Shown in pieces: positions 1-59,448 of a stretch of DNA of 59,448 nt (position 1 is its first letter; each line of letters starts with the position of its first letter). Both the position numbers and the translations under genes were made by a program. This stretch comes from a virus: positions 1 to 59,448 of IMG/VR virus record IMGVR_UViG_3300032820_000008; one strand, 5' to 3'. The notes below the pieces were generated by a model. It did no database searches, was not told where the DNA came from, and was given only the letters and a program-made list of their open reading frames with translations.

Positions 1-179
1 CCCAAGCGATTAAGAATCCGAGACCTGATACTTCTTATGCACAGACCGCTAAAAGTGCCGGAAGTAGAGTATTTCAATGGGCGTGGAATCCTGTAGGTTT
101 TAATGATAGTGACGGACTTACACCGAACAATCTAAAAGCAACCGGCGAAGTAGGCACTGTAACAGTTACGACAAGTTAG
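1..179 (+). CDS. Zinc-ribbon virion-region protein, 3' part only
   Basis: The frame is open from the window edge to the TAG at 177-179. It encodes the last 59 residues of the 121-residue protein found whole at 59004-59369. It differs from that copy by one residue (Asn here, Asp there, in the motif LTPNxLKATG). It is not a separate gene but the same gene cut by the choice of contig start. The CxxC zinc-ribbon part is missing from this copy. Confidence 0.9.
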   Translation, partial: QAIKNPRPDTSYAQTAKSAGSRVFQWAWNPVGFNDSDGLTPNNLKATGEVGTVTVTTS

Positions 180-258
180 GAGAATTTAACTATGGCTGAA
201 AAAAACACGAATCAACCTAAACCTGTACCTGTCCCCAATACGAGTGGGTATCCAGATA
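1..258. repeat. Terminal redundancy, left copy
   Basis: The first 258 bases recur at 59191-59448. Only three substitutions are visible, at window positions 128, 129 and 132 (C, A, C here; T, G, T at the far end). This means the assembled molecule closes on itself at about 59190 bp. One of the three substitutions changes an Asn codon to Asp in the overlapping protein. Confidence 0.97.
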
Positions 259-341
259 AAGTACCCAATACGCAAACTAAGCAGATGAGAGGTACAGGTG
301 CTGCCACTAAAGGTACTGGATTTAGTAACAAGTCAGACTAG
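192..341 (+). CDS. Small Pro/Thr/Gly-rich protein, 49 aa
   Basis: This short ORF starts with ATG 12 bases after the stop of the zinc-ribbon gene, preceded by the ribosome-binding site AGGAGAA. The product has no cysteines or hydrophobic segment. It is rich in Pro, Thr, Asn and Gly, with repeated VPNT and GTG turns, and looks disordered. It sits between two tail-adaptor-region genes in the same direction, so it is probably translated with them. The function is not recognised. The start of the same gene recurs at 59382-59448 at the window end. Confidence 0.7.
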   Translation: MAEKNTNQPKPVPVPNTSGYPDKVPNTQTKQMRGTGAATKGTGFSNKSD

Positions 342-347
342 TAAAAT

Positions 348-983
348 ATGAATTACACAAATCTTGTTACTGAAATACAGTCGTATACGGAGAATGAATT
401 CGTTACGGCTGATATAAATACGTTTATCACACAAGCTGAACAACGTATATATAACGGAGTTCAGCTTGCCAATTTACGTAAGAACACAACAGGAACACTG
501 ACTTCCAGTAATAAATATCTTTCACTACCGTCTGATTGGCTTGATGTATTTTCTTTGGCGCTTGTAGATGGAGATGGTCTTTATAGCTACTTATTAAGTA
601 AGGACGTTAACTTCATTAGGGAGAGTTTTCCCAATCCTTCAACTACAGGTCAACCTGGATATTATGCGCTTTTTGATAGTGACACCTTAATATTAGGGCC
701 AACACCTAATTCAAATTATACAATGGAACTGCATTATTACTATTACCCCGAATCCATAACTACAGTTAGTTCTGGTACTACATGGGTTGGAGATAATTTT
801 AGTTCCGTATTGTTATACGGAAGTATTTTGGAAGCTTATACTTTTATGAAAGGTGAACCAGATATGGTTGGACTCTATCAAAAAAGATATGACGAAGCAT
901 TAGCGATGTTAAAAGAGTTAGCAGAATATAAAAACCGTAACGATACTTATCGAGGAAATCGAAGAAGAATTGCTAATGCTTGA
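348..983 (+). CDS. Head-to-tail adaptor-like protein
   Basis: This 211-residue protein begins MNYTNLVTEIQSYTEN, then has a helical stretch with the motif FITQAEQRIYNG, a beta-rich middle (LPSDWLDVFSL, LGPTPNSNYTMELHYYYYP), and a C-terminal helix with YQKRYDEALAMLKELA. This layout is that of the adaptor (head completion) proteins of podoviruses such as the SU10/P22 gp4 type. Those proteins sit under the portal and bridge to the tail. A second protein with the same general layout is encoded at 58294-59001, so the phage appears to have two adaptor-type proteins. Assignment is from sequence pattern and position in the late operon. Confidence 0.6.
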   Translation: MNYTNLVTEIQSYTENEFVTADINTFITQAEQRIYNGVQLANLRKNTTGTLTSSNKYLSLPSDWLDVFSLALVDGDGLYSYLLSKDVNFIRESFPNPSTTGQPGYYALFDSDTLILGPTPNSNYTMELHYYYYPESITTVSSGTTWVGDNFSSVLLYGSILEAYTFMKGEPDMVGLYQKRYDEALAMLKELAEYKNRNDTYRGNRRRIANA

Positions 984-1260
984 TACGAACGGAAATGTTG
1001 GCTCCGTTATGGTAACAGCTACCGTAGATAGAGGTATGAACGCTGAAGAATGGGCAGAAGCAGCAGTACGACGAATTGTATCTGTGTCCATGGATTCTCC
1101 GATGCCTATACGTGAACAAGCTCTCGCATTTCGCGGGAACGTTAAAAATATTCTCGTTCATTATTTCAAAAAAGTAGCTCGAAGTGAAAGAACAACTGTA
1201 AGAGCTATTTTGGAAAAAGAAGGATATTTTGAATTAGCTAAACATATTGAGGATATTTGA
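976..1260 (+). CDS. Conserved hypothetical protein in tail region
   Basis: This 95-residue, mostly helical protein overlaps the end of the adaptor gene by 8 bases. The ATG at 976 is preferred to the upstream TTG at 970 because the purine-rich GAAGAAG lies at a usable distance. The sequence has no TM segment or cysteine motif. It contains an acidic/aromatic helix (AEEWAEAAVRRIVSVSMDS) followed by a basic one (NILVHYFKKVARSERTTVRA). Tight overlap with both neighbours argues for a real gene translated by coupling. The function is unknown; a small structural or chaperone role in tail assembly is an inference from context. Confidence 0.65.
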   Translation: MLDTNGNVGSVMVTATVDRGMNAEEWAEAAVRRIVSVSMDSPMPIREQALAFRGNVKNILVHYFKKVARSERTTVRAILEKEGYFELAKHIEDI

Positions 1261-1261
1261 T

Positions 1262-1693
1262 ATGGCTATAACTCAGGCAATGTGTACAAGTTTCAAGAAA
1301 GAGCTGATGGAAGCCAAGCACAACTTTTTAAATAGTGGTGGGAACACCTTTAAAATAGCGTTGTATACATCTTCTGCGACTTTATCGGCGGCTACAACGG
1401 CTTATTCGGCAACTAACGAGGTTTCAGGCACAAACTATACGTCGGCAGGGAACACGCTTACCCGCGTAGATCCAGCAACCAGTGGCACTACGGCGTATAC
1501 GGATTTTGCTGATACCACTTGGTCTTCCAGCACAATAACGGCGCGAGGTGCTGTTATTTATAATGACAGCGCCAGCGGCGATCCTTCTGTTATTGTTTTA
1601 AATTTTGGTGCTGATAAATCATCCAGCGCGGGGGATTTTACGATTACATTTCCTACTGCTGATGCAAGTGATGCGATTATAAGGATTGCTTAA
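1262..1693 (+). CDS. Beta-rich virion protein
   Basis: This 143-residue protein starts MAITQAMCTSFKKELMEA, followed by a Thr/Ser/Ala-rich beta-strand region (KIALYTSSATLSAATTAYS, then TWSSSTITARGAVIYNDS) and the ending FTITFPTADASDAIIRIA. The composition and the one-base overlap of the stop with the next ATG (TAATG) fit a small structural protein of the capsid or tail decoration class. I recall relatives of this pattern among uncultured phage tail regions, but no named function. The ATG at 1262 is chosen over an in-frame TTG at 1247, which would lie inside the preceding gene. Confidence 0.7.
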   Translation: MAITQAMCTSFKKELMEAKHNFLNSGGNTFKIALYTSSATLSAATTAYSATNEVSGTNYTSAGNTLTRVDPATSGTTAYTDFADTTWSSSTITARGAVIYNDSASGDPSVIVLNFGADKSSSAGDFTITFPTADASDAIIRIA

Positions 1694-2265
1694 TGGCGGC
1701 AATTACCGGCTGGGGCCGAAGTACATGGAGTTCTGGCACATGGGGTGAAGCCCTTCCTGTCTCCGTTACTGGGCTTGCAGGAACGGGAGCAGTAGGCTCT
1801 GTAACAATTGAGCTTAGTATTGATGTTTCTGCAACAGGAGTTGCGGGAACAGGGGCAGTTGGATCTGTAACCGTAGTACAAGGCTCTGGAGTTACTGTTT
1901 CCGTAACCGGATTGGCCGGGACAGGTAGCGTAGGGTCTGTTGTTGCTACGGGTGACGCTAATGTTTCTGTAACAGGTATTGCAGGAACAGGGGCTGTTGG
2001 ATCAGTAACTGTCGTTACTGAAGCTAATGTTTCTGTAACAGGTATTGCAGGAACAGGGGCTGTAGGCAGCGTAACTGCCACCGGAGATGCTAATGTTTCT
2101 GTAACTGGAGAATCCGCTACAGGTTCTGTAGGTTCGGTTCTTGTATGGAGTGTTATTGATGATTCTCAAACACCTAATTGGACAAATATTGATGATTCAC
2201 AAACAGTAACTTGGTCAGAAGTTGATGATTCGCAAACACCTGATTGGATAGATATCGCAGCTTAA
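1693..2265 (+). CDS. Tandem-repeat Val/Thr/Gly tail protein
   Basis: This 190-residue protein opens with GWGRSTWSSGTWGEALP, then has about six degenerate copies of a roughly 20-residue unit with core SVTG-x-AGTGAVGSV. It ends with three copies of a DDSQT-x-x-W unit. Such short beta-turn repeats are typical of extended fibres or surface decoration on phage tails. The repeats are also visible in DNA, so copy number could change by slippage or recombination. It overlaps the preceding stop by one base and lies immediately upstream of the fibre gene. Cell-surface interaction is an inference. Confidence 0.7.
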   Translation: MAAITGWGRSTWSSGTWGEALPVSVTGLAGTGAVGSVTIELSIDVSATGVAGTGAVGSVTVVQGSGVTVSVTGLAGTGSVGSVVATGDANVSVTGIAGTGAVGSVTVVTEANVSVTGIAGTGAVGSVTATGDANVSVTGESATGSVGSVLVWSVIDDSQTPNWTNIDDSQTVTWSEVDDSQTPDWIDIAA

Positions 2266-2277
2266 AGGTGATTAAAA

Positions 2278-4323
2278 ATGGCTAGTACATACGTAAATGC
2301 CCTTAGACTCAACGAAATGGGAACTGGAGATGAATCCGGTAATTGGGGTGTAGTCACAAATTTAAATCTGGACATGATTGGAGAAGCATTTGGCTATGGT
2401 TCAGAAGCAATCGCTAATGCTTCCACTCATACAATAACAATGGCGGATGGTGCTGTAGATGAGGCTCGTAACTTTTATCTAAAATGCACTGGAGGTGGAC
2501 AAGCGTGTACGGTTACGCTTGCACCTAATACAGTATCCAAAATTTGGATAATAGAAAATGCGACAAGCTATACGTTAACATTTTCTCAAGGGTCTGGAGC
2601 TAATGTTGCAATTCCTGCGGGTGATGTAAAAGTAATAGCAACTGATGGCGCAGGTGGTGGAGCGGTTGTTTATGATTTGTTCGTTGATTTAAATATAGCT
2701 ACTAAATTAACTATAAAAAATCCCGCTACAAGCGCAAGCCCCGCTACTGTATTGCTTCAAGCTGGTGATACTGATGTTGCAGTAAATGATGTATTAGGCA
2801 AGATTCAATTCCAAGCTCCTGATGAAGGGGCGGGCACGGATGCCATACTTGTCGCAGCCGAAGTTGCTGCTATTTCAGAAGGCGATTTCAGTTCGAGCAA
2901 TAACGCCACGAAGTTAGCATTTAAAACAGGCGCATCCGAGGCCGCGACGGAAAAGATGTCAATCAGCTCAACCGGCAACGTCACGATGAAACAGACCGCG
3001 ACAGGTGATGACACCCCGATGACGCTTTTGTTGCAGACGGGTGAAACTGATATTGCGGTAAACGACATTCTCGGCAAAATTCAATTCCAAGCTCCTGATG
3101 AAGGCGCTGGGACGGACGCTATTTTAGTTGCAGCAGAAATAGCGGCAACCTCAGAAGGCGACTTTAGTTCGAGCAATAATGCAACCAGTTTGCAGTTTAA
3201 AACAGGCGCGTCAGAAGCTGCCGCAACAAAACTGTCGTTAACTTCTGCTGGCGCGTTAGTAAGCGTAATTGGAGGATCTGCTGGTGTCCCCACGTATGCC
3301 ATTACTACTGGTGCTTTAGGCGTCAACGGCATCTACGTGGCTACCGCTAACACTCTTGGATTCGCTACGGCAGCAACCGAGCGGATGAAGATTGGCTCCG
3401 CTGGGACATGCACTCTAACCACCGCAGGATCTGGCTTTATTGTGCCTGACGGCGGTAATTTTGGGTCTACAACGACGCCTACTGCCATTGATGTTATCTC
3501 CACTGGCCAGGTTGGAATGGGTCAATCTGGCTACGCTGCTGCACAACTCTATCTCTACGACAACTCTACAGGTGCAAATGGTCTCCGGGTCCATCTGGAC
3601 AATGCGTCTAGTGCTTATTCTGCGGTGTATGTGTCGCATGACGGTACAGGCGCAGCGGGGTATTTCGTTACTGCTGGCGCTAACTACGGTCTTTACGGAC
3701 AAGGTGCAAGCTATGGTATTTACGGGAAAACAACGGCGGCGGGTTCTGGTGGAGTTCTCGGGTATACCGCTGACTCCGCTCACTACGGAATTTTAGGTCA
3801 CGCAAATACTCATGGCTTTTACGGGACATCCGTCTATTGTGTTGGCGCACTGTATAAAGGGTCCGGCACGTTTCGCATTCCACATGGTCTGCGCGAAGGG
3901 TATGACTTACTCCACTCATTTGTGGAAGGGCCGCAATGCGATTTAATTTATCGAGGCAAAGTGGCTCTTGTTGACGGACAAGCTACTATTTCGATGGACA
4001 CTAAATATGGAATGACTGCTGGAACTTTTGAATGGCTCACGAAAGCAGAGGATGTGCAAACTTTCACAAGCAATGAAACCGGATGGGACGCTGTTAAAAG
4101 TAGTTTTTCCGGCGATACTATTACGATTGAATGTCAAAACGCCTCCTCTACAGACACAATAAGCTGGATGGTTGTTGCCGAGCGCGGTGATCCAAACATC
4201 AAAGCATCTGAGATAACAGATGATGATGGTAATCTGATTATTGAGCGACCAAGTGAGCCGGAACCAGAGTTTGGGCCAACACCAACACCACCACCACCAC
4301 CACCAGAACCAGAAGAGGATTAA
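2278..4323 (+). CDS. Tail fibre / receptor-binding protein candidate
   Basis: This 681-residue protein starts with a conserved-looking N-terminal anchor (STYVNALRLNEMGTGDESGN, then WGVVTNLNLDMIGEAFG). Two near-identical beta repeats follow, of about 80-90 residues each, containing GKIQFQAPDEGAGTDAILVA and EGDFSSSNNAT. After a Gly/Ala/Tyr-rich stretch with repeated YG motifs (about residues 440-520) there is a C-terminal head (residues 530-650). It ends with a PTPTPPPPPPEPEED tail. N-terminal anchor, repetitive shaft and distinct C-terminal domain is the usual plan of phage tail fibres. The duplicated module is also obvious in DNA around 2760-2950 and 3005-3200. RBS AAAGGTG precedes the ATG. 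Confidence 0.75.
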   Translation: MASTYVNALRLNEMGTGDESGNWGVVTNLNLDMIGEAFGYGSEAIANASTHTITMADGAVDEARNFYLKCTGGGQACTVTLAPNTVSKIWIIENATSYTLTFSQGSGANVAIPAGDVKVIATDGAGGGAVVYDLFVDLNIATKLTIKNPATSASPATVLLQAGDTDVAVNDVLGKIQFQAPDEGAGTDAILVAAEVAAISEGDFSSSNNATKLAFKTGASEAATEKMSISSTGNVTMKQTATGDDTPMTLLLQTGETDIAVNDILGKIQFQAPDEGAGTDAILVAAEIAATSEGDFSSSNNATSLQFKTGASEAAATKLSLTSAGALVSVIGGSAGVPTYAITTGALGVNGIYVATANTLGFATAATERMKIGSAGTCTLTTAGSGFIVPDGGNFGSTTTPTAIDVISTGQVGMGQSGYAAAQLYLYDNSTGANGLRVHLDNASSAYSAVYVSHDGTGAAGYFVTAGANYGLYGQGASYGIYGKTTAAGSGGVLGYTADSAHYGILGHANTHGFYGTSVYCVGALYKGSGTFRIPHGLREGYDLLHSFVEGPQCDLIYRGKVALVDGQATISMDTKYGMTAGTFEWLTKAEDVQTFTSNETGWDAVKSSFSGDTITIECQNASSTDTISWMVVAERGDPNIKASEITDDDGNLIIERPSEPEPEFGPTPTPPPPPPEPEED

Positions 4324-4325
4324 TT

Positions 4326-4487
4326 ATGGATTGGATTATTGACAGATTTAAAGAGCCGTCAAGCTACGCCGCTGCTGGAGCCGCTGTTATGGGCATCGGT
4401 ATGCTGACAGGGCAGAATTGGCTAATCATGCTTGGAATTGTGGGGGGTGTTGCGGGTTTTGTGCTGAAAGAAAAGGGCGTGATTTAA
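4326..4487 (+). CDS. Small two-TM protein, holin-like
   Basis: A 53-residue ORF starts two bases after the fibre stop. Residues 1-12 are charged (MDWIIDRFKEPS). Two short hydrophobic helices follow (about 13-28, AAAGAAVMGIGMLTG, and 31-47, NWLIMLGIVGGVAGFVL), and the tail is basic (KEKGVI). Size, topology and position just before a spanin-like gene and an endolysin fit a small class II-type holin or antiholin. The phage also encodes a GTA-type holin at 5268-5651, so the division of labour is uncertain. Confidence 0.65.
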   Translation: MDWIIDRFKEPSSYAAAGAAVMGIGMLTGQNWLIMLGIVGGVAGFVLKEKGVI

Positions 4488-4588
4488 TACCCGTATGTAA
4501 AAGCGAGCGGGGGCCGTTAGCTCAACGCGGAGAAACTTTCAGTGACTCAATTATTTATTAGAAATGGACACCGTGTCGCTTTTTGATA

Positions 4589-4864
4589 ATGGATATTGGT
4601 TTTTTCGAGGGCGGTGCAATCGCTTTGTGTCTTGGACTTGTAGGTACAATGTGGGGATTTCTTCAAAAACTCGTATCAAGCAAATTACGTGAGCAGTATG
4701 AGGTCATTGTGAAATTGATAGATCGCTTAAATCGCTTAGACGATGCCGCAGAAAGACGGCACAATGCAATGATTGAAAAAACAGATGAATTGGAAAAAAC
4801 AGTTGGGACATTATCTGAAAAAATTAGTTTTCTTCAAGGCCGTGTAAATTCTGGAGGGCATTGA
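4589..4864 (+). CDS. TM plus coiled-coil protein, lysis-region
   Basis: This 91-residue protein starts MDIGFFEGGAIALCLGLVGTM. One N-terminal membrane helix (about residues 6-28) is followed by a long charged coiled coil (residues 35-88, KLIDRLNRLDDAAERRHN and onward). Topology and location directly before the endopeptidase resemble i-spanin-like or LysB-type accessory lysis proteins. A role in tail assembly is not excluded. The ATG at 4589 is used rather than the upstream TTG. About 100 bases before it (4488-4588) hold no gene I can support. Confidence 0.55.
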   Translation: MDIGFFEGGAIALCLGLVGTMWGFLQKLVSSKLREQYEVIVKLIDRLNRLDDAAERRHNAMIEKTDELEKTVGTLSEKISFLQGRVNSGGH

Positions 4865-4872
4865 TAGTAAAA

Positions 4873-5268
4873 ATGGCTACTGTTGATCATGGACAATTTT
4901 TTAGTAAAGAAGAGCTACAGTGTCGTTGTGGTGAATGTGGGTATCTATGTGAAATGGATGAAACATTCATGTTGTACCTTGAAGAAGTACGTAAGAAATT
5001 TGATAAGCCTCTTTATTTGAGTTCTGGATTTAGATGCCCCGCACATAATAGAAAGGTAAGTAGTTCTGGATCTGCTAATGGCCCGCATACTACGGGTAAA
5101 GCAGTTGATATATTAATTGCTAAACAAGATGGGTATAAAATTCTTAAATTAGCATTGGAATTAGAATTTAGTGGGATTGGTATAAATCAAAAAGGAGCAG
5201 GACGATTTATCCATCTTGACACTTTAACGCGACATGAAGGTCTTAGACCAACCATCTGGAGTTACTAA
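4873..5268 (+). CDS. Endolysin, peptidase M15 (D-Ala-D-Ala type)
   Basis: The 131-residue product carries the M15_3 pattern: SSGFRCPAHNRKV (about residue 52), GPHTTGKAVDI with the zinc-binding His and Asp (about 73-83), and the C-terminal FIHLD with a further zinc-ligand His. Family members cleave cell-wall peptides and serve as endolysins in many Gram-negative phages. The N-terminal cysteine cluster CRCGECGYLC is also usual for this subfamily. A TTG at 4861 overlaps the previous stop, but the ATG at 4873 is taken because it gives the expected N-terminus; neither has ideal RBS spacing from GGAGGG. Neighbours are holin-like and spanin-like genes, forming a lysis cassette. Confidence 0.85.
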   Translation: MATVDHGQFFSKEELQCRCGECGYLCEMDETFMLYLEEVRKKFDKPLYLSSGFRCPAHNRKVSSSGSANGPHTTGKAVDILIAKQDGYKILKLALELEFSGIGINQKGAGRFIHLDTLTRHEGLRPTIWSY

Positions 5269-5651
5269 TGATCCCGTTAATCGAAGCTGGTTTGAGGATT
5301 ATTGATAAGATAATTCCAGACCCGGAAGCAAAGGCAGAAGCCACCCGAAAATTGCTGGAGATTCAACAAGCGGGAGAACTCGCAGAAGTTGAAGCCGCAA
5401 TGAATGTCGTCGTTGCTGAAGCCAAAAGCGAACACGCGCTCACGAGTCAATGGCGTCCCATTACGATGTTGGTTTTCACTGCTATTGTTGCAAATAATTA
5501 TATTATTGCTCCTTATTTAATGGCTATGTTTGGCTGGAACGTGATGTTAGAGATGCCAGATCAACTGTGGAATTTACTCAGCATTGGTATTGGGGGTTAT
5601 GTAGTCGGAAGAAGCTCAGAAAAGGCAATTAAGAACTGGAAAGGCACGTAA
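5268..5651 (+). CDS. Holin, GTA_holin_3TM-like
   Basis: This 127-residue protein has an amphipathic N-terminal region with IIPDPEAKAEATRKLLEIQQ, then WRPITMLVFTAIVANNYII and two further hydrophobic stretches (about residues 86-101 and 104-116). It ends GRSSEKAIKNWK. The PDPEAKAEA helix followed by a WRP-containing membrane region is the signature of the three-TM holin family first noted in gene transfer agents. It starts in a TAATG overlap with the endopeptidase stop and ends in a TAATG overlap with the tail nozzle gene, so it is translationally coupled on both sides. Confidence 0.8.
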   Translation: MIPLIEAGLRIIDKIIPDPEAKAEATRKLLEIQQAGELAEVEAAMNVVVAEAKSEHALTSQWRPITMLVFTAIVANNYIIAPYLMAMFGWNVMLEMPDQLWNLLSIGIGGYVVGRSSEKAIKNWKGT

Positions 5652-7576
5652 TGCTTAGAAAGTTTTTATTTAAACCTGGAATAAACAGGGAAATTACTGA
5701 TTATGCCCAGGAAGGAGGTTGGTATTCCTGTAATAAAGTTCGTTTTGTTTACGGGTTTCCTAAGAAAATAGGAGGTTGGGCCAAATATACTGTTACGGCG
5801 TTCGTAGGTATTTGTCGTTCCTTATTTACTTATAGTCCTGCTGGAGCTAATAACTTCATGGCAATGGGGACGAGTAAGAAAATCTATATTGATACAGGTG
5901 GCTCGCTTACTGATATAACACCTATACGCCTTACTACTTCTGCGGGAGATCCACGTTTTACAGCCACTAATGGATCAGCTTCTATTTCTGTAGCTGAAAC
6001 AGGGCATGGTGCCATTGCTGGAGATTATGTAACTTTTTCTGCTGCTGCTTCTTTAGGTACCTCAAACAACATAACTGCTGCTGTTTTAAACCAAGAATAT
6101 GTAATAGACAGTATTACGAGTGCGAACGCTTTTAAATTTACAGCCACAGCCACAGCTAATGCTAATGATACTGGAGATGGTGGCAGTTCTACTGTCGCTA
6201 AATATCAAATTAGTATTGGATACGATACAAACACAGAAGGATATGGGTGGGGTGTAAGTACATGGGGTCTATCAACATGGGGAACAGCTCGACTCACGCC
6301 AATCAACTTACCTATGCGCCTAGTATTTTTTACGACATATTATGACGATTTAGTTTTTAACGTTAGTGACTCAGATATTTATTATTGGGTAAATGATACA
6401 AGTTTAGCTACACGCGCTGTTGCTATGGAAGATATGAGTGGTGCTAACGAGGTTCCACAGGAAGTAAGCCAAATACTTATATCACAGGATAATACGAGTA
6501 ATATTTTATTAGCACTTGGTTGCACTCCTTATCCTGCATCCGGCACTCCTGATAAAGATCCCCTCCTTATACGATGGTCCGATGTAACAGATAAAGTGGA
6601 GTGGGAGCCTACTGATCTAACAACTGCTGGCTCACTATCTGTGCAGAGTGGGTCTAAAATTTTAGCAGGTGCTCCTACTTATAGAGAGACACTTATATTT
6701 ACAGATTCCACCTTAAATTCGCTGAAATTTGTTGGTGGTAACGAGGTTTTTCGTCTTGATGAGATTTCATCCAGTGTTTCTTTAATTGGTCCTAACGCTT
6801 GCGCTACGACCGGCAATGATACTTATTGGATGGGGACTACTAACTTCTATAAATACAATGGGCGGGTAGCTACATTACTATGTCCCTTATCGAATCATGT
6901 ATTTAAAGATATAAACACAGATCAAGCTTATCAAACCTTTGCAGGGCTTATTAAAGAATTTAACGAAGTCATATGGTTTTATTGTGGTGGGGGCAGCACC
7001 ACTATAAATAATTACATTATTTATAATTTTATAGAAAATATTTGGTATTACGGTGATACAGAAGATAATTTCGATAGAACTGCATGGGCTGACGCCTCTA
7101 TTCGTGAATACCCACAAGCTGCCAGTGATGACGGATATGTTTACAACCACGAAAAGGGAAATAATGCAGATTCTTCAGCACTAACAGCCTCTATTACGTC
7201 TGCCAATATATCTATGGAGGAAGGAGATCGTTACGTATTATTGCAGCGGATTATTCCTGATATTGATTTTACGGGTTCTGATGTAGGGACAACGCCTACA
7301 GCAGAGTTTAAAGTGACAGCCAAAAAATTCCCCGGCGCTGCTCCCTATACTACAAATGAAGCCGGTAGCGCTACGGACGGTTCAGTCACTGCTGACGGGG
7401 CAACGCAGGTTCCAGTACCATCAGCAACGGCTACTGTAGACCAATATACTGACCAACTTTACATAAGAACGCGGGGAAGGCAGATGGCCTTTACAGTTGA
7501 ATCAACTGCCAGCGGAGTAGCATGGGGGTTGGGAGTTCCCCGTGCAGATATCAGGCCGGATGGTAGACGAGGTTAA
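5651..7576 (+). CDS. Tail nozzle / stabilisation protein, P22 gp10-like
   Basis: This 641-residue protein begins MLRKFLFKPGINREITDYAQ, then EGGWYSCNKVRFVYGFPKK. This start is characteristic of podovirus packaged-DNA stabilisation or tail hub proteins that form the nozzle beneath the portal-adaptor stack. The remainder is beta-propeller-like: repeated short strands with W/Y/D motifs (WGVSTWGLSTWGTA, LIRWSDVTDKVEW, TYWMGTTNFYKYNG). It lies between the lysis cassette and the genes for distal tail and ejection proteins. Fold assignment is by analogy and should be confirmed structurally. Confidence 0.7.
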   Translation: MLRKFLFKPGINREITDYAQEGGWYSCNKVRFVYGFPKKIGGWAKYTVTAFVGICRSLFTYSPAGANNFMAMGTSKKIYIDTGGSLTDITPIRLTTSAGDPRFTATNGSASISVAETGHGAIAGDYVTFSAAASLGTSNNITAAVLNQEYVIDSITSANAFKFTATATANANDTGDGGSSTVAKYQISIGYDTNTEGYGWGVSTWGLSTWGTARLTPINLPMRLVFFTTYYDDLVFNVSDSDIYYWVNDTSLATRAVAMEDMSGANEVPQEVSQILISQDNTSNILLALGCTPYPASGTPDKDPLLIRWSDVTDKVEWEPTDLTTAGSLSVQSGSKILAGAPTYRETLIFTDSTLNSLKFVGGNEVFRLDEISSSVSLIGPNACATTGNDTYWMGTTNFYKYNGRVATLLCPLSNHVFKDINTDQAYQTFAGLIKEFNEVIWFYCGGGSTTINNYIIYNFIENIWYYGDTEDNFDRTAWADASIREYPQAASDDGYVYNHEKGNNADSSALTASITSANISMEEGDRYVLLQRIIPDIDFTGSDVGTTPTAEFKVTAKKFPGAAPYTTNEAGSATDGSVTADGATQVPVPSATATVDQYTDQLYIRTRGRQMAFTVESTASGVAWGLGVPRADIRPDGRRG

Positions 7577-7578
7577 GT

Positions 7579-8058
7579 ATGGCATTTCAAGGATTTAGGT
7601 CTCCAACTCTACCAACTCCTACCGAAGAATATGAAGAAACATATTTTATGGACCTTATACGGAGTATTGGGGCTTATTTTGACCTTCACGATTCTAAAGC
7701 TGGATTGAACGTAGATAGCATTATTTCTGATTTCATCCAACTCCCCATTGGGGCTTTAACACTCGTAAATGGCGCAAATAACAATGTTGCATTGCCAAAA
7801 AAGTCTTTTGCTCGAATTACTGGACCAAGTGCTGTTTTTAATATTACTGGTATTCGGGGTGGTGCAGACGGAAAAGTGGCTATTTTGTACAATACTACGG
7901 CTTACGCCATGACAATAACTCACAATGCGACTTCTACAGCAGCTAACCGAATCCTTACGAATACGGGTTCTGATGTTGTGACTACAGGAACCGGAATTGT
8001 TTCTCTTATATACTCGGTTACCGACAGTAGGTGGATTTTACTGTCGGTATTAGCATAG
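7579..8058 (+). CDS. Small beta-rich tail protein
   Basis: This 159-residue protein has an N-terminal segment with EETYFMDLIRSIGAYFDL and a beta-rich C-terminal half (IGALTLVNGANNNVALP, ITHNATSTAANRILT). The C-terminal half resembles the trimeric tail-spike or carbohydrate-associated ends found in phage fibre proteins. It starts two bases after the nozzle stop, so it is very probably co-translated. It is likely a fibre accessory or tip subunit; this is an inference from composition and location. Confidence 0.65.
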   Translation: MAFQGFRSPTLPTPTEEYEETYFMDLIRSIGAYFDLHDSKAGLNVDSIISDFIQLPIGALTLVNGANNNVALPKKSFARITGPSAVFNITGIRGGADGKVAILYNTTAYAMTITHNATSTAANRILTNTGSDVVTTGTGIVSLIYSVTDSRWILLSVLA

Positions 8059-8067
8059 GTAAATCAC

Positions 8068-11000
8068 ATGGACCAACGAAATTTAGTGGCGGGAATAGCT
8101 TCTTTGGGACGAGGAACAGACTCTGCCCTTGTCCATATGTCGCCTTCTGAAGTTCAAGCCCTTCAGCAATTAGCTGAACAGCATGGTGGTTCGCTAACCA
8201 TAAATCCTGAAACGGGCTTACCCGAAGCGGGATTTTTAAGCAACCTTCTTCCTTTGATTGCAGGACTAGGTTTGTCTGTCGTTTCAGGTGGCGCACTTAG
8301 CCCTCTGATGACAGGTATGCTGATGGGTGGTGGTGCTGGTATCGCCTCCGGTGGTGACCTACGCAAAATGGCTAAATGGGGATTGGGCGGTTACGGCGGT
8401 GCTAGTTTGGGTGCAGGGCTTACTGCGGCAGGGGCAACACCAGCCGCAACAACAGCAGGAACAACAGGAACAGCAGCAGGAGCATTTAATCCTAATGCCG
8501 TGCCGGGACTTAGTTCCGCAGTTTCCACGCCTGCGGGTGGAGCGCCTGCTTTTATGGGGGGAACAGGCACCGTAACTAATTTAGTAGGCGGTGCGCCCGT
8601 TGCGTCACTGAGCGGACGAGCCGTAACAGGAGGAACATTTTCAGCAATACCGGGAGCAGCAGCAGCACCATCATTCTCCCTGGATCAGATTGGAACTAAT
8701 TTCGGAACCGCTGTGGAGGGAGTCGGCAAACTTGGATCTCCAGCAGGACAGGCAGCGTTTACGGGTGCTGTAGAGGCTGGCGGTATACCTGGGCTAGGAG
8801 TCAAAACTGCGGCTCTTGCCGGTCTTGGGTCAATGGCCCTTGAACAGCCTGAACCATTCGAGGAAGTTGAAGTGGGCGGTAAGAAAGTTGGATATCCGGC
8901 GTATTCACCTTTAGATCGTCAGACAACGTTTGACGAATCAGTTAATTTAGCGGATTCCGCAGAACGTGATTATTTTTCGGAACCAGTTTATAAGCCCTAT
9001 GATCCCTCAGTTGATCCCTATACACCCCTTTATGAACCCGACCCTATGGCAACAGCCGCACAGGGCGGCATTGTTTCTTTACGAGGAGGTGGACCTGTAT
9101 TAGACCCAACAATGAGAGCGGAAGCTAGAAGTCCTCTTTTTGGTCAATACACACCCACCCCTGCCCCTGTCGCTGCCCCTAGAGCTGCTATTATTCCTGC
9201 ACAGCGTCCAATTGCTGGCTTTGACAACGGCGGATCTGTTGGCGAGCAATCTTATTTTACTAATATCTCGGGTCAGAACACTGATCCTGATGAAGCAAGT
9301 ACTACAAATCCGTACATGTCTGGGTTTGGCCTGTGGTCACCGCATCCCCTGTACCCAAATCTACCTACCCCCGGATACCGAGTCAGTCCCGGCAGTAGTA
9401 ATACTGGTACTTTTAGTGCGAGAACGGCAGCAGACCTTGGGGTAAATACGAGTACTACTGCTAATACTGCTAATACTGCTAATACTGCTAATACTGCTAA
9501 TACTGCTAATACTGCTAATACTGCTAATACTGCTAATACTGCTAATACTGATAGTAGCGAACAGAATTATTTTGCTGATAGGTCTCTTGACACCTCTGGA
9601 GGAGGATACCCCCCCGGAATCACTACCGCAGCGGATAGGACAAGCTATGATGCGATAGTGAAAGCTGGCTCTCCAGAGGCTCAAGCGAGGGCAGCAGCAC
9701 AGAGAGCGACTTGGCCTGCTCAACTTGCTGCTTCAAATGCTGCTATGAACCCTGGTACTGCTGTTGAGCTGGGCACCAATTGGCAAACGCGCGGTCCCAA
9801 TACTAACCCCCTTAATGTATTGCCCGCTAACACCATGTTTAGTGGCTATTTCAACGCAACTCCCCCTCCTTTAACGTCGGCTCAGTATCATGCCAACCCA
9901 GCCGCAGTTGGAAATATAGGGGGTAAGACCCCCTCTCAGCGACAGGCTGAGTATTATGCGTCCACGGGGGGAACACCCACAGGCGCACCAAACGCAATTA
10001 CACCAACAGGAGCACCCGCAGGCGCACCAAGCGCACCTGGATTAACAGGAGCAGGAGGTGGCATTGTTTCCCTCCAGACAGGTGGCAGCGTTGGGAGTGC
10101 ATTTAGTCATGGATTGCCTACTAATACCATGTTTAGCGGCATGTTTGGTGGTCCCGGTGGTGCGTATAGGGGTCCAACTACACCCGCTGCCGCTACTACA
10201 CCCGCTGCCGCTACTACACCTAGTTTTGTTGGTAGTGGGTGGGGTGCATTAAATAATGTTATTCCTGCCGCTACTACACCTGCTGCTGCTACACCTGCTG
10301 CCGCTACTATCCCTGCCGGATTTAATTTGCCTATCCCCGGATACCTAGTCGGTCCCGGTGGTGCATATAGGAGTCCAACTACACCTGCTGCTGCTACTAC
10401 ACCTGTTGCTGCTACTACACCTGTTGCTGCTACTACACCTGTTGCTGCTACTACACCTGCTGCTACTACCCCTGCTGCTACTACACCTGCTGCTACTACC
10501 CCTGTTAATTATGCTGATGACTCCGTATGGAATAAAATGGTTAGTACTGCTTCGGATGATCATGCCAGATTGACGGGAGGATTGAATAGAACTCCTGCCG
10601 AAGTCCAGGCTACAGCGACTCAAGCGGCTCCTATTGGTAGTCCGCAGTGGGTGCAAGCTCAATTTGGGGAAACACTTGCAAATCCACAGTGGCAAAACGA
10701 GGTACAGGCCGCTGCGAATGTGGGACGTCACGCTAGCCTTACGGGTGACGATAGACGGTATTTCGGTGCCTATAGGGTAGCACCGGGAGCTTTAGGATTA
10801 AGGACGGGTAATGTGCCGTTTGGCACCGAAGGGTGGATCAACCCCGGCTATCATCCAACTCGTAACGCTTCAGGGTATCAACGCTTTGACGCCAAAAATC
10901 AATTCGGATCGGGGCTTGAGCGAGCAATTGACGCGCAGGCCGGGGCAGGTATTTTCGACGCTTATTATGCCAGACCGGAATGGCGTTCCCATGATCAAGG

Positions 11001-12231
11001 TCAGAGGGCGTTGAGTACCCTTGCTGATCTCGGCGTAACGCCGGAAACCGCAAGCAAATGGGATAAATTTGAAGCCGCTGATTCCGCGTTTCGCTTAGGC
11101 CAATTGAAAAACCAACGACCGAAACGTAAATTTGGTCGGTTGGGTTTCCCATTCGGGCCTTTAACAGCGGTTACGCAAGGCGCTATTACTAGCCTTACTC
11201 CTACATCTGGTACACCTAGTATATCTGGTCCTGCCGCTCGTGTTCCCGGCTATGCTTTAGGTGGCAGCATTGGTGGCTCCGGTGGTGGACGGGGCGGGTT
11301 ACCTGCTAATACCATGTTTAGTGGCATGTTTGGTGGTCCCGGTGGTGCATTTAGTGGACCAACTACTCCTACTCCTCCTCCTAGTCAAGCGTATCAAGAT
11401 TTTCTCCGCCAACGCGATTATCCGAAAGAACAAATGGGCGCTACCACCCTTACTCCTACTCCTACACCTACTACTCCTACACCTCCTAGTTTTGTTGGTA
11501 GCGGATGGGGTGCATTAAATAATGTTATGCCTGCTCCTCCCCCTGCTCCTTTCCCTGTTCCTCCACCTACAGGTGGGTTTTCGGGGCCGAAAATACCGAG
11601 ATTACCACCGGGAGTAGCAGATGATTGGAGGGAAACAATGCCACCGAGAATACCGAGATTACCATCGGGAGTAGCAGATGATTGGAGGAGAACAGTGCTG
11701 CCGCCGACGGTAGATCCTGTGCAGGACATGGAAGCCTATGTAAGGCAGCAAAGGGAGATACCAAGGCTGGGCGGGAGAGCTGGTACACCGGAATTTGATA
11801 CGTTCATGCAGCAATTTACTCCCCCTGCTCCTCCTGTAGGGATGGGGTCATCTCAACTTACTTACCAACGTGAACCTTCATTGCCTCAGCAAATTACTGG
11901 TTCAGGACTTGCTCCTATTGGAAGTCCGCAGTGGGTACAACAGCAAATACGCGCTGGTGTGCTTCCGAGACCCCGTTATGCTTCAGGTGGCTTAACAACT
12001 GGCCGAGGTGATGGTATGAGCGATGAAATAATGACGACGATTGCAGGGCAGCAACAAGCGGCCTTATCTCCTGGTGAATTCGTTGTGCCAGCAGATGTAG
12101 TTTCAGGCATTGGTAACGGCGATACGAATTCCGGTGCTAAACGTCTGTATGCCATGATGGACAACATACGTGGCGCACGAACAGGTAAAACTAAACAACC
12201 CCAAAGAATTAACCCAAGGTTGCCAACATGA
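8068..12231 (+). CDS. Large repetitive internal or tail virion protein
   Basis: This 1387-residue protein of low complexity has Ala/Gly-rich hydrophobic helices at about residues 55-130 (GLGLSVVSGGALSPLMTGML and onward), suggesting a membrane-active segment. A linker of nine to ten Thr-Ala-Asn units lies near residue 470, and Ala/Thr/Pro blocks (ATTPAATTP, 710-815) follow. Repeated GGIV-SL-x-GG and TMFSGMFGGPGGA modules occur along the chain. The C-terminus (GDGMSDEIMTTIAGQQQAAL, SPGEFVVPADVV) recurs in large proteins of uncultivated phages. Its place ahead of other ejection-type proteins suggests it is an internal virion or tail-associated protein delivered into the host. No enzyme motif is visible. 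Confidence 0.6.
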   Translation: MDQRNLVAGIASLGRGTDSALVHMSPSEVQALQQLAEQHGGSLTINPETGLPEAGFLSNLLPLIAGLGLSVVSGGALSPLMTGMLMGGGAGIASGGDLRKMAKWGLGGYGGASLGAGLTAAGATPAATTAGTTGTAAGAFNPNAVPGLSSAVSTPAGGAPAFMGGTGTVTNLVGGAPVASLSGRAVTGGTFSAIPGAAAAPSFSLDQIGTNFGTAVEGVGKLGSPAGQAAFTGAVEAGGIPGLGVKTAALAGLGSMALEQPEPFEEVEVGGKKVGYPAYSPLDRQTTFDESVNLADSAERDYFSEPVYKPYDPSVDPYTPLYEPDPMATAAQGGIVSLRGGGPVLDPTMRAEARSPLFGQYTPTPAPVAAPRAAIIPAQRPIAGFDNGGSVGEQSYFTNISGQNTDPDEASTTNPYMSGFGLWSPHPLYPNLPTPGYRVSPGSSNTGTFSARTAADLGVNTSTTANTANTANTANTANTANTANTANTANTANTDSSEQNYFADRSLDTSGGGYPPGITTAADRTSYDAIVKAGSPEAQARAAAQRATWPAQLAASNAAMNPGTAVELGTNWQTRGPNTNPLNVLPANTMFSGYFNATPPPLTSAQYHANPAAVGNIGGKTPSQRQAEYYASTGGTPTGAPNAITPTGAPAGAPSAPGLTGAGGGIVSLQTGGSVGSAFSHGLPTNTMFSGMFGGPGGAYRGPTTPAAATTPAAATTPSFVGSGWGALNNVIPAATTPAAATPAAATIPAGFNLPIPGYLVGPGGAYRSPTTPAAATTPVAATTPVAATTPVAATTPAATTPAATTPAATTPVNYADDSVWNKMVSTASDDHARLTGGLNRTPAEVQATATQAAPIGSPQWVQAQFGETLANPQWQNEVQAAANVGRHASLTGDDRRYFGAYRVAPGALGLRTGNVPFGTEGWINPGYHPTRNASGYQRFDAKNQFGSGLERAIDAQAGAGIFDAYYARPEWRSHDQGQRALSTLADLGVTPETASKWDKFEAADSAFRLGQLKNQRPKRKFGRLGFPFGPLTAVTQGAITSLTPTSGTPSISGPAARVPGYALGGSIGGSGGGRGGLPANTMFSGMFGGPGGAFSGPTTPTPPPSQAYQDFLRQRDYPKEQMGATTLTPTPTPTTPTPPSFVGSGWGALNNVMPAPPPAPFPVPPPTGGFSGPKIPRLPPGVADDWRETMPPRIPRLPSGVADDWRRTVLPPTVDPVQDMEAYVRQQREIPRLGGRAGTPEFDTFMQQFTPPAPPVGMGSSQLTYQREPSLPQQITGSGLAPIGSPQWVQQQIRAGVLPRPRYASGGLTTGRGDGMSDEIMTTIAGQQQAALSPGEFVVPADVVSGIGNGDTNSGAKRLYAMMDNIRGARTGKTKQPQRINPRLPT
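9462..9551 (+). repeat. Nine-base tandem repeat (TAATACTGC)
   Basis: About ten consecutive copies of TAATACTGC lie in frame inside the large virion gene, encoding Ala-Asn-Thr units. The copies are almost identical in DNA, unlike most of this gene. This suggests recent slippage expansion. The period of nine keeps the frame whatever the copy number. Confidence 0.95.
10378..10503 (+). repeat. ACT-ACA-CCT-GCT-GCT type tandem repeats
   Basis: Degenerate 12- to 15-base units encode Ala-Thr-Thr-Pro and Val-Ala-Ala-Thr-Thr-Pro runs in the same gene. Related shorter runs lie at 10185-10215 and 10265-10310. The copies differ mainly by Ala/Val codon changes and by loss of one Ala codon, a slippage pattern. 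Confidence 0.9.
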
Positions 12232-12695
12232 GTGCGCTATCCAAACTCCCTCTCACTCCCTCCCTTCGGGAAGCCCCCTACGATGTTCCGGTTGTAGCAG
12301 ATATACGTAAAGAATGGGATTGGGTGAAGATTGGGATTGCTGAGATATTAACAGACCAACCTCAACTAACTTACAGAGCGGAAGATGTATACGCAGAGTG
12401 TGTAAATGGTGATGCGACCTTATTTATTTTAGAGAAGAATTTTGCAGTAACTACAATATATTTGGATAAATTCACAAATGACAAGGTATTTCTAGGGTGG
12501 TTAACCTGGGGGAAAAATATGCAAAACGCGCATAGGCTTGTAACCTTTTTTGAACAGGTTGCGCGTGATTGTGGGTGTGTTTACTTGGAAGGTAAGACCT
12601 CAATAGACCGACTAGGAGAATATTACTTAGAAAACGGCTGGGAATTAGAAACTAGAGTTTTCAGAAGAAAGCTTGACCAGGACGAGGAGAAGTAG
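12228..12695 (+). CDS. Acetyltransferase-like protein, T7 gp13-like
   Basis: This 155-residue protein starts in an ATGA overlap with the preceding stop. Its plan resembles GNAT-fold internal proteins of podoviruses (T7 gp13 type). It has an N-terminal helix (VPVVADIRKEWDWVKIGIAE), a central strand pair (ATLFILEKNFAVTTIYLD, FLGWLTWGK) and a helix before a late strand (CGCVYLEGKT). The C-terminal signature GEYYLENGWELETRVFRRKL is typical of such proteins. Gp13-type proteins act in virion assembly of the internal core rather than as proven enzymes. Position next to internal-protein genes supports the call. Confidence 0.55.
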   Translation: MSALSKLPLTPSLREAPYDVPVVADIRKEWDWVKIGIAEILTDQPQLTYRAEDVYAECVNGDATLFILEKNFAVTTIYLDKFTNDKVFLGWLTWGKNMQNAHRLVTFFEQVARDCGCVYLEGKTSIDRLGEYYLENGWELETRVFRRKLDQDEEK

Positions 12696-12697
12696 TT

Positions 12698-13699
12698 ATG
12701 GGCGGCAGTAGTCCTAAAACACCTACACATACAACGCAAACTGTTAAACAGAATGTTTTACCTGAATATCTTGCACCATATGTAACAGATGTTGCTGGGC
12801 AAGCTCAGGCCATATCGAGAGAAGACTATATACCCTATGGTGGGCAGCGTATTGCTGGATTTGATCCTGCTCAAGCTGCGGCACACCAACAAATGCTAGC
12901 GTTGCAAAGCCCAGGGGGAGCAACAAGCGATTTTGCTCTAGCAAGGCATAATCTAGGACAGGTGGGGCAGTACGGTTTGCAAGCTGCGGGTGGTGGAATT
13001 AATCGAGCGAACCAATATTTAGCTACACCATCAGAACAATTTGGCGCAGCACAAGCTGAGCAATATATGAATCCGTACCAACAGGCTGTTACTGATGTAG
13101 CTTTACGGAATGCTAGAGAAGGCGCACTTCAACGAGCAAATAGGGCTGCTTTAAGGTCGGCTGGGCGTGGGAGTGCTGGGGGATCACGACAAGCTGTGGC
13201 ACAAGCTATGGCTGATAGGGATGAAGGACGTTTATTATCCGATATACAAACAAAGGGAAGTGAAAGAGGTTATTTGTCAGCCCAACAACAGTTTGAACGG
13301 GATCGTGCAGCACAATATAGACAAGCCCAGCTAGGTTCTCAATTTGGAATGCAGGGATTACAAGCAGCAGGTCAAGCTGCACGGGGCTTCGCGGCATTGG
13401 GACCAGCAGAACAAGAAATGGAAATGCAGCGTATATCTGCGCAGGAACGAGTGGGTGGTATAAGACAAGCCCAGGAACAGCGAGGTATGGATTTAGCGTA
13501 TCAGGATTTCCTCCGGCAGCGTGATTATCCGAAAGAACAAATGGGTTGGTATAGCGGTATTTTACGCGGTTTACCCCAAGAGATGGGATCATCTCAACTT
13601 ACTTACCAACGTGAACCTTCATTGTCTCAGCAGATTACTGGTTTAGGACTTGCTGGTCTCGGCGGATATGGGGCGTATAAGGATCTCACGGAGGGATAG
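12698..13699 (+). CDS. Internal virion protein candidate
   Basis: This 333-residue, Gln/Ala/Arg-rich, largely helical protein starts MGGSSPKTPTHTTQTVKQN. It has a long central helix-rich region (residues 100-250) and repeated YQ, AAG and QG motifs. It shares two stretches almost word for word with the 1387-residue protein upstream: AYQDFLRQRDYPKEQMG and GSSQLTYQREPS. This suggests duplication or gene conversion. A strong RBS (GAGGAGAAG) precedes the ATG. It is placed between the gp13-like protein and two very large ejection-type proteins; this order mirrors the internal core genes of podoviruses. Confidence 0.6.
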   Translation: MGGSSPKTPTHTTQTVKQNVLPEYLAPYVTDVAGQAQAISREDYIPYGGQRIAGFDPAQAAAHQQMLALQSPGGATSDFALARHNLGQVGQYGLQAAGGGINRANQYLATPSEQFGAAQAEQYMNPYQQAVTDVALRNAREGALQRANRAALRSAGRGSAGGSRQAVAQAMADRDEGRLLSDIQTKGSERGYLSAQQQFERDRAAQYRQAQLGSQFGMQGLQAAGQAARGFAALGPAEQEMEMQRISAQERVGGIRQAQEQRGMDLAYQDFLRQRDYPKEQMGWYSGILRGLPQEMGSSQLTYQREPSLSQQITGLGLAGLGGYGAYKDLTEG

Positions 13700-13704
13700 A
13701 AATT

Positions 13705-15558
13705 ATGATGAACCAACAAAGCATCAGTAATTCGCCTGATACAGCTCCTATGATGGAAAATGTTAATACTTTTAAAGAAAAATTAGAAGTATTGCCCCCT
13801 GATGTATTGGAAACATGGCTTCGTCATAACCAAAATCACCCGTTTGCTTTTATTGGATTAGGCGTAAAGGCTGAACAGGAAAAAATGAGAGCAGGTAGGC
13901 AGGCAGGACCAACACCCACGGTGTATGAAGAACAAGTAGGCAATAGGGGAATGACATCATTAGGTATGCCGGGAAACCCCGATGCTATGACCCCCCAAAT
14001 GGCAACGAGGATGGTAGAGGGGGTTAACACACCCCGAGATATGTCCCAAATAGCAGCGCGTCCCGGTACAGAAGGCGTAGCGGGATTACCAACTCCCTCC
14101 GACATGTATATGAACAATGGTGGGATAGTAGGTTTTGCGGCGGGAGACCTTGTAGGAGGAGACTTCGTAGAAGAAGACCCTGTAGGAGATCCAGCGGGGC
14201 CGTCATATTGGGATCAAGCTAAAAATTGGGCAGGTGAAACCTTTAGTCGAGAAGGTGATGCTTGGGATACCGTCGGAAATGTCGCTAACTTCTTAGTCCA
14301 ACCAGAATCATATAAGGATATGGCCTACCATTTCAAGCAAGATCCAGCGGGAATTGTTGGCAGAGGGATTGCTGGTGGGGCGCTTGCGGGCATCGGCGTT
14401 CCCACTGCTGGAGTTTTGGGCGCAGTTGGACTAGGAACTTTGAAGTATGGCGGGCGGTTCATCCCCGGAAGGCTGGCACGAGAAGTTTCGAAGATGAGTA
14501 AGAAAGACATAGCAAAGGCATGGTACGACCCTAAAAATAAATTAGGGATAAAATTGCGAAAAGCATTCAAGGGTAAGGGTTGGGCTACAACAAGACCAAA
14601 AGGCGTAGCCCCCGGCACCACTAATAAACTGACTGCGGATGCCATAACCAGCGCACTTGGGAGGCAGGCGCTGCCCAAAATAGCCGGTGCCGGTGCGGCT
14701 GCTGCTGCTTTGATGGGGGCTAGTGAAATTCAAGAAATATTAACTGACCCTAGATACTCAGATGAGCAAAAAGAACAAATACTAGCTAATGCAGAGAAAA
14801 CTAAAGCTGATGCTGCTGCTGCTGAAGCTGAAGCTGAAGCTGAAAGGTTAGCGGCTATTGAAGCTGAAAGGTTAGCGGCTATTGAAGCTGCTAAAGCTGC
14901 TGCCGCTCCTGCTGATGCTGCTGGTGATGCTGAAGACCCACCTAAAGCTATGAAAAAAGATCGCGAAATCTCCGCTCTTAATGAGGCTTATATAAGAGCG
15001 GGCGCTAAAATGATGCAGAGTAAAGCGTCTACATTTCTTGGTGCCGCAGGGGAGGCATTAGAGGTAGGATTGGGTACTTTAGGAGTGCGTAAGAAAGAAG
15101 CTAGGGAAGACGCAAAAGCAGCAAGCGAAATAGCTTTCAAAGAAGCAACGATACTCCAAGGCGCGGAAAGTAATAGGATAAAACTTGACTACAATGAGAA
15201 ACTTACACTAATAGCCGGTAACAAATTAGGCTTGAATCAGGATCAACTGCTAGACCATTGGACAACCTGGCAGAGTTCCCTAGAGGCACGGGCAATAGAG
15301 GCTAAAGTTATAGAGGACATACAGAATAAGCGGGGGTGGTGGGGTAACTTTTTTAGTTTCGACGTAACGAAGGATGACGCCGGCGTTGCGACAGCCATTC
15401 GATTACAACAGGGTATAGCGTTTCGGATGTGGCTAAATGCTGCTAGTCGCCATGGGATGCCTGCTGGTGTCGGCGGGCTGGCTAGTCTCGGGGCATCGCC
15501 GACGAGTGGGGGCGTACCACCAACGGGTAAGTATTCTTACGAACCCATCCCAGATTAA
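13705..15558 (+). CDS. Ejection-type virion protein
   Basis: In this 617-residue protein, residues 1-140 are helical and Met/Pro-rich. A Gly/Ala-rich hydrophobic segment spans about residues 210-250 (GRGIAGGALAGIGVPTAGVL and onward). Another lies near 320-345 (IAGAGAAAAALMGA), followed by an Ala/Glu-rich coiled coil (EAEAEAERLAAIEAERLAA, residues 365-400). A second helical domain follows (410-560). Amphipathic and membrane-insertion-like segments combined with coiled coils suit proteins that leave the capsid before DNA to build a channel across the host envelope. No catalytic motif is seen. Confidence 0.6.
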   Translation: MMNQQSISNSPDTAPMMENVNTFKEKLEVLPPDVLETWLRHNQNHPFAFIGLGVKAEQEKMRAGRQAGPTPTVYEEQVGNRGMTSLGMPGNPDAMTPQMATRMVEGVNTPRDMSQIAARPGTEGVAGLPTPSDMYMNNGGIVGFAAGDLVGGDFVEEDPVGDPAGPSYWDQAKNWAGETFSREGDAWDTVGNVANFLVQPESYKDMAYHFKQDPAGIVGRGIAGGALAGIGVPTAGVLGAVGLGTLKYGGRFIPGRLAREVSKMSKKDIAKAWYDPKNKLGIKLRKAFKGKGWATTRPKGVAPGTTNKLTADAITSALGRQALPKIAGAGAAAAALMGASEIQEILTDPRYSDEQKEQILANAEKTKADAAAAEAEAEAERLAAIEAERLAAIEAAKAAAAPADAAGDAEDPPKAMKKDREISALNEAYIRAGAKMMQSKASTFLGAAGEALEVGLGTLGVRKKEAREDAKAASEIAFKEATILQGAESNRIKLDYNEKLTLIAGNKLGLNQDQLLDHWTTWQSSLEARAIEAKVIEDIQNKRGWWGNFFSFDVTKDDAGVATAIRLQQGIAFRMWLNAASRHGMPAGVGGLASLGASPTSGGVPPTGKYSYEPIPD

Positions 15559-15561
15559 CAG

Positions 15562-18500
15562 ATGCCAAAATATAAGGTCACAGCCCCTACAGGACAGGCA
15601 TACACTGTTGATGCCCCAGAAGGTGCAACAGGACAGGACGCTATTGCGTATTTAAGCGCACAACTGGGTGGAGTTGGAGCTGGAGCTGGAGCAGCTATAT
15701 CGGACAGTGAAAGATATGAAAATATTCTAAAAAGAATTGAGCAAGAACGATATGCGGAGGGTAACGCACTTACCCAAGGTCTTAGTCGTGGCGTAGACAT
15801 TGCCCAAATGGGGTATGGGTCATTCCTTGAAGGAGTTGGAAAAGGTCTAGGGCTGGAAGGATTGGAGGAATACGGTGGAGAGGTAGTTGCGGAGCAAGAA
15901 GAAGAACTTGCTGCCAAAGCCCCTTATGCGACACGATTAAAAGATGTTAGAGAAGCAGAAGGAGTACTTGATACTGCTGGGGAATTAGCTTCTTTTACTG
16001 GTAGCGCATTAGGTGAATCTCTCCCTCAGATGGGGACTACGATTGGTGGTTCGCTGGCAGGTGCAGCAGCAGGCGCAAGAATGGGCGCAGTAGCTGGAAT
16101 CCCCGGTACAGTAATTGGTGGCATCGCAGGTGGGTTATTAGCAAATGTACCGTTTTTCTACGGTATGAACCGTGAAGCTCAGAAAGAAGCTGTCGCGGAC
16201 GGAACTAAAATCAAATTGAATGAAGGGGCTGCTTTTCTAGCGTCCATTCCGCAAGCTATTATGGATTTAGTCGCAGATCGCTTCCTATTTGGACTTGGCT
16301 CTAGGGCCGGGGTAAACGTTGAAAAACTTACCCGTCAGGGAGGGTTGTTTACTCGTGGGGTCAAGGGTGCTGCCCTTGGTGTAACAGCAGAAGTACCGAC
16401 TGAAGTAGGACAGCAGGTTATTGAACGCTTTCAGGCAGGTCGACCAATAGACAGCCCGGAAGCTATTGAGGAATATCTTGAAGTAGGTGCGGCGGCAGGT
16501 TTGGTTGGCAGTTCAATTCGCACGGTAACTAATATTGTCGGCGGAGATCCTGAAGCTAAAAGACTAGCAGATGAAGCGAAAGCCAAGAGTGCGCTTGGGT
16601 TAGATGGTGGAGCGGCAGCGGCAGCGGCAGCGCCAACGGGGGTAAGTTTAGCGGCAGACGAGGAAACAACTCGTTTAGCTACCATAAAGGCAGCAGAGGA
16701 AGAACTCAGGGTAGCTAAAGCTAGAGAAGATGCATTAAATAAGGTAATTAACGATTCCGAAGCTACGGCATCCGACCGACACGCTGCAAATCTTGAGCAA
16801 AAAGCTGCTGAAGCTGAAAGGGTAAAAGCTGAAACAACGTTAGCTGCTGCTGAAGACGCACAAGGATTTGCTCAGTTTATACAGCAAGAACCTGAGCTTC
16901 AAAATGTAGGACAGCAAAAACGAAGAGAGCTGTTTGACGAATATAAAACTGTAAATAAGGCCAGAGCAAGCTATGAATCAGGTGATAACACCCTACAGGA
17001 TTTGTATACCGGATTCGGCATAAAGATCGGAAAAAATATAGACGGAGAAATTAAGTTAGCCGATATCACCCCTGAGATGGCTACTACGATTGTTAATGAT
17101 TTTACAAAAAGAAGCGAAAAACTTGTAGAAAAAGGTGCGGAAAAAGACAGGGTATTGATACGCGAGCTTGAGCAGCTCGACAAAAGTGACTTGTTCCGAA
17201 CTATAAAAGACAAAGTTCCCGAAAGAGATAGAGTACCCCTATCTAAAAAAGATGATTCCATTACTGCTGAAATTGATAGAGTTGAAGCTAGAAGACTAAA
17301 AGAAGCTCAAAAGCGAAAAGCTGATACTGCGGCTGCACCAGCCGCTACTCCTGTTGTAGCTACTACCACCGAACAGCTTTCGCGGCTCGATAAAATTCCT
17401 GATTTTAAACCCACTGAGGCTTTTCTGCCTCCTTCATCCGAACAACGTCGGGAGGTAACAGAAGTATTATCTGGACGTTCTCTACAATTTTTCGAGGAAA
17501 TTGAAGATCGTATTGGAGGGGGGATAGCTCCAAGAACCATTTTTGCCGAAGCCCGTAAAAAACTTACGAAGAAAGAAGACGTCGCTGCGTTTGGAGTTGC
17601 TGAAAAAGCGATTAAAAAACTTTGGCCCGGAGCGCGTGGGACTGTTGCTCCTCCTGTAGTTACTACACCTGTTGTAGATAAGGCAAAAAAACAACTGACG
17701 CCTGAAGAATTCATGGCGCAACAAGATGCTGCTAAAGCTGCTGCTGATAAAGCTGCTGCTGATAAAGCTGCTGCTGATAAAGCTGCTGCTGATAAAGCTG
17801 CTGATGCGGCTGCTGAAACTGTAGTTACTAAACCTGTTGGTAGGACTAGAGATTACGAAGTAGTAGGGGATTCACCAGAGGCTATTGTTTTAAACAAAGA
17901 TATTGAGGAGGCTAGGAAGGCATGGTCTGAAGTAAAGGAAGCTGTTGACGCCTATATCTATGATCATGGCCCTGAACTGGAAAAAGCACGTTTTGCAGAA
18001 ATGGAGAAGGTAGCCCGAGGCGAAGCTACCACAGATACAGCTCTCGCAGACCTTATGGCTAAGGAGGAATCCGCACGCGACCGCATAAAAGAAGCCGAGA
18101 ATGCGTCAAATGAAGCGGCTAGAGCTAGACGAGCTGCTGCTGCGGGTACTGCTGCTCCTGAAGCTGCTGCTGCTGAGGCTGGAGCTATTCCTGAAAGCCT
18201 TGTTGTTCCTGCTGCGCTTAGACCACGTAAAGATGGTAAGGAGTCTGCATACGATGCAGTAACAAAAGGTGAAAACCCACTTACCTTGGAAGACCTAGAT
18301 AAGGAAACGCCCACGGGGGCAAATAAGAAATTTACAGGAACACAGCTTGTAAAGTTTTGGGGCAATAAAAAGAAGAGGGTAAAACAACTAGCAGATCGTG
18401 CGCCTGCCGTAGAAGAGGCAGCACAGTTAGCGGGTAAGAGAGTTGCTGCTGATACCAAAGCTGCTATATACGATGATCAAAAAATCGAAGAAATTACAAA

Positions 18501-21500
18501 CGGTCTCGTGTATAAGCGTTTTATTGAGAGGGTCACGAAGAGCAGACAAGCAGTAAATGCTAAAGGAAAAACTGACCTACAGAAGGGATTAGAGGCGGAT
18601 GCTTCCATTGTTGCTTCAAACGAGCTATCGGCAGCGGGATTAGACGAGGGAATAGGTACATCCGTAGAAGATGACGCTATAGATGCTGCGGGAAGGGCAG
18701 CGGCCCAAGATATAGCACGCGAAGGCGGTGAACCCGCTCTCACGGAAGAAGTGCTACAACAGAATTTTAAAGAATATGTTTACCGTACATTTGATCCTGA
18801 TCTTGCTGGTCTTGCTAACCGAGCATTCGTCGTAGGAGGCACGAGATCGGGCAAAGATACCCGCTTAACGGGTGAAGCTTTAGAGCAACTAACTAATGCC
18901 GCAGAAGCGTTTTATAACGAAGTCATTAAAATAGCCGAGGCGATGCTACCGGCGAAAGTTGCCTATTCAATTGCTCCCGAAACGGTAACTACGCCAACAA
19001 GCCCTGAAGTAATGAGCGCCATACTGTCCACGCGAATGGGGCAGAATATTAACGACACCGTTACGATTGCCAGAAACCCTCAAGAACTTGGCCTAACTCA
19101 ATTAGAACCTACTGCAAAAGGCGTTATTTTAGATAAACGGGTATACCTATTCACCGATAACATAGAAGCAGGTAATGAATTAGGTGTGTTTCTGCATGAA
19201 GTAGGCTCCCATGTGGGGATGAAAGATTATGTGGGAAAAGGTAACTACAATCGATTAATCAATACCATTAAGCGGTTTGCTAGTAAAACAGACGGAAGTT
19301 TTGAAAGTCGTCTTGCTAAACGAGCTATGGACAGGCTTAAATTAGCAGAAGATGTATTAGATAAAAACGTATTACCTAATGATGAACTACTAGCTTACTT
19401 TATTGAAGAAGCCGTCGATGCGGGAGTTGATCCTGTAGAAGCTGGGAAAGAGAAATCTCCGATAGGGAATATCTTTAGGTCAATAATGGCATTTTTTAAG
19501 GCGGGGTGGCGTAAGCTTTTTCGGTATCCCTACAACAACCCAACGGCACAAGAAGTGGTAGACATGGCGTATGGGGCTGCTGGCTTAGTAATCCGTAACC
19601 CAACGGCTATGCTAAGTAATATAGATAAGCAATTACTATATTCTATCGCTACTACTGCGGGTAATGAATTTGTAGAGACCCAATCTAAAATCAATGTAAA
19701 TACACAAGATCGTGATTTTCTTGCCACAATTAATGATATAGGTCTAACAGGGCTAGGAAAAACAACGTTAGAAAGGGCTACAAACTATAAAAAACATGTC
19801 TATAACTTTATGGGATTACTTCAACTTGCTGATCAGGTGTCTAAGAAATACCCGGAGCTTGCGGGAGTTATACGCAAAATTGAAGCTATTGTTAACACGC
19901 GGAAACAGATAATAGATGATAAACGTAGGGAAGTAGAAGATTTCTCTCTCCACCTAGATACGGTACTAAATAGTAAAGAGTACAAACCTTACAGAGAGGC
20001 TTTCGAGGATGTTGTTCACGACTCAACTATTGACGAAATAGACCTACGAAACAATACAGACCGAACCGATCCAAACAGAGTAGTTCGTAATACTGATTTA
20101 TATAAACGTTTTGCACAACTACCTGCCCCCCTGCAAGAGGTTTATATTCGGCTATCAAATAAATATGAAAATTTTGCCACAGAATATATAGCAACTTTAG
20201 AAAAGTTCCTAGGCGAAGCAGGTATAGCTGACGCGCATAAAAATATGCTTGATCTCTTAAAGGGACAGATAACTCCATATTTCCCGCTACTTAGGCATAA
20301 CGGAAATTATTGGCTAGACTTTAGAGTAACTAATCTAAGGGATGCGTCTGGTGCGCTCACTATGGACGACACCGGAGCAGCCTTTGTCAAACGTGTAACT
20401 CTATCGTATGAATCCCCCGAACAACGGCTTGCTGCGAAACAAATACTCGAAAAAGATCCTGATGTAATCAAAGGCAGCATACTTACTTATGCCCGTCCCA
20501 ACGATGCTTCAATAAGTAGTGAAGTACCTAATCCAGAGATAGAAAAACTTTTGGGCGCACTAACTGGGGATGCGGATTTACCGGCCTCAACTAAAAAATT
20601 AATAGTCGATAACTATCTTAATATGTTTCCTGATTCTTCTCTAAAGAAACAGTTTAAAAAACGTAAAAAGATAGCGGGGTTTAGAAAAGATTCAGTACGT
20701 AATTTTGCGCAGATAGGCCATCAGATGGCAAATCAGCTAGCTTCAATGCAGCAATCAAAAGAATTACGTGATGCTTATGCGGCGCTTGACGAAATTCAAA
20801 GAACATCTGCCGAACCCGAAGGCTACATAAGGAGCGACGATGATTCGGGGGCAACTAAAGCCGACCCTAACGTTGCCCAAATTATACAAAGCGTAAAAGA
20901 CAAAAGGGAGTTTTTAGAAAACCCGCAACCTAAGTCATGGGCTGCGACACTTTCATGGGGGAGCTATGTGTGGTACATCCTGGGCAATTTATCTTCCGCA
21001 TTTGTAAACCTATCACAGATAGCGATTGGATATTTTCATATGGTTGGGCGATATGGTTTGGTAGATACCCATAAAGCTTTTATGAACGCAATGAAAATGT
21101 ACATGAACGGGGGGCGGGATAACAATACTAAATTTGAAATACCGAAAGCACTTGGTTTCCTAACTGGTTTTAATACATCGCTTGCAGATAAAACTTTTGG
21201 GGCGAATAAAAATTTATCCCCTGAGTATAGAGCGTTGTACGACGCTGGACTCGCTCGCGGCGCTGTCCGAAGGACTACAGGTCAAGAATTAGTCGATATG
21301 CAAAAAGGCCGAACCGGAAAGCTTTCTCAGCGGGTTCACAAATACACTTATGCATTAAGTTGGTATTTCCAAAATACTGAGCGGGCCAACCGGGAAATTG
21401 CTTTGATTGCGGCTTACGATTTAGCTAGAAAAAAAGGAACGGCAGAAATAAGAGCGGGGAGTAGTGAGTACGGGGCCGAAAAGGGAGCTACAGATAAAAA

Positions 21501-22581
21501 ATCGGCTATTAACTTTGCAGTTGATTTTGTAGACACCATAAACGGCCCTGCGATTGCAGAAACTGGGCCTACACATTTCCAAGATGGTATTGGGAAAGTA
21601 ATGGGTACTTTTAAACGGTTTGCTTTTTCACAAGTTTATCTGCAATACCGCCTAGCAAGAGATGCCGTGTCCCACGTAGATCCTAAAGAACGAGGTATCG
21701 CGTTTAAACAGATTGCGGCGATCATGGTACCGGCTTATACACTGGCAGGTATGAAGGGCTTACCTTTTTATGGCGCAGTGGATGCAATTGCAAGTATGGC
21801 GATGAGCGACTTCTTATTGGGAGATGAGGACGAACCGTGGGAGTTTGATACTTCCCTTAACGCTAAAATGGGGGATTTTGCCTTTTTTGGATTATTCAAT
21901 GCGGTATTGGGAACTGATCTAGCAAGTCGGACAGGTTTTGGGAATATGTTATTTCCTCATGATAACCCCTATAAACGAGAACAGTTAGAGTGGTTGTATT
22001 ACCCACTAGCTTTTGCGGGGCCAGCAGTAGGGATTGTAGGGAGTCTGTATGATGGTATAGAGCTGTTTTCTGAAGGGCAGCTTCTACGGGGGATGGAAAA
22101 AATCACCCCATCCTTCATGAACAACCCGTTGCAAGCAGCTAGGTTTAGTGATCTCCCTATGCTTGGTGAAGGAGGCGCACTAACTCGGGATGGTATGACT
22201 CCTATAATGGACCCAGTGCCTACGGGGTCTATACTGATGAATATGTTTGGTTTCTCGCCTGCGGAACTAACTAAACGATACAGAGCAAATTCATCTGCAA
22301 AACAATACCAAAGAGCAGTATTGGAACGCCGTCGCGGTTTATTAAATAAACTGTATGGCGCTAAAGTAACCGGAGACTATAAAGAAGAAGGAAAGGTGCG
22401 GAAAGAAATAGCTAGATTTAATAACAGCCGCTTTGGACGCGCCATGCCTATAAACGCTTCTAGCGAAATAAAAAGCTTCAAAGCAAAGCTTAAACGGAGC
22501 GAAGAATATATTAATGGGCTATACATAAATGAGAAACTACGAGATCCTATATTAGAAGACGTAGGGATAGAACTAAGTTGA
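15562..22581 (+). CDS. Giant polyvalent ejection protein with zincin-like motif
   Basis: At 2339 residues this is the largest gene of the window. Residues 1-35 form a small beta domain (MPKYKVTAPTGQAYTVDAPE). A Gly/Ala hydrophobic segment spans about 150-200, and an Ala/Lys-rich linker carries five tandem AADK units near 715-745. Near residue 1212 the sequence FLHEVGSHVGM gives an HExxxH arrangement like that of metallopeptidase-like domains in phage polyvalent proteins. From about 1790 on, helices with WGSYVWYILGNLSSAFVNLS and FKRFAFSQVYLQYRLARDAV resemble the C-terminal LPD38/PLxRFG-type region. Likely injected with DNA, where it may modify host envelope or proteins. Peptidase activity is unproven. 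Confidence 0.65.
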   Translation: MPKYKVTAPTGQAYTVDAPEGATGQDAIAYLSAQLGGVGAGAGAAISDSERYENILKRIEQERYAEGNALTQGLSRGVDIAQMGYGSFLEGVGKGLGLEGLEEYGGEVVAEQEEELAAKAPYATRLKDVREAEGVLDTAGELASFTGSALGESLPQMGTTIGGSLAGAAAGARMGAVAGIPGTVIGGIAGGLLANVPFFYGMNREAQKEAVADGTKIKLNEGAAFLASIPQAIMDLVADRFLFGLGSRAGVNVEKLTRQGGLFTRGVKGAALGVTAEVPTEVGQQVIERFQAGRPIDSPEAIEEYLEVGAAAGLVGSSIRTVTNIVGGDPEAKRLADEAKAKSALGLDGGAAAAAAAPTGVSLAADEETTRLATIKAAEEELRVAKAREDALNKVINDSEATASDRHAANLEQKAAEAERVKAETTLAAAEDAQGFAQFIQQEPELQNVGQQKRRELFDEYKTVNKARASYESGDNTLQDLYTGFGIKIGKNIDGEIKLADITPEMATTIVNDFTKRSEKLVEKGAEKDRVLIRELEQLDKSDLFRTIKDKVPERDRVPLSKKDDSITAEIDRVEARRLKEAQKRKADTAAAPAATPVVATTTEQLSRLDKIPDFKPTEAFLPPSSEQRREVTEVLSGRSLQFFEEIEDRIGGGIAPRTIFAEARKKLTKKEDVAAFGVAEKAIKKLWPGARGTVAPPVVTTPVVDKAKKQLTPEEFMAQQDAAKAAADKAAADKAAADKAAADKAADAAAETVVTKPVGRTRDYEVVGDSPEAIVLNKDIEEARKAWSEVKEAVDAYIYDHGPELEKARFAEMEKVARGEATTDTALADLMAKEESARDRIKEAENASNEAARARRAAAAGTAAPEAAAAEAGAIPESLVVPAALRPRKDGKESAYDAVTKGENPLTLEDLDKETPTGANKKFTGTQLVKFWGNKKKRVKQLADRAPAVEEAAQLAGKRVAADTKAAIYDDQKIEEITNGLVYKRFIERVTKSRQAVNAKGKTDLQKGLEADASIVASNELSAAGLDEGIGTSVEDDAIDAAGRAAAQDIAREGGEPALTEEVLQQNFKEYVYRTFDPDLAGLANRAFVVGGTRSGKDTRLTGEALEQLTNAAEAFYNEVIKIAEAMLPAKVAYSIAPETVTTPTSPEVMSAILSTRMGQNINDTVTIARNPQELGLTQLEPTAKGVILDKRVYLFTDNIEAGNELGVFLHEVGSHVGMKDYVGKGNYNRLINTIKRFASKTDGSFESRLAKRAMDRLKLAEDVLDKNVLPNDELLAYFIEEAVDAGVDPVEAGKEKSPIGNIFRSIMAFFKAGWRKLFRYPYNNPTAQEVVDMAYGAAGLVIRNPTAMLSNIDKQLLYSIATTAGNEFVETQSKINVNTQDRDFLATINDIGLTGLGKTTLERATNYKKHVYNFMGLLQLADQVSKKYPELAGVIRKIEAIVNTRKQIIDDKRREVEDFSLHLDTVLNSKEYKPYREAFEDVVHDSTIDEIDLRNNTDRTDPNRVVRNTDLYKRFAQLPAPLQEVYIRLSNKYENFATEYIATLEKFLGEAGIADAHKNMLDLLKGQITPYFPLLRHNGNYWLDFRVTNLRDASGALTMDDTGAAFVKRVTLSYESPEQRLAAKQILEKDPDVIKGSILTYARPNDASISSEVPNPEIEKLLGALTGDADLPASTKKLIVDNYLNMFPDSSLKKQFKKRKKIAGFRKDSVRNFAQIGHQMANQLASMQQSKELRDAYAALDEIQRTSAEPEGYIRSDDDSGATKADPNVAQIIQSVKDKREFLENPQPKSWAATLSWGSYVWYILGNLSSAFVNLSQIAIGYFHMVGRYGLVDTHKAFMNAMKMYMNGGRDNNTKFEIPKALGFLTGFNTSLADKTFGANKNLSPEYRALYDAGLARGAVRRTTGQELVDMQKGRTGKLSQRVHKYTYALSWYFQNTERANREIALIAAYDLARKKGTAEIRAGSSEYGAEKGATDKKSAINFAVDFVDTINGPAIAETGPTHFQDGIGKVMGTFKRFAFSQVYLQYRLARDAVSHVDPKERGIAFKQIAAIMVPAYTLAGMKGLPFYGAVDAIASMAMSDFLLGDEDEPWEFDTSLNAKMGDFAFFGLFNAVLGTDLASRTGFGNMLFPHDNPYKREQLEWLYYPLAFAGPAVGIVGSLYDGIELFSEGQLLRGMEKITPSFMNNPLQAARFSDLPMLGEGGALTRDGMTPIMDPVPTGSILMNMFGFSPAELTKRYRANSSAKQYQRAVLERRRGLLNKLYGAKVTGDYKEEGKVRKEIARFNNSRFGRAMPINASSEIKSFKAKLKRSEEYINGLYINEKLRDPILEDVGIELS

Positions 22582-22601
22582 AAGCTGCACCCCATATACT
22601 A

Positions 22602-22620
22602 TTTCTTACCAGTTCCCTAA
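22602..22620 (+). repeat. Copy 1 of the TTTCTT-ACCAG-TTCCCTAA boundary motif
   Basis: TTTCTTACCAGTTCCCTAA lies between the giant gene's stop and the next ATG at 22622. It is the only copy upstream of a rightward gene; the other full copies lie in leftward intergenic regions. The gene that follows even begins with ATTGGGAACC, a partial inverted copy. Confidence 0.8.
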
Positions 22621-22621
22621 T

Positions 22622-22987
22622 ATGAATTGGGAACCACCCCTCCCTACGTTCTTTAAGCTTAGTAGTTTTAAACGAAGTCTAGCGTGGGTTTCTGTTTCTG
22701 CATTTATAGGAATAATTTCTCTTACGTGGTTCATCGAAGACCGTTTTGTAAACGCAGAGGAAATGGACGCGGAAATAGAGGAAGTTATCGAGGATAGCAC
22801 TGCTCAGCACGATAAAATTTATTTGCAGATGGACCTTGCGGAACGGCGGGCATTAGTGAAATCAGAGGTTGAGTTTAAGCAGATGTTACGGGCAGACCCA
22901 GACAATGCGGATCTGCAAGAAGGACTAATGGAAGTACAGGAAGAAAAAAGAGAAGTTAAGGTACGAATTGCTAAGAGGTTGCAATAG
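22622..22987 (+). CDS. Single-TM coiled-coil protein
   Basis: This 121-residue protein has a short cytoplasmic N-terminus with basic residues and one membrane helix at about residues 20-39 (LAWVSVSAFIGIISLTWFIE). A strongly charged coiled coil follows (EEMDAEIEEVIEDSTAQHD to the C-terminus). It has the topology of an i-spanin or a membrane-anchored assembly factor. It is the penultimate gene of the rightward block. No clear Shine-Dalgarno is visible; instead the boundary motif lies immediately upstream of the ATG, which raises the question of how it is translated. Confidence 0.6.
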   Translation: MNWEPPLPTFFKLSSFKRSLAWVSVSAFIGIISLTWFIEDRFVNAEEMDAEIEEVIEDSTAQHDKIYLQMDLAERRALVKSEVEFKQMLRADPDNADLQEGLMEVQEEKREVKVRIAKRLQ

Positions 22988-22992
22988 CTACA

Positions 22993-23292
22993 ATGCGTAA
23001 GAGCAGCAAAGCGAAAGACTCCCGGCTTGTCCGTGCTGGAGTTTCAGGATACAACAAACCTAAACGAACTCCTGGGCACCCTAAAAAATCCCATGTCGTA
23101 GTTGCCAAGGTAGGCGATAAGATTAAGACGATACGCTTCGGGCAACAAGGCGTGACCACTGCTGGCAAACCCAAGGCTGGAGAGTCCGCTAAGCAAACAG
23201 CCAGACGAAAATCTTTCAAGGCTCGGCACGGGAAAAATATTAAGAAGGGTAAGATGTCAGCAGCTTATTGGGCGGATCGTGAAAAATGGTAG
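22993..23292 (+). CDS. Small basic protein, DUF6321-like
   Basis: This 99-residue, strongly basic protein has the conserved blocks SRLVRAGVSGYNKPKRTPGH, KKSHVVVAKVGDKIKTIRFG, GVTTAGKPKAGESAKQTARR and KSFKARHGKNIKKGKMSAAY, ending WADREKW. I recognise this as the DUF6321 family, common in tailed phages of aquatic bacteria. Its function is not established; composition suggests nucleic-acid binding. It is the last gene of the rightward transcription unit and converges with the leftward block a few bases later. Confidence 0.85.
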   Translation: MRKSSKAKDSRLVRAGVSGYNKPKRTPGHPKKSHVVVAKVGDKIKTIRFGQQGVTTAGKPKAGESAKQTARRKSFKARHGKNIKKGKMSAAYWADREKW

Positions 23293-23297
23293 GCGCT

Positions 23298-23498
23298 TTA
23301 CTTCAGCCTCCAAACCCTAATCCCCCGTATTCTATTTTCTATTACAGTTTTTATACGCACTTGTAATTTTCGTTTTCTACATTCAGCGTACAGAAGTTTT
23401 TTTGCTTTCCTGTCATTAAGACACGGAATAAAAAAAGAACTGTGTGGTTCAAATTTATCCCATTGAATGTCAAATACTATCCCGTGTATTTGGGTCAT
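23298..23498 (-). CDS. Small basic phage protein
   Basis: This 66-residue protein, MTQIHGIVFDIQWDKFEPHS followed by SFFIPCLNDRKAKKLLYAEC and a basic C-terminus (RIRGIRVWRLK), starts inside the last 29 bases of the primase gene. It is thus the final gene of the leftward operon. The K-x4-S-F-F-I-P-C segment resembles small phage proteins that follow replication genes, of unknown function. Overlap with a replication gene and the absence of a long spacer favour a real gene over a chance ORF. Confidence 0.65.
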   Translation of the reverse strand: MTQIHGIVFDIQWDKFEPHSSFFIPCLNDRKAKKLLYAECRKRKLQVRIKTVIENRIRGIRVWRLK

Positions 23499-26229
23499 CC
23501 GTTTGCTGTTCTAAATTCTTTATAAATTGACTTGTGTCGATTAGCTCGTCTGTAGAAACATCAAATATATGCGTTTCTACGGGTGGTGAATCAATGGAAG
23601 TTCCCTTAGCTAGACGTTTACGCTTAGTCCCTTTGTATATATTCTTTTCACCTAAATCAAAAATTAAATCCTTGAAAATAATTTGTTCCTGAGCGCAGTA
23701 TTTTCTTATTGCCTTACTGGAAACGTATAACATTTTCTCATCGGGTTCCAATCTAATTGATAACTCAAACCTGGGTTCGACTAGAGGTGCGGGATGCAAA
23801 ACTGTTCTAGCGTCCGTTTCCCCATTCACAACCAAGATGTTCCCCCGATTAGTATTTAAGAATCCTCCTAAGACACCAATAAAATCTATTTTTGGCTCCG
23901 AAATTTGTTGTCGCAACATTGGAATAAGTACATTTGTAGCCCATCTCAATACACGGGGTACATCAATATCTATTAGTCCTTGGTCTTTAGCAAAATGTGC
24001 GCCGGTTATGTTGCAAGAAATTACAGCCGACCAGAATCTTTCTTTAGCATCCAAATTCATTTTACTATCAAGTGTTCTTTGTACATCTTTTGTCATGCTA
24101 GTAGCAGTTTTCAGATTCCTAACTAACCATTTAATGTATTCAGGACCAGCTAAACCATAATTATGCAGCATGGTCCCCTCGAATAAATCATATGCATCTG
24201 ATTTGCTTATATTATTAGTTTGGTCAATGCGGTATTCCAGTAACCGCATGAGTTCTCCATCAGCAAATTGTTTTATTAAACCTAGTTTTTCAGCCATTGA
24301 TGAATTGGCGCTCGCTAATGCAATGAGTGACCATGATGTATCGTTTTTACGTTCGACATTAGTCTGGGACTGCATACGCCCCGGCCCTGTACCTTGCGAA
24401 ACGTTGTATAACAACTTAGAAACAGTAGCGGGGTCCATATTAGTCACTTCGTCAATGGTGTAAGGCATACTATTCATGATGCCTAACCTAAACATTTTGT
24501 GCGCAAACGTGTCAGTTTCTTGGGCTAAGAGTCTATCCGGGTGTCCATATACAGAGTTACACACTTTAAGGACAGTTGACTTGCCTGTGCCGGAAGATGA
24601 ATTAATTAAATTAATTAACGCGCCGTTGAAACCGAGGTGTTTCATGAGCGGTGCGCCGAAGGCTGTGAAAATACCGAAGCAATGTGGTTCAAAACCATCT
24701 TGGTCATAAACCGAAATAACTTTTTTCCATTCTTCTAAAGCTCCTCTAGGCTGTACCCACGGACACAATGATTCAGTCGAAGGAGAGGGAGGGCTGTATT
24801 TAATAGTTTTTAAACCTATTTCTTTATCACCAAGAATAAATTTGTCATTTTCGCCAACCCATCCAAATTGTACGCGCATAATTTCAGCTTCCTCCTGCTC
24901 CTGTTGATGTTTTGTACATGCCATTAGGTACACCATCATAGCGTCCAACTGTTTGGACATTAGGAGAATTCCTTCTTTGGCTATAAGTTTCCCTAGTTCC
25001 TCTTTACTTCGCATCACAGAAAGTGGGATATAAAATTCACGAGGAGCGTCCTTTGGCAAGATGAATCTTGCTAAAGCTACATCACCTTTTTCTTTATCGT
25101 TAAGGCGCTTAATTAGATAAATATCATTATGGTAAATTAAAAGGTCGTCGTCGTTAGGGTCGCGAGATTTTTTGTATATACCTCCCGCTACGCCCCTAAA
25201 ATATGGTTTAGGTATATCTATTTCAGAAGCAGCAGCTTTTTTAATTTCTACTCCGAGTTCTAATGGGCCATTTATTTTTCTATAGTGGGAACATGTATCA
25301 CAGATACCCACCTGATTAGCATGGAACGTAGTACATAATTGGGGTTTATCGATTGTGCTTCCCGCAATTTTTTCAGTTTCCTTAGCGGAGTAATTGGGGT
25401 GCTTATTAGAAACAGCATGAATAGCTATTTTAGAATCTTTACAATTAGCGGCTATAGATAGTACCCCGCGCCAGAGATTGTATCCAACCTCGTCTTGGTG
25501 CGTTAAGGCATAATTAATTTGCCCACACCCTTTTCCGTTAAGGGTTTTCTTAGTAATTTTATAAAAAGAGTATTGTTGGTTATCTTTCTTTTGTGTCGTA
25601 AAGGATTCCTGTAGTTTCTGTGGCTGTTTAACATTTCCAACAACTTTTTTGAAGGTCTCTAAATGAATATCATCACCCGCATGTAGGCATGTGACATACA
25701 CAGGGGGGTCAGTCTTATAGTTATATGTTTCGGGAATTCGCAGAATGCGGGCTGCATCGGCAGTAATGGCTGCATCGGCGTCTAAATTATTTTCTACACA
25801 CAGCAGCTTTAGTTTCTCTGCAACAGGAAGCCATTCAGTTTTCTCTATGGCTTCAGAAAGAATCCAATAAGCATGGATTCCACTCCCGCTGGAAATCAGT
25901 GTAGGTATTTGTAAATTACTACTACTGCAAAATGCCTTCAGTGCTAGAATAGCTTTCCCTTGACTAGCGTAGGGTTTCCCTTTTCCGCAGTCTATATCGA
26001 GGAAAAAACTCTTGAACCACGTAGCGTTAACTTGCGTGCGTTTATAAGGTTCCTTAAATGTGGCACACGCGAAATAGATATCATGGTTGTCGGATAGTAG
26101 TCTCTTTGCTTCAAATTCGACATCTTCTAACGTTTCATGGAAACTTTGCTTTGGCGGCGTATCTTTCTTAAGCCCTACAAGACAATAGTATCCCTGCGGG
26201 GCAAGTATGCGCGATAAAAGCTTTATCAT
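23470..26229 (-). CDS. Primase-helicase
   Basis: This 919-residue protein has an N-terminal archaeo-eukaryotic primase-like domain. It shows FFLDIDCGKGKPY with the DxD metal motif (about residue 74) and SSGSGIHAYWIL with the S-x-H motif (about residue 106). A Cys-rich linker with GICDTCSHY (about residue 305) may bind zinc. A C-terminal helicase-type ATPase domain follows, with Walker A NSSSGTGKSTVLKV near residue 545 and Walker B-like YTIDEVTN near 590. This combination synthesises primers and unwinds DNA at the phage replication fork. Its start overlaps the stop of the HTH gene by one base. Confidence 0.85.
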   Translation of the reverse strand: MIKLLSRILAPQGYYCLVGLKKDTPPKQSFHETLEDVEFEAKRLLSDNHDIYFACATFKEPYKRTQVNATWFKSFFLDIDCGKGKPYASQGKAILALKAFCSSSNLQIPTLISSGSGIHAYWILSEAIEKTEWLPVAEKLKLLCVENNLDADAAITADAARILRIPETYNYKTDPPVYVTCLHAGDDIHLETFKKVVGNVKQPQKLQESFTTQKKDNQQYSFYKITKKTLNGKGCGQINYALTHQDEVGYNLWRGVLSIAANCKDSKIAIHAVSNKHPNYSAKETEKIAGSTIDKPQLCTTFHANQVGICDTCSHYRKINGPLELGVEIKKAAASEIDIPKPYFRGVAGGIYKKSRDPNDDDLLIYHNDIYLIKRLNDKEKGDVALARFILPKDAPREFYIPLSVMRSKEELGKLIAKEGILLMSKQLDAMMVYLMACTKHQQEQEEAEIMRVQFGWVGENDKFILGDKEIGLKTIKYSPPSPSTESLCPWVQPRGALEEWKKVISVYDQDGFEPHCFGIFTAFGAPLMKHLGFNGALINLINSSSGTGKSTVLKVCNSVYGHPDRLLAQETDTFAHKMFRLGIMNSMPYTIDEVTNMDPATVSKLLYNVSQGTGPGRMQSQTNVERKNDTSWSLIALASANSSMAEKLGLIKQFADGELMRLLEYRIDQTNNISKSDAYDLFEGTMLHNYGLAGPEYIKWLVRNLKTATSMTKDVQRTLDSKMNLDAKERFWSAVISCNITGAHFAKDQGLIDIDVPRVLRWATNVLIPMLRQQISEPKIDFIGVLGGFLNTNRGNILVVNGETDARTVLHPAPLVEPRFELSIRLEPDEKMLYVSSKAIRKYCAQEQIIFKDLIFDLGEKNIYKGTKRKRLAKGTSIDSPPVETHIFDVSTDELIDTSQFIKNLEQQTDDPNTRDSI

Positions 26230-26498
26230 TACTCGACCTCTTGTTGACTAGCATCCAATCCTCCGCCTCCTTCAAGCACCTCTATTATTTTTTCTTTATG
26301 CTCGATTGTAGGAATCCATGTACCGTCAAACCATCCATAGATAGTCATTCGGGTAACGTTGAAATGATTTGCAATTTCAGAAACAGAAATGTCTCTGGGA
26401 ATACAATACCTCCCCAACTTAACTCCAAAACTTTTTTCGGATGCTTCTTTGTTGGCTAAGATGATTTTGTTGCTGTACCCACGATTATCCGTAATCAT
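26229..26498 (-). CDS. HTH DNA-binding protein
   Basis: In this 89-residue protein the central region SVSEIANHFNVTRMTIYGWF (about residues 37-56) is a canonical helix-turn-helix of the MerR/Xre/transposase type. A short basic N-terminus precedes it and an acidic Gly-rich tail follows. It is sandwiched with overlaps between the primase-helicase and an SSB-like candidate, so it may load the primase, mark the origin, or act as a transcriptional regulator. It is a candidate binder for the repeated palindromes at 35.0-43.2 kb, but that link is only a hypothesis. Confidence 0.75.
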   Translation of the reverse strand: MITDNRGYSNKIILANKEASEKSFGVKLGRYCIPRDISVSEIANHFNVTRMTIYGWFDGTWIPTIEHKEKIIEVLEGGGGLDASQQEVE

Positions 26499-27421
26499 CC
26501 GTCGTCAACTTCCTTGTTATCTTCATCTTTCCAATTCTTTAGGATGTCACCAATGTCTTCAGTAACATCTCCTTCTTCAGGAGGAGGAACGTCTTTTTTA
26601 GTACGTGTCTTTACTTGAGGTTTTTCTTTGTCGGTAGTCGTCCATAAAGATGCTTTCGGGGTTTTTGATTTTTCTTCGGACTCAACAAACCCTGTTTTAG
26701 AAGCCTCATCGTTGGCTAACGAATAGGATGTTGTTATAGCCTCTTGTATTTCCGGCGCATCAACTAACGTTTCTAAAACTTTCGTGTTTTTTGCACTAAC
26801 GAATTCTACCGCTGCAAAAAACAACTTACCGTAGCTTACTTCTTCATCAAAATACATTTGAGTAATTACTCGGTCGATGGGTGTATTTTTGCTATTGAGG
26901 TAATTAACATATCCGTTAAATGCCATCTTAGTCCCGTCGTTTTTTGGGAATATGGTGGTGGATGGTAGTTGCATTTGGTAAATCTGACCATTTATGTCAT
27001 CAGGACTAACCACAGCAATCCTACGAAAAAACCTACATGGCTTGCTACCGCTAGGTGCTTTAATATTTTTTGGACATGCGGCACACGTAGGAGCCTGTGG
27101 GTTTGCTATGGCCTGATTTGGGGTAATGCTATCTGTAGACCAACAAATAGGAGGTTTGGCAAAACCCGGAGTGTACGCATCCTCATAGAATGCTCGGGAA
27201 ATTTGCGGTGCTACACCTACAATTATGACATTCAAATCCTTGGACTCGATGTTTTTTTGTGATTCGGAGCCAAGTTTCATTTCCCAAGAACCTTTGCCAT
27301 TGAACACAATACGAGGAATTATAATGCTTTGTGTAGTGGCAAGGGATTTTGATAATTCCGTCTGTTGAATGTGTTTTGGGACATCTGATAAATCAAATGA
27401 AGAGGTTAGGTTATTAGCCAT
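26495..27421 (-). CDS. Replication accessory protein, SSB-like candidate
   Basis: This 308-residue protein has a beta-rich N-terminal two-thirds and a Cys cluster CAACPKNIKAPSGSKPC near residue 117, which could bind zinc. Its C-terminus is long and acidic (PPPEEGDVTEDIGDILKNWK, then DEDNKEVDDG). An OB-like body plus an acidic tail is the plan of single-stranded DNA-binding proteins, and the gene lies directly upstream of the HTH and primase-helicase genes. There is no clear sequence match to T7 gp2.5 or bacterial SSB, so the call is tentative. RBS GGAAG precedes the ATG. Confidence 0.5.
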   Translation of the reverse strand: MANNLTSSFDLSDVPKHIQQTELSKSLATTQSIIIPRIVFNGKGSWEMKLGSESQKNIESKDLNVIIVGVAPQISRAFYEDAYTPGFAKPPICWSTDSITPNQAIANPQAPTCAACPKNIKAPSGSKPCRFFRRIAVVSPDDINGQIYQMQLPSTTIFPKNDGTKMAFNGYVNYLNSKNTPIDRVITQMYFDEEVSYGKLFFAAVEFVSAKNTKVLETLVDAPEIQEAITTSYSLANDEASKTGFVESEEKSKTPKASLWTTTDKEKPQVKTRTKKDVPPPEEGDVTEDIGDILKNWKDEDNKEVDDG

Positions 27422-27432
27422 AGTTTACTTCC

Positions 27433-27852
27433 TTATTTTTTAGTAGGGCGACGAACGGTTATTGAGTATTTAGAATCAACATTTAAACCGCGAGGTTGGA
27501 TAGTCGGGTTCTCTTCAAGGAATTTTTTTATGTTCCCCTGATGTATGCGCTGTTCGACTAAATCAAACGCATTATTTTCCTTCATGATTTCGCAAAAATG
27601 AATCCAATCTGAGGTCCAGTATCTCTGGCGGACACTTCGGATAATGGTCCCAGAATTTGTATTAATGCTATTTACACCATCCTTTTCACAGACCTTTTCA
27701 AACTCAGTGGCAATTATATTTTTTTGCTTTTCCAGAGCTTTTATTTCTCTGTCTGCTTTCTTTTGCACTTCTGAAATTTTATTCCTGATGGCAAGAAACG
27801 CCCCTGCCATTTCATCCAGTGAATAGGTTCTTTCTTTCATAACGGCACTCAT
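27433..27852 (-). CDS. Coiled-coil protein, Gam/Gp157-like plan
   Basis: This 139-residue protein has an N-terminal coiled coil of about 45 residues (AIRNKISEVQKKADREIKAL and onward). A small domain with TNSGTIIRSVRQRYWTSDW follows, then a helical C-terminal part (EQRIHQGNIKKFLEENP). The arrangement of a long helix pair before a small beta domain recalls Gam-like host nuclease inhibitors and Gp157. This is structural analogy only. It is the first gene after an internal leftward promoter at 27883-27910 and precedes the SSB-like gene. Confidence 0.5.
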   Translation of the reverse strand: MSAVMKERTYSLDEMAGAFLAIRNKISEVQKKADREIKALEKQKNIIATEFEKVCEKDGVNSINTNSGTIIRSVRQRYWTSDWIHFCEIMKENNAFDLVEQRIHQGNIKKFLEENPTIQPRGLNVDSKYSITVRRPTKK

Positions 27853-27882
27853 AAATATATCTACTCCTTTTCTACCTTCAAT

Positions 27883-27910
27883 ATTCTACTCGTATCCTAT
27901 ACAGTGTCAA
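27883..27910 (-). promoter_or_regulatory. Sigma70-type promoter for the 27433 gene
   Basis: On the minus strand TTGACA (27905-27910) is followed after 16 bases by TAGAAT (27883-27888). It lies in the short gap between the helicase stop and the coiled-coil gene start and would drive the coiled-coil, SSB-like, HTH and primase-helicase genes. Confidence 0.7.
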
Positions 27911-27914
27911 GGGG

Positions 27915-29468
27915 TTATTCGTTGATAGTTTCGTTATATAGATCAAGTAATTTAACGTGAGCATCAAGTCGCCCCGATAGCAAATTGTATAACCGCCGCT
28001 CTACTGCGGAGCCTTGAACGTTCACGATGGTCATAATATTTTTCTGTCCGCGCCGATTGATACGAGCATTAGCTTGTAAGTAAATTTCCGTAGAGGTAAT
28101 GGGTGCGTACCAAATAACTGTGCTGGCAGCGGTCAATGTCACACCGTGTGCTGCTGCTTGTGGCTGTATAACAAAAACTTTTATGTCGTCCGATTCTTGG
28201 AATCGTTTAAACAAGTCTGTTCTTTGGTTTAAAGAGGTATCACCGGTTATACATTCTGTAGCTATACCTTGGTCAGTAAGATACTCGTGTAAAAGTGTAA
28301 TCGTGTGCCGGAACGGAACAAAAATTAATACCTTGGCAATTGATTCGTCGATAACTTCTTTAATTACCTTAAGTCTGTTGGATACATCAAATTCGATTGT
28401 GCTTCCAGAATTTGAATAGACGGCCCCACCTGACACCTGTAACAATTTACTCATGTTTACAGCAACATTAGCAGAAGTAACTTGTTCTTCACCTGCCTGC
28501 ATAAGAAATTTAGTTCTTAGTATTTTGTAATAATGTTCTTGTTGCAGCGTAAGGGGGGCTTCCCGCTCTACGTAAGTTATCTCCGGTAAATCCAGACATT
28601 CTTCTTTTGTAAATCTAATAGCGGGTTGTAGTGTTTCAAACACAGTATCTAAAGCATTTGGCTTTGGAACCCATTTAAACCGAGACACTGGGTACATAAC
28701 CAAATTGCGAAATGTCGTTAGTGATCGAGTCACATTATCCGGTACACATAATTTGGCTAAGCCATGTGCATCGACAGGAGACTGTGCAGCAGGACTTCCA
28801 GTAAGCATCCACATCCATGTAGATGGTCCTATAAGTTTGCTCATGGTTCTCCAACGTTTAGTAGTAGATGTCTTATAAGCATTAGCTTCATCTATGATTA
28901 CTAAATCAAAATTACTATTCTTGATGGTATCTTTAACAACTTCTATACCGTCATAATTAATGACGATGTATTCATACTCTGTGTTGTTAATTATTTTCTC
29001 TCGCTTCTCCCGTGGACCATAAGCAATTCCTACTTTTCTATGCACCGCAAATTTAAATAAATCTGCTTGCCATGCAGATTGCATAATCGATAGAGGGCAA
29101 ACTATAAGAACACGAGTGACGTGTTTTTTATCTAGTAGGTAGTCGGAGGCCCATATTGCAGCGGCAGTTTTGCCTGTCCCCTGCTCATTGAAACAAAATG
29201 CGCGGGGATTAAGCGTCAAGAACTCTGCGGTAGTTTTCTGATGTTCCATAGGGGGAGAAACCCCCGCCCACGCATACTCATACGTAATGGGGGATGGAAC
29301 ACCTTTCATCTTAAGTCTTGCTAGTTTTTGTGCAGTTGGAAGGTTCCAATCTACACAAATGGTGTAAATATCATCCTCAATATCCACTACGGAACTTTGG
29401 GGAATTTTATCTACAACTTTTTCAGGATGGCGTGTTCTTAATAATATTCTATCCTCAATAACTTGCAC
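27915..29468 (-). CDS. SNF2-like superfamily 2 helicase
   Basis: This 517-residue protein has clear SF2 motifs: Walker A NEQGTGKTAAAIWA (about residue 95), Walker B LVIIDEANAY (about 187), motif III MLTGSPAAQ (about 221), motif V AAAHGVTLTAASTVIWY and motif VI QANARINRRGQKN near 477. The DEAN box and the RINRRGQ arginine finger are typical of phage SNF2-like enzymes, which translocate on DNA in replication or recombination. The start is GTG at 29468, nine bases after AGGAG. It follows the HNH-like gene closely. Confidence 0.9.
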   Translation of the reverse strand: MQVIEDRILLRTRHPEKVVDKIPQSSVVDIEDDIYTICVDWNLPTAQKLARLKMKGVPSPITYEYAWAGVSPPMEHQKTTAEFLTLNPRAFCFNEQGTGKTAAAIWASDYLLDKKHVTRVLIVCPLSIMQSAWQADLFKFAVHRKVGIAYGPREKREKIINNTEYEYIVINYDGIEVVKDTIKNSNFDLVIIDEANAYKTSTTKRWRTMSKLIGPSTWMWMLTGSPAAQSPVDAHGLAKLCVPDNVTRSLTTFRNLVMYPVSRFKWVPKPNALDTVFETLQPAIRFTKEECLDLPEITYVEREAPLTLQQEHYYKILRTKFLMQAGEEQVTSANVAVNMSKLLQVSGGAVYSNSGSTIEFDVSNRLKVIKEVIDESIAKVLIFVPFRHTITLLHEYLTDQGIATECITGDTSLNQRTDLFKRFQESDDIKVFVIQPQAAAHGVTLTAASTVIWYAPITSTEIYLQANARINRRGQKNIMTIVNVQGSAVERRLYNLLSGRLDAHVKLLDLYNETINE

Positions 29469-29486
29469 GTATTACTCCTATATTAA

Positions 29487-29810
29487 TTACGCCTTTCGTT
29501 TCGATTTTCTCTTTTTCTTTTTAGGCGTGTTTCTTTTTACGCTTCCATCTGAATTGCGACTGAATGACCTATTTTTACTTGGTGACACACTTCTTAGGTT
29601 ACTTTTTTTGTTTGTACCACCCTTAGACAAAGGCTTCTTGTGATCAATGTCTTCCCCTTTGACATCCGTAATCTTCCCATCTTTGCCGGGATTTTTAGCC
29701 TCGTATCTAGCTCTTTCGCGAGTGTTTCTTCGTTTTCTTTCGTTTCTTTTTTTCTGTAGTTGATACTCTTTTTTGTAATTTCGATCTCGTTTTGGGTTTT
29801 TGTATGGCAT
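29487..29810 (-). CDS. HNH endonuclease-like protein
   Basis: This 107-residue protein is very basic. The segment [20 protein letters not shown] plus [12 protein letters not shown] carries the D-H, N and N residues of small HNH nucleases, with the GG-x-N-x3-NL spacing. It lacks the CxxC knuckles of zinc-supported HNH proteins. It overlaps the next upstream gene by 104 bases in another frame. HNH proteins in phages act in packaging, in homing or on host DNA; here the location in the replication block leaves the role open. Confidence 0.65.
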
Positions 29811-29934
29811 CTGTCTTACCTCGTGCTAGAGAAAGCGCAATCGCAATCGCTTGATTTTTAGGTCGACCCGATTCTATGAGTTCTTTCACGTTGGCCGCTA
29901 TGTTCTTTTTACTCGTACCTTTTTTCAATGGCAT
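29707..29934 (-). CDS. Small basic protein, DUF6496-like
   Basis: This 75-residue protein has the conserved core [20 protein letters not shown] followed by [19 protein letters not shown], which is the hallmark of DUF6496. That family consists of short basic phage proteins of unknown role. RBS GAGAGGA precedes the ATG. The remaining C-terminal 40 residues are a Lys/Arg-rich tail that lies out of frame over the first 104 bases of the HNH-like gene. Both frames encode basic protein there, so the overlap looks tolerated rather than an annotation error. Confidence 0.75.
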
Positions 29935-29937
29935 TTT

Positions 29938-30600
29938 TTATCCTCTCCCATTATATTCACAGTCTAAAACCGGACAGAATTTACGACAAGTGAAGTTAGA
30001 AGTAGGATTCCAAGTATCTGCTTCAAAAGACATATTTAATCTATCTAATTCAGTGTCCCAACTGGCCCAATAATTTTCCTCGTCTTTCCTGTAAAAATTA
30101 GCTTTTTTAAATTCTTCTGAAACCAAAAATAGTAACCCTCCTTTAACACATTCAACCTCTGGAAAATGACTAAAAATAGCAAGAGATAGTATTTCCAGTT
30201 GTTTAGTATCTGCATATTTTGCGGACTTGCCGGTTTTGTAATCTACTAACAAGGCGTTTTTATTATCTACAGAAATAAAATCAGCCACGCCTCGCCACCA
30301 TGCTTCCTTATCCCAAAAATCGCAGGGTTCCAAATCAGCAGTTAGAGCCATCTTATGCTCAAAAAATTTATCCCCGGCTGCACCCAACAAAATATCTATA
30401 TGAGGCTGAATAAACTTATGTTCCTCTGGTATCTCTTTGTTATCGCGCCCGTATTCCTCGGCAACTTGGTGGACTTCTTTACCGTATGTTAGATGACGCG
30501 ATTCCGGCTCTACTATATCTTTTAATATACGTAAGCGATAAAACTTACGGGCACATTGCGTAAACAAAGATAGCGACGAATAGGACCAACAAAAATTCAT
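29938..30600 (-). CDS. Cas4/RecB-family PD-(D/E)XK nuclease
   Basis: This 220-residue protein begins MNFCWSYSSLSLFTQCARKF. The nuclease core reads WWRGVADFISVD, then ALLVDYKTGKSA, giving the Asp and D-x-K active-site residues, and a QLEIL helix follows. Cys at about residue 16 together with the C-terminal TCRKFCPVLDC (about 206-216) can hold the 4Fe-4S cluster seen in Cas4 and AddB-type nucleases. The ATG at 30600 forms an ATGA overlap with the previous gene's stop and is preferred over an upstream GTG. It probably acts as a recombination or DNA-processing exonuclease. Confidence 0.85.
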   Translation of the reverse strand: MNFCWSYSSLSLFTQCARKFYRLRILKDIVEPESRHLTYGKEVHQVAEEYGRDNKEIPEEHKFIQPHIDILLGAAGDKFFEHKMALTADLEPCDFWDKEAWWRGVADFISVDNKNALLVDYKTGKSAKYADTKQLEILSLAIFSHFPEVECVKGGLLFLVSEEFKKANFYRKDEENYWASWDTELDRLNMSFEADTWNPTSNFTCRKFCPVLDCEYNGRG

Positions 30601-31100
30601 TCTGGCGGGACTCCCCCCGTAAGCCACTCGAAGAACAATTCCCGCTCTTCCCCGTCTTGGGTGTAGGTCAGCGGGGTCAGATTTACCTCTCCCAGTGGAC
30701 CGTCAATCAGTGCATACAGGCTTCCATCATTATTGCGAACTGCGTACAACACCGACTCCCGACTGAGCATAACCTCGAACGGACTACGATCCAGCCCAGC
30801 ACGTCGGCCTTTCACCTTGAAAAATTCTTTACGCATAATTAATTTCCTTTCCTGTAGAATTCTTGCCCATGCCTGTTTAATTATTTTGTTACCCTCTCCA
30901 TAATCTTCTCTTTCGTCAACCAACGTTTGGATAATTCTAACTGCTTTACTCCAAGGCATTTGCGTTTCTGAGTTTTGTTTGTATTCTTTTTCTATTTCTG
31001 CTATCGAGAAATCCTCCCACCGTTTTTCTATTCGGTCTTGTTCTTCTTCCCTAACGGTGTAATCTTTTCTTAACCAAGGCATTTTTGAAGTATTAATCAT
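30597..31100 (-). CDS. Hypothetical protein between polymerase and nuclease
   Basis: This 167-residue protein has an N-terminal acidic helical part (REEEQDRIEKRWEDFSIAEI), a helical middle (SKAVRIIQTLVDERED), and a beta-rich C-terminus (SVLYAVRNNDGSLYALIDGP). It is coupled on both sides: TGATG with the polymerase stop and ATGA with the nuclease start. The ATG at 31100 has GGAGA at suitable spacing; the alternative at 31106 does not. No family is recognised; position suggests a replication or recombination accessory. Confidence 0.7.
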   Translation of the reverse strand: MINTSKMPWLRKDYTVREEEQDRIEKRWEDFSIAEIEKEYKQNSETQMPWSKAVRIIQTLVDEREDYGEGNKIIKQAWARILQERKLIMRKEFFKVKGRRAGLDRSPFEVMLSRESVLYAVRNNDGSLYALIDGPLGEVNLTPLTYTQDGEERELFFEWLTGGVPPE

Positions 31101-32929
31101 CAGCATTCTCCGTAAGATTGACCTACCCCAATATCACAATTAAGTGGTAGTCCTGTTGCCCATTCTGGTGAAGTCTTCATGATGGTTTTTATATAACTTT
31201 GTGCTTTCTCTTGCTCTGCTTCTTCTACAACACACACAATAGAGTCATGCACCGTTAATGCGACCTTATATTTTTTTGAAATTTTGAGCATCTGCCATGA
31301 AATAATACATCGTGCGATAGCTTGGCAAACATTCTCTATAACTTTACCGCCGTATATTTTTGTACGTGTGTTATTTTTGGATAGATACGAATATTCATAA
31401 TCTTTAGTGCGTTCTAACTCTGGGTAGCTCAACATCATCTTATTTGGTAGCACAAAACCAACATCCCCATTTATTGCACTCTCATCTAAATATACTACCT
31501 GTGGTTGTACACCAAGTGTTTCCGTTTGGTTGTCTAGCATTGCATTCAAACAGATTTGTCCATCGCTCCATAAAGCAGGTATTTGCGAATAATTACTTCT
31601 ATATGTATTGATAATTCGTTTAGCCTCTTCAAACTCTATCTCAACATCAAAGCCCCATAATTGCGCTTTGAATTTTTTAGCCCCCATGCCATAGCCTGAC
31701 CCTAGAACAACACTTTTACCTACAAACCTTTCGGATTTTGATATTTCAGAAATAGGTTTGTCATATATAGTCGCAGCCATAATTTTGTAAACATCTTGTT
31801 CCGCTGCGAAGGCTTCGACTAAATCATTTTGACCAGCAAGCCATGCTAATACTCTTGCTTCTATTTGTGCAGAATCAGCGTCAATGATTAGATATTTTTC
31901 CGGTGCAGTAATTGCTTTCTTAATGGTATTACCCTTTCGAGTTGGTAGGTTTTGCATATTAAGCTTATCGCTACCTCCCCACCGTCCTGTATGAGCAGCG
32001 TAGTATCGGAGAGGTACGGGTAAAATTCCTGTGCGCTTAGCAATACCAAGCAATCGTTCCGTCCGTGTTTCTTCAATTGTAGACTTAATGCCTATACGGG
32101 CCGAAACTAATGTTTGAACCGCAATGTTAGGATGTTCTCGTAATTCCTGCATTGCGACATCATTTTTTGCGAAAGCAAAAGTTTTCTTCCCAGTGCGAGG
32201 AGATATTTTGGTAGGTGGTATTACACCTAGTGTTTTTAAATACTCAGCAAACTTAGGGTTGGATTGGAGCGTTTCACTATCAGCGTTAGCCGCAGCCATT
32301 AACTCCGCTTTCATATCTTGTATGGCCCTAAGATGCTGCTCTAGCAGTGGGACGTCTAGTTCTAAAACGGGTTCGCTGAACATTTTTATGGTCAGGCTAA
32401 CTATCTCCAGTTCTTCATAGCTGAAGTGTTTTCCATACAAGCGAAATAATCTAAAACATAACTCAACATCGTTGATGCAGTATTTTCCGTACTGTTCTAG
32501 TTCTTCAGTATCAAAATCCTTTCTTTGTTTACCTAATGCAGCTACGACTTCAGTTCCCTTTCGCCCCAACTTATATCGGGCAGCGGCAGCAGCTAAACTA
32601 TGTTTCACATTAACGCCGTCAATAGCCCTCGACATCGATAATGTATCCGCAATACGTTTGGGCTTTATATTAAATTGCCACGAAAGAATGGCAGCATCGA
32701 ACATAGCGTTATGCGCTACCATGATGGAGTTGTCCCAATCTATTTCGTCTAAGTAATTTTGTATATCGGAGTGTTCGCCACTACACCATGTTGATTCTTT
32801 CGCGTTTATTTTTGTAGCGACACCAATTGCTTCAAAACGATAGTCCCGAATATATTCTTCAGTTGTGAGTTTTGACAAGCTGTATTGCTTGTCGTAAAAA
32901 GTTTCAAAATCAAGCGTAACTATTTGCAT
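31100..32929 (-). CDS. Family A DNA polymerase
   Basis: In this 609-residue protein the N-terminal 3'-5' exonuclease starts MQIVTLDFETFYDKQYSL (Exo I Asp and Glu) with VAHNAMFDAAILSW (Exo II) and YCINDVELCFRL (Exo III). The polymerase domain carries motif A DADSAQIEARVLAWLAGQ, motif B KSVVLGSGYGMGAKKF and motif C ALTVHDSIVCVV. There is no 5'-3' exonuclease domain. The ATG at 32929 gives the expected exonuclease N-terminus; a TTG seven codons upstream is less likely. It is the replicative polymerase, partnered by the primase-helicase and SF2 helicase in the same operon. Confidence 0.95.
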   Translation of the reverse strand: MQIVTLDFETFYDKQYSLSKLTTEEYIRDYRFEAIGVATKINAKESTWCSGEHSDIQNYLDEIDWDNSIMVAHNAMFDAAILSWQFNIKPKRIADTLSMSRAIDGVNVKHSLAAAAARYKLGRKGTEVVAALGKQRKDFDTEELEQYGKYCINDVELCFRLFRLYGKHFSYEELEIVSLTIKMFSEPVLELDVPLLEQHLRAIQDMKAELMAAANADSETLQSNPKFAEYLKTLGVIPPTKISPRTGKKTFAFAKNDVAMQELREHPNIAVQTLVSARIGIKSTIEETRTERLLGIAKRTGILPVPLRYYAAHTGRWGGSDKLNMQNLPTRKGNTIKKAITAPEKYLIIDADSAQIEARVLAWLAGQNDLVEAFAAEQDVYKIMAATIYDKPISEISKSERFVGKSVVLGSGYGMGAKKFKAQLWGFDVEIEFEEAKRIINTYRSNYSQIPALWSDGQICLNAMLDNQTETLGVQPQVVYLDESAINGDVGFVLPNKMMLSYPELERTKDYEYSYLSKNNTRTKIYGGKVIENVCQAIARCIISWQMLKISKKYKVALTVHDSIVCVVEEAEQEKAQSYIKTIMKTSPEWATGLPLNCDIGVGQSYGEC

Positions 32930-33435
32930 TGGTTTTCTTCGCCAAAGCAATCTTTAAGAATTTCTTCTAATTCCTGCGTTGGGTCATCTCCATAATGGGG
33001 GTGTATTGGCTCATCTTCATACCCCGGATACCCTTTTAAATGACCTTGTAACTGACCGCAATATTCATCCATTTCAGGATCAGGATGATCTCTATAGTCT
33101 TCTTCTTTTTTTGAAGTATATCCCCCACCCACTAATGTGCTATAAATTATTTTTCTAGTGGCTTCCCGTTTATGATTGTACAGAGCAGCCTTTATTGCTA
33201 TTCGCTCTATCGGATTAAAAGTACCCGCTTCTAGGATATTTACCCATTTCTCAAAATCGTCCGGTGGGGGCGCTTCTGAATTAAAATCCCATGTTCGTGC
33301 GATGTCGTCTTTTAGCTTGTCGTCAACACAACGCTGTATTATCTCTGCTTTAGTATCCATGTTCCCCAGAATTATTTTTGTGTCTGAGCAACAAAAGGGA
33401 TACAACAGCTTAAAAATTAATCGAGATACCGTCAT
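32920..33435 (-). CDS. Acidic hypothetical protein upstream of polymerase
   Basis: This ORF of 171 residues overlaps the polymerase start by 10 bases. The ATG at 33435 has AGGGGAA five bases away; an internal ATG at 33360 (MDTKAEIIQRCVDDKLKDDI) also has GGGG upstream and would remove an atypical hydrophobic leader (LIFKLLYPFCC). The middle is helical, and the C-terminus is acidic and His/Tyr-rich (HLKGYPGYEDEPIHPHYG). No family is recognised. The start remains undecided. Confidence 0.6.
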   Translation of the reverse strand: MTVSRLIFKLLYPFCCSDTKIILGNMDTKAEIIQRCVDDKLKDDIARTWDFNSEAPPPDDFEKWVNILEAGTFNPIERIAIKAALYNHKREATRKIIYSTLVGGGYTSKKEEDYRDHPDPEMDEYCGQLQGHLKGYPGYEDEPIHPHYGDDPTQELEEILKDCFGEENQCK

Positions 33436-33480
33436 TATAATTCCCCTTTATGTTTTTGTTGTCGTCGCCCCCGCTCACAA

Positions 33481-33497
33481 TTTCTTACCAGTTCCCT
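33481..33497. repeat. Copy 2 of the boundary motif, embedded at a stop codon
   Basis: TTTCTTACCAGTTCCCT overlaps the end of the VRR-NUC gene. On the minus strand it supplies the last codons, GGG-AAC-TGG, and the TAA stop. The intergenic copies elsewhere could therefore be relics or relatives of this gene end. Confidence 0.7.
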
Positions 33498-33790
33498 TCC
33501 CCCGTCTGTAGAAGCTCTCTCAAATCTTGCTTACTCATTGCTGGTTCTGAGTAAATAATAGCGAGACCGCCTGCATCTTTTATAGCTTGGAGTTCTCTTT
33601 CCTGTAGGGCAGTTGTTTTTCCAGAACCAGCTTTACACTCGATGCCAATGAATTGCCCATCAAGACATGCAACTACATCGGGAATCCCGCTGCGACCATA
33701 GCCACCTGTAGCAGGATAAAAATAATAAGCGTTCAATGCTCTAAGTACAGCAACTACATTTCCCTTAACTTTCTTTTCTGGAGTAGTCAT
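33485..33790 (-). CDS. VRR-NUC domain nuclease
   Basis: This 101-residue protein has the classic single-domain VRR-NUC pattern: SGIPDVVACLDGQFIGIECK with the Asp and E-x-K active-site residues. AGSGKTTALQERELQAIKDA follows with the Gln motif, then GLAIIYS. Phage members cut branched DNA and often act as Holliday junction resolvases. It starts in an ATGA overlap with the previous small gene. The C-terminal GNW and stop coincide with the boundary motif. Confidence 0.9.
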   Translation of the reverse strand: MTTPEKKVKGNVVAVLRALNAYYFYPATGGYGRSGIPDVVACLDGQFIGIECKAGSGKTTALQERELQAIKDAGGLAIIYSEPAMSKQDLRELLQTGEGNW

Positions 33791-33975
33791 CGTGAGTAGG
33801 GCTTTCCAATCTTTATGCGTATCATGTTACCTGACGCCCACACTTTAGAAGTTTCTAAGCTTTGAAAAATTAAGGGGAAAACTAAGAAACACCAGATTGG
33901 ATTTTCACGATACAGCCTCGGCATCGCCGGAATATATGCGTCACCCCACCATATTCTCTCCTGTTCATGGAACAT
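33787..33975 (-). CDS. Hypothetical protein, 62 aa
   Basis: This short ORF lies between the TM microprotein (11-base overlap) and the VRR-NUC gene (4-base overlap). It is Trp/aromatic-rich (MFHEQERIWWGDAYIPAMPR, then PIWCFLVFPLIFQSLE). One hydrophobic stretch could associate with membrane. The tight overlaps on both ends are the main evidence for coding. No family is recognised. Confidence 0.5.
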   Translation of the reverse strand: MFHEQERIWWGDAYIPAMPRLYRENPIWCFLVFPLIFQSLETSKVWASGNMIRIKIGKPYSR

Positions 33976-34099
33976 AATTTAGTACCCCTGTCCACCAGCC
34001 AAGGTAATACGCTATACCTAATACGACAGCAATACCTACTGTAATCGCCAAGACTTCAACGCCTGTTATCAAGATGGGTGTTTGGGGAGGTTTTTTCAT
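33965..34099 (-). CDS. Single-TM microprotein next to decamer array
   Basis: This 44-residue ORF starts MKKPPQTPILITGVEVLAIT and continues as one membrane helix (about residues 13-33), then WWTGVLNYVP. Its ATG (34097-34099) begins two bases after the last decamer of the leftward-read array at 34102-34543. It overlaps the following gene by 11 bases. The array sequence just upstream (GAGAGAGCGAGC) is the only purine-rich stretch that could serve as a ribosome-binding site. The function is unknown; small membrane proteins in phage early regions often act on host envelope or exclusion. Confidence 0.55.
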   Translation of the reverse strand: MKKPPQTPILITGVEVLAITVGIAVVLGIAYYLGWWTGVLNYVP

Positions 34100-34101
34100 A
34101 A

Positions 34102-34543
34102 ACGCTCGCTCTCTCTATTTGGTTCTCTCGCTAATGATGGCTCGCTCCGGCCCTGTGGTTCTCTCAACAAAAATGGCTCGCTCTCGCTCCTTGGTTCTCT
34201 CAACAAAAATGGCTCGCTCGCGCTGCGTGGTTCTCTCAACGCGCTTGGCTCGCTCCCTATACCTGGTTCTCTCAAGAGCCGTGGCTCGCTCGCGTTTCCT
34301 GGTTCTCTCCACGTCAATGGCTCGCTCGCTAATTTTGGTTCTCTCTACGACGCTGGCTCGCTTTCCTTTTCTGGTTCTCTCAACTGCCTTGGCTCGCTCG
34401 CTAATTTTGGTTCTCTCAAGAGCCGTGGCTCGCTCTTGGTTTGTGGTTCTCTCACTTTAACTGGCTCGCTCTTGGATTGTGGTTCTCTCTAATTAAGTGG
34501 CTCGCTCAAGAGCCTTAGTTCTCTCTGACGTGATGGCTCTTAT
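34102..34543. repeat. Array A: alternating decamers with 8-base variable spacers
   Basis: Twenty-five decamers sit at an exact 18-base period with no break. TGGCTCGCTC (13 copies, at 34102, 34138, 34174 and so on to 34534, the two ends degenerate) alternates with TGGTTCTCTC (12 copies, at 34120, 34156 and so on to 34516). Each of the 24 spacers is 8 bases and most are different. Recurring ones are AACAAAAA (twice), GCTAATTT (twice) and AAGAGCCG (twice, plus AAGAGCCT once). On the transcribed minus strand the repeats read GAGCGAGCCA and GAGAGAACCA, purine-rich with no self-complementarity. Frames across it are open only because 18 is a multiple of three. Confidence 0.97.
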
Positions 34544-34596
34544 ACAGAGTATACCAAAGAGAAATTAAATCCTCAACGCTTACTAATAGTAGAGCA

Positions 34597-34620
34597 TAAA
34601 AAACCCCGCCGGAGCGGGGT
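34597..34620 (-). terminator. Intrinsic terminator before array A
   Basis: On the minus strand ACCCCGC-TCCG-GCGGGGT is followed by six T residues. It closes the 34621-34950 non-coding stretch and would stop transcripts before they enter array A, unless read through. Confidence 0.85.
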
Positions 34621-34950
34621 AAAACGTCAAGGAGTAAACGTTAACCAATATCGTAGAGGGTAATGTTCGGCATGGGGACAACGCCGAGTATTACTAATAC
34701 CGGTCACGCGAAAGTGTATCACGAACCTCTATCGGCCGAACTAAAATATCTCGTATATATTCTGTAGTACCCACAGCTAAGATTTCACTGACAGAAATCA
34801 CAAAAAAGGCTATTAAAATTTCAATCTGTCACGGGTGAAAACCCTGTCCGAATAGTTAAAATCCCGTTTATCCCCCCTACCATCCCCCTTACTTAACCTG
34901 AGATCGTCGCTTAGAACGCAACTACGGCGGTCGAATTTTCTTGCAAACAT
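34621..34950 (-). ncRNA. Non-coding stretch bounded by two terminators, candidate RNA
   Basis: There is no ORF of note on either strand in about 330 bases. A minus-strand transcript would begin after the terminator at 34951-34978 and end at the one at 34597-34620. Local pairings are visible: TAGAGG with CCTCTA enclosing GTTCG with CGAAC near the 3' end, GTATTA-G-TAATAC, and GGGT-TTTC-ACCC. I found no convincing promoter. The placement between two arrays and near a Tnp_20 gene makes a structured RNA plausible, but this is inference. Confidence 0.4.
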
Positions 34951-34978
34951 AAAAAAACCCCGCCGAAGCAGGGTTTTA
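34951..34978 (-). terminator. Intrinsic terminator after the 66-residue gene
   Basis: On the minus strand CCCTGC-TTCG-GCGGGG is followed by seven T residues. The other strand also ends in TTTT after the stem, so weak bidirectional use is possible. It ends the middle operon. Confidence 0.85.
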
Positions 34979-34990
34979 ATAAATTAGAGG

Positions 34991-35023
34991 CTAAACTCTG
35001 TGACATTTTGTCACAGAGTTTAG
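34991..35023. promoter_or_regulatory. Palindrome 1 (GTGACA-TTT-TGTCAC)
   Basis: Perfect 15-base arms (CTAAACTCTGTGACA and its complement) flank three T residues. It lies between the 66-residue gene's stop and the terminator, the only copy that is downstream of a last gene. Confidence 0.85.
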
Positions 35024-35025
35024 GG

Positions 35026-35226
35026 TTAGTTATCTCTGCGTTCGGTTAGCTTTTTTAACCAAATCTTCACCCGCGTCTTGAAGCCCATCTTCAAGTCTTT
35101 GTAATCCCGCATACTTGCAGGGGGATGTTGCGTTTCGTCCACAGTAAATGACGTTAGATTCTCGCGAATGCGTTCCATGCGTACTTCGCTTGGAGTTATC
35201 GTATGTAGTGTTTGTTTACATGTCAT
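35026..35226 (-). CDS. Small basic protein, 66 aa
   Basis: It begins MTCKQTLHTITPSEVRMERI and ends with a Lys/Arg-rich helix (LKMGFKTRVKIWLKKLTERR). AAGGAG is correctly placed before the ATG. It is the last gene of the middle operon, right after the 400-residue orphan. The basic amphipathic helix could bind nucleic acid or membrane. No family is recognised. Confidence 0.6.
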   Translation of the reverse strand: MTCKQTLHTITPSEVRMERIRENLTSFTVDETQHPPASMRDYKDLKMGFKTRVKIWLKKLTERRDN

Positions 35227-35241
35227 TCTATTACTCCTTCT

Positions 35242-36444
35242 TTAGTATTCCACATTGTCATCAAGAAAATAAAACACCTGACCGTCTTGGCCTCCCTTAA
35301 GTAGGGCATCGTAAGTCGCTGGCTTTTCATACCGTCCAAGCCCTACATTCGGAATGTAATTTAATACAGGGTCATGCGGACCTAAGTCAGCATATGCACC
35401 CATATCACCGTCACTTTGCAAACCAATATTTAAGACAGCAATTTTTTCACTAGCACTTGCGTTCTCATTTATAAAGCTGTCCAGATTTGGGAAGTATGAA
35501 CGCTCAAATTTTGTAGGCCAATCACTATAGAAAGTCACTACATCAGTGGTGAGGTCATGACATACCACGCGCTTTACACTGTCTTTAAAAATATTAAAGA
35601 ATCTATCGTGTACCTCGTATGGTTTTTTAAGGGCAGCTATGGCCTCACTTTCCTTCCTTATAAAGGTAGCCATAAAATCCTTATCAAATATAAACTCCGG
35701 TAAAATAGATTCCGATGTAGCGGGATCATATTTAGAAGTGTCAATGTGATCAAAGAATATAGTAATTGCGTCCCTATACTTCCGTGTAAAGTTGCTTATG
35801 CTAGAACGCATAGCCATTTTTGTCGTCCCTAAATGACGGTCATCAGCAGGTAAGTTACCAGATAAAACAGTGCTAAAAATCGAATCGATTGCAGAAAGTA
35901 TGCGTTTTCCCACGCCTTTCCCATACCATTTATGACATTGATAAGTTAGGGAAGTGAGATTTTTTACACTTATCATATTCGTAGAATCGGAGAAATACCC
36001 TCCAAGTCCATTGTTAATTTGTAGTTGTGACCTTGCCCTCCTTCTAACTGCTTTAGACGTAATAGCAATAACGATAGAATCGCGTTTGCCACCGTGCGCA
36101 CAACCGGCAGAAACACATTCAGGATGCTGTGAATGATGCAACGCAGAGATATCAAATATGCTGACGATTCCCAGATAGCTCCCCGTAACCGTATCGTATA
36201 GTTGTAACCCATGTATGTACTCGTCGTCGTGGAAAATGAATTGGGAATCTGCCCAATCTAACACGGTGGCATCCGACATCGAATGTGACAGCTCCCCGTA
36301 AAAAGCTTTCCCACGTACAAACCCCGTAACACTTCGGGGGTCATCACCCCGCTTTGTTACTACTTCTTTAACACACCTAATCACATATTCCATGCGTGGA
36401 TCTATCGCTAAGTTTTCTGGATTTTTTATAATAATGTCTGACAT
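35242..36444 (-). CDS. Orphan 400-residue protein between the two arrays
   Basis: It starts MSDIIIKNPENLAIDPRMEY with a well-spaced RBS (AAGGAG). The N-terminal half looks like a mixed alpha/beta domain with repeated His/Asp residues (ELSHSMSDATVLDWADSQFI, FDISALHHSQHPECVSAGCA with two Cys and several His). A helical middle follows (about residues 160-310), and the C-terminal part is aromatic-rich (NVGLGRYEKPATYDALLKGG). I do not recognise a family. It is flanked by palindrome 2 upstream and by the 66-residue gene downstream. It lies between the two arrays and after the Tnp_20 gene in the same direction, so it may belong to the same functional unit. Confidence 0.75.
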   Translation of the reverse strand: MSDIIIKNPENLAIDPRMEYVIRCVKEVVTKRGDDPRSVTGFVRGKAFYGELSHSMSDATVLDWADSQFIFHDDEYIHGLQLYDTVTGSYLGIVSIFDISALHHSQHPECVSAGCAHGGKRDSIVIAITSKAVRRRARSQLQINNGLGGYFSDSTNMISVKNLTSLTYQCHKWYGKGVGKRILSAIDSIFSTVLSGNLPADDRHLGTTKMAMRSSISNFTRKYRDAITIFFDHIDTSKYDPATSESILPEFIFDKDFMATFIRKESEAIAALKKPYEVHDRFFNIFKDSVKRVVCHDLTTDVVTFYSDWPTKFERSYFPNLDSFINENASASEKIAVLNIGLQSDGDMGAYADLGPHDPVLNYIPNVGLGRYEKPATYDALLKGGQDGQVFYFLDDNVEY

Positions 36445-36461
36445 AATTTACTCCTTAAGAG

Positions 36462-36494
36462 CTGAACTCCGTGACAAAATGTCACAGAGTTCAG
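36462..36494. promoter_or_regulatory. Palindrome 2, before the 400-residue gene
   Basis: Arms CTGAACTCCGTGACA and TGTCACAGAGTTCAG flank AAA, with one G-U pair in RNA. It lies between array B and the RBS of the 400-residue gene, so it would be in that gene's leader. Confidence 0.85.
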
Positions 36495-36516
36495 CGGGTT
36501 ATTGTCGTTTAACTAA

Positions 36517-36960
36517 TGGCTCGCTCATTGGCGATGGTTCTCTCTCAATAATTGGCTCGCTCTGCCTTTTTGGTTCTCTCATCCGTCATTGGCTCGCTCT
36601 GAAGGTTTGATTCTTTCGGTGCTTGTGGCTCGCTCTGACCCTATGGTTCTCTCATTCGAACTGGCTCGCTCCTTTCTTTTGGTTCTCTCATGCCCCGTGG
36701 CTCGCTCCGAAACGTTGGTTCTCTCGTGCCCCATGGCTCGCTCACGCTGTTTGGTTCTCTCTTCCGTCATTGGCTCGCTCTAGCCCTTTGGTTCTCTCAT
36801 CCGAAATGGCTCGCTCTAACCCTTTGGTTCTCTCAGGCGGTATGGCTCGCTCCGGCTTGTTGGTTCTCTCTGGCGGTATGGCTCGCTCTGAAACGTTGGT
36901 TCTCTCGTGTCAATTGGCTCGCTTACTAGCAATGGTTCTCTCTCGATCATTGGCTCGCTC
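36517..36960. repeat. Array B: second alternating-decamer array
   Basis: It is built like array A, again with 13 TGGCTCGCTC-type and 12 TGGTTCTCTC-type decamers. Spacers are 8 bases except two of 9, both ending TCCGTCAT (36581-36589 and 36762-36770). The copy at 36608 is degenerate (TGATTCTTTC). Related spacers occur as pairs: CGAAACGT/TGAAACGT, TAGCCCTT/TAACCCTT, ATGCCCCG/GTGCCCCA and AGGCGGTA/TGGCGGTA. None of the 24 spacers is shared with array A. The array stops five bases short of the Tnp_20 stop codon, and a further partial TGGCTCG lies within that gene's last codons. Confidence 0.97.
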
Positions 36961-36964
36961 TAAG

Positions 36965-37780
36965 TTAGAACGGTGGCTCGATTTTATGAGCATGGCCCTC
37001 ATGCACCATGACGTATGGTGCCGGTGGCAATTTATCAAACTCATGCCGATACCAGACCTCATGAAGGTGCGATAGGAAAATCTTGACAGCATAGCGTTTG
37101 GCTCGCGCATGAATATGTGCTGGAGGCAACTTGCCTATGATGTAGGCTTTGTAGGCATCCGTTTTCTTACCTATATTATATTTTTCCAGCTTCGCTTTCG
37201 CTTGCTCAGAAAAAAGACCCTCGTCGTTTTTCTTTAACTCAATCTCCTTGCGTGTCTTATATAACGCACCATAGAAGTCGTCGTCGTGGTTGCTCACCTT
37301 CACAAAGCTCTCGCCCAACTTCCAGCACAATGTCTTTAACTCCGCATTGTGTGGACGCTTCTTTCCCTTGTCCCATTTCGCAGTGGGGTCGAGACCGGCA
37401 AATCGCCAGATAGCTCCAGCAGTAGGAGCTTGTTCTATATCTATATGTGCAATCAGACCAGCAGCTATAACTGGGCCAATGCCAACGACCGTGCGAACGC
37501 GCCGACCAATGGGGTGAGCATCGGAGTACACGTCCAACGAAGCACGTACACTTTTCTCCAAAATGTCTGCCTGAGTAGACAGCCAGCCTAATACTTCATG
37601 TGGTTCTTCTTTCATTGACCTAATTTGATTATTAGAACGAATACGATTGCCCTGCATTTGGTAATACGCATCGACTAAAAACCGTGCTTCAGCATCAGAT
37701 AAAGTTCTGGATGCAACACGCAAATCACGGGACAGTTGTGTGACCGACATAGTGATTTCAGTGGTTTCAGTAATATTCAT
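36965..37780 (-). CDS. Transposase_20-only protein (IS110-family C-terminal domain)
   Basis: In this 271-residue protein, residues 1-90 are helical and match no RuvC-like DEDD nuclease. Residues 96-113 (RTVVGIGPVIAAGLIAHI) are the helix-hairpin-helix that opens the IS116/IS110/IS902 C-terminal domain, and WRFAGLDP at 125-132 is its next signature. In IS110 transposases a Ser-Gly follows GL-x-P and the serine is catalytic; here the place reads AKWDKGKKRPH, so I see no such serine. The protein may therefore bind DNA or RNA without recombining. RBS AAGGAG; palindrome 3 lies upstream; array B starts right after the stop. There are no flanking insertion-sequence ends. Confidence 0.8.
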   Translation of the reverse strand: MNITETTEITMSVTQLSRDLRVASRTLSDAEARFLVDAYYQMQGNRIRSNNQIRSMKEEPHEVLGWLSTQADILEKSVRASLDVYSDAHPIGRRVRTVVGIGPVIAAGLIAHIDIEQAPTAGAIWRFAGLDPTAKWDKGKKRPHNAELKTLCWKLGESFVKVSNHDDDFYGALYKTRKEIELKKNDEGLFSEQAKAKLEKYNIGKKTDAYKAYIIGKLPPAHIHARAKRYAVKIFLSHLHEVWYRHEFDKLPPAPYVMVHEGHAHKIEPPF

Positions 37781-37798
37781 TGAACTTACTCCTTAAGG

Positions 37799-37831
37799 CT
37801 GAACTCTGTGACAAAATGTCACAGAGTTCAG
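37799..37831. promoter_or_regulatory. Palindrome 3, before the Tnp_20 gene
   Basis: Perfect arms CTGAACTCTGTGACA and TGTCACAGAGTTCAG flank AAA. It lies in the leader of the Tnp_20 gene, between the preceding gene's stop (37850) and the RBS. Confidence 0.88.
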
Positions 37832-37849
37832 CGGGTTATTATCATGTAA

Positions 37850-38104
37850 CTATAGTTCGCCAAATTCGCCGTATTGATTTTCATCGGCCAACTCTGCCAT
37901 CGGTTCCTCATGCTTACTGTCAAATAGGTCCAGTTGGTTTTTGGAACCCTTTTTGCCATGCTGCACAAGTAGGTAGCTAATGACTTCGTTGTACGATAAA
38001 CGCGAGCCTAGATGTTTCTGTAGTTGTACGTTCACTTCATCTAGTCCCGTCTTAACTTCAGCCGACACCGCGATAGCTTCGCGGCTTCTCTTCTTCGTGG
38101 TCAT
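37850..38104 (-). CDS. Small protein, ribbon-helix-helix-like
   Basis: In this 84-residue protein, KRSREAIAVSAEVKTGLDEV followed by SRLSYNEVISYLLVQHGKKG has the strand-helix-helix spacing of RHH DNA-binding proteins. The acidic C-terminal tail is disordered. RBS GAGGAG precedes the ATG. It lies between the VWA gene and the Tnp_20 gene; a regulator of this operon that reads the palindromes is possible but unproven. Confidence 0.55.
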   Translation of the reverse strand: MTTKKRSREAIAVSAEVKTGLDEVNVQLQKHLGSRLSYNEVISYLLVQHGKKGSKNQLDLFDSKHEEPMAELADENQYGEFGEL

Positions 38105-38114
38105 AGTTATCTCC

Positions 38115-39542
38115 TCACTTAATTGTGATTAAACTTCCGAACGTCGGTACGAATTCAGAATTCCCACCGCGCTCAATTACAGCCCATAGAACTGGGATAC
38201 CAAGTTTCTCCCAATCCCCCTCGCTATCCCCATAAAAATACCCATCAGTAAATATAATTACCGCATTAATATCTTGGTATTCGCCGGTTAGTATTTTGTC
38301 CTCGACCTGTCTAAAAACACAGCTTGGATCTGTGCCACCACCACCTATCGGCTTGGTCGAATCTTCAAGATTTGCATACGACATTTCGTCGTAGGTTTCC
38401 TCTCCTTGAACACTATAATCCCAATAAACGAGATGAACTTTTTCAGGCATGACATCCATAGCTATTGTCTTAAATTCCGATAGGAACTTATCAATATCAG
38501 AGAACACCGAACCGGACGTATCCATTGCCACAACCATCTGTCCAGCTTTTTCGTCAAGCATGGATGGCATATAAATATCCGAACCGATAAGTCGTCGGTT
38601 ATATTTACGCCAGGTTGTCTGACCACCACCCTTCACTTGTTGTTTTATAAACTCAGCAAGGATTTCCTGCCACGGTGTTTCGACTGCCAGTAATTTAACA
38701 ACAGCTTTAGCAATGCCATCGCTGCCGGTCCCTGCTACCTCCGCAGCTTGGCGAATAGCACGGTCCAACTCGTTGTTGTCCTTCTCTAATTCTTCGGCAG
38801 TTTTTTCCTCGTCGTAGTTGTGGTCGTCGTGCTGGTCCTCGGCACGTTTCCTAATCTTCTCGGAGTATTTTGCTGGTCCTTTTTTATTACTATGATGAAA
38901 CTTTTCTTCGTCCTCCTCTGGTTCTTCTGTTTCATTATCATCGTCATCATTTGGAGGAATAGGATATCCACCAGGAGGGCATGGTCCGTTTTTGCCTGGT
39001 GGTACTGGAGGAGGAGTAACACCTTTTTTACCCTTCTTAGGAACAGTCCCTTGCTTTTCCTCATTCTCAAGCAAGAGAATATCCACCACCTGCTTAGAAT
39101 CCATGTTTATAAATTGGTCATCTAACAGGCACGCTGGCATACCTTTTTTCGGTCCCTCCTTATATCGTGGTATCCGTAAGAACTTTTCGTCCGGGTCCAA
39201 ATCCCTAAGCATGGGATTAATTACGTAGTCATTCGCCATGTTTGTTAGCAACGCATACTTTTCGCGTAACTTTTTCCAGATGAACAGATGTTTGTAGACC
39301 TTGTGCATACACTCATGGAGAACAACAAACATTAACTCCTTGTCATCCAATGTCTGCACAAACGCTGGGTTGTAGTAGGTGTTGATACCATCGGTCGCAG
39401 CCGTTGGTACTTCATCGGTGAATATAGTTTCACCGTGCAGAAGCATACTCCCGAAAAATCTAAGTTTCGGTATCTGCATACAGCGAACGTGTGTACGTTC
39501 GACGCGCTGTTGCGCGGTGTATTCTGGATTTTGTAATCCCAT
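38115..39542 (-). CDS. DUF2201-like/VWA domain protein
   Basis: This 475-residue protein has an N-terminal metallopeptidase-like domain with FVVLHECMHKVYKHLFIWKK (HExxH near residue 71). A Pro/Gly/acidic linker (residues 175-245) follows, then a C-terminal von Willebrand A domain with MIDAS residues MDTSGSV (about 343), the TD of GGGGTDPS and IIFTDGYF. This is the DUF2201 N/C architecture found as partner of MoxR AAA+ ATPases. The partner lies two genes upstream at 40491-41618. The pair is thought to remodel or assemble other protein complexes; the phage substrate is not known. Confidence 0.85.
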   Translation of the reverse strand: MGLQNPEYTAQQRVERTHVRCMQIPKLRFFGSMLLHGETIFTDEVPTAATDGINTYYNPAFVQTLDDKELMFVVLHECMHKVYKHLFIWKKLREKYALLTNMANDYVINPMLRDLDPDEKFLRIPRYKEGPKKGMPACLLDDQFINMDSKQVVDILLLENEEKQGTVPKKGKKGVTPPPVPPGKNGPCPPGGYPIPPNDDDDNETEEPEEDEEKFHHSNKKGPAKYSEKIRKRAEDQHDDHNYDEEKTAEELEKDNNELDRAIRQAAEVAGTGSDGIAKAVVKLLAVETPWQEILAEFIKQQVKGGGQTTWRKYNRRLIGSDIYMPSMLDEKAGQMVVAMDTSGSVFSDIDKFLSEFKTIAMDVMPEKVHLVYWDYSVQGEETYDEMSYANLEDSTKPIGGGGTDPSCVFRQVEDKILTGEYQDINAVIIFTDGYFYGDSEGDWEKLGIPVLWAVIERGGNSEFVPTFGSLITIK

Positions 39543-39557
39543 GATTCTTACTCCTTC

Positions 39558-40430
39558 TTAGAAACTAAATTTGTCCATGATGTCATCGACCTTCTCTTTG
39601 AGAATTTCGCGTGCATCACTGAACTGTTTTATGTCGTCAATATCAGCGGTCTGCAAAACCCTATGCAATTCGAGTCGTGCATTCTCCATCTCTTGGTCCC
39701 CGGTAAGATTGAACGCTTTCATCAAATCGACCAGCTTTTCGGCGTTGGTCAGCATTGACTCGTGGTAGCGTTTTTGCGCCCCATCTTTAGCCTCTACCAT
39801 ATTCTTAGATATAGTTTGGAGAACTTTGTGGAAGCGCCCCCATACATCTTTCATTGAAGTTTCAAGACGTTCTTTGGATGCTGTCTCATACTGCTCGTCG
39901 AGTTCCTTCCGAGCCTCGTTGCCTATATCTATTCTAAAATCACCAGACTCTGCGACAGGTGCGTAGACGCACTTAAACTTAAATTTCCTCATGACCTCCT
40001 CATCATGCTCAGGGTAGTCAAACTCTCTCCACAGGTTGCCCAGTTTCGCCTTGGCTTCTATGCACAAATCCGGCAGCTTTATCTCAAACTGGGTAACGAG
40101 TTCCAAGAACTCGTCGCGTGCTTCGCCTATCTCGGTCTGATGCTCAATCAGTTTGGCGTTGGGTAACAGCCGTGTCCCGCTGTCATTCCACGGCAGCGTT
40201 AACTGCATGTTCCGGTTCCGTATCATGGACGCCTTTTTGATTATCGTATGCAGCGTTTCGCTACCCGCATAGATATCCTTGGTAACTTTCGCTATGCGTT
40301 TGTTAGCGGTGTAGTTATCCTCATTAACCTTGTCGGATTTTTCCTTATCAATTTTCCTCCCTGTCGGTACACTAATACTTAGGTCCACAAGAACGGCTGA
40401 ACTGCTGATACTTCTGCTTTCAAAATTCAT
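39558..40430 (-). CDS. Coiled-coil protein of the MoxR/VWA module
   Basis: This 290-residue, almost wholly helical protein has a charged heptad pattern (EARDEFLELVTQFEIKLPDL, ETASKERLETSMKDVWGRFH and so on). The N-terminal 30 residues are Ser/Val-rich (SRSISSSAVLVDLSISVPTG). It sits between the AAA+ ATPase gene and the VWA gene, with regular RBS AAGGAA and palindrome 4 upstream. Position suggests it is the third component of the module, perhaps an adaptor or substrate. No family is recognised. Confidence 0.7.
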   Translation of the reverse strand: MNFESRSISSSAVLVDLSISVPTGRKIDKEKSDKVNEDNYTANKRIAKVTKDIYAGSETLHTIIKKASMIRNRNMQLTLPWNDSGTRLLPNAKLIEHQTEIGEARDEFLELVTQFEIKLPDLCIEAKAKLGNLWREFDYPEHDEEVMRKFKFKCVYAPVAESGDFRIDIGNEARKELDEQYETASKERLETSMKDVWGRFHKVLQTISKNMVEAKDGAQKRYHESMLTNAEKLVDLMKAFNLTGDQEMENARLELHRVLQTADIDDIKQFSDAREILKEKVDDIMDKFSF

Positions 40431-40460
40431 GGTATTTATTCCTTAGTTTAATTAAACGAT

Positions 40461-40489
40461 GAACTGCGTGACAAAATGTCACAGAGTTC
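40461..40489. promoter_or_regulatory. Palindrome 4, between ATPase and coiled-coil genes
   Basis: GAACTGCGTGACA and TGTCACAGAGTTC flank AAA, with one mismatch. It abuts the stop codon of the ATPase gene (40491) and precedes the leader of the coiled-coil gene. Confidence 0.85.
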
Positions 40490-40490
40490 G

Positions 40491-41618
40491 CTACATTCCG
40501 AACAGATGTTTGACCCCGGTCGCCCATTTCCCAAACTCGCTAGTAGATTCCATCACCTCTTTTAGGTCTTCTTTTTCGCGAGCATTAAGCACAAACAGAG
40601 CCTGAGTTTCGTTAGAAAATTCCGGCTCTCCGCCTGCATCTTTACGGGTTATATATTTGAACCAAGCACTAACATCCGAGCGGGTTTTCACCCACTGCAC
40701 TGCCGATAACATTACTAAACACACAGCAGCAGGGTCAGTCGGTACCAACGCTGTCTCGGGGGTATTGCGGATTTCATCGGGCGATGGAATCTGGTTCTCC
40801 AACGAGATAAACGTAGCGAGTTGCTGCGCGCCTTCGCGACCTATCGCACCTTCCAGACAAGCCATCATCTGCCTGTCGGAAATCTTGTTGTCTTTGTAAT
40901 CCCACACAATATGGCTTGCTGTTTCTAAAGAACGAGGAGAGACATAAGACAACCCAGTGCCGTTGTGAGTTTTTGGGTTGTAGATGTACGGGTTGGTGTC
41001 ACCGTCCGCCAAGTCGCGGTACGACTGCATGACCTGAGTCTCGCGTTTTACCCACGCCATCACCACCGGATGGACGTTATTATGTACCGCAAAATTCTTG
41101 ATCCACTCGTCGGCACTTGGCTTGCCTACGAATAATCGGACTTCCCGATTGACGGTATGGCCTTTCATCATGTCGCCCACGCCATCGGTCGTGAGATTAC
41201 CTGTTGATATAACTACAGAATCAGGATGTAACGTGATAGCCCCGATGCGTCGTGGTCGTGTAAGTAGTGGGTGGAGAATAGCTTGGAGTGCCGGAGCACC
41301 CTTGGAATATTCATCAAGCCAGATGCAGACGGGAACACCGAGATGCAGACCCCAATGCTCGGATGGATATAATTGGACAGTCTTGGTTTCGTGGTTGGGT
41401 ATCGGGATTCCGATATCGGATATGTCGGTACTCGGTACGTCCATATAAATGAATGGCATATTCAGTTTCTTGGCTATCTCGCTGCCAATATAAGTTTTAC
41501 CTATTCCGGGTTCGCCCATTAGATGGAAGGTAACCTTACCGCGACTCGCGACAATGCAGTCTATTACATCTTCTAAAGTTGAAGGTTTGGTTGATACAGA
41601 TAATGTAGATTCACTCAT
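40491..41618 (-). CDS. MoxR-type AAA+ ATPase
   Basis: This 375-residue protein has Walker A LMGEPGIGKTYIGSEIAKKL (about residue 33), Walker B VCIWLDEYSKGAPALQ (about 97) and sensor 1 VVISTGNLTT (about 131). The insert VPSTDISDIGIPIP after Walker A is typical of MoxR/dynein-related AAA+ proteins. Such ATPases work with VWA proteins as chaperones or complex-remodelling machines. Its VWA/DUF2201 partner and a coiled-coil protein follow in the same operon. RBS GAGGAA; the next gene upstream ends 5 bases away. Confidence 0.88.
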   Translation of the reverse strand: MSESTLSVSTKPSTLEDVIDCIVASRGKVTFHLMGEPGIGKTYIGSEIAKKLNMPFIYMDVPSTDISDIGIPIPNHETKTVQLYPSEHWGLHLGVPVCIWLDEYSKGAPALQAILHPLLTRPRRIGAITLHPDSVVISTGNLTTDGVGDMMKGHTVNREVRLFVGKPSADEWIKNFAVHNNVHPVVMAWVKRETQVMQSYRDLADGDTNPYIYNPKTHNGTGLSYVSPRSLETASHIVWDYKDNKISDRQMMACLEGAIGREGAQQLATFISLENQIPSPDEIRNTPETALVPTDPAAVCLVMLSAVQWVKTRSDVSAWFKYITRKDAGGEPEFSNETQALFVLNAREKEDLKEVMESTSEFGKWATGVKHLFGM

Positions 41619-41623
41619 GGTAT

Positions 41624-42145
41624 TTATTCCTCTGGTTTAGTGTCGGTTATGGGGGGTGTGTAAGCGTACTTGGCAATTATGTTGCCAATTACTGTGCATG
41701 TGTAAGAGTGATGTGTGTCTAGTTCTGAAAGGTATTTTTGCACCGTCGCACGTAGTGCTTGTACTGTGCGTGCGTGCTGTCTCTCGTAGTTATCTATGGC
41801 CGCGAGCGTTAGCTCCTCCACGGCTAATCCATCGATAATTTCATCCATTGCCTTGGCTGCTTTGGCACTGCTTTTGTATGTGTCAGCCAAGTTAGGGCGA
41901 TGTATTACGGTGCCGAAAATGTCAAATATTGCATAGCGGAAGCCGCGAGCGGAGCCGGACATATTTTTCGCTACAGATTCGACTAGGCCAAAGATAAGTC
42001 CGCCGAACGCGATTCTAGTTTGTAAGATTCGAGACTTGTGATACCTGAGCGTATCGTCGGATACGTAGTGAGTCCGGTCACGTAGATTCGCTTGGGCATC
42101 CCATTTCGGATTGCTTGATTCATGCTTGTAACACGTTATATCCAT
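41624..42145 (-). CDS. Hypothetical protein upstream of the ATPase
   Basis: This 173-residue protein starts MDITCYKHESSNPKWDAQAN. The ATG at 42145 is chosen because GGAG lies nine bases before it and palindrome 5 lies just upstream; a longer reading would run through the palindrome. The middle has a Gly/Phe-rich segment (RIAFGGLIFGLVESVAKN), then a helical coil (DNYERQHARTVQALRATVQK). No family is recognised. It ends five bases before the ATPase start and so is likely co-translated. Confidence 0.65.
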   Translation of the reverse strand: MDITCYKHESSNPKWDAQANLRDRTHYVSDDTLRYHKSRILQTRIAFGGLIFGLVESVAKNMSGSARGFRYAIFDIFGTVIHRPNLADTYKSSAKAAKAMDEIIDGLAVEELTLAAIDNYERQHARTVQALRATVQKYLSELDTHHSYTCTVIGNIIAKYAYTPPITDTKPEE

Positions 42146-42168
42146 GGTTTTAATTACTCCGTTTAGTG

Positions 42169-42201
42169 CTGAACTGTGTGACAAAATGTCACGGAGTTCG
42201 G
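42169..42201. promoter_or_regulatory. Palindrome 5
   Basis: CTGAACTGTGTGACA and TGTCACGGAGTTCGG flank AAA, the arms slightly imperfect outside the core. It lies between the 62-residue gene and the start at 42145. Confidence 0.8.
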
Positions 42202-42221
42202 GGTTAATTTCATGTTAGTGG

Positions 42222-42407
42222 TTAGTAAACGTCGGCGTAGTATTTATAGACTACGACTGCATCGGTGATGCGGATTGGACGGAAGGCGTAACGTTCAATT
42301 CTAAACGAGCGCATCGAAGTCGGCGGCATCGCGAAGTGCGACAGTGGTTTGATGTGTATTACATTATGGCGGACCCACTGTTTACGTTTTTGGTGGTATG
42401 TAGTCAT
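42222..42407 (-). CDS. Small basic protein at the head of the middle operon
   Basis: The 61-residue product starts MTTYHQKRKQWVRHNVIHIK. The ATG at 42407 has CTGGAG seven bases upstream and is preferred to a longer start that would overlap palindrome 6. It is rich in His, Arg and Tyr and ends with ITDAVVVYKYYADVY. It is the first gene after the strong promoter at 42533-42561. The function is unknown. Confidence 0.6.
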   Translation of the reverse strand: MTTYHQKRKQWVRHNVIHIKPLSHFAMPPTSMRSFRIERYAFRPIRITDAVVVYKYYADVY

Positions 42408-42424
42408 ATTGTCTCCAGAATTGT

Positions 42425-42439
42425 GTGACAAAATGTCAC
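42425..42439. promoter_or_regulatory. Palindrome 6
   Basis: GTGACAAAATGTCAC core without the longer arms of other copies. It lies about 95 bases downstream of the middle promoter and just before the first RBS. Confidence 0.75.
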
Positions 42440-42532
42440 GTTATTTACCTGCTAATTAATGTTTTAAAATATGTAGGTGGCTAACCTTACGAGGAAGCCC
42501 GCTGGTTTTTTTAAACGTGGTTTGAAAAAACC

Positions 42533-42561
42533 ATTATAGCACGATTACTTATGAATGTCAA
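42533..42561 (-). promoter_or_regulatory. Strong sigma70-type promoter for the middle operon
   Basis: On the minus strand TTGACA (42556-42561) and TATAAT (42533-42538) are separated by 17 bases, both consensus. The transcript would begin with an inverted repeat (ATGGTTTTTT pairing with AAAAAAACCA, 42503-42533) in a leader of about 120 bases. Confidence 0.85.
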
Positions 42562-42675
42562 GTAAAAACAACTATCCACAGTGGGATGCTGTGAGACCTT
42601 ATTACACACTATTTATACTAGGAAATAAACAATGTGACCTAACCGACAATGTTAAGTCGTTGAAAAGTAAGTTTT

Positions 42676-42760
42676 GTTCCTATTGTGACTAATGTCGGGA
42701 AGTGTATACACCCATGTGAGAATGGGGAGAAAAGTTTATTTTTTTAGTCACAATAGGAAC
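42676..42760. repeat. Long-arm inverted repeat
   Basis: GTTCCTATTGTGACTAA (42676-42692) and its exact complement TTAGTCACAATAGGAAC (42744-42760) are separated by 51 bases. A third, slightly altered half lies at 42891-42905. Confidence 0.9.
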
Positions 42761-43002
42761 TTTGTGTGCAATGTTCTCTCTCTCTATAAATAATCATAGT
42801 TTCATACGACCCCCCTTTCTATCTTCTACATAAGGCTAAAGGCCTTCGCTCTTTAGTTTTCCCAGAAGTACTAAAAACCCAGTCACATTAGGAACAAAAG
42901 GAACAAAGCTTTAAAATCAACAGGTTAATAATGTGATTTTAGTCACAGTTGCACTGCACCAAAATCACATTATAAAAACAACTTCGTTTGACCTGGAATT
43001 CA

Positions 43003-43040
43003 GTTTCTGCTATTAATGCCTGAGCATTAATAGCAGAAAC
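43003..43040. repeat. Perfect 17-bp hairpin
   Basis: GTTTCTGCTATTAATGC, loop CTGA, then GCATTAATAGCAGAAAC. There are no mismatches and no T-run after either side, so it is unlikely to be an intrinsic terminator. Confidence 0.95.
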
Positions 43041-43080
43041 CTTGCTGCTTTTTGGGAACTGGTTTGGCATAGCAAACCTT

Positions 43081-43095
43081 GTGACATTCTGTCAC
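43081..43095. promoter_or_regulatory. Palindrome 7
   Basis: GTGACATTCTGTCAC followed by AGAGTTCG, matching one side of the longer arms seen in palindromes 1-5. Confidence 0.75.
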
Positions 43096-43136
43096 AGAGT
43101 TCGAGGTGAACTTCGTGACGAAAACCAGCGAATCTT

Positions 43137-43151
43137 GTGACATTTTGTCAC
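43137..43151. promoter_or_regulatory. Palindrome 8 with adjacent half-site
   Basis: GTGACATTTTGTCAC followed by AGAGTTTG. A half-site TTTTGTCACAGAGTTTG follows at 43165-43181. Confidence 0.75.
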
Positions 43152-43296
43152 AGAGTTTGTCCTGTTTTGTCACAGAGTTTGCAAGGTCCGCATAGTTCAC
43201 GGGGTTGCGAGGTTTGTTTCTAACTTCGTTCTGTAGAATAATTAAGATGCGCCGAGGACTTCGTTTGCTTCGTTTGCTTGGCCGCTGCCCGACCCC

Positions 43297-43315
43297 TTTC
43301 TTACCAGTTCCCTAA
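43297..43315. repeat. Copy 3 of the boundary motif
   Basis: TTTCTTACCAGTTCCCTAA immediately precedes, on the plus strand, the A-run of the terminator at 43325-43361. It carries A at position 7 like copies 1 and 2. Confidence 0.85.
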
Positions 43316-43324
43316 AAAAAGAAT

Positions 43325-43361
43325 AAAAAAAACCCCCACACCATCCTTGGCATGGGGGGAA
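43325..43361 (-). terminator. Terminator of the first early cassette
   Basis: On the minus strand a stem of CCCCCATGCCA with TGGTGTGGGGG (loop AGGA, two G-U type pairs) is followed by eight T residues. It ends the 203-residue gene's transcript. Confidence 0.8.
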
Positions 43362-43387
43362 GGGTCTAGGGTTTAGGGTCTAGGTGA

Positions 43388-43999
43388 TTATTCTGCGGGC
43401 AGTTCCTTTACTACCGCTCTGTGAAGCTTCACCAATTTGGCTCGCATTGTCTTAAGCGTTTCCGCATCGTCTGCCTTGTTCGCAGTTAGTGCAAGATTGC
43501 GAAGCGTTTTGATATCTGTCGCGATACCATCGCCAAGTGTGCGTATTGCATCCGCACGCGCTTTTTTCAGTTCGGCCTGTTTCTTTTTGGCCTCTGCTTC
43601 TGCCTTGTCTTCTGGCGATTGCGCCGCAAGCTTTGCATCCTTTAACGCTTGCGCTTCCTCCGACAGGACCTTGCTAGGAACAACAAACTCGCGTGGTGGC
43701 GATTGTTCCAAATGGTACGCCACTATGCCTGCCTTGATAAAGCGCCATTTGTTGCGCGCATATGCTCCGAGCGCTTTCTTTTTCAGAAACGCTTGTTCTG
43801 TATCAAGCTTTAACGTTTTCGCCCTAAGACTAGCGAGTTTGGCCTGTGTTCCCTGAACGCAATCGGTCCAGATTGCATCGACCGGCTCACTTTCTCCGCC
43901 TAATACATCAACCGCGTAGTACACGAAACATGCTTCCATAGACGATTCCGCGTCTAGGTACAGTTCCGCACCGTGTTCTGCCTTTTCGTAGGTGTTCAT
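43388..43999 (-). CDS. Helical early protein, 203 aa
   Basis: Residues 1-45 form a compact start (MNTYEKAEHGAELYLDAESS). The centre contains RNKWRFIKAGIVAYHLEQSP, followed by a Lys/Ala/Glu-rich coiled coil (KAEAEAKKKQAELKKARADA, about residues 130-155) and a basic C-terminal helix. It is the largest product of the early cassettes, with its own promoter (44066-44093) and terminator. Early phage proteins of this kind often bind host enzymes. No family is recognised. Confidence 0.7.
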   Translation of the reverse strand: MNTYEKAEHGAELYLDAESSMEACFVYYAVDVLGGESEPVDAIWTDCVQGTQAKLASLRAKTLKLDTEQAFLKKKALGAYARNKWRFIKAGIVAYHLEQSPPREFVVPSKVLSEEAQALKDAKLAAQSPEDKAEAEAKKKQAELKKARADAIRTLGDGIATDIKTLRNLALTANKADDAETLKTMRAKLVKLHRAVVKELPAE

Positions 44000-44065
44000 A
44001 ATTTATCTACCCTTTTGCGCCTATGGCGCTCTAACGTCGCGCATGATTGCCCGACTGAGGTTCCT

Positions 44066-44093
44066 ATTATACATACATTCTATACAATGTATA
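44066..44093 (-). promoter_or_regulatory. Early promoter with palindrome over -35
   Basis: Minus strand TATACA (44088-44093), 16 bases, TATAAT (44066-44071). The perfect palindrome CTATACA-A-TGTATAG at 44080-44094 covers the -35 element and could be an operator. Confidence 0.75.
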
Positions 44094-44129
44094 GTGCTAA
44101 GAATCGTATCGTAGCCGCGCCCCAACCCT

Positions 44130-44148
44130 TTTCTTGCCAGTTCCCTAA
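44130..44148. repeat. Copy 4 of the boundary motif
   Basis: TTTCTTGCCAGTTCCCTAA lies between the early promoter at 44066-44093 and the terminator at 44155-44187. Confidence 0.88.
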
Positions 44149-44154
44149 AAAAAG

Positions 44155-44187
44155 ATAAAAAAACCCGCACCATTTCTGATGCGGGTG
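44155..44187 (-). terminator. Terminator of the 83-residue gene
   Basis: Minus strand CCCGCATC and GGTGCGGG around AGAAAT, then seven T residues. Confidence 0.85.
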
Positions 44188-44192
44188 TTCGG

Positions 44193-44444
44193 TTAAATGA
44201 CCCAATCTTCTGGATGTTCGGATACAATTATCATGGCGCTAGACATTGAGGCCTTAGCCTGATCGACCACGTCGTGATTACATTTTCTCGGTGGAATATA
44301 GCCTGACTCGAATGCACCACAACCCAATGCACTGAATTGCCTACCTGCTTCTTGATAGGTTATCTCTTTATCAATCCATTCTCCCATCTCGTGCAAGCTG
44401 TCATGATCCCATGGCTCGCCACAAAAACGGCAATATATATCCAT
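44193..44444 (-). CDS. Zinc-finger early protein
   Basis: This 83-residue protein starts MDIYCRFCGEPWDHDSLHEM. CRFC pairs with later Cys/His residues (LGCGAF, KCNHDVV) to give a zinc-knuckle candidate. I recall similar C-x2-C-G-E-P-W-D starts in small phage proteins of unknown role. The ATG at 44444 has AAGGA seven bases upstream; the upstream ATG at 44459 has none. It is the only gene of its cassette, flanked by promoter 44488-44515 and terminator 44155-44187. Confidence 0.7.
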   Translation of the reverse strand: MDIYCRFCGEPWDHDSLHEMGEWIDKEITYQEAGRQFSALGCGAFESGYIPPRKCNHDVVDQAKASMSSAMIIVSEHPEDWVI

Positions 44445-44487
44445 CGCTGCGTCCTTCATTAAGTGCTGCTGTATTGCAGTGATAGTT

Positions 44488-44515
44488 ATTATACGTATAT
44501 CTGATGTAATGTCAA
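44488..44515 (-). promoter_or_regulatory. Early promoter of the zinc-finger gene
   Basis: Minus strand TTGACA (44510-44515), 16 bases, TATAAT (44488-44493). The element and the leader after it are nearly identical to 44919-44946. Confidence 0.85.
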
Positions 44516-44563
44516 TAAACCATTGCCTAAACTTATATAACGTTGTAGTTGCATCCCGACCCC

Positions 44564-44582
44564 TTTCTTGCCAGTTCCCTAA
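44564..44582. repeat. Copy 5 of the boundary motif
   Basis: TTTCTTGCCAGTTCCCTAA between the promoter at 44488-44515 and the terminator at 44590-44617; part of a longer block repeated near 44940-45013. Confidence 0.88.
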
Positions 44583-44589
44583 AAAAGAT

Positions 44590-44617
44590 AAAAAAAACCC
44601 CGCCCGAAGGCGGGGAA
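44590..44617 (-). terminator. Terminator of the 78-residue gene
   Basis: Minus strand CCCCGCC-TTCG-GGCGGGG followed by eight T residues, a textbook intrinsic terminator. Confidence 0.92.
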
Positions 44618-44632
44618 ACGGGGAGGGTTGAG

Positions 44633-44869
44633 TTATTTAATTAATACGTTAAGTTCTTTTTTAACTCGTCGCGCTGTCTCTCCGCGCCATGTTGTGGCAT
44701 TGGCTAGAAAGTAGCGAACAATGGACTTGCCACTGTCGTACCCGTAATCATCCTGAACGGATTGCATTGTTGCCATTGCGTCCAAATACGGCGCTGCCGC
44801 GTAATTAACGTTATTCCAATCTGCCCAAATTTCGTGGACGATGGTTTGTAAGGGTCTGACTTCCTTCAT
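44633..44869 (-). CDS. Small early protein, 78 aa
   Basis: It begins MKEVRPLQTIVHEIWADWNN and is mostly helical, ending RGETARRVKKELNVLIK. The ATG at 44869 is chosen for GGGAG eight bases upstream. It is the only gene of its cassette, with its own promoter and terminator. No family is recognised. Confidence 0.65.
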   Translation of the reverse strand: MKEVRPLQTIVHEIWADWNNVNYAAAPYLDAMATMQSVQDDYGYDSGKSIVRYFLANATTWRGETARRVKKELNVLIK

Positions 44870-44918
44870 GTAAAAACTCCCGTTTGATTGCTGCAATCAT
44901 GTTGTTGCAGTGATAGTT

Positions 44919-44946
44919 ATTATACGTATATCTGATGTAATGTCAA
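44919..44946 (-). promoter_or_regulatory. Early promoter of the 78-residue gene
   Basis: Minus strand TTGACA (44941-44946), 16 bases, TATAAT (44919-44924). Its leader (44881-44918) repeats at 45283-45320. Confidence 0.85.
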
Positions 44947-44994
44947 TAAACCATTGCCTAAACTTATATAACGTTGTAGTTGCATTCCGACCCC

Positions 44995-45013
44995 TTTCTT
45001 GCCAGTTCCCTAA
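44995..45013. repeat. Copy 6 of the boundary motif
   Basis: TTTCTTGCCAGTTCCCTAA between the promoter at 44919-44946 and the terminator at 45024-45048. Confidence 0.88.
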
Positions 45014-45023
45014 AAACAGGCAT

Positions 45024-45048
45024 AAAAAAACCCCGCCCGAAGGCGGGG
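45024..45048 (-). terminator. Terminator of the 67-residue gene
   Basis: Same stem as at 44590-44617 (CCCCGCC-TTCG-GGCGGGG) with seven T residues. Confidence 0.92.
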
Positions 45049-45066
45049 AAACGGGGGGGGTTATTC

Positions 45067-45270
45067 CTATGCCTCGAAGAACCCGTCCTGACAGGCTTGG
45101 CACATGCCAGACAGGTTATATTCCTTCTGAGAAAGGACGTCGGTGAACTTATCGGCGGGCTTTCCGCATGTTGTGCATAGATTTGCCAACTGATGTGCGT
45201 CGTGTGACCGGTCGAAAAGCAATTGTGACATCGTTTCCCGTAGCTCTCTCATCTCTTTAGACTTACTCAT
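45067..45270 (-). CDS. Small two-CxxC zinc protein
   Basis: This 67-residue protein has an N-terminal helix (KSKEMRELRETMSQLLFDRS) and a C-terminal zinc ribbon formed by CTTCGK and MCQACQDGF. It resembles small phage proteins carrying DksA-like or generic zinc ribbons but lacks a long coiled coil. RBS CGGGAGA precedes the ATG. It is the single gene of its cassette. A host RNA-polymerase-directed role is possible but not shown. Confidence 0.7.
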   Translation of the reverse strand: MSKSKEMRELRETMSQLLFDRSHDAHQLANLCTTCGKPADKFTDVLSQKEYNLSGMCQACQDGFFEA

Positions 45271-45320
45271 AATATGGTCTCCCGTTTGATTGCTGCAATC
45301 ATGTTGTTGCAGTGATAGTT

Positions 45321-45348
45321 ATTATACGTATATCCTAGACAATGTCTA
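45321..45348 (-). promoter_or_regulatory. Early promoter with palindromic -35
   Basis: Minus strand TAGACA (45343-45348), 16 bases, TATAAT (45321-45326). The perfect palindrome CTAGACA-A-TGTCTAG (45335-45349) covers the -35. Confidence 0.75.
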
Positions 45349-45381
45349 GTGCTAGGAATCGCGCCGCGCACCCCGCACCCC

Positions 45382-45400
45382 TTTCTTGCCAGTTCCCTAA
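45382..45400. repeat. Copy 7 of the boundary motif
   Basis: TTTCTTGCCAGTTCCCTAA between the promoter at 45321-45348 and the terminator at 45411-45441. Confidence 0.88.
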
Positions 45401-45410
45401 AAACAGGCAT

Positions 45411-45441
45411 AAAAAAACCCCGCACCATCCTTGGCGCGGGG
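45411..45441 (-). terminator. Terminator of the first early genes
   Basis: Minus strand CCCCGCGCCA and TGGTGCGGGG around AGGA, then seven T residues. The loop and inner stem match the terminator at 43325-43361. Confidence 0.9.
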
Positions 45442-45450
45442 GTCACGGGG

Positions 45451-45624
45451 TTAGCGTCGTCGTGTACTTTTTCTTCCTATCTGCCACGCTACGAATGTAA
45501 ATACTGGAAGGATCATTATTGCTAGGGTAAATATCTCTAGCCAAGAATTACCGCTATTGTGTGCGAGTAATAATCCCAATAAAGCGATACATGCAAATAA
45601 CATGCTTAGGTATTGTGCCATCAT
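45451..45624 (-). CDS. Two-TM early membrane protein, 57 aa
   Basis: The ORF starts MMAQYLSMLFACIALLGLLL. A first membrane helix at about residues 5-21, a short polar turn (HNSGNSWLE) and a second helix at 30-49 (EIFTLAIMILPVFTFVAWQI) are followed by a basic tail GRKSTRRR. AGGGG lies eight bases before the ATG. It shares the first early transcript with the 66-residue Cys protein upstream. A role in superinfection exclusion or host membrane alteration is an inference from position and topology. Confidence 0.65.
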   Translation of the reverse strand: MMAQYLSMLFACIALLGLLLAHNSGNSWLEIFTLAIMILPVFTFVAWQIGRKSTRRR

Positions 45625-45676
45625 TGTTTTATTCCCCTTTAGTTATGGGGCATCCTTGCCCCGGTTAGGTAGATTG

Positions 45677-45877
45677 CTAGCAGTATTTGTCTGCGCCTAG
45701 CCCGCAACCTGGAATCCCCTCTGGAGTTAGCTCGCAGTGGATATCTTCGCAGTAACCACATATGCTGCCCCTTGCCTTAGCTTTCGCCTCAGCTATCTTG
45801 CGCTCCCGACGTAACCGGAGGGTTTTTGTTTGGCGCGAATTACCTGCGCCACGCTTATTGTTTATTCGTTTACTCAT
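45677..45877 (-). CDS. Small Cys-rich basic protein
   Basis: The N-terminal 36 residues are Arg/Lys-rich (KRINNKRGAGNSRQTKTLRL). The C-terminal part carries five Cys (CGYCEDIHC, GCGLGADKYC) and may bind zinc. It is the first gene of the leftward block, right after the promoter at 45921-45949, so probably the earliest expressed. GGGAATA near the ATG serves as a weak RBS. No family is recognised. Confidence 0.65.
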   Translation of the reverse strand: MSKRINNKRGAGNSRQTKTLRLRRERKIAEAKAKARGSICGYCEDIHCELTPEGIPGCGLGADKYC

Positions 45878-45920
45878 GGTATCTATTCCCGTGTTATTAC
45901 TGCGTCATTGCAGTGTTTGT

Positions 45921-45949
45921 ATAGTACGATAAAAGACAATGTATGTCAA
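45921..45949 (-). promoter_or_regulatory. Leading early promoter
   Basis: Minus strand TTGACA (45944-45949), 17 bases, TACTAT (45921-45926). It faces away from the terminase operon; the 164 bases between it and the terminase ATG show no clear rightward promoter. Confidence 0.8.
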
Positions 45950-46113
45950 ATATTTACTCGGACCCCCCACCCCCCTGAACGTCAGTTAGGAGTCCCACAT
46001 CTATATACATATTAATCTGCACAGTCCTACCTACATTTTTTGAAATCGCCGCCTTGAAAACACCCCCCTTTTCCTATAAAAGGCATATACAAAAAAATTT
46101 CTACCAAAAAATT

Positions 46114-46869
46114 ATGAAATCGAAGCTCAACTTAGAAGAAGTGTTAGAGAAATGGACACAGGAACCTGTGCCTAAACCTCCTATTAAAAAACCAGTATTA
46201 GTAAAACCTACCTTCGATGTCCCATTACCCCCTTCATATCCTCGTAAAGAAGAAGTCATTACTGATTTGAAAGAAGGAGTAAGGACGGCTGCGAATACAG
46301 CTACGCTACTCAATAAACTGGGCATGTCAGAGGATATTGGTACTACAGAAGGAGAATCAGAAACTCCCGTTAACTCCCTTGACCCTACTGGATTATTCCA
46401 ACAAGCCTTCGGAATGGAATCTACAGATGTACAAATGGTCGATGAATTAACGGATAAAACTAAGCGTGGCCCCGGTAGACCTAAAAAACTGGATGGCTCT
46501 ACAAGCGTTGTTCCTACCGAATTATTTGATACCTACACAGCAGTCAAACTTGCCACGATATTAAGTGAATATGATAAACAGGTTATTGATGATACGGCGC
46601 AATTACGTACCTATATTACGAATCGGTTGATTGAAGAGTCTAAGTGTGGGGATACTAAGCATGAGATACGGGCTTTGGAGCTATTAGGTAAGATTTCCGA
46701 CGTAGGTTTGTTTTCTGAGAAAACAGAGATTAATATCACGCATACTACGGATTCTCTGCAACATGCCATAAAAGATAAAATTGACCGTCTAATGGGTATG
46801 GTAGGGAGTGATATACAGGATGTGGAGTTTGAGGAAGTTGAAGCTGTCGTAGACGAGGAAGAAATATGA
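46114..46869 (+). CDS. Small terminase subunit candidate
   Basis: This 251-residue protein has an N-terminal Pro/Lys-rich part (PVPKPPIKKPVLVKPTFDVP) and an AT-hook-like KRGPGRPKK near residue 130. A helical C-terminal region follows (DDTAQLRTYITNRLIEESKC, HEIRALELLGKISDVGLFSE). The ALELLGKISDVGLF helix and its position two genes before the large terminase fit DNA-recognition subunits of this phage group. The ATG at 46114 is preferred over an in-frame TTG at 46054; neither has a strong RBS. Confidence 0.65.
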   Translation: MKSKLNLEEVLEKWTQEPVPKPPIKKPVLVKPTFDVPLPPSYPRKEEVITDLKEGVRTAANTATLLNKLGMSEDIGTTEGESETPVNSLDPTGLFQQAFGMESTDVQMVDELTDKTKRGPGRPKKLDGSTSVVPTELFDTYTAVKLATILSEYDKQVIDDTAQLRTYITNRLIEESKCGDTKHEIRALELLGKISDVGLFSEKTEINITHTTDSLQHAIKDKIDRLMGMVGSDIQDVEFEEVEAVVDEEEI

Positions 46870-47480
46870 TTCTATTAAGACTTCTCGTTGTCATGCTGGT
46901 TTTACTTACTGCGTGTACTGAAGAAGCAGTTTCAACACCGCCCCCTACGACTATTGATGAACTTGTTACCCAGTTAAAAGCACAATCGCCGCGTGCATCG
47001 GTTAAGTTGTTATTTGTTGTAAGTGCTAAGAAAGGCACTATATCCCGTATAAATAACACGGGTAATCACATACTAACGATAGCGAGAGAGGATTTGTTGC
47101 GTACTATTGCGTTTACAGACCGCCCACAACGGCTTGCCTATGATATATCACCTGCCATGCTTCTTTCGATTTGGCATAGTGGCAAAGATAGTTTTGCGAT
47201 TGATCCACCCAATGCGGTTCTTCTGGACGACGATAACAAGATTGCCATCACGACGTTATCCGACATGATTGACGACTCTGGTGTGTTAACGTTTAAACTC
47301 AATCGCAATGCATATAAAGAAGTGGATGCGGAGGGTCACCCTTTTGATACGGAATTACACCATCCGACATTGGTGATTGACTCCTCGATTATCACAGTAG
47401 CGGGTGTTGCCGGATTATTACGGGCTGGCGCACAGGCATGTGCAGAGGTCGAATGTTACTGGGCATTAGCGGGAGCATAA
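46866..47480 (+). CDS. Phage lipoprotein
   Basis: This 204-residue protein has an N-terminal signal peptide MILLRLLVVMLVLLTAC, where LTAC is a lipobox, so Cys17 would be lipidated after signal peptidase II cleavage. The mature part is beta-rich with a repeated acidic pattern (NAVLLDDDNKIAITTLSDMI) and a His/Pro turn (DTELHHPTLVIDSS). It lies between small and large terminase genes with ATGA-type overlap on the left. Phage lipoproteins often block superinfection; that role is plausible here but the late location is unusual. No family is recognised. Confidence 0.65.
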   Translation: MILLRLLVVMLVLLTACTEEAVSTPPPTTIDELVTQLKAQSPRASVKLLFVVSAKKGTISRINNTGNHILTIAREDLLRTIAFTDRPQRLAYDISPAMLLSIWHSGKDSFAIDPPNAVLLDDDNKIAITTLSDMIDDSGVLTFKLNRNAYKEVDAEGHPFDTELHHPTLVIDSSIITVAGVAGLLRAGAQACAEVECYWALAGA

Positions 47481-47728
47481 TGGAACCTACAGGCTTATTT
47501 AGTTTAGAGACTGTTGAAAAATACGGTCTTCCTCTTGTATTGCTGTTGGGCGCTATTTACGCGCTGTATCGGTTTGTATCTTGGAGCCTCATTGACGTCA
47601 AAAATGAATTTGGCAGGTATCATATTTCACATGCAGAAGCGATCAGCCGCCTACAAGTTGATATTGTTGAGATGAAGACAGAACTACGCTTACTCGCGGA
47701 ATTTATTAAAAAAGAATCTGATAAATGA
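47480..47728 (+). CDS. Single-TM protein with coiled coil
   Basis: The ATG at 47480 overlaps the lipoprotein stop (TAATG) and yields an 82-residue protein. Polar start MEPTGLFSLETVEKYG, membrane helix LPLVLLLGAIYALYRFVSW (about residues 17-35), then a charged coiled coil (ISRLQVDIVEMKTELRLLAE). Its stop overlaps the large terminase start. Topology matches phage holin/spanin-like or membrane-anchor proteins; with the lipoprotein just upstream, an inner-membrane/outer-membrane pair such as a spanin pair is a possibility. Confidence 0.6.
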   Translation: MEPTGLFSLETVEKYGLPLVLLLGAIYALYRFVSWSLIDVKNEFGRYHISHAEAISRLQVDIVEMKTELRLLAEFIKKESDK

Positions 47729-49374
47729 GTGCTGCTGTTAAAGAAACACGGCCCTATAACAAATCAGAAGCACTACTCCCGCAGTTAACCGCTGTGGAGC
47801 TAGATAATCTGTTGAAGCTGCTGCCGCATCTGAGTGAGAAAGAGCAACAGGACATCTTCAATGATTTAACAACTTATGAAGAGTTGTTAACTAAGGAAAC
47901 TGCACAGGCAGATTTTATAGAGTTCGTACAACTGATGTGGCCCGAATTTATTATGGGTCGGCATCATAAGATCATGGCGAATGCGTTTGAGCGCGTACTC
48001 AAGGGAGAGTGTAAACGCTTGATTGTTAACATGCCGCCGCGTCATACCAAGTCGGAATTTGCTTCATACCTGCTTCCGGCGTGGTTTTTGGGTAGATTTC
48101 CGCATAAAAAGGTCATTCAGACCTCCCATACAGCAGAATTAGCCGTGGGATTCGGTCGGAAAGTGCGTAATTTAGTTAATAAAGACGAATATAGGGATAT
48201 TTTCCCCAATACAGCCCTTCAAGCGGACTCAAAAGCGGCAGGGAGATGGAATACCAGCCTTGGCGGCGATTACTTTGCTATTGGCGTAGGTGGTGCAGTT
48301 ACCGGTAAAGGTGCTGATTTGCTCATTATTGATGACCCGCATAGTGAGCAGGAGGCGACTTTAGCCGAATCCAGCCCTGAAATTTACGATAAAACCTACG
48401 AATGGTACACATCCGGCCCCCGTCAGCGGCTTCAACCCGGCGGCGCTATCGTGGTGGTGATGACCCGATGGAGTAAACGCGACTTAACGGGCAAAGTTAT
48501 CAAATCCAGTGTGCAAAGAGATGGCGAAGAGTGGGAAGTTATTGAATTTCCTGCAATTATGCCGTCAGGAAATGCACTTTGGCCTGAATTTTGGTCTCTT
48601 GAAGAACTGAGTACGCTGAGAAATGAGCTTCCGCACTCTAAATGGTCCGCGCAGTACCAGCAAGACCCTACCTCCGAAGTAAGCGCCATCGTAAAACGTG
48701 AATGGTGGCAGATTTGGGAGAAAGAAGACCCGCCTGCGTGTGATTTTGTATTGATGTCATGGGATACAGCGTTTGAACGGAATACTAGGGCTGACTACAG
48801 TGCTTGTACGGTGTGGGGTATTTTCTATCAGGCTGGCGCACCTGCGGTTGAGATAGAAAATGAGACAGAAGAGCAACGGGTCAAGTTGCAACAAGGACTC
48901 CCACAAGCAAACATAATTCTGTTGAACGCCTACCGTGATCGGTTGGAATTTCCAGAACTAAAACGGCTCGTTATGGAAGAATATAAGATATGGGAACCGG
49001 ATAGCATCATCATTGAGAAAAAAGCGAGTGGCGCACCACTTATATACGAGTTGCGTTCGATGGGTATCCCGGTACAAGAATTTACTCCTACAAGGGGTAA
49101 TGACAAAATTACACGATTAAACGCAGTGTCTGACATTTTTGCATCAGGAAGAGTATGGTATCCGCCCAAGAGATGGGCTGAAGAAGTGATAGAAGAAATT
49201 GCGAGTTTTCCATCGGGTGAGCATGATGATTATGTTGACTCTACATCGATGGCGCTTTTACGATTCCGTAAAGGCGGTTACATCCAGACCACGATGGATG
49301 AGCCAGAGGAAGAATACACCGCTAGGGAACTTTGGCAGTATAAATTACATACCAATAGAACAGCGTATTACTAA
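47725..49374 (+). CDS. terL: Terminase large subunit
   Basis: This 549-residue protein has an N-terminal packaging ATPase with Walker A-like MPPRHTKSEFASYLLPAWFL (about residue 94) and Walker B LLIIDDPHSEQEA (about 194). The C-terminal RNase H-like nuclease carries acidic residues at LMSWDTAFE (about 343), SIIIEKKASG (about 428) and HDDYVDSTSMAL (about 502). The layout matches the Terminase_6C family. The ATG overlaps the previous stop (ATGA). It cuts concatemers and pumps DNA through the portal encoded next. Confidence 0.95.
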   Translation: MSAAVKETRPYNKSEALLPQLTAVELDNLLKLLPHLSEKEQQDIFNDLTTYEELLTKETAQADFIEFVQLMWPEFIMGRHHKIMANAFERVLKGECKRLIVNMPPRHTKSEFASYLLPAWFLGRFPHKKVIQTSHTAELAVGFGRKVRNLVNKDEYRDIFPNTALQADSKAAGRWNTSLGGDYFAIGVGGAVTGKGADLLIIDDPHSEQEATLAESSPEIYDKTYEWYTSGPRQRLQPGGAIVVVMTRWSKRDLTGKVIKSSVQRDGEEWEVIEFPAIMPSGNALWPEFWSLEELSTLRNELPHSKWSAQYQQDPTSEVSAIVKREWWQIWEKEDPPACDFVLMSWDTAFERNTRADYSACTVWGIFYQAGAPAVEIENETEEQRVKLQQGLPQANIILLNAYRDRLEFPELKRLVMEEYKIWEPDSIIIEKKASGAPLIYELRSMGIPVQEFTPTRGNDKITRLNAVSDIFASGRVWYPPKRWAEEVIEEIASFPSGEHDDYVDSTSMALLRFRKGGYIQTTMDEPEEEYTARELWQYKLHTNRTAYY

Positions 49375-49385
49375 AGGTAATAGTT

Positions 49386-51911
49386 ATGGCTATAGATCCA
49401 ACTGCACCTGAATTAGAAGTAGTTTTTCCTGACGGGCGTCCTGTTTCCGAGTTTACAGAAGATCAGGAAGACATGGGTACGGTCTTAGAGTTTGATGTTT
49501 CTCCCGAGGGCGGCGTTCAACGAACATCTTTAGAAATTATAATTCCTGTGGATGAAGAGGAAGATGATTTTTATGCAAACCTTGTTGACGAAATATCAGA
49601 AGAAGATCCTGATGTCTTGGAAGCAGTTGCGTCCGATCTATTAAAAGATTTTGAAACTGATTTAAGTTCCAGAAAAGATTGGCTTCAGACTTATGCTGAT
49701 GGTTTAGAGTTACTAGGGTTAAAAATAGAAACCCGTACCGAACCGTGGGCTGGTGCGTGTGGGGTTTACCATCCTTTGTTAGCTGAAGCACTTGTAAAAT
49801 TTCAATCCGAAACGGTAATGGAAACATTACCTTCTAGCGGCCCTGTTAAAACAAAAATCATTGGTAAGGAAACACCGGAGAATAAAGCTGCCGCTGTTAA
49901 TGTCGCTGCTGATATGAATTATTGGTTGATGGACAAGATGCCGGAATATCGTGGAGAGCATGAACGCATGTTGTGGGGCTTAGGTCTTGCGGGTAATGCG
50001 TTTAAAAAAGTTTACTACGATCCAACAAGTTGTCGCCCCGCTTCTATCTATGTACCTGCTGAAGATATTGTTGTGCCATATGGCGCAAGCAGTTTGGACT
50101 CTGCGGAACGTGTCGCGCATGTTATGCGCAAAACAGAAAATGAAGTTCGTAAATTACAGGCGGTTGGGTTCTATAGGGACATTGAATTAGGCGCTCCTGA
50201 AAGTGCTGCATATGTAGATGAAATAGAAAAAAAGATTGCAGAGAATATGGGGCTTAATGCTGCGTCCGATGATCGGTACACCATCCTCGAATTCCACGTT
50301 GATATTGATTTAGAGGGATATGAAGATGAGGATGACGATGGTGAATCTACAGGAATTGGATTGCCCTATATTGTTACGCTCGATAAAACCAACCAAGTAG
50401 TTTTAGCAATTCGTCGTAATTGGCTAGAAGATGATCCTAAGAAAATGAAACGGCAACATTTTGTCCATTACCCCTATATACCGGGATTTGGTTTTTATGC
50501 GTTTGGTTTGGTTCATTTGTTAGGTTCATTTGCAAAATCAGGAACGTCTTTAATACGTCAGCTTGTTGATGCTGGAACACTAAGTAATCTTCCCGGCGGT
50601 TTTAAAACTAAGGGGATGCGTGTTAAGGGTGATGACACGCCAATATCTCCTGCTGAATTTCGTGATGTTGATATTGCCAGCGGTGCGCTTAGAGAAAATA
50701 TTATGCCGCTGCCTTACAAAGAACCAAGTCAGGTTCTATTTCAACTAATGCAAAGTATTGTTGAAGAAGGTAGACGGTTTGCGTCGATTGCTGATTTAAA
50801 AATTAGTGACATGTCGTCGCAATCGCCCGTAGGCACGACATTAGCAATTCTTGAACGCACATTAAAAGTAATGTCGTCGGTGCAATCGCGTGTTTACGCG
50901 GCAATGAAACAAGAATTTAAAATCCTTGCTCATATTATTAGGGAAGATACTCCCGCTGATTATTCTTACGAACCCATGCAAGGACGACCTTCCGTTAAAC
51001 AGTCCGATTATGACATGGTGGAAGTAATTCCGGTTGCTAATCCAAATTCTTCGACGATGGCTCAAAAAGTTGTGCAGTATCAAACGGTGCTTCAATTGGC
51101 GCAAACGGCTCCTCAATTGTACGACCTGCCACAGCTACACAAACAAATGTTGGATACGATAGGGATAGATAACGTTAATAAACTTATTCCGACTGAAGAA
51201 GATGAAAAACCAATGGACCCAGTTTCTGAAAACATGGATATTATTACTGGTAAACCGGTAAAAGCTTTTATATACCAAGATCACGAAGCGCATATCCAAG
51301 TTCATTTAAATGCGGCGCAAGATCCTTACATACAGGGGATCATGCAAAATAATCCTAATGCACAAGGAGTAAACGCGGCTGGGCAAGCTCATGTTGCGGA
51401 ACATGTAGCATTTTTATATCGCGCTAAATTGGAAGAACAACTTGGTGTACCACTGCCACCGCCTGATGAGCCGTTACCAAAAGAAGTGGAAATGGAACTT
51501 TCCCGTCTTGCAGCTCAAGCATCTCAAAAATTGTTGCAGGAAAACACAGCTCGGAAACAACAGGAGGCTGCACAAGAAGCTGCACAAGATCCAGTTGTTC
51601 AGATGCAACAACAGGAAATGCAAATCAAACAAGGAGATTTGCAGCGTAAGGTCACAAAAGACCAAACAGATGCGCAATTCAAACAGGCAGAACTTGCTGT
51701 TGATACGAAGGCTAAGGAAATGGAACTTGCCCTGGATGCGGAACGCATTCAATCGGAAGAAAAACAAACACTTGCAAAAATCCTAGCAGATAGCCATAAA
51801 GAAGAAGAAGTATTAAATGTTAAACAGTTGATTGAAGGAGCTAAAATGGGTATACAGAGCACTGCCATAAACAATAAAAAAGAACAAAATACCATGGAAG
51901 ATAATGAATGA
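49386..51911 (+). CDS. Portal protein
   Basis: This 841-residue protein is of podovirus type. An acidic N-terminus precedes the portal core with WAGACGVYHPLLAEALVKFQ (about residue 119), WGLGLAGNAFKKVYYDPTSC and YVPAEDIVVPYGASSLDSAE (about 223). A stem/crown region of helices (SKSGTSLIRQ-like, GTTLAILERTLKVMSSVQSR near 486) follows, and a long Gln-rich C-terminal coiled coil covers about 720-830. It directly follows the terminase gene with RBS AAAGGTAA. It forms the dodecameric channel at one capsid vertex. Confidence 0.88.
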   Translation: MAIDPTAPELEVVFPDGRPVSEFTEDQEDMGTVLEFDVSPEGGVQRTSLEIIIPVDEEEDDFYANLVDEISEEDPDVLEAVASDLLKDFETDLSSRKDWLQTYADGLELLGLKIETRTEPWAGACGVYHPLLAEALVKFQSETVMETLPSSGPVKTKIIGKETPENKAAAVNVAADMNYWLMDKMPEYRGEHERMLWGLGLAGNAFKKVYYDPTSCRPASIYVPAEDIVVPYGASSLDSAERVAHVMRKTENEVRKLQAVGFYRDIELGAPESAAYVDEIEKKIAENMGLNAASDDRYTILEFHVDIDLEGYEDEDDDGESTGIGLPYIVTLDKTNQVVLAIRRNWLEDDPKKMKRQHFVHYPYIPGFGFYAFGLVHLLGSFAKSGTSLIRQLVDAGTLSNLPGGFKTKGMRVKGDDTPISPAEFRDVDIASGALRENIMPLPYKEPSQVLFQLMQSIVEEGRRFASIADLKISDMSSQSPVGTTLAILERTLKVMSSVQSRVYAAMKQEFKILAHIIREDTPADYSYEPMQGRPSVKQSDYDMVEVIPVANPNSSTMAQKVVQYQTVLQLAQTAPQLYDLPQLHKQMLDTIGIDNVNKLIPTEEDEKPMDPVSENMDIITGKPVKAFIYQDHEAHIQVHLNAAQDPYIQGIMQNNPNAQGVNAAGQAHVAEHVAFLYRAKLEEQLGVPLPPPDEPLPKEVEMELSRLAAQASQKLLQENTARKQQEAAQEAAQDPVVQMQQQEMQIKQGDLQRKVTKDQTDAQFKQAELAVDTKAKEMELALDAERIQSEEKQTLAKILADSHKEEEVLNVKQLIEGAKMGIQSTAINNKKEQNTMEDNE

Positions 51912-52099
51912 ATGTTTTTGATTTAATTGATAAAGAAATAGTAGAGAAACATAATTCCTTGTTATCCGCTTTAAGCGCGGGCCATGTAAAAGACTACGCT
52001 GAATATAAATATATATGTGGCGTTATAAGTGGGCTTCTTGGTATTAAGGAATATGTTAATAGCATTAGAGAAAAATTAGAGGGTGAAGAATATGAGTAG
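51908..52099 (+). CDS. Small protein between portal and GroES-like gene
   Basis: This 63-residue protein begins MNVFDLIDKEIVEKHNSLLS, is helical and acidic, and ends NSIREKLEGEEYE. It overlaps the portal stop (ATGA) and the next start. This coupling is the main support. I recall similarly placed short helical proteins in other podoviruses but no function. Confidence 0.65.
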   Translation: MNVFDLIDKEIVEKHNSLLSALSAGHVKDYAEYKYICGVISGLLGIKEYVNSIREKLEGEEYE

Positions 52100-52469
52100 C
52101 AATGCTGAAACTGTAGTAGATATTGGTGTTGAAGAAACAGCAACACAGCTACCAACCCCTACAGGGTGGAAAATTCTTTGCGCTGTTCCTGATATTGAAG
52201 ATGAATTTGACAGTGGGATATTGAAATCAGAAGAAACCAAGCGTAATGAAGAGGTGCTATCTGTAGTCCTGTTTGTTATTGCGTTAGGGCGGGATTGTTA
52301 TGCTGATAAAGACCGATTTCCATCTGGCCCTTGGTGCAAAAAGGGTGATTTCATTTTGGTACGCGCCCATACGGGGTCGAAACTTAATATCCATGGAAAA
52401 GCGTTTCGTTTAATTAATGATGATGCTGTGGAAGCAGTAGTACAAGATCCCCGTGGGATTCATAGGTAA
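52092..52469 (+). CDS. GroES-like (Cpn10-fold) protein
   Basis: In this 125-residue protein the core PTPTGWKILCAVPDIEDEFD followed by SGILKSEETKRN fits the first strands and mobile loop of Cpn10. KGDFILVRAHTGSKLNIHGK, then AFRLINDDAVEAVV, fits the final strands. Phage Cpn10 homologues such as T4 gp31 help fold the major capsid protein with host GroEL. The ATG at 52092 is chosen because GAGGG lies eight bases away; an in-frame GTG at 52083 is less well placed. Location in the head-gene cluster supports a capsid-folding role. Confidence 0.75.
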   Translation: MSSNAETVVDIGVEETATQLPTPTGWKILCAVPDIEDEFDSGILKSEETKRNEEVLSVVLFVIALGRDCYADKDRFPSGPWCKKGDFILVRAHTGSKLNIHGKAFRLINDDAVEAVVQDPRGIHR

Positions 52470-52498
52470 CAGTTGTTTAAAATCAAGAGGATAGTTCT

Positions 52499-53506
52499 AT
52501 GCCACAAACAGCATTAGAAGAGACAGAATTAACTGAATCTGTTGTAGGCGCTCTACCAGAAGTTGAGCCAGATGAAAAACTTGAAGAAAATCAAGAGTTT
52601 GAAGTCATTATTGAGGATGATACGCCTCAAGAAGATCGTCAACGCGATCCAATGCCAGAAACTATTGTCGATGACCTCGAAAATGATGAATTAGAGGAAT
52701 ACTCAGCCGAAAAAACCAAACAGCTTAAAAAAGTTTGGCACGATGAACGCCGTGCAAAGGAAGCAGCAGAACGGGAACGTGAAGCTGCGGTTGCTTTTGC
52801 CAAACAAATAATGAGCGAAAACAATGCGTTAAAGCATGATCTAGGTAGAGGGGAGGAAATGCTGGTCGGTACAGCTAAAACTTCTGCTACTAATGAACTA
52901 GAAGTTGCTAAGAAAAATTTTAAAGAAGCCTACGACGCTGGGGACGTAGATGCAGTAACAAATGCGCAGGAACAATTAGTTTCAGCAAAGATGAAACTCC
53001 AATCGGCTGAAAATTATGTTACACAATATGATCCAGAGGCTTTACAAAACGAACAAAATAATATAAATAATGCTGTAGAAGGTGATTGGTCTGCACAACA
53101 GGTTCCTCAACAGGAACTACCTCTACCAGATGAAAAGGCCGTTGCGTGGCAAAAACGCAATCCTTGGTGGGGTCAAAAACGTGATATGACCAGCCTTGCG
53201 TTTGGTTTGCATGAAGATTTAGTTATGAACGGTGTAGACCCAACGTCTGATGAGTATTATGAAAGCATAGATACAAATATGCGGAAAAGGTTTCCTGAAG
53301 AGTTCAAACAGGAAGCAGAGGAAGAAACAAGTTCACCAAAACGAACGAGAAAGTCCCAAACGACTGTGGTTTCCCCTGTTAAAAGAACCACTGGTTCAAG
53401 GAAAGCAGTGATAACAGCATCAGAAAAGAGACTTGCAGACAGACTACAGCTTACACCCGAAGCGTATGTAGCTGAAAAACTGAAATTGGAGGCACAACAT
53501 GGCTGA
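52499..53506 (+). CDS. Scaffolding protein candidate
   Basis: This 335-residue protein is very acidic at the N-terminus (EVEPDEKLEENQEFEVIIED). It has a central coiled coil (KVWHDERRAKEAAEREREAA, then NALKHDLGRGEEML), a short Trp-rich segment (NPWWGQKRDMTSLAFG) and a basic C-terminus (SPKRTRKSQTTVVSPVKRTT). This is the plan of phage scaffolding proteins, whose basic C-terminus binds coat protein. It lies between GroES-like and head proteins upstream of the major capsid gene. RBS AGAGG near the ATG is adequate. Confidence 0.75.
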   Translation: MPQTALEETELTESVVGALPEVEPDEKLEENQEFEVIIEDDTPQEDRQRDPMPETIVDDLENDELEEYSAEKTKQLKKVWHDERRAKEAAEREREAAVAFAKQIMSENNALKHDLGRGEEMLVGTAKTSATNELEVAKKNFKEAYDAGDVDAVTNAQEQLVSAKMKLQSAENYVTQYDPEALQNEQNNINNAVEGDWSAQQVPQQELPLPDEKAVAWQKRNPWWGQKRDMTSLAFGLHEDLVMNGVDPTSDEYYESIDTNMRKRFPEEFKQEAEEETSSPKRTRKSQTTVVSPVKRTTGSRKAVITASEKRLADRLQLTPEAYVAEKLKLEAQHG

Positions 53507-53981
53507 AGGTACTAGACCCGTAGGACGACCCCCTCGCGAAAGTAGGGAGGGAGAAGTTCGTGCTAAAAAGGAACGTCCAAAAGAATGGACGCCTCCTGAG
53601 TTGTTACCGAGTGTAGATGAAGAAGATGGTTATTCTTATCGCTACATTCGCACAGCTACAATGGGCCAACCAGATCCTAAAAATGTGTCTGCTAAATTTC
53701 GGGAAGGATGGGAACCTGTAAAAGCTTCGGAACATCCAGAGGCTTTTTCAATGGCCGACTCCAATAGTCAATTTACTGATGTCATAGAAGTTGGTGGGCT
53801 TCTTCTTTGCAAAACAGACGAAGGACTTACCCAACAGAGAGATGCGTATGTTGATAATAGAACAAATCAAGCTACGCAATCTGTTGATAGTAATTACATG
53901 CGTGAAAATGACCCTCGAATGCCTTTGTTTAAGGATAAGTCAACTAAAGTGACTTTTGGTTCTGGGAAAGGAAACGCATAA
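53499..53981 (+). CDS. Head-region protein, AT-hook-like start
   Basis: This 160-residue protein begins MAEGTRPVGRPPRESREGEV, with an AT-hook-like GRPPR. A Pro/Trp-rich segment (KKERPKEWTPPELLPSVDEE) follows, then a core with YRYIRTATMGQPDPKNVSAK and FREGWEPVKASEHPEAFSM. It overlaps the scaffold stop by eight bases; GGAGG precedes the ATG. I recognise the YIRT and WEPV blocks from head-gene clusters of aquatic podoviruses but no assigned function. Confidence 0.65.
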   Translation: MAEGTRPVGRPPRESREGEVRAKKERPKEWTPPELLPSVDEEDGYSYRYIRTATMGQPDPKNVSAKFREGWEPVKASEHPEAFSMADSNSQFTDVIEVGGLLLCKTDEGLTQQRDAYVDNRTNQATQSVDSNYMRENDPRMPLFKDKSTKVTFGSGKGNA

Positions 53982-54013
53982 TTATTTAACGTAAGTTTAA
54001 AGAGGACTTGAGT

Positions 54014-54613
54014 ATGGCTACTTCTGCTACTCCCTATGGGCTAAAACCTATAGGTCTAATAGGTGGGCAATCCTATGCAGGCTCCACCAGACAGATAAAA
54101 ATTGCATCTACGTATGGCACTAATATATTCACCGGTAGCATTGTTAGTATCGTTGCTGCGGGAACGTTGGAAATCGTTACTACTATAGGTAGTAATGCTT
54201 CGCAGTTTCCTGCCGGTACTGTTGGTGTCTTTGTAGGTTGCTCTTACACTGATCCAAGCACTTCCCAGAAAACTTTCAAACAATATTGGCCTACTGGTAC
54301 AGTAGCTACTGATGCTGTTGGATATGTCGTCGATGATCCTGACGTACTATTCATGGCGCAAGCAGATGCGACGGTTCCACAGACAGCTTTGGGAATTAAT
54401 TGCCCACTTGCTGCTGTTCAATCAACTAGTACAGGCTCAACAACTACAGGTAATTCTACTTCCGCCGTAGACGCGACAGTGGCTGTGACGACAGGAATTG
54501 CCTTCAGAATTGTTGATTTTGTTGATAGTACAACATCCACTGTAGGCGATACTTATACTGACTTAATAGTCAAGTTTAATAATCACTCCTACTACAATCC
54601 AGTTGGAATCTAG
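54014..54613 (+). CDS. Beta-rich head protein, decoration candidate
   Basis: This 199-residue protein starts MATSATPYGLKPIGLIGGQS. The sequence is rich in Thr/Ser/Gly/Val, with DATVPQTALGINCPLAAVQ, then VTTGIAFRIVDFVDS. It sits directly upstream of the major capsid gene, where many phages encode the decoration or head fibre protein. RBS AGAGGA precedes the ATG at 54014; an in-frame TTG six bases upstream is rejected. Confidence 0.65.
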   Translation: MATSATPYGLKPIGLIGGQSYAGSTRQIKIASTYGTNIFTGSIVSIVAAGTLEIVTTIGSNASQFPAGTVGVFVGCSYTDPSTSQKTFKQYWPTGTVATDAVGYVVDDPDVLFMAQADATVPQTALGINCPLAAVQSTSTGSTTTGNSTSAVDATVAVTTGIAFRIVDFVDSTTSTVGDTYTDLIVKFNNHSYYNPVGI

Positions 54614-54626
54614 GGAGTAATTAACT

Positions 54627-55538
54627 ATGGCTATGAGTAGAGCACAACTACTAAAGGAACTCCTGCCGGGGCTTAATGCTCTTTTTGGGCTTGAGTACAA
54701 ACAGTACGGTGAGGAGCACAAAGAAATTTTCGAGCAGGAAACTTCTGAACGCTCATTTGAAGAAGAGGTGAAGCTCTCTGGTTTTGCAGCCGCTCCGGTG
54801 AAAGACGAGGGAAGTGCCATCGCTTACGATAATGCACAGGAAGCATGGACGGCTCGATACAACCACGAAACCATTGCTATGGGATTTTCGATTACGGAAG
54901 AAGCCATGGAGGATAACCTCTATGACTCACTTTCTGCTCGATATACCAAGGCATTGGCTCGTGCAATGGCATACACAAAACAGGTTAAGGGCGCGAATAT
55001 ATTAAATCGTGCTTTTAATAGTGATTACACCTTTGGTGATGGTGTAGTTTTGTGTAGTACCGCGCATCCGTTAGTTTCTGGTGGAACTAATTCAAACCGT
55101 CCCTCCACGGCGGCAGATTTGAATGAAACGTCGCTTGAGTCGGCGGTAATTCAAATTTCTAACTGGACGGACGAGCGAGGGCTTTTGGTTGCTGGTAAAC
55201 CAAAGAAACTCGTTATCCCACCGGACTTGATGTTTATTGCTCAACGATTGTTGAAATCGGAAGGGCGTGTTAGCACTGCTGACAATGACATCAATGCGGT
55301 TAGGTCGATGGGCGTTATTCCCGGTGGGTTTGGCGTTAATCACTACCTTACTGATACTAATGCTTGGTTTGTGACGACTGATATTCCGAATGGCTTGAAG
55401 TATTTTGTCCGTACTCCTATGAGTACATCTATGGACGGAGACTTCGACACTGGGAATGCGCGTTACAAAGCTCGTGAGCGGTATTCGTTCGGTGTATCTG
55501 ATCCATTAGGAATATTCGGTAGCCCCGGATCATCCTAA
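54627..55538 (+). CDS. Major capsid protein
   Basis: This 303-residue protein has a helical N-terminus (LLKELLPGLNALFGLEYKQY), an E-loop-like stretch (FEEEVKLSGFAAAPVKDEGS), and a P-domain long helix with GFSITEEAMEDNLYDSLSAR. A beta-rich axial domain follows (KKLVIPPDLMFIAQRLLKSE, TDTNAWFVTTDIPNGLKYFV). It ends DPLGIFGSPGSS. The pattern is that of HK97-fold coat proteins of the Mu gpT/F-like group. It lies after scaffold and decoration genes and is closed by its own terminator, as expected for the most expressed late gene. RBS GGGAG precedes the ATG. Confidence 0.85.
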   Translation: MAMSRAQLLKELLPGLNALFGLEYKQYGEEHKEIFEQETSERSFEEEVKLSGFAAAPVKDEGSAIAYDNAQEAWTARYNHETIAMGFSITEEAMEDNLYDSLSARYTKALARAMAYTKQVKGANILNRAFNSDYTFGDGVVLCSTAHPLVSGGTNSNRPSTAADLNETSLESAVIQISNWTDERGLLVAGKPKKLVIPPDLMFIAQRLLKSEGRVSTADNDINAVRSMGVIPGGFGVNHYLTDTNAWFVTTDIPNGLKYFVRTPMSTSMDGDFDTGNARYKARERYSFGVSDPLGIFGSPGSS

Positions 55539-55551
55539 TAAAAACATAGGA

Positions 55552-55578
55552 AGGGGTACCTAGTACCCCTTTTTATTT
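55552..55578 (+). terminator. Terminator after the major capsid gene
   Basis: Plus strand GGGGTAC-CTA-GTACCCC followed by TTTTTATTT. Perfect 7-bp stem 14 bases after the capsid stop; it probably reduces, rather than blocks, transcription into the next genes. Confidence 0.92.
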
Positions 55579-55581
55579 AAA

Positions 55582-55660
55582 CTGGGAAAATTAGCCCTAG
55601 CGACTGTCCCAGCAGACGCTTACCAAGACTCTAGGGCAAAACCTTTGGTAAGGAGGTACT
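55582..55660 (+). promoter_or_regulatory. Pseudoknot-forming leader of the 55665 gene
   Basis: Pairings seen: GCCCTAG (55594-55600) with CTAGGGC (55631-55637), enclosing a hairpin CG-A-CTG (loop TCCCAG) CAG-A-CG (55601-55618). CTTACCAA (55619-55626) pairs with TTGGTAAG (55645-55652) outside the stem, making an H-type pseudoknot whose 3' strand covers the first bases of the AAGGAGG ribosome-binding site. The hairpin loop TCCCAG can also pair with CTGGGA at 55582-55587. Such an arrangement is typical of cis-acting RNA that controls translation. No known riboswitch class was recognised. Confidence 0.65.
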
Positions 55661-55664
55661 AAAA

Positions 55665-56171
55665 GTGGCTAAAACTACTTTTTCCGGTCCTGTTCGATCT
55701 CTGGCAGGATTCATTAATGCGGGTTCAACGGGTGTCGTTAGTCTAACGTCTGACACGACTTTGACTGTTGCAGCTCACGCAGGAAGACTACTACTAACTA
55801 ATGACGCCGATGGCAAATTCACGTTGCCGTCGATTGACGTTACAACGCCCAGTGATCCGACAGATCCTACTCAACTCAATAATCTTGGTGCGACATTCAC
55901 CTTTTTGGTAATTACCGCAGCCACGGATATGGATATTTTGACCGATGGAACAGATAAGTTTGTCGGTGGACTTTATCTTGGTAAGAGTGATGCAGCAGGT
56001 AAGACCTTTATGTCTGGCGGATCGAACGATGTCATCACAATGAATGGCACTACCAAGGGCGGTATTGTTGGCACGGTAGTTACCTGTTACGCAGCAGCTA
56101 GTGCAAAATATGTTGTTAGTGGAATTGCCCTTGCTTCCGGTACAGTGGTTACTCCATTTGCTGACGCATAA
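55665..56171 (+). CDS. Beta-rich virion protein with GTG start
   Basis: This 168-residue protein starts at GTG with AAGGAGG eight bases upstream, inside the pseudoknot described for its leader. The sequence is a Thr/Ser/Gly-rich beta protein (TTFSGPVRSLAGFINAGST, VITAATDMDILTDGTDKFVG, SGGSNDVITMNGTTKGGIVG). It fits a capsid surface or head-fibre subunit made in controlled amounts. It is the first gene after the capsid terminator. No family is named. Confidence 0.7.
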   Translation: MAKTTFSGPVRSLAGFINAGSTGVVSLTSDTTLTVAAHAGRLLLTNDADGKFTLPSIDVTTPSDPTDPTQLNNLGATFTFLVITAATDMDILTDGTDKFVGGLYLGKSDAAGKTFMSGGSNDVITMNGTTKGGIVGTVVTCYAAASAKYVVSGIALASGTVVTPFADA

Positions 56172-56182
56172 GGGAGGTTGTT

Positions 56183-56431
56183 ATGCCAAATGTAGGCGGC
56201 AGAAAATTTCCTTATACAGCACAAGGTATGCGCGAAGCTCAAGACTATTCTGACATTAGTGGCGTACCTATAAACCGTACATATCGACATGGCGGGGCCA
56301 TAGATATGTACGGTGAAGGTGGTAAGGTTAAGAAAAAGCGTAAAAAACCTAAATCTAAAGTAATAGCTAATGTTGCTAAAACAGGTATTGATGGTAAATC
56401 GCGTGTAAAAACTAAAACCAAATACTGCTAG
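56183..56431 (+). CDS. Small basic protein
   Basis: This 82-residue protein starts MPNVGGRKFPYTAQGMREAQ. The middle has Gly-rich turns (RHGGAIDMYGEGGKV) and the C-terminal half is strongly basic (KKKRKKPKSKVIANVAKTGI). The VGGRKFPYT start and GGK-rich tail are recurrent among small head-region proteins in uncultured phages. It is probably virion-associated and DNA-contacting; this is an inference from charge and position. RBS GGGAGG precedes the ATG. Confidence 0.65.
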   Translation: MPNVGGRKFPYTAQGMREAQDYSDISGVPINRTYRHGGAIDMYGEGGKVKKKRKKPKSKVIANVAKTGIDGKSRVKTKTKYC

Positions 56432-56440
56432 AGGTGGTTT

Positions 56441-57055
56441 ATGGCTCTTTCAGACGTAAAAGCAGTATTTATTACTGCTGACACAGTGGCACTTGATGCT
56501 GATGGTATATCCGAAGCAGCAGCCGTTGGGGAGGACGCAGCACTCGTAATAGGTGGTGCGTTAGCTTCTGGTGGCTCTTGTACTTTTAACGCAGGACGAA
56601 TTGTAACTATTCTTTCTGCTGGTGATGATTCTGGTATATCGTTTACTGTAACTGGGACTGATGTAAATAGTGATTCCCAAACAGAGTCCATTACAGGTGC
56701 AAATGCAGGGACAGCTACTGGGTCTAAATATTTTTTAACAATATCCGGTATTTCAGCAGTTGGTGATCCCGCAGGTAATGTTTCGGCAGGAGTAAATGCT
56801 TCTGCTGGCAATGTCATCTTTGCGGGTCGTTCCCGCCTTAAAGGGGTATTTACGGTTAACTCTGCAACAGCAGGGACAATTAGTTTTACAAATACCTCTC
56901 CAGCAGGTACTGCTTTGATGAAACTAGGTACTGTTGCTTCGGCTACTGTATCGAGAGATGTCACTGTTCCTGATGAAGGCGTTGTATTTAGTGCAGGTGT
57001 TTATGTGCAATACACGGTTGCTACCTTTACTAACATGACTGCGTATCACGCCTAA
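56441..57055 (+). CDS. Beta-rich head or head-tail protein
   Basis: This 204-residue protein is made of short strands rich in Ala, Gly, Thr and Val (FITADTVALDADGISEAAAV, SGISFTVTGTDVNSDSQTES, NVIFAGRSRLKGVFTVNSAT). It has no Cys or TM segment. RBS AGAGGTGG precedes the ATG. Its composition resembles that of head-tail joining or decoration proteins. Its neighbours are small head proteins and a basic internal-type protein. Confidence 0.65.
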   Translation: MALSDVKAVFITADTVALDADGISEAAAVGEDAALVIGGALASGGSCTFNAGRIVTILSAGDDSGISFTVTGTDVNSDSQTESITGANAGTATGSKYFLTISGISAVGDPAGNVSAGVNASAGNVIFAGRSRLKGVFTVNSATAGTISFTNTSPAGTALMKLGTVASATVSRDVTVPDEGVVFSAGVYVQYTVATFTNMTAYHA

Positions 57056-57070
57056 ACAGAGGGTATTAAA

Positions 57071-58282
57071 ATGGTACAGCGAAGATTTGGTGGGCCTGAA
57101 GGCAAAGTTGCATTTCATAAAGAAATGAAGGCGACACACGAAGAGAGAAAAAAAGCTGATAAAAAAGCTGATAAAAAAGATGATAAAAAAGCTACTACTC
57201 CTACCGCAGCACAACTTGCGACAGCGGCAGGTAGAAGAAGCAATAAAAGAGCACAAAGACTAGCAACCGGTGCAGCTAAGACAGGAACTAAAGTTAAGTT
57301 TGGCGTAGGGTCTGATAAAACGGTTAACGGACAAGCAAATGTAACTAAAGATCAGTTAGTAAAGGCTGGATTTCCGACCAATACCAAAGGTCTCCGAGAT
57401 TACATGAATGCTTGGAATAGAACTGGTAAACGCCCTACTAAAGCGACTGCTACTCCTACTAAAGCGGCTGTTAAACCTACTACTGTTGCCCGAAGAGGAA
57501 ATGCTAATGCTGTACCCGGTAGAAGGGGTGTTAAACCACCAACGGTTAAAGCTCCAATTCATACAGCGTTAAAGCGGAGAATTACAAAACCAACTGAAAG
57601 CAGAGCTACTTATGACGCTAGAAGAATGAAAGAAAGGCTTGCTAGAGAAAAAGCAAGAAAAGAAGATACCAGAGTTGCTTATGACGCTGGAAGAAAGAAA
57701 CAAAGGCTTGCTATAGAAGAAGCAAAAGCTAAACAATTACGAGATGCTCAGGCTACTACTACTCCTCCTCTTAACGCTGCTGAAGCCAGAGAAGAAGCAA
57801 AAGCTAAACGATTACGGGATGCTGCTGCGACTAAACGAGCTACAACGGAGCGAATACAGGCTGGACGTAAAAGAATTGCTGATGCTGGAGCTGACGGACC
57901 CTCAAGAAGAGGTATTTTGAGTCAACCACAACAGCATCCTAAAGAAGAAGACAAAAGTATAATTTCAGAAACTATAGAGAAGTATTTAGGACCGACTGCT
58001 GGAGGAAGGGCGGCAACAGTTGCTGGCGCAGTTGCAGGTGGAGGAGCAGGAGCAGGAGTAGTAAAAGGAATTACAGCACTAGTTAAAAAACTCGGAAGAA
58101 TCCCCACGATGGCGGAGGTGAAAGCCCTTGCACAAGGCAATATTACAAGAGGAGAGTTTCGTGGTGGAGAGACTTTTAAAAAAGGCGGTCTTGTTAAAAA
58201 ATCTGCTGCTAAAAAACCATCTCGCAAAAAATCTATTGATGGTATTGCGCGTAGAGGTAAAACCAGAGCTAAACATAGATAG
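57071..58282 (+). CDS. Basic, partly repetitive internal-type protein
   Basis: This 403-residue protein is dominated by Lys, Arg and Ala. The N-terminal part is charged (KKADKKADKKDDKKATTPTA) and includes a small domain with TKDQLVKAGFPTNTKGLRDY. The middle holds Arg/Glu coiled repeats (ARREKARKEDTRVAYDAGRK-like) at about residues 190-270. A Gly/Ala hydrophobic segment near 318-335 (AATVAGAVAGGGAGAGVV) is followed by a basic tail with RRGKTRAKHR. It is probably packaged with DNA or acts as an assembly factor. No enzyme motif is seen. Confidence 0.6.
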   Translation: MVQRRFGGPEGKVAFHKEMKATHEERKKADKKADKKDDKKATTPTAAQLATAAGRRSNKRAQRLATGAAKTGTKVKFGVGSDKTVNGQANVTKDQLVKAGFPTNTKGLRDYMNAWNRTGKRPTKATATPTKAAVKPTTVARRGNANAVPGRRGVKPPTVKAPIHTALKRRITKPTESRATYDARRMKERLAREKARKEDTRVAYDAGRKKQRLAIEEAKAKQLRDAQATTTPPLNAAEAREEAKAKRLRDAAATKRATTERIQAGRKRIADAGADGPSRRGILSQPQQHPKEEDKSIISETIEKYLGPTAGGRAATVAGAVAGGGAGAGVVKGITALVKKLGRIPTMAEVKALAQGNITRGEFRGGETFKKGGLVKKSAAKKPSRKKSIDGIARRGKTRAKHR

Positions 58283-58293
58283 TGGTATGAAAT

Positions 58294-59001
58294 ATGACAA
58301 CTTCCTCGACTGCTACATTTGATCTGGATCTTAATGAAATTGTAGAAGAAGCATTTGAACGGGCAGGTTCTGAATTACGTTCTGGATATGATCTTAAAAC
58401 AGCCAGACGTTCGCTTAATCTATTATTCGCAGAGTGGGCAAATCGAGGTATTAATCTCTGGACTGTAGAGTCAGGTACGCAGCTACTAACTTCAGGAACT
58501 GCAACTTACGACCTTCCTGTTGATACTGTAGATTTAATTGAGCATGTAATACGAACTGGCTCAGGTACTTCCCAGACAGATATTTCTGTTTCTAGGATCA
58601 GCGTTGCTACTTACGCTGCCATACCAAATAAAACTTCTACCGGTAAACCTGTTCAAATTTATATAGACCGGAAGAGTGGGGCTACTGAATCCGGGGGTAT
58701 CCAATACCCGTCCGTGACCTTTTGGCCTGTACCCGATAGCGCGGAGACTTACACTCTGGTGTATTGGCGTTTAGCCAGAATGTTAGATGCTGGAACCGGC
58801 GTAAATACACAAGACATACCTTTCAGATTCTTACCTGCCTTAGTAGCGGGGCTGGCTTATTATTTAGCCTTGAAAATTCCGGGTAGTGAAGGACGCCTTC
58901 AAATACTCAAACCGATGTATGACGAGGCATGGAGTATGGCCGCTGACGAAGATAGAGAAAAAGCGTCCATGTTTATTACACCAAGGCCTATGTACGTATA
59001 A
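58294..59001 (+). CDS. Head completion adaptor, P22 gp4-like
   Basis: This 235-residue protein starts with NEIVEEAFERAGSELRSGYD near residue 13 and continues LKTARRSLNLLFAEWANRGI. That is the hallmark helix pair of podovirus gp4-type adaptors, which close the portal and join the tail. A beta-rich middle (TYDLPVDTVDLIEHVIRTGS) and helical C-terminus (AWSMAADEDREKASMFITPR) complete the usual plan. A second, more diverged adaptor-like gene lies at 348-983 after the circle closes. Confidence 0.8.
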   Translation: MTTSSTATFDLDLNEIVEEAFERAGSELRSGYDLKTARRSLNLLFAEWANRGINLWTVESGTQLLTSGTATYDLPVDTVDLIEHVIRTGSGTSQTDISVSRISVATYAAIPNKTSTGKPVQIYIDRKSGATESGGIQYPSVTFWPVPDSAETYTLVYWRLARMLDAGTGVNTQDIPFRFLPALVAGLAYYLALKIPGSEGRLQILKPMYDEAWSMAADEDREKASMFITPRPMYV

Positions 59002-59003
59002 AT

Positions 59004-59369
59004 ATGGCTACGCCATTTGCATCAGCTAAATACACGATTGCGGAATGTGATAGGTGCGGGTTTCAATATAAGTTAAAAGAGTTAAAGGAAATCTATATAC
59101 GGGCGAAGAAAACGAATATTTTGGTGTGCTTTACGTGTTGGGAACCAGATCAACCACAAAATTTTGTGGGTATGTACCCTGTTACTGATCCCCAAGCGAT
59201 TAAGAATCCGAGACCTGATACTTCTTATGCACAGACCGCTAAAAGTGCCGGAAGTAGAGTATTTCAATGGGCGTGGAATCCTGTAGGTTTTAATGATAGT
59301 GACGGACTTACACCGAATGATTTAAAAGCAACCGGCGAAGTAGGCACTGTAACAGTTACGACAAGTTAG
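59004..59369 (+). CDS. Zinc-ribbon virion-region protein
   Basis: This 121-residue protein has AECDRCGFQYKLKELKEIYI followed by VCFTCWEPDQPQNFVG, giving two CxxC knuckles and a zinc ribbon in residues 14-48. The C-terminal part is polar with aromatic turns (RVFQWAWNPVGFNDSDG). It starts two bases after the adaptor stop. Similar CxxC proteins near adaptors occur in aquatic podoviruses; the role is unknown. Its 3' half is repeated at the window start. Confidence 0.75.
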   Translation: MATPFASAKYTIAECDRCGFQYKLKELKEIYIRAKKTNILVCFTCWEPDQPQNFVGMYPVTDPQAIKNPRPDTSYAQTAKSAGSRVFQWAWNPVGFNDSDGLTPNDLKATGEVGTVTVTTS

Positions 59370-59448
59370 GAGAATTTAACTATGGCTGAAAAAAACACGA
59401 ATCAACCTAAACCTGTACCTGTCCCCAATACGAGTGGGTATCCAGATA
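59191..59448. repeat. Terminal redundancy, right copy
   Basis: Same sequence as 1-258 apart from T, G and T at 59318, 59319 and 59322. Confidence 0.97.
59382..59448 (+). CDS. 5' part of the 49-residue protein
   Basis: The frame opens with ATG at 59382 and runs off the window edge; it is the same gene as 192-341. Confidence 0.7.
   Translation, partial: MAEKNTNQPKPVPVPNTSGYPD

What the first reader, a model, noticed from the sequence alone, without database searches (positions are those of the whole stretch)
34102..36960. Two matched arrays of alternating decamers with fixed-length variable spacers
Seen directly: 25 decamers in each of two arrays (34102-34543 and 36517-36960), with strict alternation of TGGCTCGCTC and TGGTTCTCTC. 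Spacers are 8 bases except two 9-base ones in the second array. Conserved short repeat plus constant-length variable spacer is the outline of an information-bearing or multi-site binding array, but it matches no CRISPR, iteron, retron or stoperator family I know. Decamers are asymmetric and cannot pair with each other, so each is likely a one-sided binding site in DNA or, on the transcribed strand, in purine-rich RNA. Two identical copy numbers suggest the number matters.
Basis: partly seen in the sequence, partly recalled or inferred. Interest (0 to 1): 0.95.

Follow-up and report, generated by a model that had tools for sequence, protein, structure and literature searches.

The report
Phage TIGR-TasA guide RNA arrays
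The two repeat arrays are TIGR arrays, recently described stores of paired guides for an RNA-guided DNA-binding protein (TasA) encoded beside them in a phage; comparing about 1,650 guides from its relatives suggests that each guide pair spells one continuous 16-letter stretch of someone else's DNA.

Summary
Read on the minus strand, the decamers are the edge (GAGCGAGCCA) and loop (GAGAGAACCA) repeats of two TIGR arrays, 12 units each, period 36, 8-nt spacers. The gene ending 4 nt before array 2 (36965-37780, minus, 271 aa) is TasA, the nuclease-less Nop-domain effector: it scores 208 bits against NCBI's TIGR-Tas model (cut-off 100), and its predicted fold best matches the solved TasH and TasR complexes. 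Nearly all relatives carry such arrays, and an array-only search led back to a tas gene.

The natural targets of TIGR spacers are unknown. About 1,650 spacer pairs from 129 loci suggest that each unit spells one contiguous 16-bp DNA site, read spacer B then the reverse complement of spacer A, with no gap. Junction dinucleotides look like natural DNA only in that reading, and unrelated phages carry the same or overlapping sites, two of them with A and B swapped. No convincing target was found. Best mechanism: tigRNA-guided TasA binding, without cutting, of foreign DNA. A new member of a known kind; the spacer-origin result is the interesting part.

The parts
36965..37780 (-). tasA: solo Nop-domain TIGR-associated protein, 271 aa, no nuclease domain
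   Evidence: NF052498 TIGR_Tas_endo 208 bits, cut-off 100; phmmer to TasH and 9mty; AlphaFold model pLDDT 83, Foldseek top 11 hits all TasH/TasR complexes
36517..36960 (-). TIGR array 2: 13 edge and 12 loop repeats, 12 spacer pairs; starts 4 nt after the tasA stop codon, so probably co-transcribed
   Evidence: parse; sequence
34102..34543 (-). TIGR array 1: 12 spacer pairs, 5'-truncated edge GAGCCA at 34534-34539 and 3'-truncated edge near 34103-34111
34548..34576 (-). promoter-like site TTGAGG-N17-TATACT with TG before the -10, placed so that transcription would start at about the first truncated edge of array 1
   Evidence: number of promoter-like sites in the region not above shuffles; the position is the argument
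34603..34620 (-). intrinsic terminator upstream of array 1, separating it from the genes before it
34954..34977 (-). second intrinsic terminator upstream of array 1
37798..37832 (-). 16-bp leader hairpin just before the ribosome-binding site of tasA; further copies elsewhere in the window
35242..36444 (-). orphan 400-aa gene lying between the two arrays; link to TIGR not shown
   Evidence: no Pfam, NCBIfam, PHROG or relatives' hit; folded alone pLDDT 33, uninformative
35026..35226 (-). 66-aa ORF between the arrays, unknown

Best explanation
This is a TIGR-TasA system of a tailed phage. The arrays are transcribed on the minus strand (array 2 with tasA, array 1 probably from its own promoter) and cut into 36-nt tigRNAs, each holding spacer A and spacer B. 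A TasA dimer holds one tigRNA; spacer A pairs with one strand and spacer B with the other strand of a contiguous 16-bp DNA site, opening and bending it. With no nuclease domain, TasA should block transcription or replication there rather than cut. The targets are most likely other mobile elements competing for the same host, not the phage itself. Shown here: array and effector identity, conserved architecture, target geometry by comparison. Carried over from published TasR/TasH/TasA work: processing, dimer, bending. Inferred: no cutting, foreign targets. The confidence below is for a TIGR-TasA system that binds DNA through paired spacers; foreign mobile DNA as the main target is about 0.55 on its own.
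For: Effector. Arrays beside tas in relatives; array-only search finds tas in 24 of 31 stretches, the rest mostly contig or fragment edges. Edge and loop repeats co-vary at the last base of box C: 92 A/A, 11 G/G, no A/G mix, as expected for a symmetric dimer (PMC12045711). Geometry B + rc(A), gap 0: junction dinucleotides correlate with intra-spacer ones r=0.84, 0 of 200 permutations; other orders and the other phase do not; held-out loci alone r=0.71, 6 of 1000. Unrelated locus groups share shifted or swapped sites: 10 versus shuffle mean 2.4, none of 300 shuffles as high; strongest class 4 versus 0.08; 11 versus 3.9 in the larger set. Two are exact 16-bp sites with A and B swapped. No self-targets above chance.
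Against: No natural target was identified. Related TIGR phages are not targeted above chance; joint sites are absent from phage records and, for two of them, from 396 Acidobacteriota genomes. Expression, processing and binding were not tested. None of the shared-site pairs scoring 6.5 or more involves a spacer of this window. Array 2 lacks the truncated edges and terminator described for typical arrays.
Confidence: 0.88

Rival explanations
1. TIGR-TasA used by the phage to regulate its own genes or replication, the spacers addressing sites in its own genome.
For: TasA has no nuclease; tasA shares a leader hairpin with other genes of the phage, so it sits in the phage's own regulon.
Against: None of the 24 spacer pairs has a self-match above permuted controls in any order or gap tested.
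Confidence: 0.08
2. TIGR-TasA aimed at host chromosome genes, as an RNA-guided host-takeover repressor.
For: Sites shared by unrelated phages could be conserved host genes.
Against: Two joint sites (19 and 20 nt, one mismatch allowed) found in none of 396 Acidobacteriota genomes; the true host is unknown, so this is weak.
Confidence: 0.25
3. An IS110-type RNA-guided transposon with a repeat-rich bridge RNA.
For: Pfam Transposase_20 at 25.8 bits and a weak IS110 model match.
Against: The IS110 model match is 28 bits against a cut-off of 140; the match covers only the Nop-like part; no N-terminal DEDD domain; a multi-unit alternating array is not a bridge RNA.
Confidence: 0.01
4. A simple minisatellite or protein-binding array of no guide function.
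For: Period 36 and near-identical decamers.
Against: Spacers are variable, period and repeats are conserved beside tas in more than 100 loci, and spacer pairs carry contiguous-DNA signal only in one order and phase.
Confidence: 0.02

Closest known systems
TIGR-TasA with dual-repeat arrays (FpTIGR of Flavonifractor plautii; Faure et al. 2025, PMC12045711)
   Same: Solo Nop protein beside arrays of two alternating short repeats; 36-nt unit; box C ending CCA in both repeats here as in the published TasR arrays.
   Different: Spacers 8 nt instead of 9; two arrays with an orphan gene between them; no ParB partner found in the window.
TIGR-TasH of Salicola phage CGphi29 (SpTIGR)
   Same: 8-nt spacers (16 nt in all) as stated for SpTIGR in PMC12045711; phage-borne; sequence and fold similarity.
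   Different: TasH has an N-terminal HNH nuclease; this protein has none.
TIGR-TasR (PDB 9mty)
   Same: Nop fold, Foldseek E 2e-6.
   Different: No RuvC domain here, so no cutting expected.
IS110 family transposases (IS621, ISCro4)
   Same: Shared Nop-like RNA-binding domain, Foldseek E about 0.005-0.07.
   Different: No DEDD catalytic domain, guide array instead of a bridge RNA.
Type IV CRISPR-Cas
   Same: Analogy proposed in PMC12045711: RNA-guided blocking of rival mobile elements without cutting.
   Different: No sequence relation; different guide architecture and effector.

Membership tests
TIGR-Tas | Array of two distinct alternating 8-12 nt repeats with short spacers (about 9 nt, exceptions known) | tested here: met
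   10-nt repeats, 8-nt spacers, strict alternation
TIGR-Tas | Adjacent Nop-domain Tas protein | tested here: met
   NF052498 208 bits; TasH/TasR in sequence and fold searches
TIGR-Tas | Box C/D motifs matched between edge and loop repeats | tested here: met
   Both end CCA here; across loci 92 A/A and 11 G/G, no A/G mixture
TIGR-Tas | Truncated edge repeats at array ends, then a rho-independent terminator | tested here: inconclusive
   Array 1 has both truncated edges, array 2 not clearly; no terminator seen directly after either array
TIGR-Tas | Processing into 36-nt tigRNAs bound to Tas | not testable with these tools
   Period is 36 nt; needs small-RNA sequencing
TIGR-Tas | Tandem-spacer targeting of both strands of a contiguous DNA site | tested here: inconclusive
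   Comparative evidence agrees; no binding assay
TasA subtype | Solo Nop domain without HNH or RuvC | tested here: met
   271 aa, only Transposase_20 and TIGR_Tas/IS110 model matches, almost all-helical model
TasA-TasParB operon | ParB-like gene in the tasA operon | tested here: not met
   No PF02195 match in the window
IS110 transposase | DEDD catalytic domain and full-length IS110 model match | tested here: not met
   transpos_IS110 28 bits, cut-off 140, partial
CRISPR-Cas | Repeats of 25-36 nt of one kind with cas genes | tested here: not met
   Two 10-nt repeats; no cas-type match among the neighbouring proteins scanned

The most novel reading that the evidence does not exclude
TIGR arrays of TasA phages are records of contiguous 16-bp DNA protospacers, taken up or selected independently in different phages and in either orientation, so that unrelated phages converge on the same sites although no adaptation gene is known. 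The arrays would then be a CRISPR-like memory carried by phages against shared rivals, with a capture route yet to be found.
Probability: 0.45. Interest if true: 0.85.

Novelty: new member of a known kind. Interest (0 to 1): 0.5.

Why it matters
TIGR-Tas was described in 2025 with its natural targets and the origin of its spacers left open, most of all for nuclease-less TasA. This window adds a two-array TasA system, and its relatives give a comparative answer to how spacer pairs read DNA in nature: as one contiguous 16-bp site, B then rc(A), used in either orientation. It fixes the search pattern for target hunting and points to host genomes carrying relatives (Halomonas sp. NO4, Acidobacteriaceae KBS 96) where it could be tested.

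Tried and rejected
Self-targets: none above permuted controls. Targets in 1.4 and 2.5 Mb of related phage contigs: none above control orders. Exact searches of four shared sites in IMG/VR: 1, 6, 14 and 119 stretches. The 119 cluster in two conserved phage gene families encoding DQIDMV, but a common peptide in redundant contigs can explain that, and those contigs are not otherwise enriched in targets. Joint sites in INPHARED phages: none. Two joint sites in 396 Acidobacteriota genomes: none. tRNA T-loop idea from spacer GTTCGAAT: dropped, the other spacers do not look like tRNA and the window has no tRNA. Tas in plasmids: none. Rfam: only sub-threshold terminator-like hits. ParB partner: none. 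Structure of the orphan: unusable. One parser script timed out. Some divergent arrays (L103, L104, L148, L161, L172, L185, L190) are imperfectly parsed; they were left out of the reuse test but not out of the overlap test. The threshold of the overlap test was chosen after a first look at a subset of the loci, so its significance is somewhat optimistic; the junction test on loci fetched later is the cleaner check.

Full report
Observation. The repeats are as described: 45 matches of TGGYTCKCTC in the window against 0.23 expected by chance, in two arrays, strictly alternating, with 8-nt spacers and two 9-nt ones. On the minus strand they read GAGCGAGCCA - A - GAGAGAACCA - B, period 36.

Identity. 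The minus-strand gene 36965-37780 (271 aa) ends four bases before array 2. It matches NCBI's TIGR_Tas_endo model at 208 bits (cut-off 100), TasH and the 9mty protein by sequence, and its AlphaFold model (pLDDT 83) has TasH and TasR complexes as its eleven best solved neighbours. No nuclease domain was found, so it is TasA. The published description of TIGR arrays (PMC12045711) fits: two alternating 8-12 nt repeats called edge and loop, 36-nt units, box C ending CCA, short spacers (8 nt in SpTIGR). Edge = GAGCGAGCCA, because truncated copies of it bound array 1 and because only this phase carries target signal (below).

Layout. Array 2 follows tasA almost without a gap and is probably on its transcript. 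Array 1 lies behind two intrinsic terminators and has a promoter-like site whose start would fall at its first truncated edge; this is inference. Between the arrays sit a 400-aa orphan and a 66-aa ORF with no recognised relatives. The window is a 59,448-base virus record with terminase, portal, major head protein, family A DNA polymerase and primase/helicase, so a tailed phage.

Conservation. At least 331 stretches of IMG/VR encode a relative of this Tas. In the 107 loci parsed, window included, all but one carry period-36 dual-repeat arrays, about 89% of spacers being 8 nt; the exception is cut by a contig end. Copy number varies from 5 to over 70 repeats, so 25 is not special. Edge and loop repeats co-vary at the last base of box C, 92 A/A and 11 G/G with no A/G mixture, as expected for a symmetric Tas dimer. 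Genomes with relatives include Halomonas sp. NO4, Acidobacteriaceae KBS 96 and Candidatus Propionivibrio aalborgensis.

How a unit reads its target. If A and B pair with opposite strands of one site, one strand of the target reads B followed by rc(A), or rc(A) followed by B. Two tests favour B + rc(A) with no gap. First, the dinucleotide at the B/rc(A) junction shows the biases found inside spacers (r=0.84, 0 of 200 permutations); no other order, and not the neighbouring-unit phase, does so. It repeats in loci fetched afterwards (350 units, r=0.71, 6 of 1000). Second, units from unrelated locus groups share sites in shifted or swapped register: 10 at the chosen threshold against 2.4 in shuffles (0 of 300 as high), and 4 of the strongest class against 0.08; with more loci 11 against 3.9 and 4 against 0.2. 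Two pairs are exact 16-bp sites with A and B exchanged (AGTCGAGATCTGTCAA in L005 and L026/L027; CATAGAGATTGCGTTT in L156 and L180); two more overlap by 13 of 13 bases at shifts of 3 and 4. Simple inheritance cannot readily give swapped or shifted registers, so these look like independent acquisitions of the same target. The published work showed in vitro that swapped spacers work and that gap-free sites are cut by TasR; here the same rule is seen in natural arrays of nuclease-less TasA, for which that paper reports no target.

Targets. None could be named. The phage's own genome has no match above permuted controls, nor do related TIGR phages. Exact searches for four shared sites gave 1 to 119 stretches; the largest set falls in two conserved phage gene families but is not otherwise enriched in targets. 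INPHARED and two searches of 396 Acidobacteriota genomes were empty.

Mechanism. Most likely: tigRNA-guided TasA binds and bends 16-bp sites on competing mobile DNA and blocks them without cutting. Identity and geometry are supported here; RNA processing, dimer and bending carry over from published Tas work; blocking and foreign targets are inference. Host genes as targets remain the main rival.

Verdict. A known kind of system (TIGR-Tas, 2025), new member, TasA type with 8-nt spacers. The comparative evidence that spacer pairs are contiguous natural DNA shared by unrelated phages is the part a specialist would want, because it makes the open question of natural targets and spacer origin searchable.

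Noticed in passing
34998-35016, 36469-36487, 37806-37824, 40466-40484, 42176-42194, 42423-42441, 43079-43097, 43135-43153: Eight copies of a near-palindrome CTGTGACATTTTGTCACAG, several of them directly before the ribosome-binding sites of minus-strand genes including tasA and the orphan gene; absent from five related phage contigs at one mismatch. Looks like an operator or a leader hairpin.
   Followed up: partly
34102-36960: Half-spacer reuse: one spacer of a unit returns, exact or with one change, beside a different partner (CGGCTCTT, AAATTAGC, TTTTTGTT, TACCGCCA/T, ACGTTTCA/G). Across loci the within-array excess over between-locus pairs is about 5-8 fold for A-A and B-B pairs, this window having the most. 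Unexplained.
   Followed up: partly
all parsed loci: Spacer GC is nearly flat (0.45-0.53 in most loci looked at) even where the carrying phage has 0.65 GC (slope 0.40), so spacers are not drawn from DNA like the phage's own, or are selected for middling GC.
   Followed up: partly
L253-L332: The 16-mer ACCAGATCGACATGGT, target of a unit in L010, is in 119 stretches of viral DNA, mostly in two unrelated conserved genes encoding DQIDMV.
   Followed up: partly
38115-39542 and 40491-41618: A DUF2201 metallopeptidase/VWA protein and an AAA ATPase upstream of tasA, resembling a MoxR-VWA module.
   Followed up: no
36974-36983: An edge-like sequence CGAGCCA lies inside the last codons of tasA, 13 nt before the first edge repeat of array 2.
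   Followed up: no
L377:9405-10264 and L395:3459-4514: TIGR-type arrays with no tas gene detected in the flanks held.
   Followed up: no
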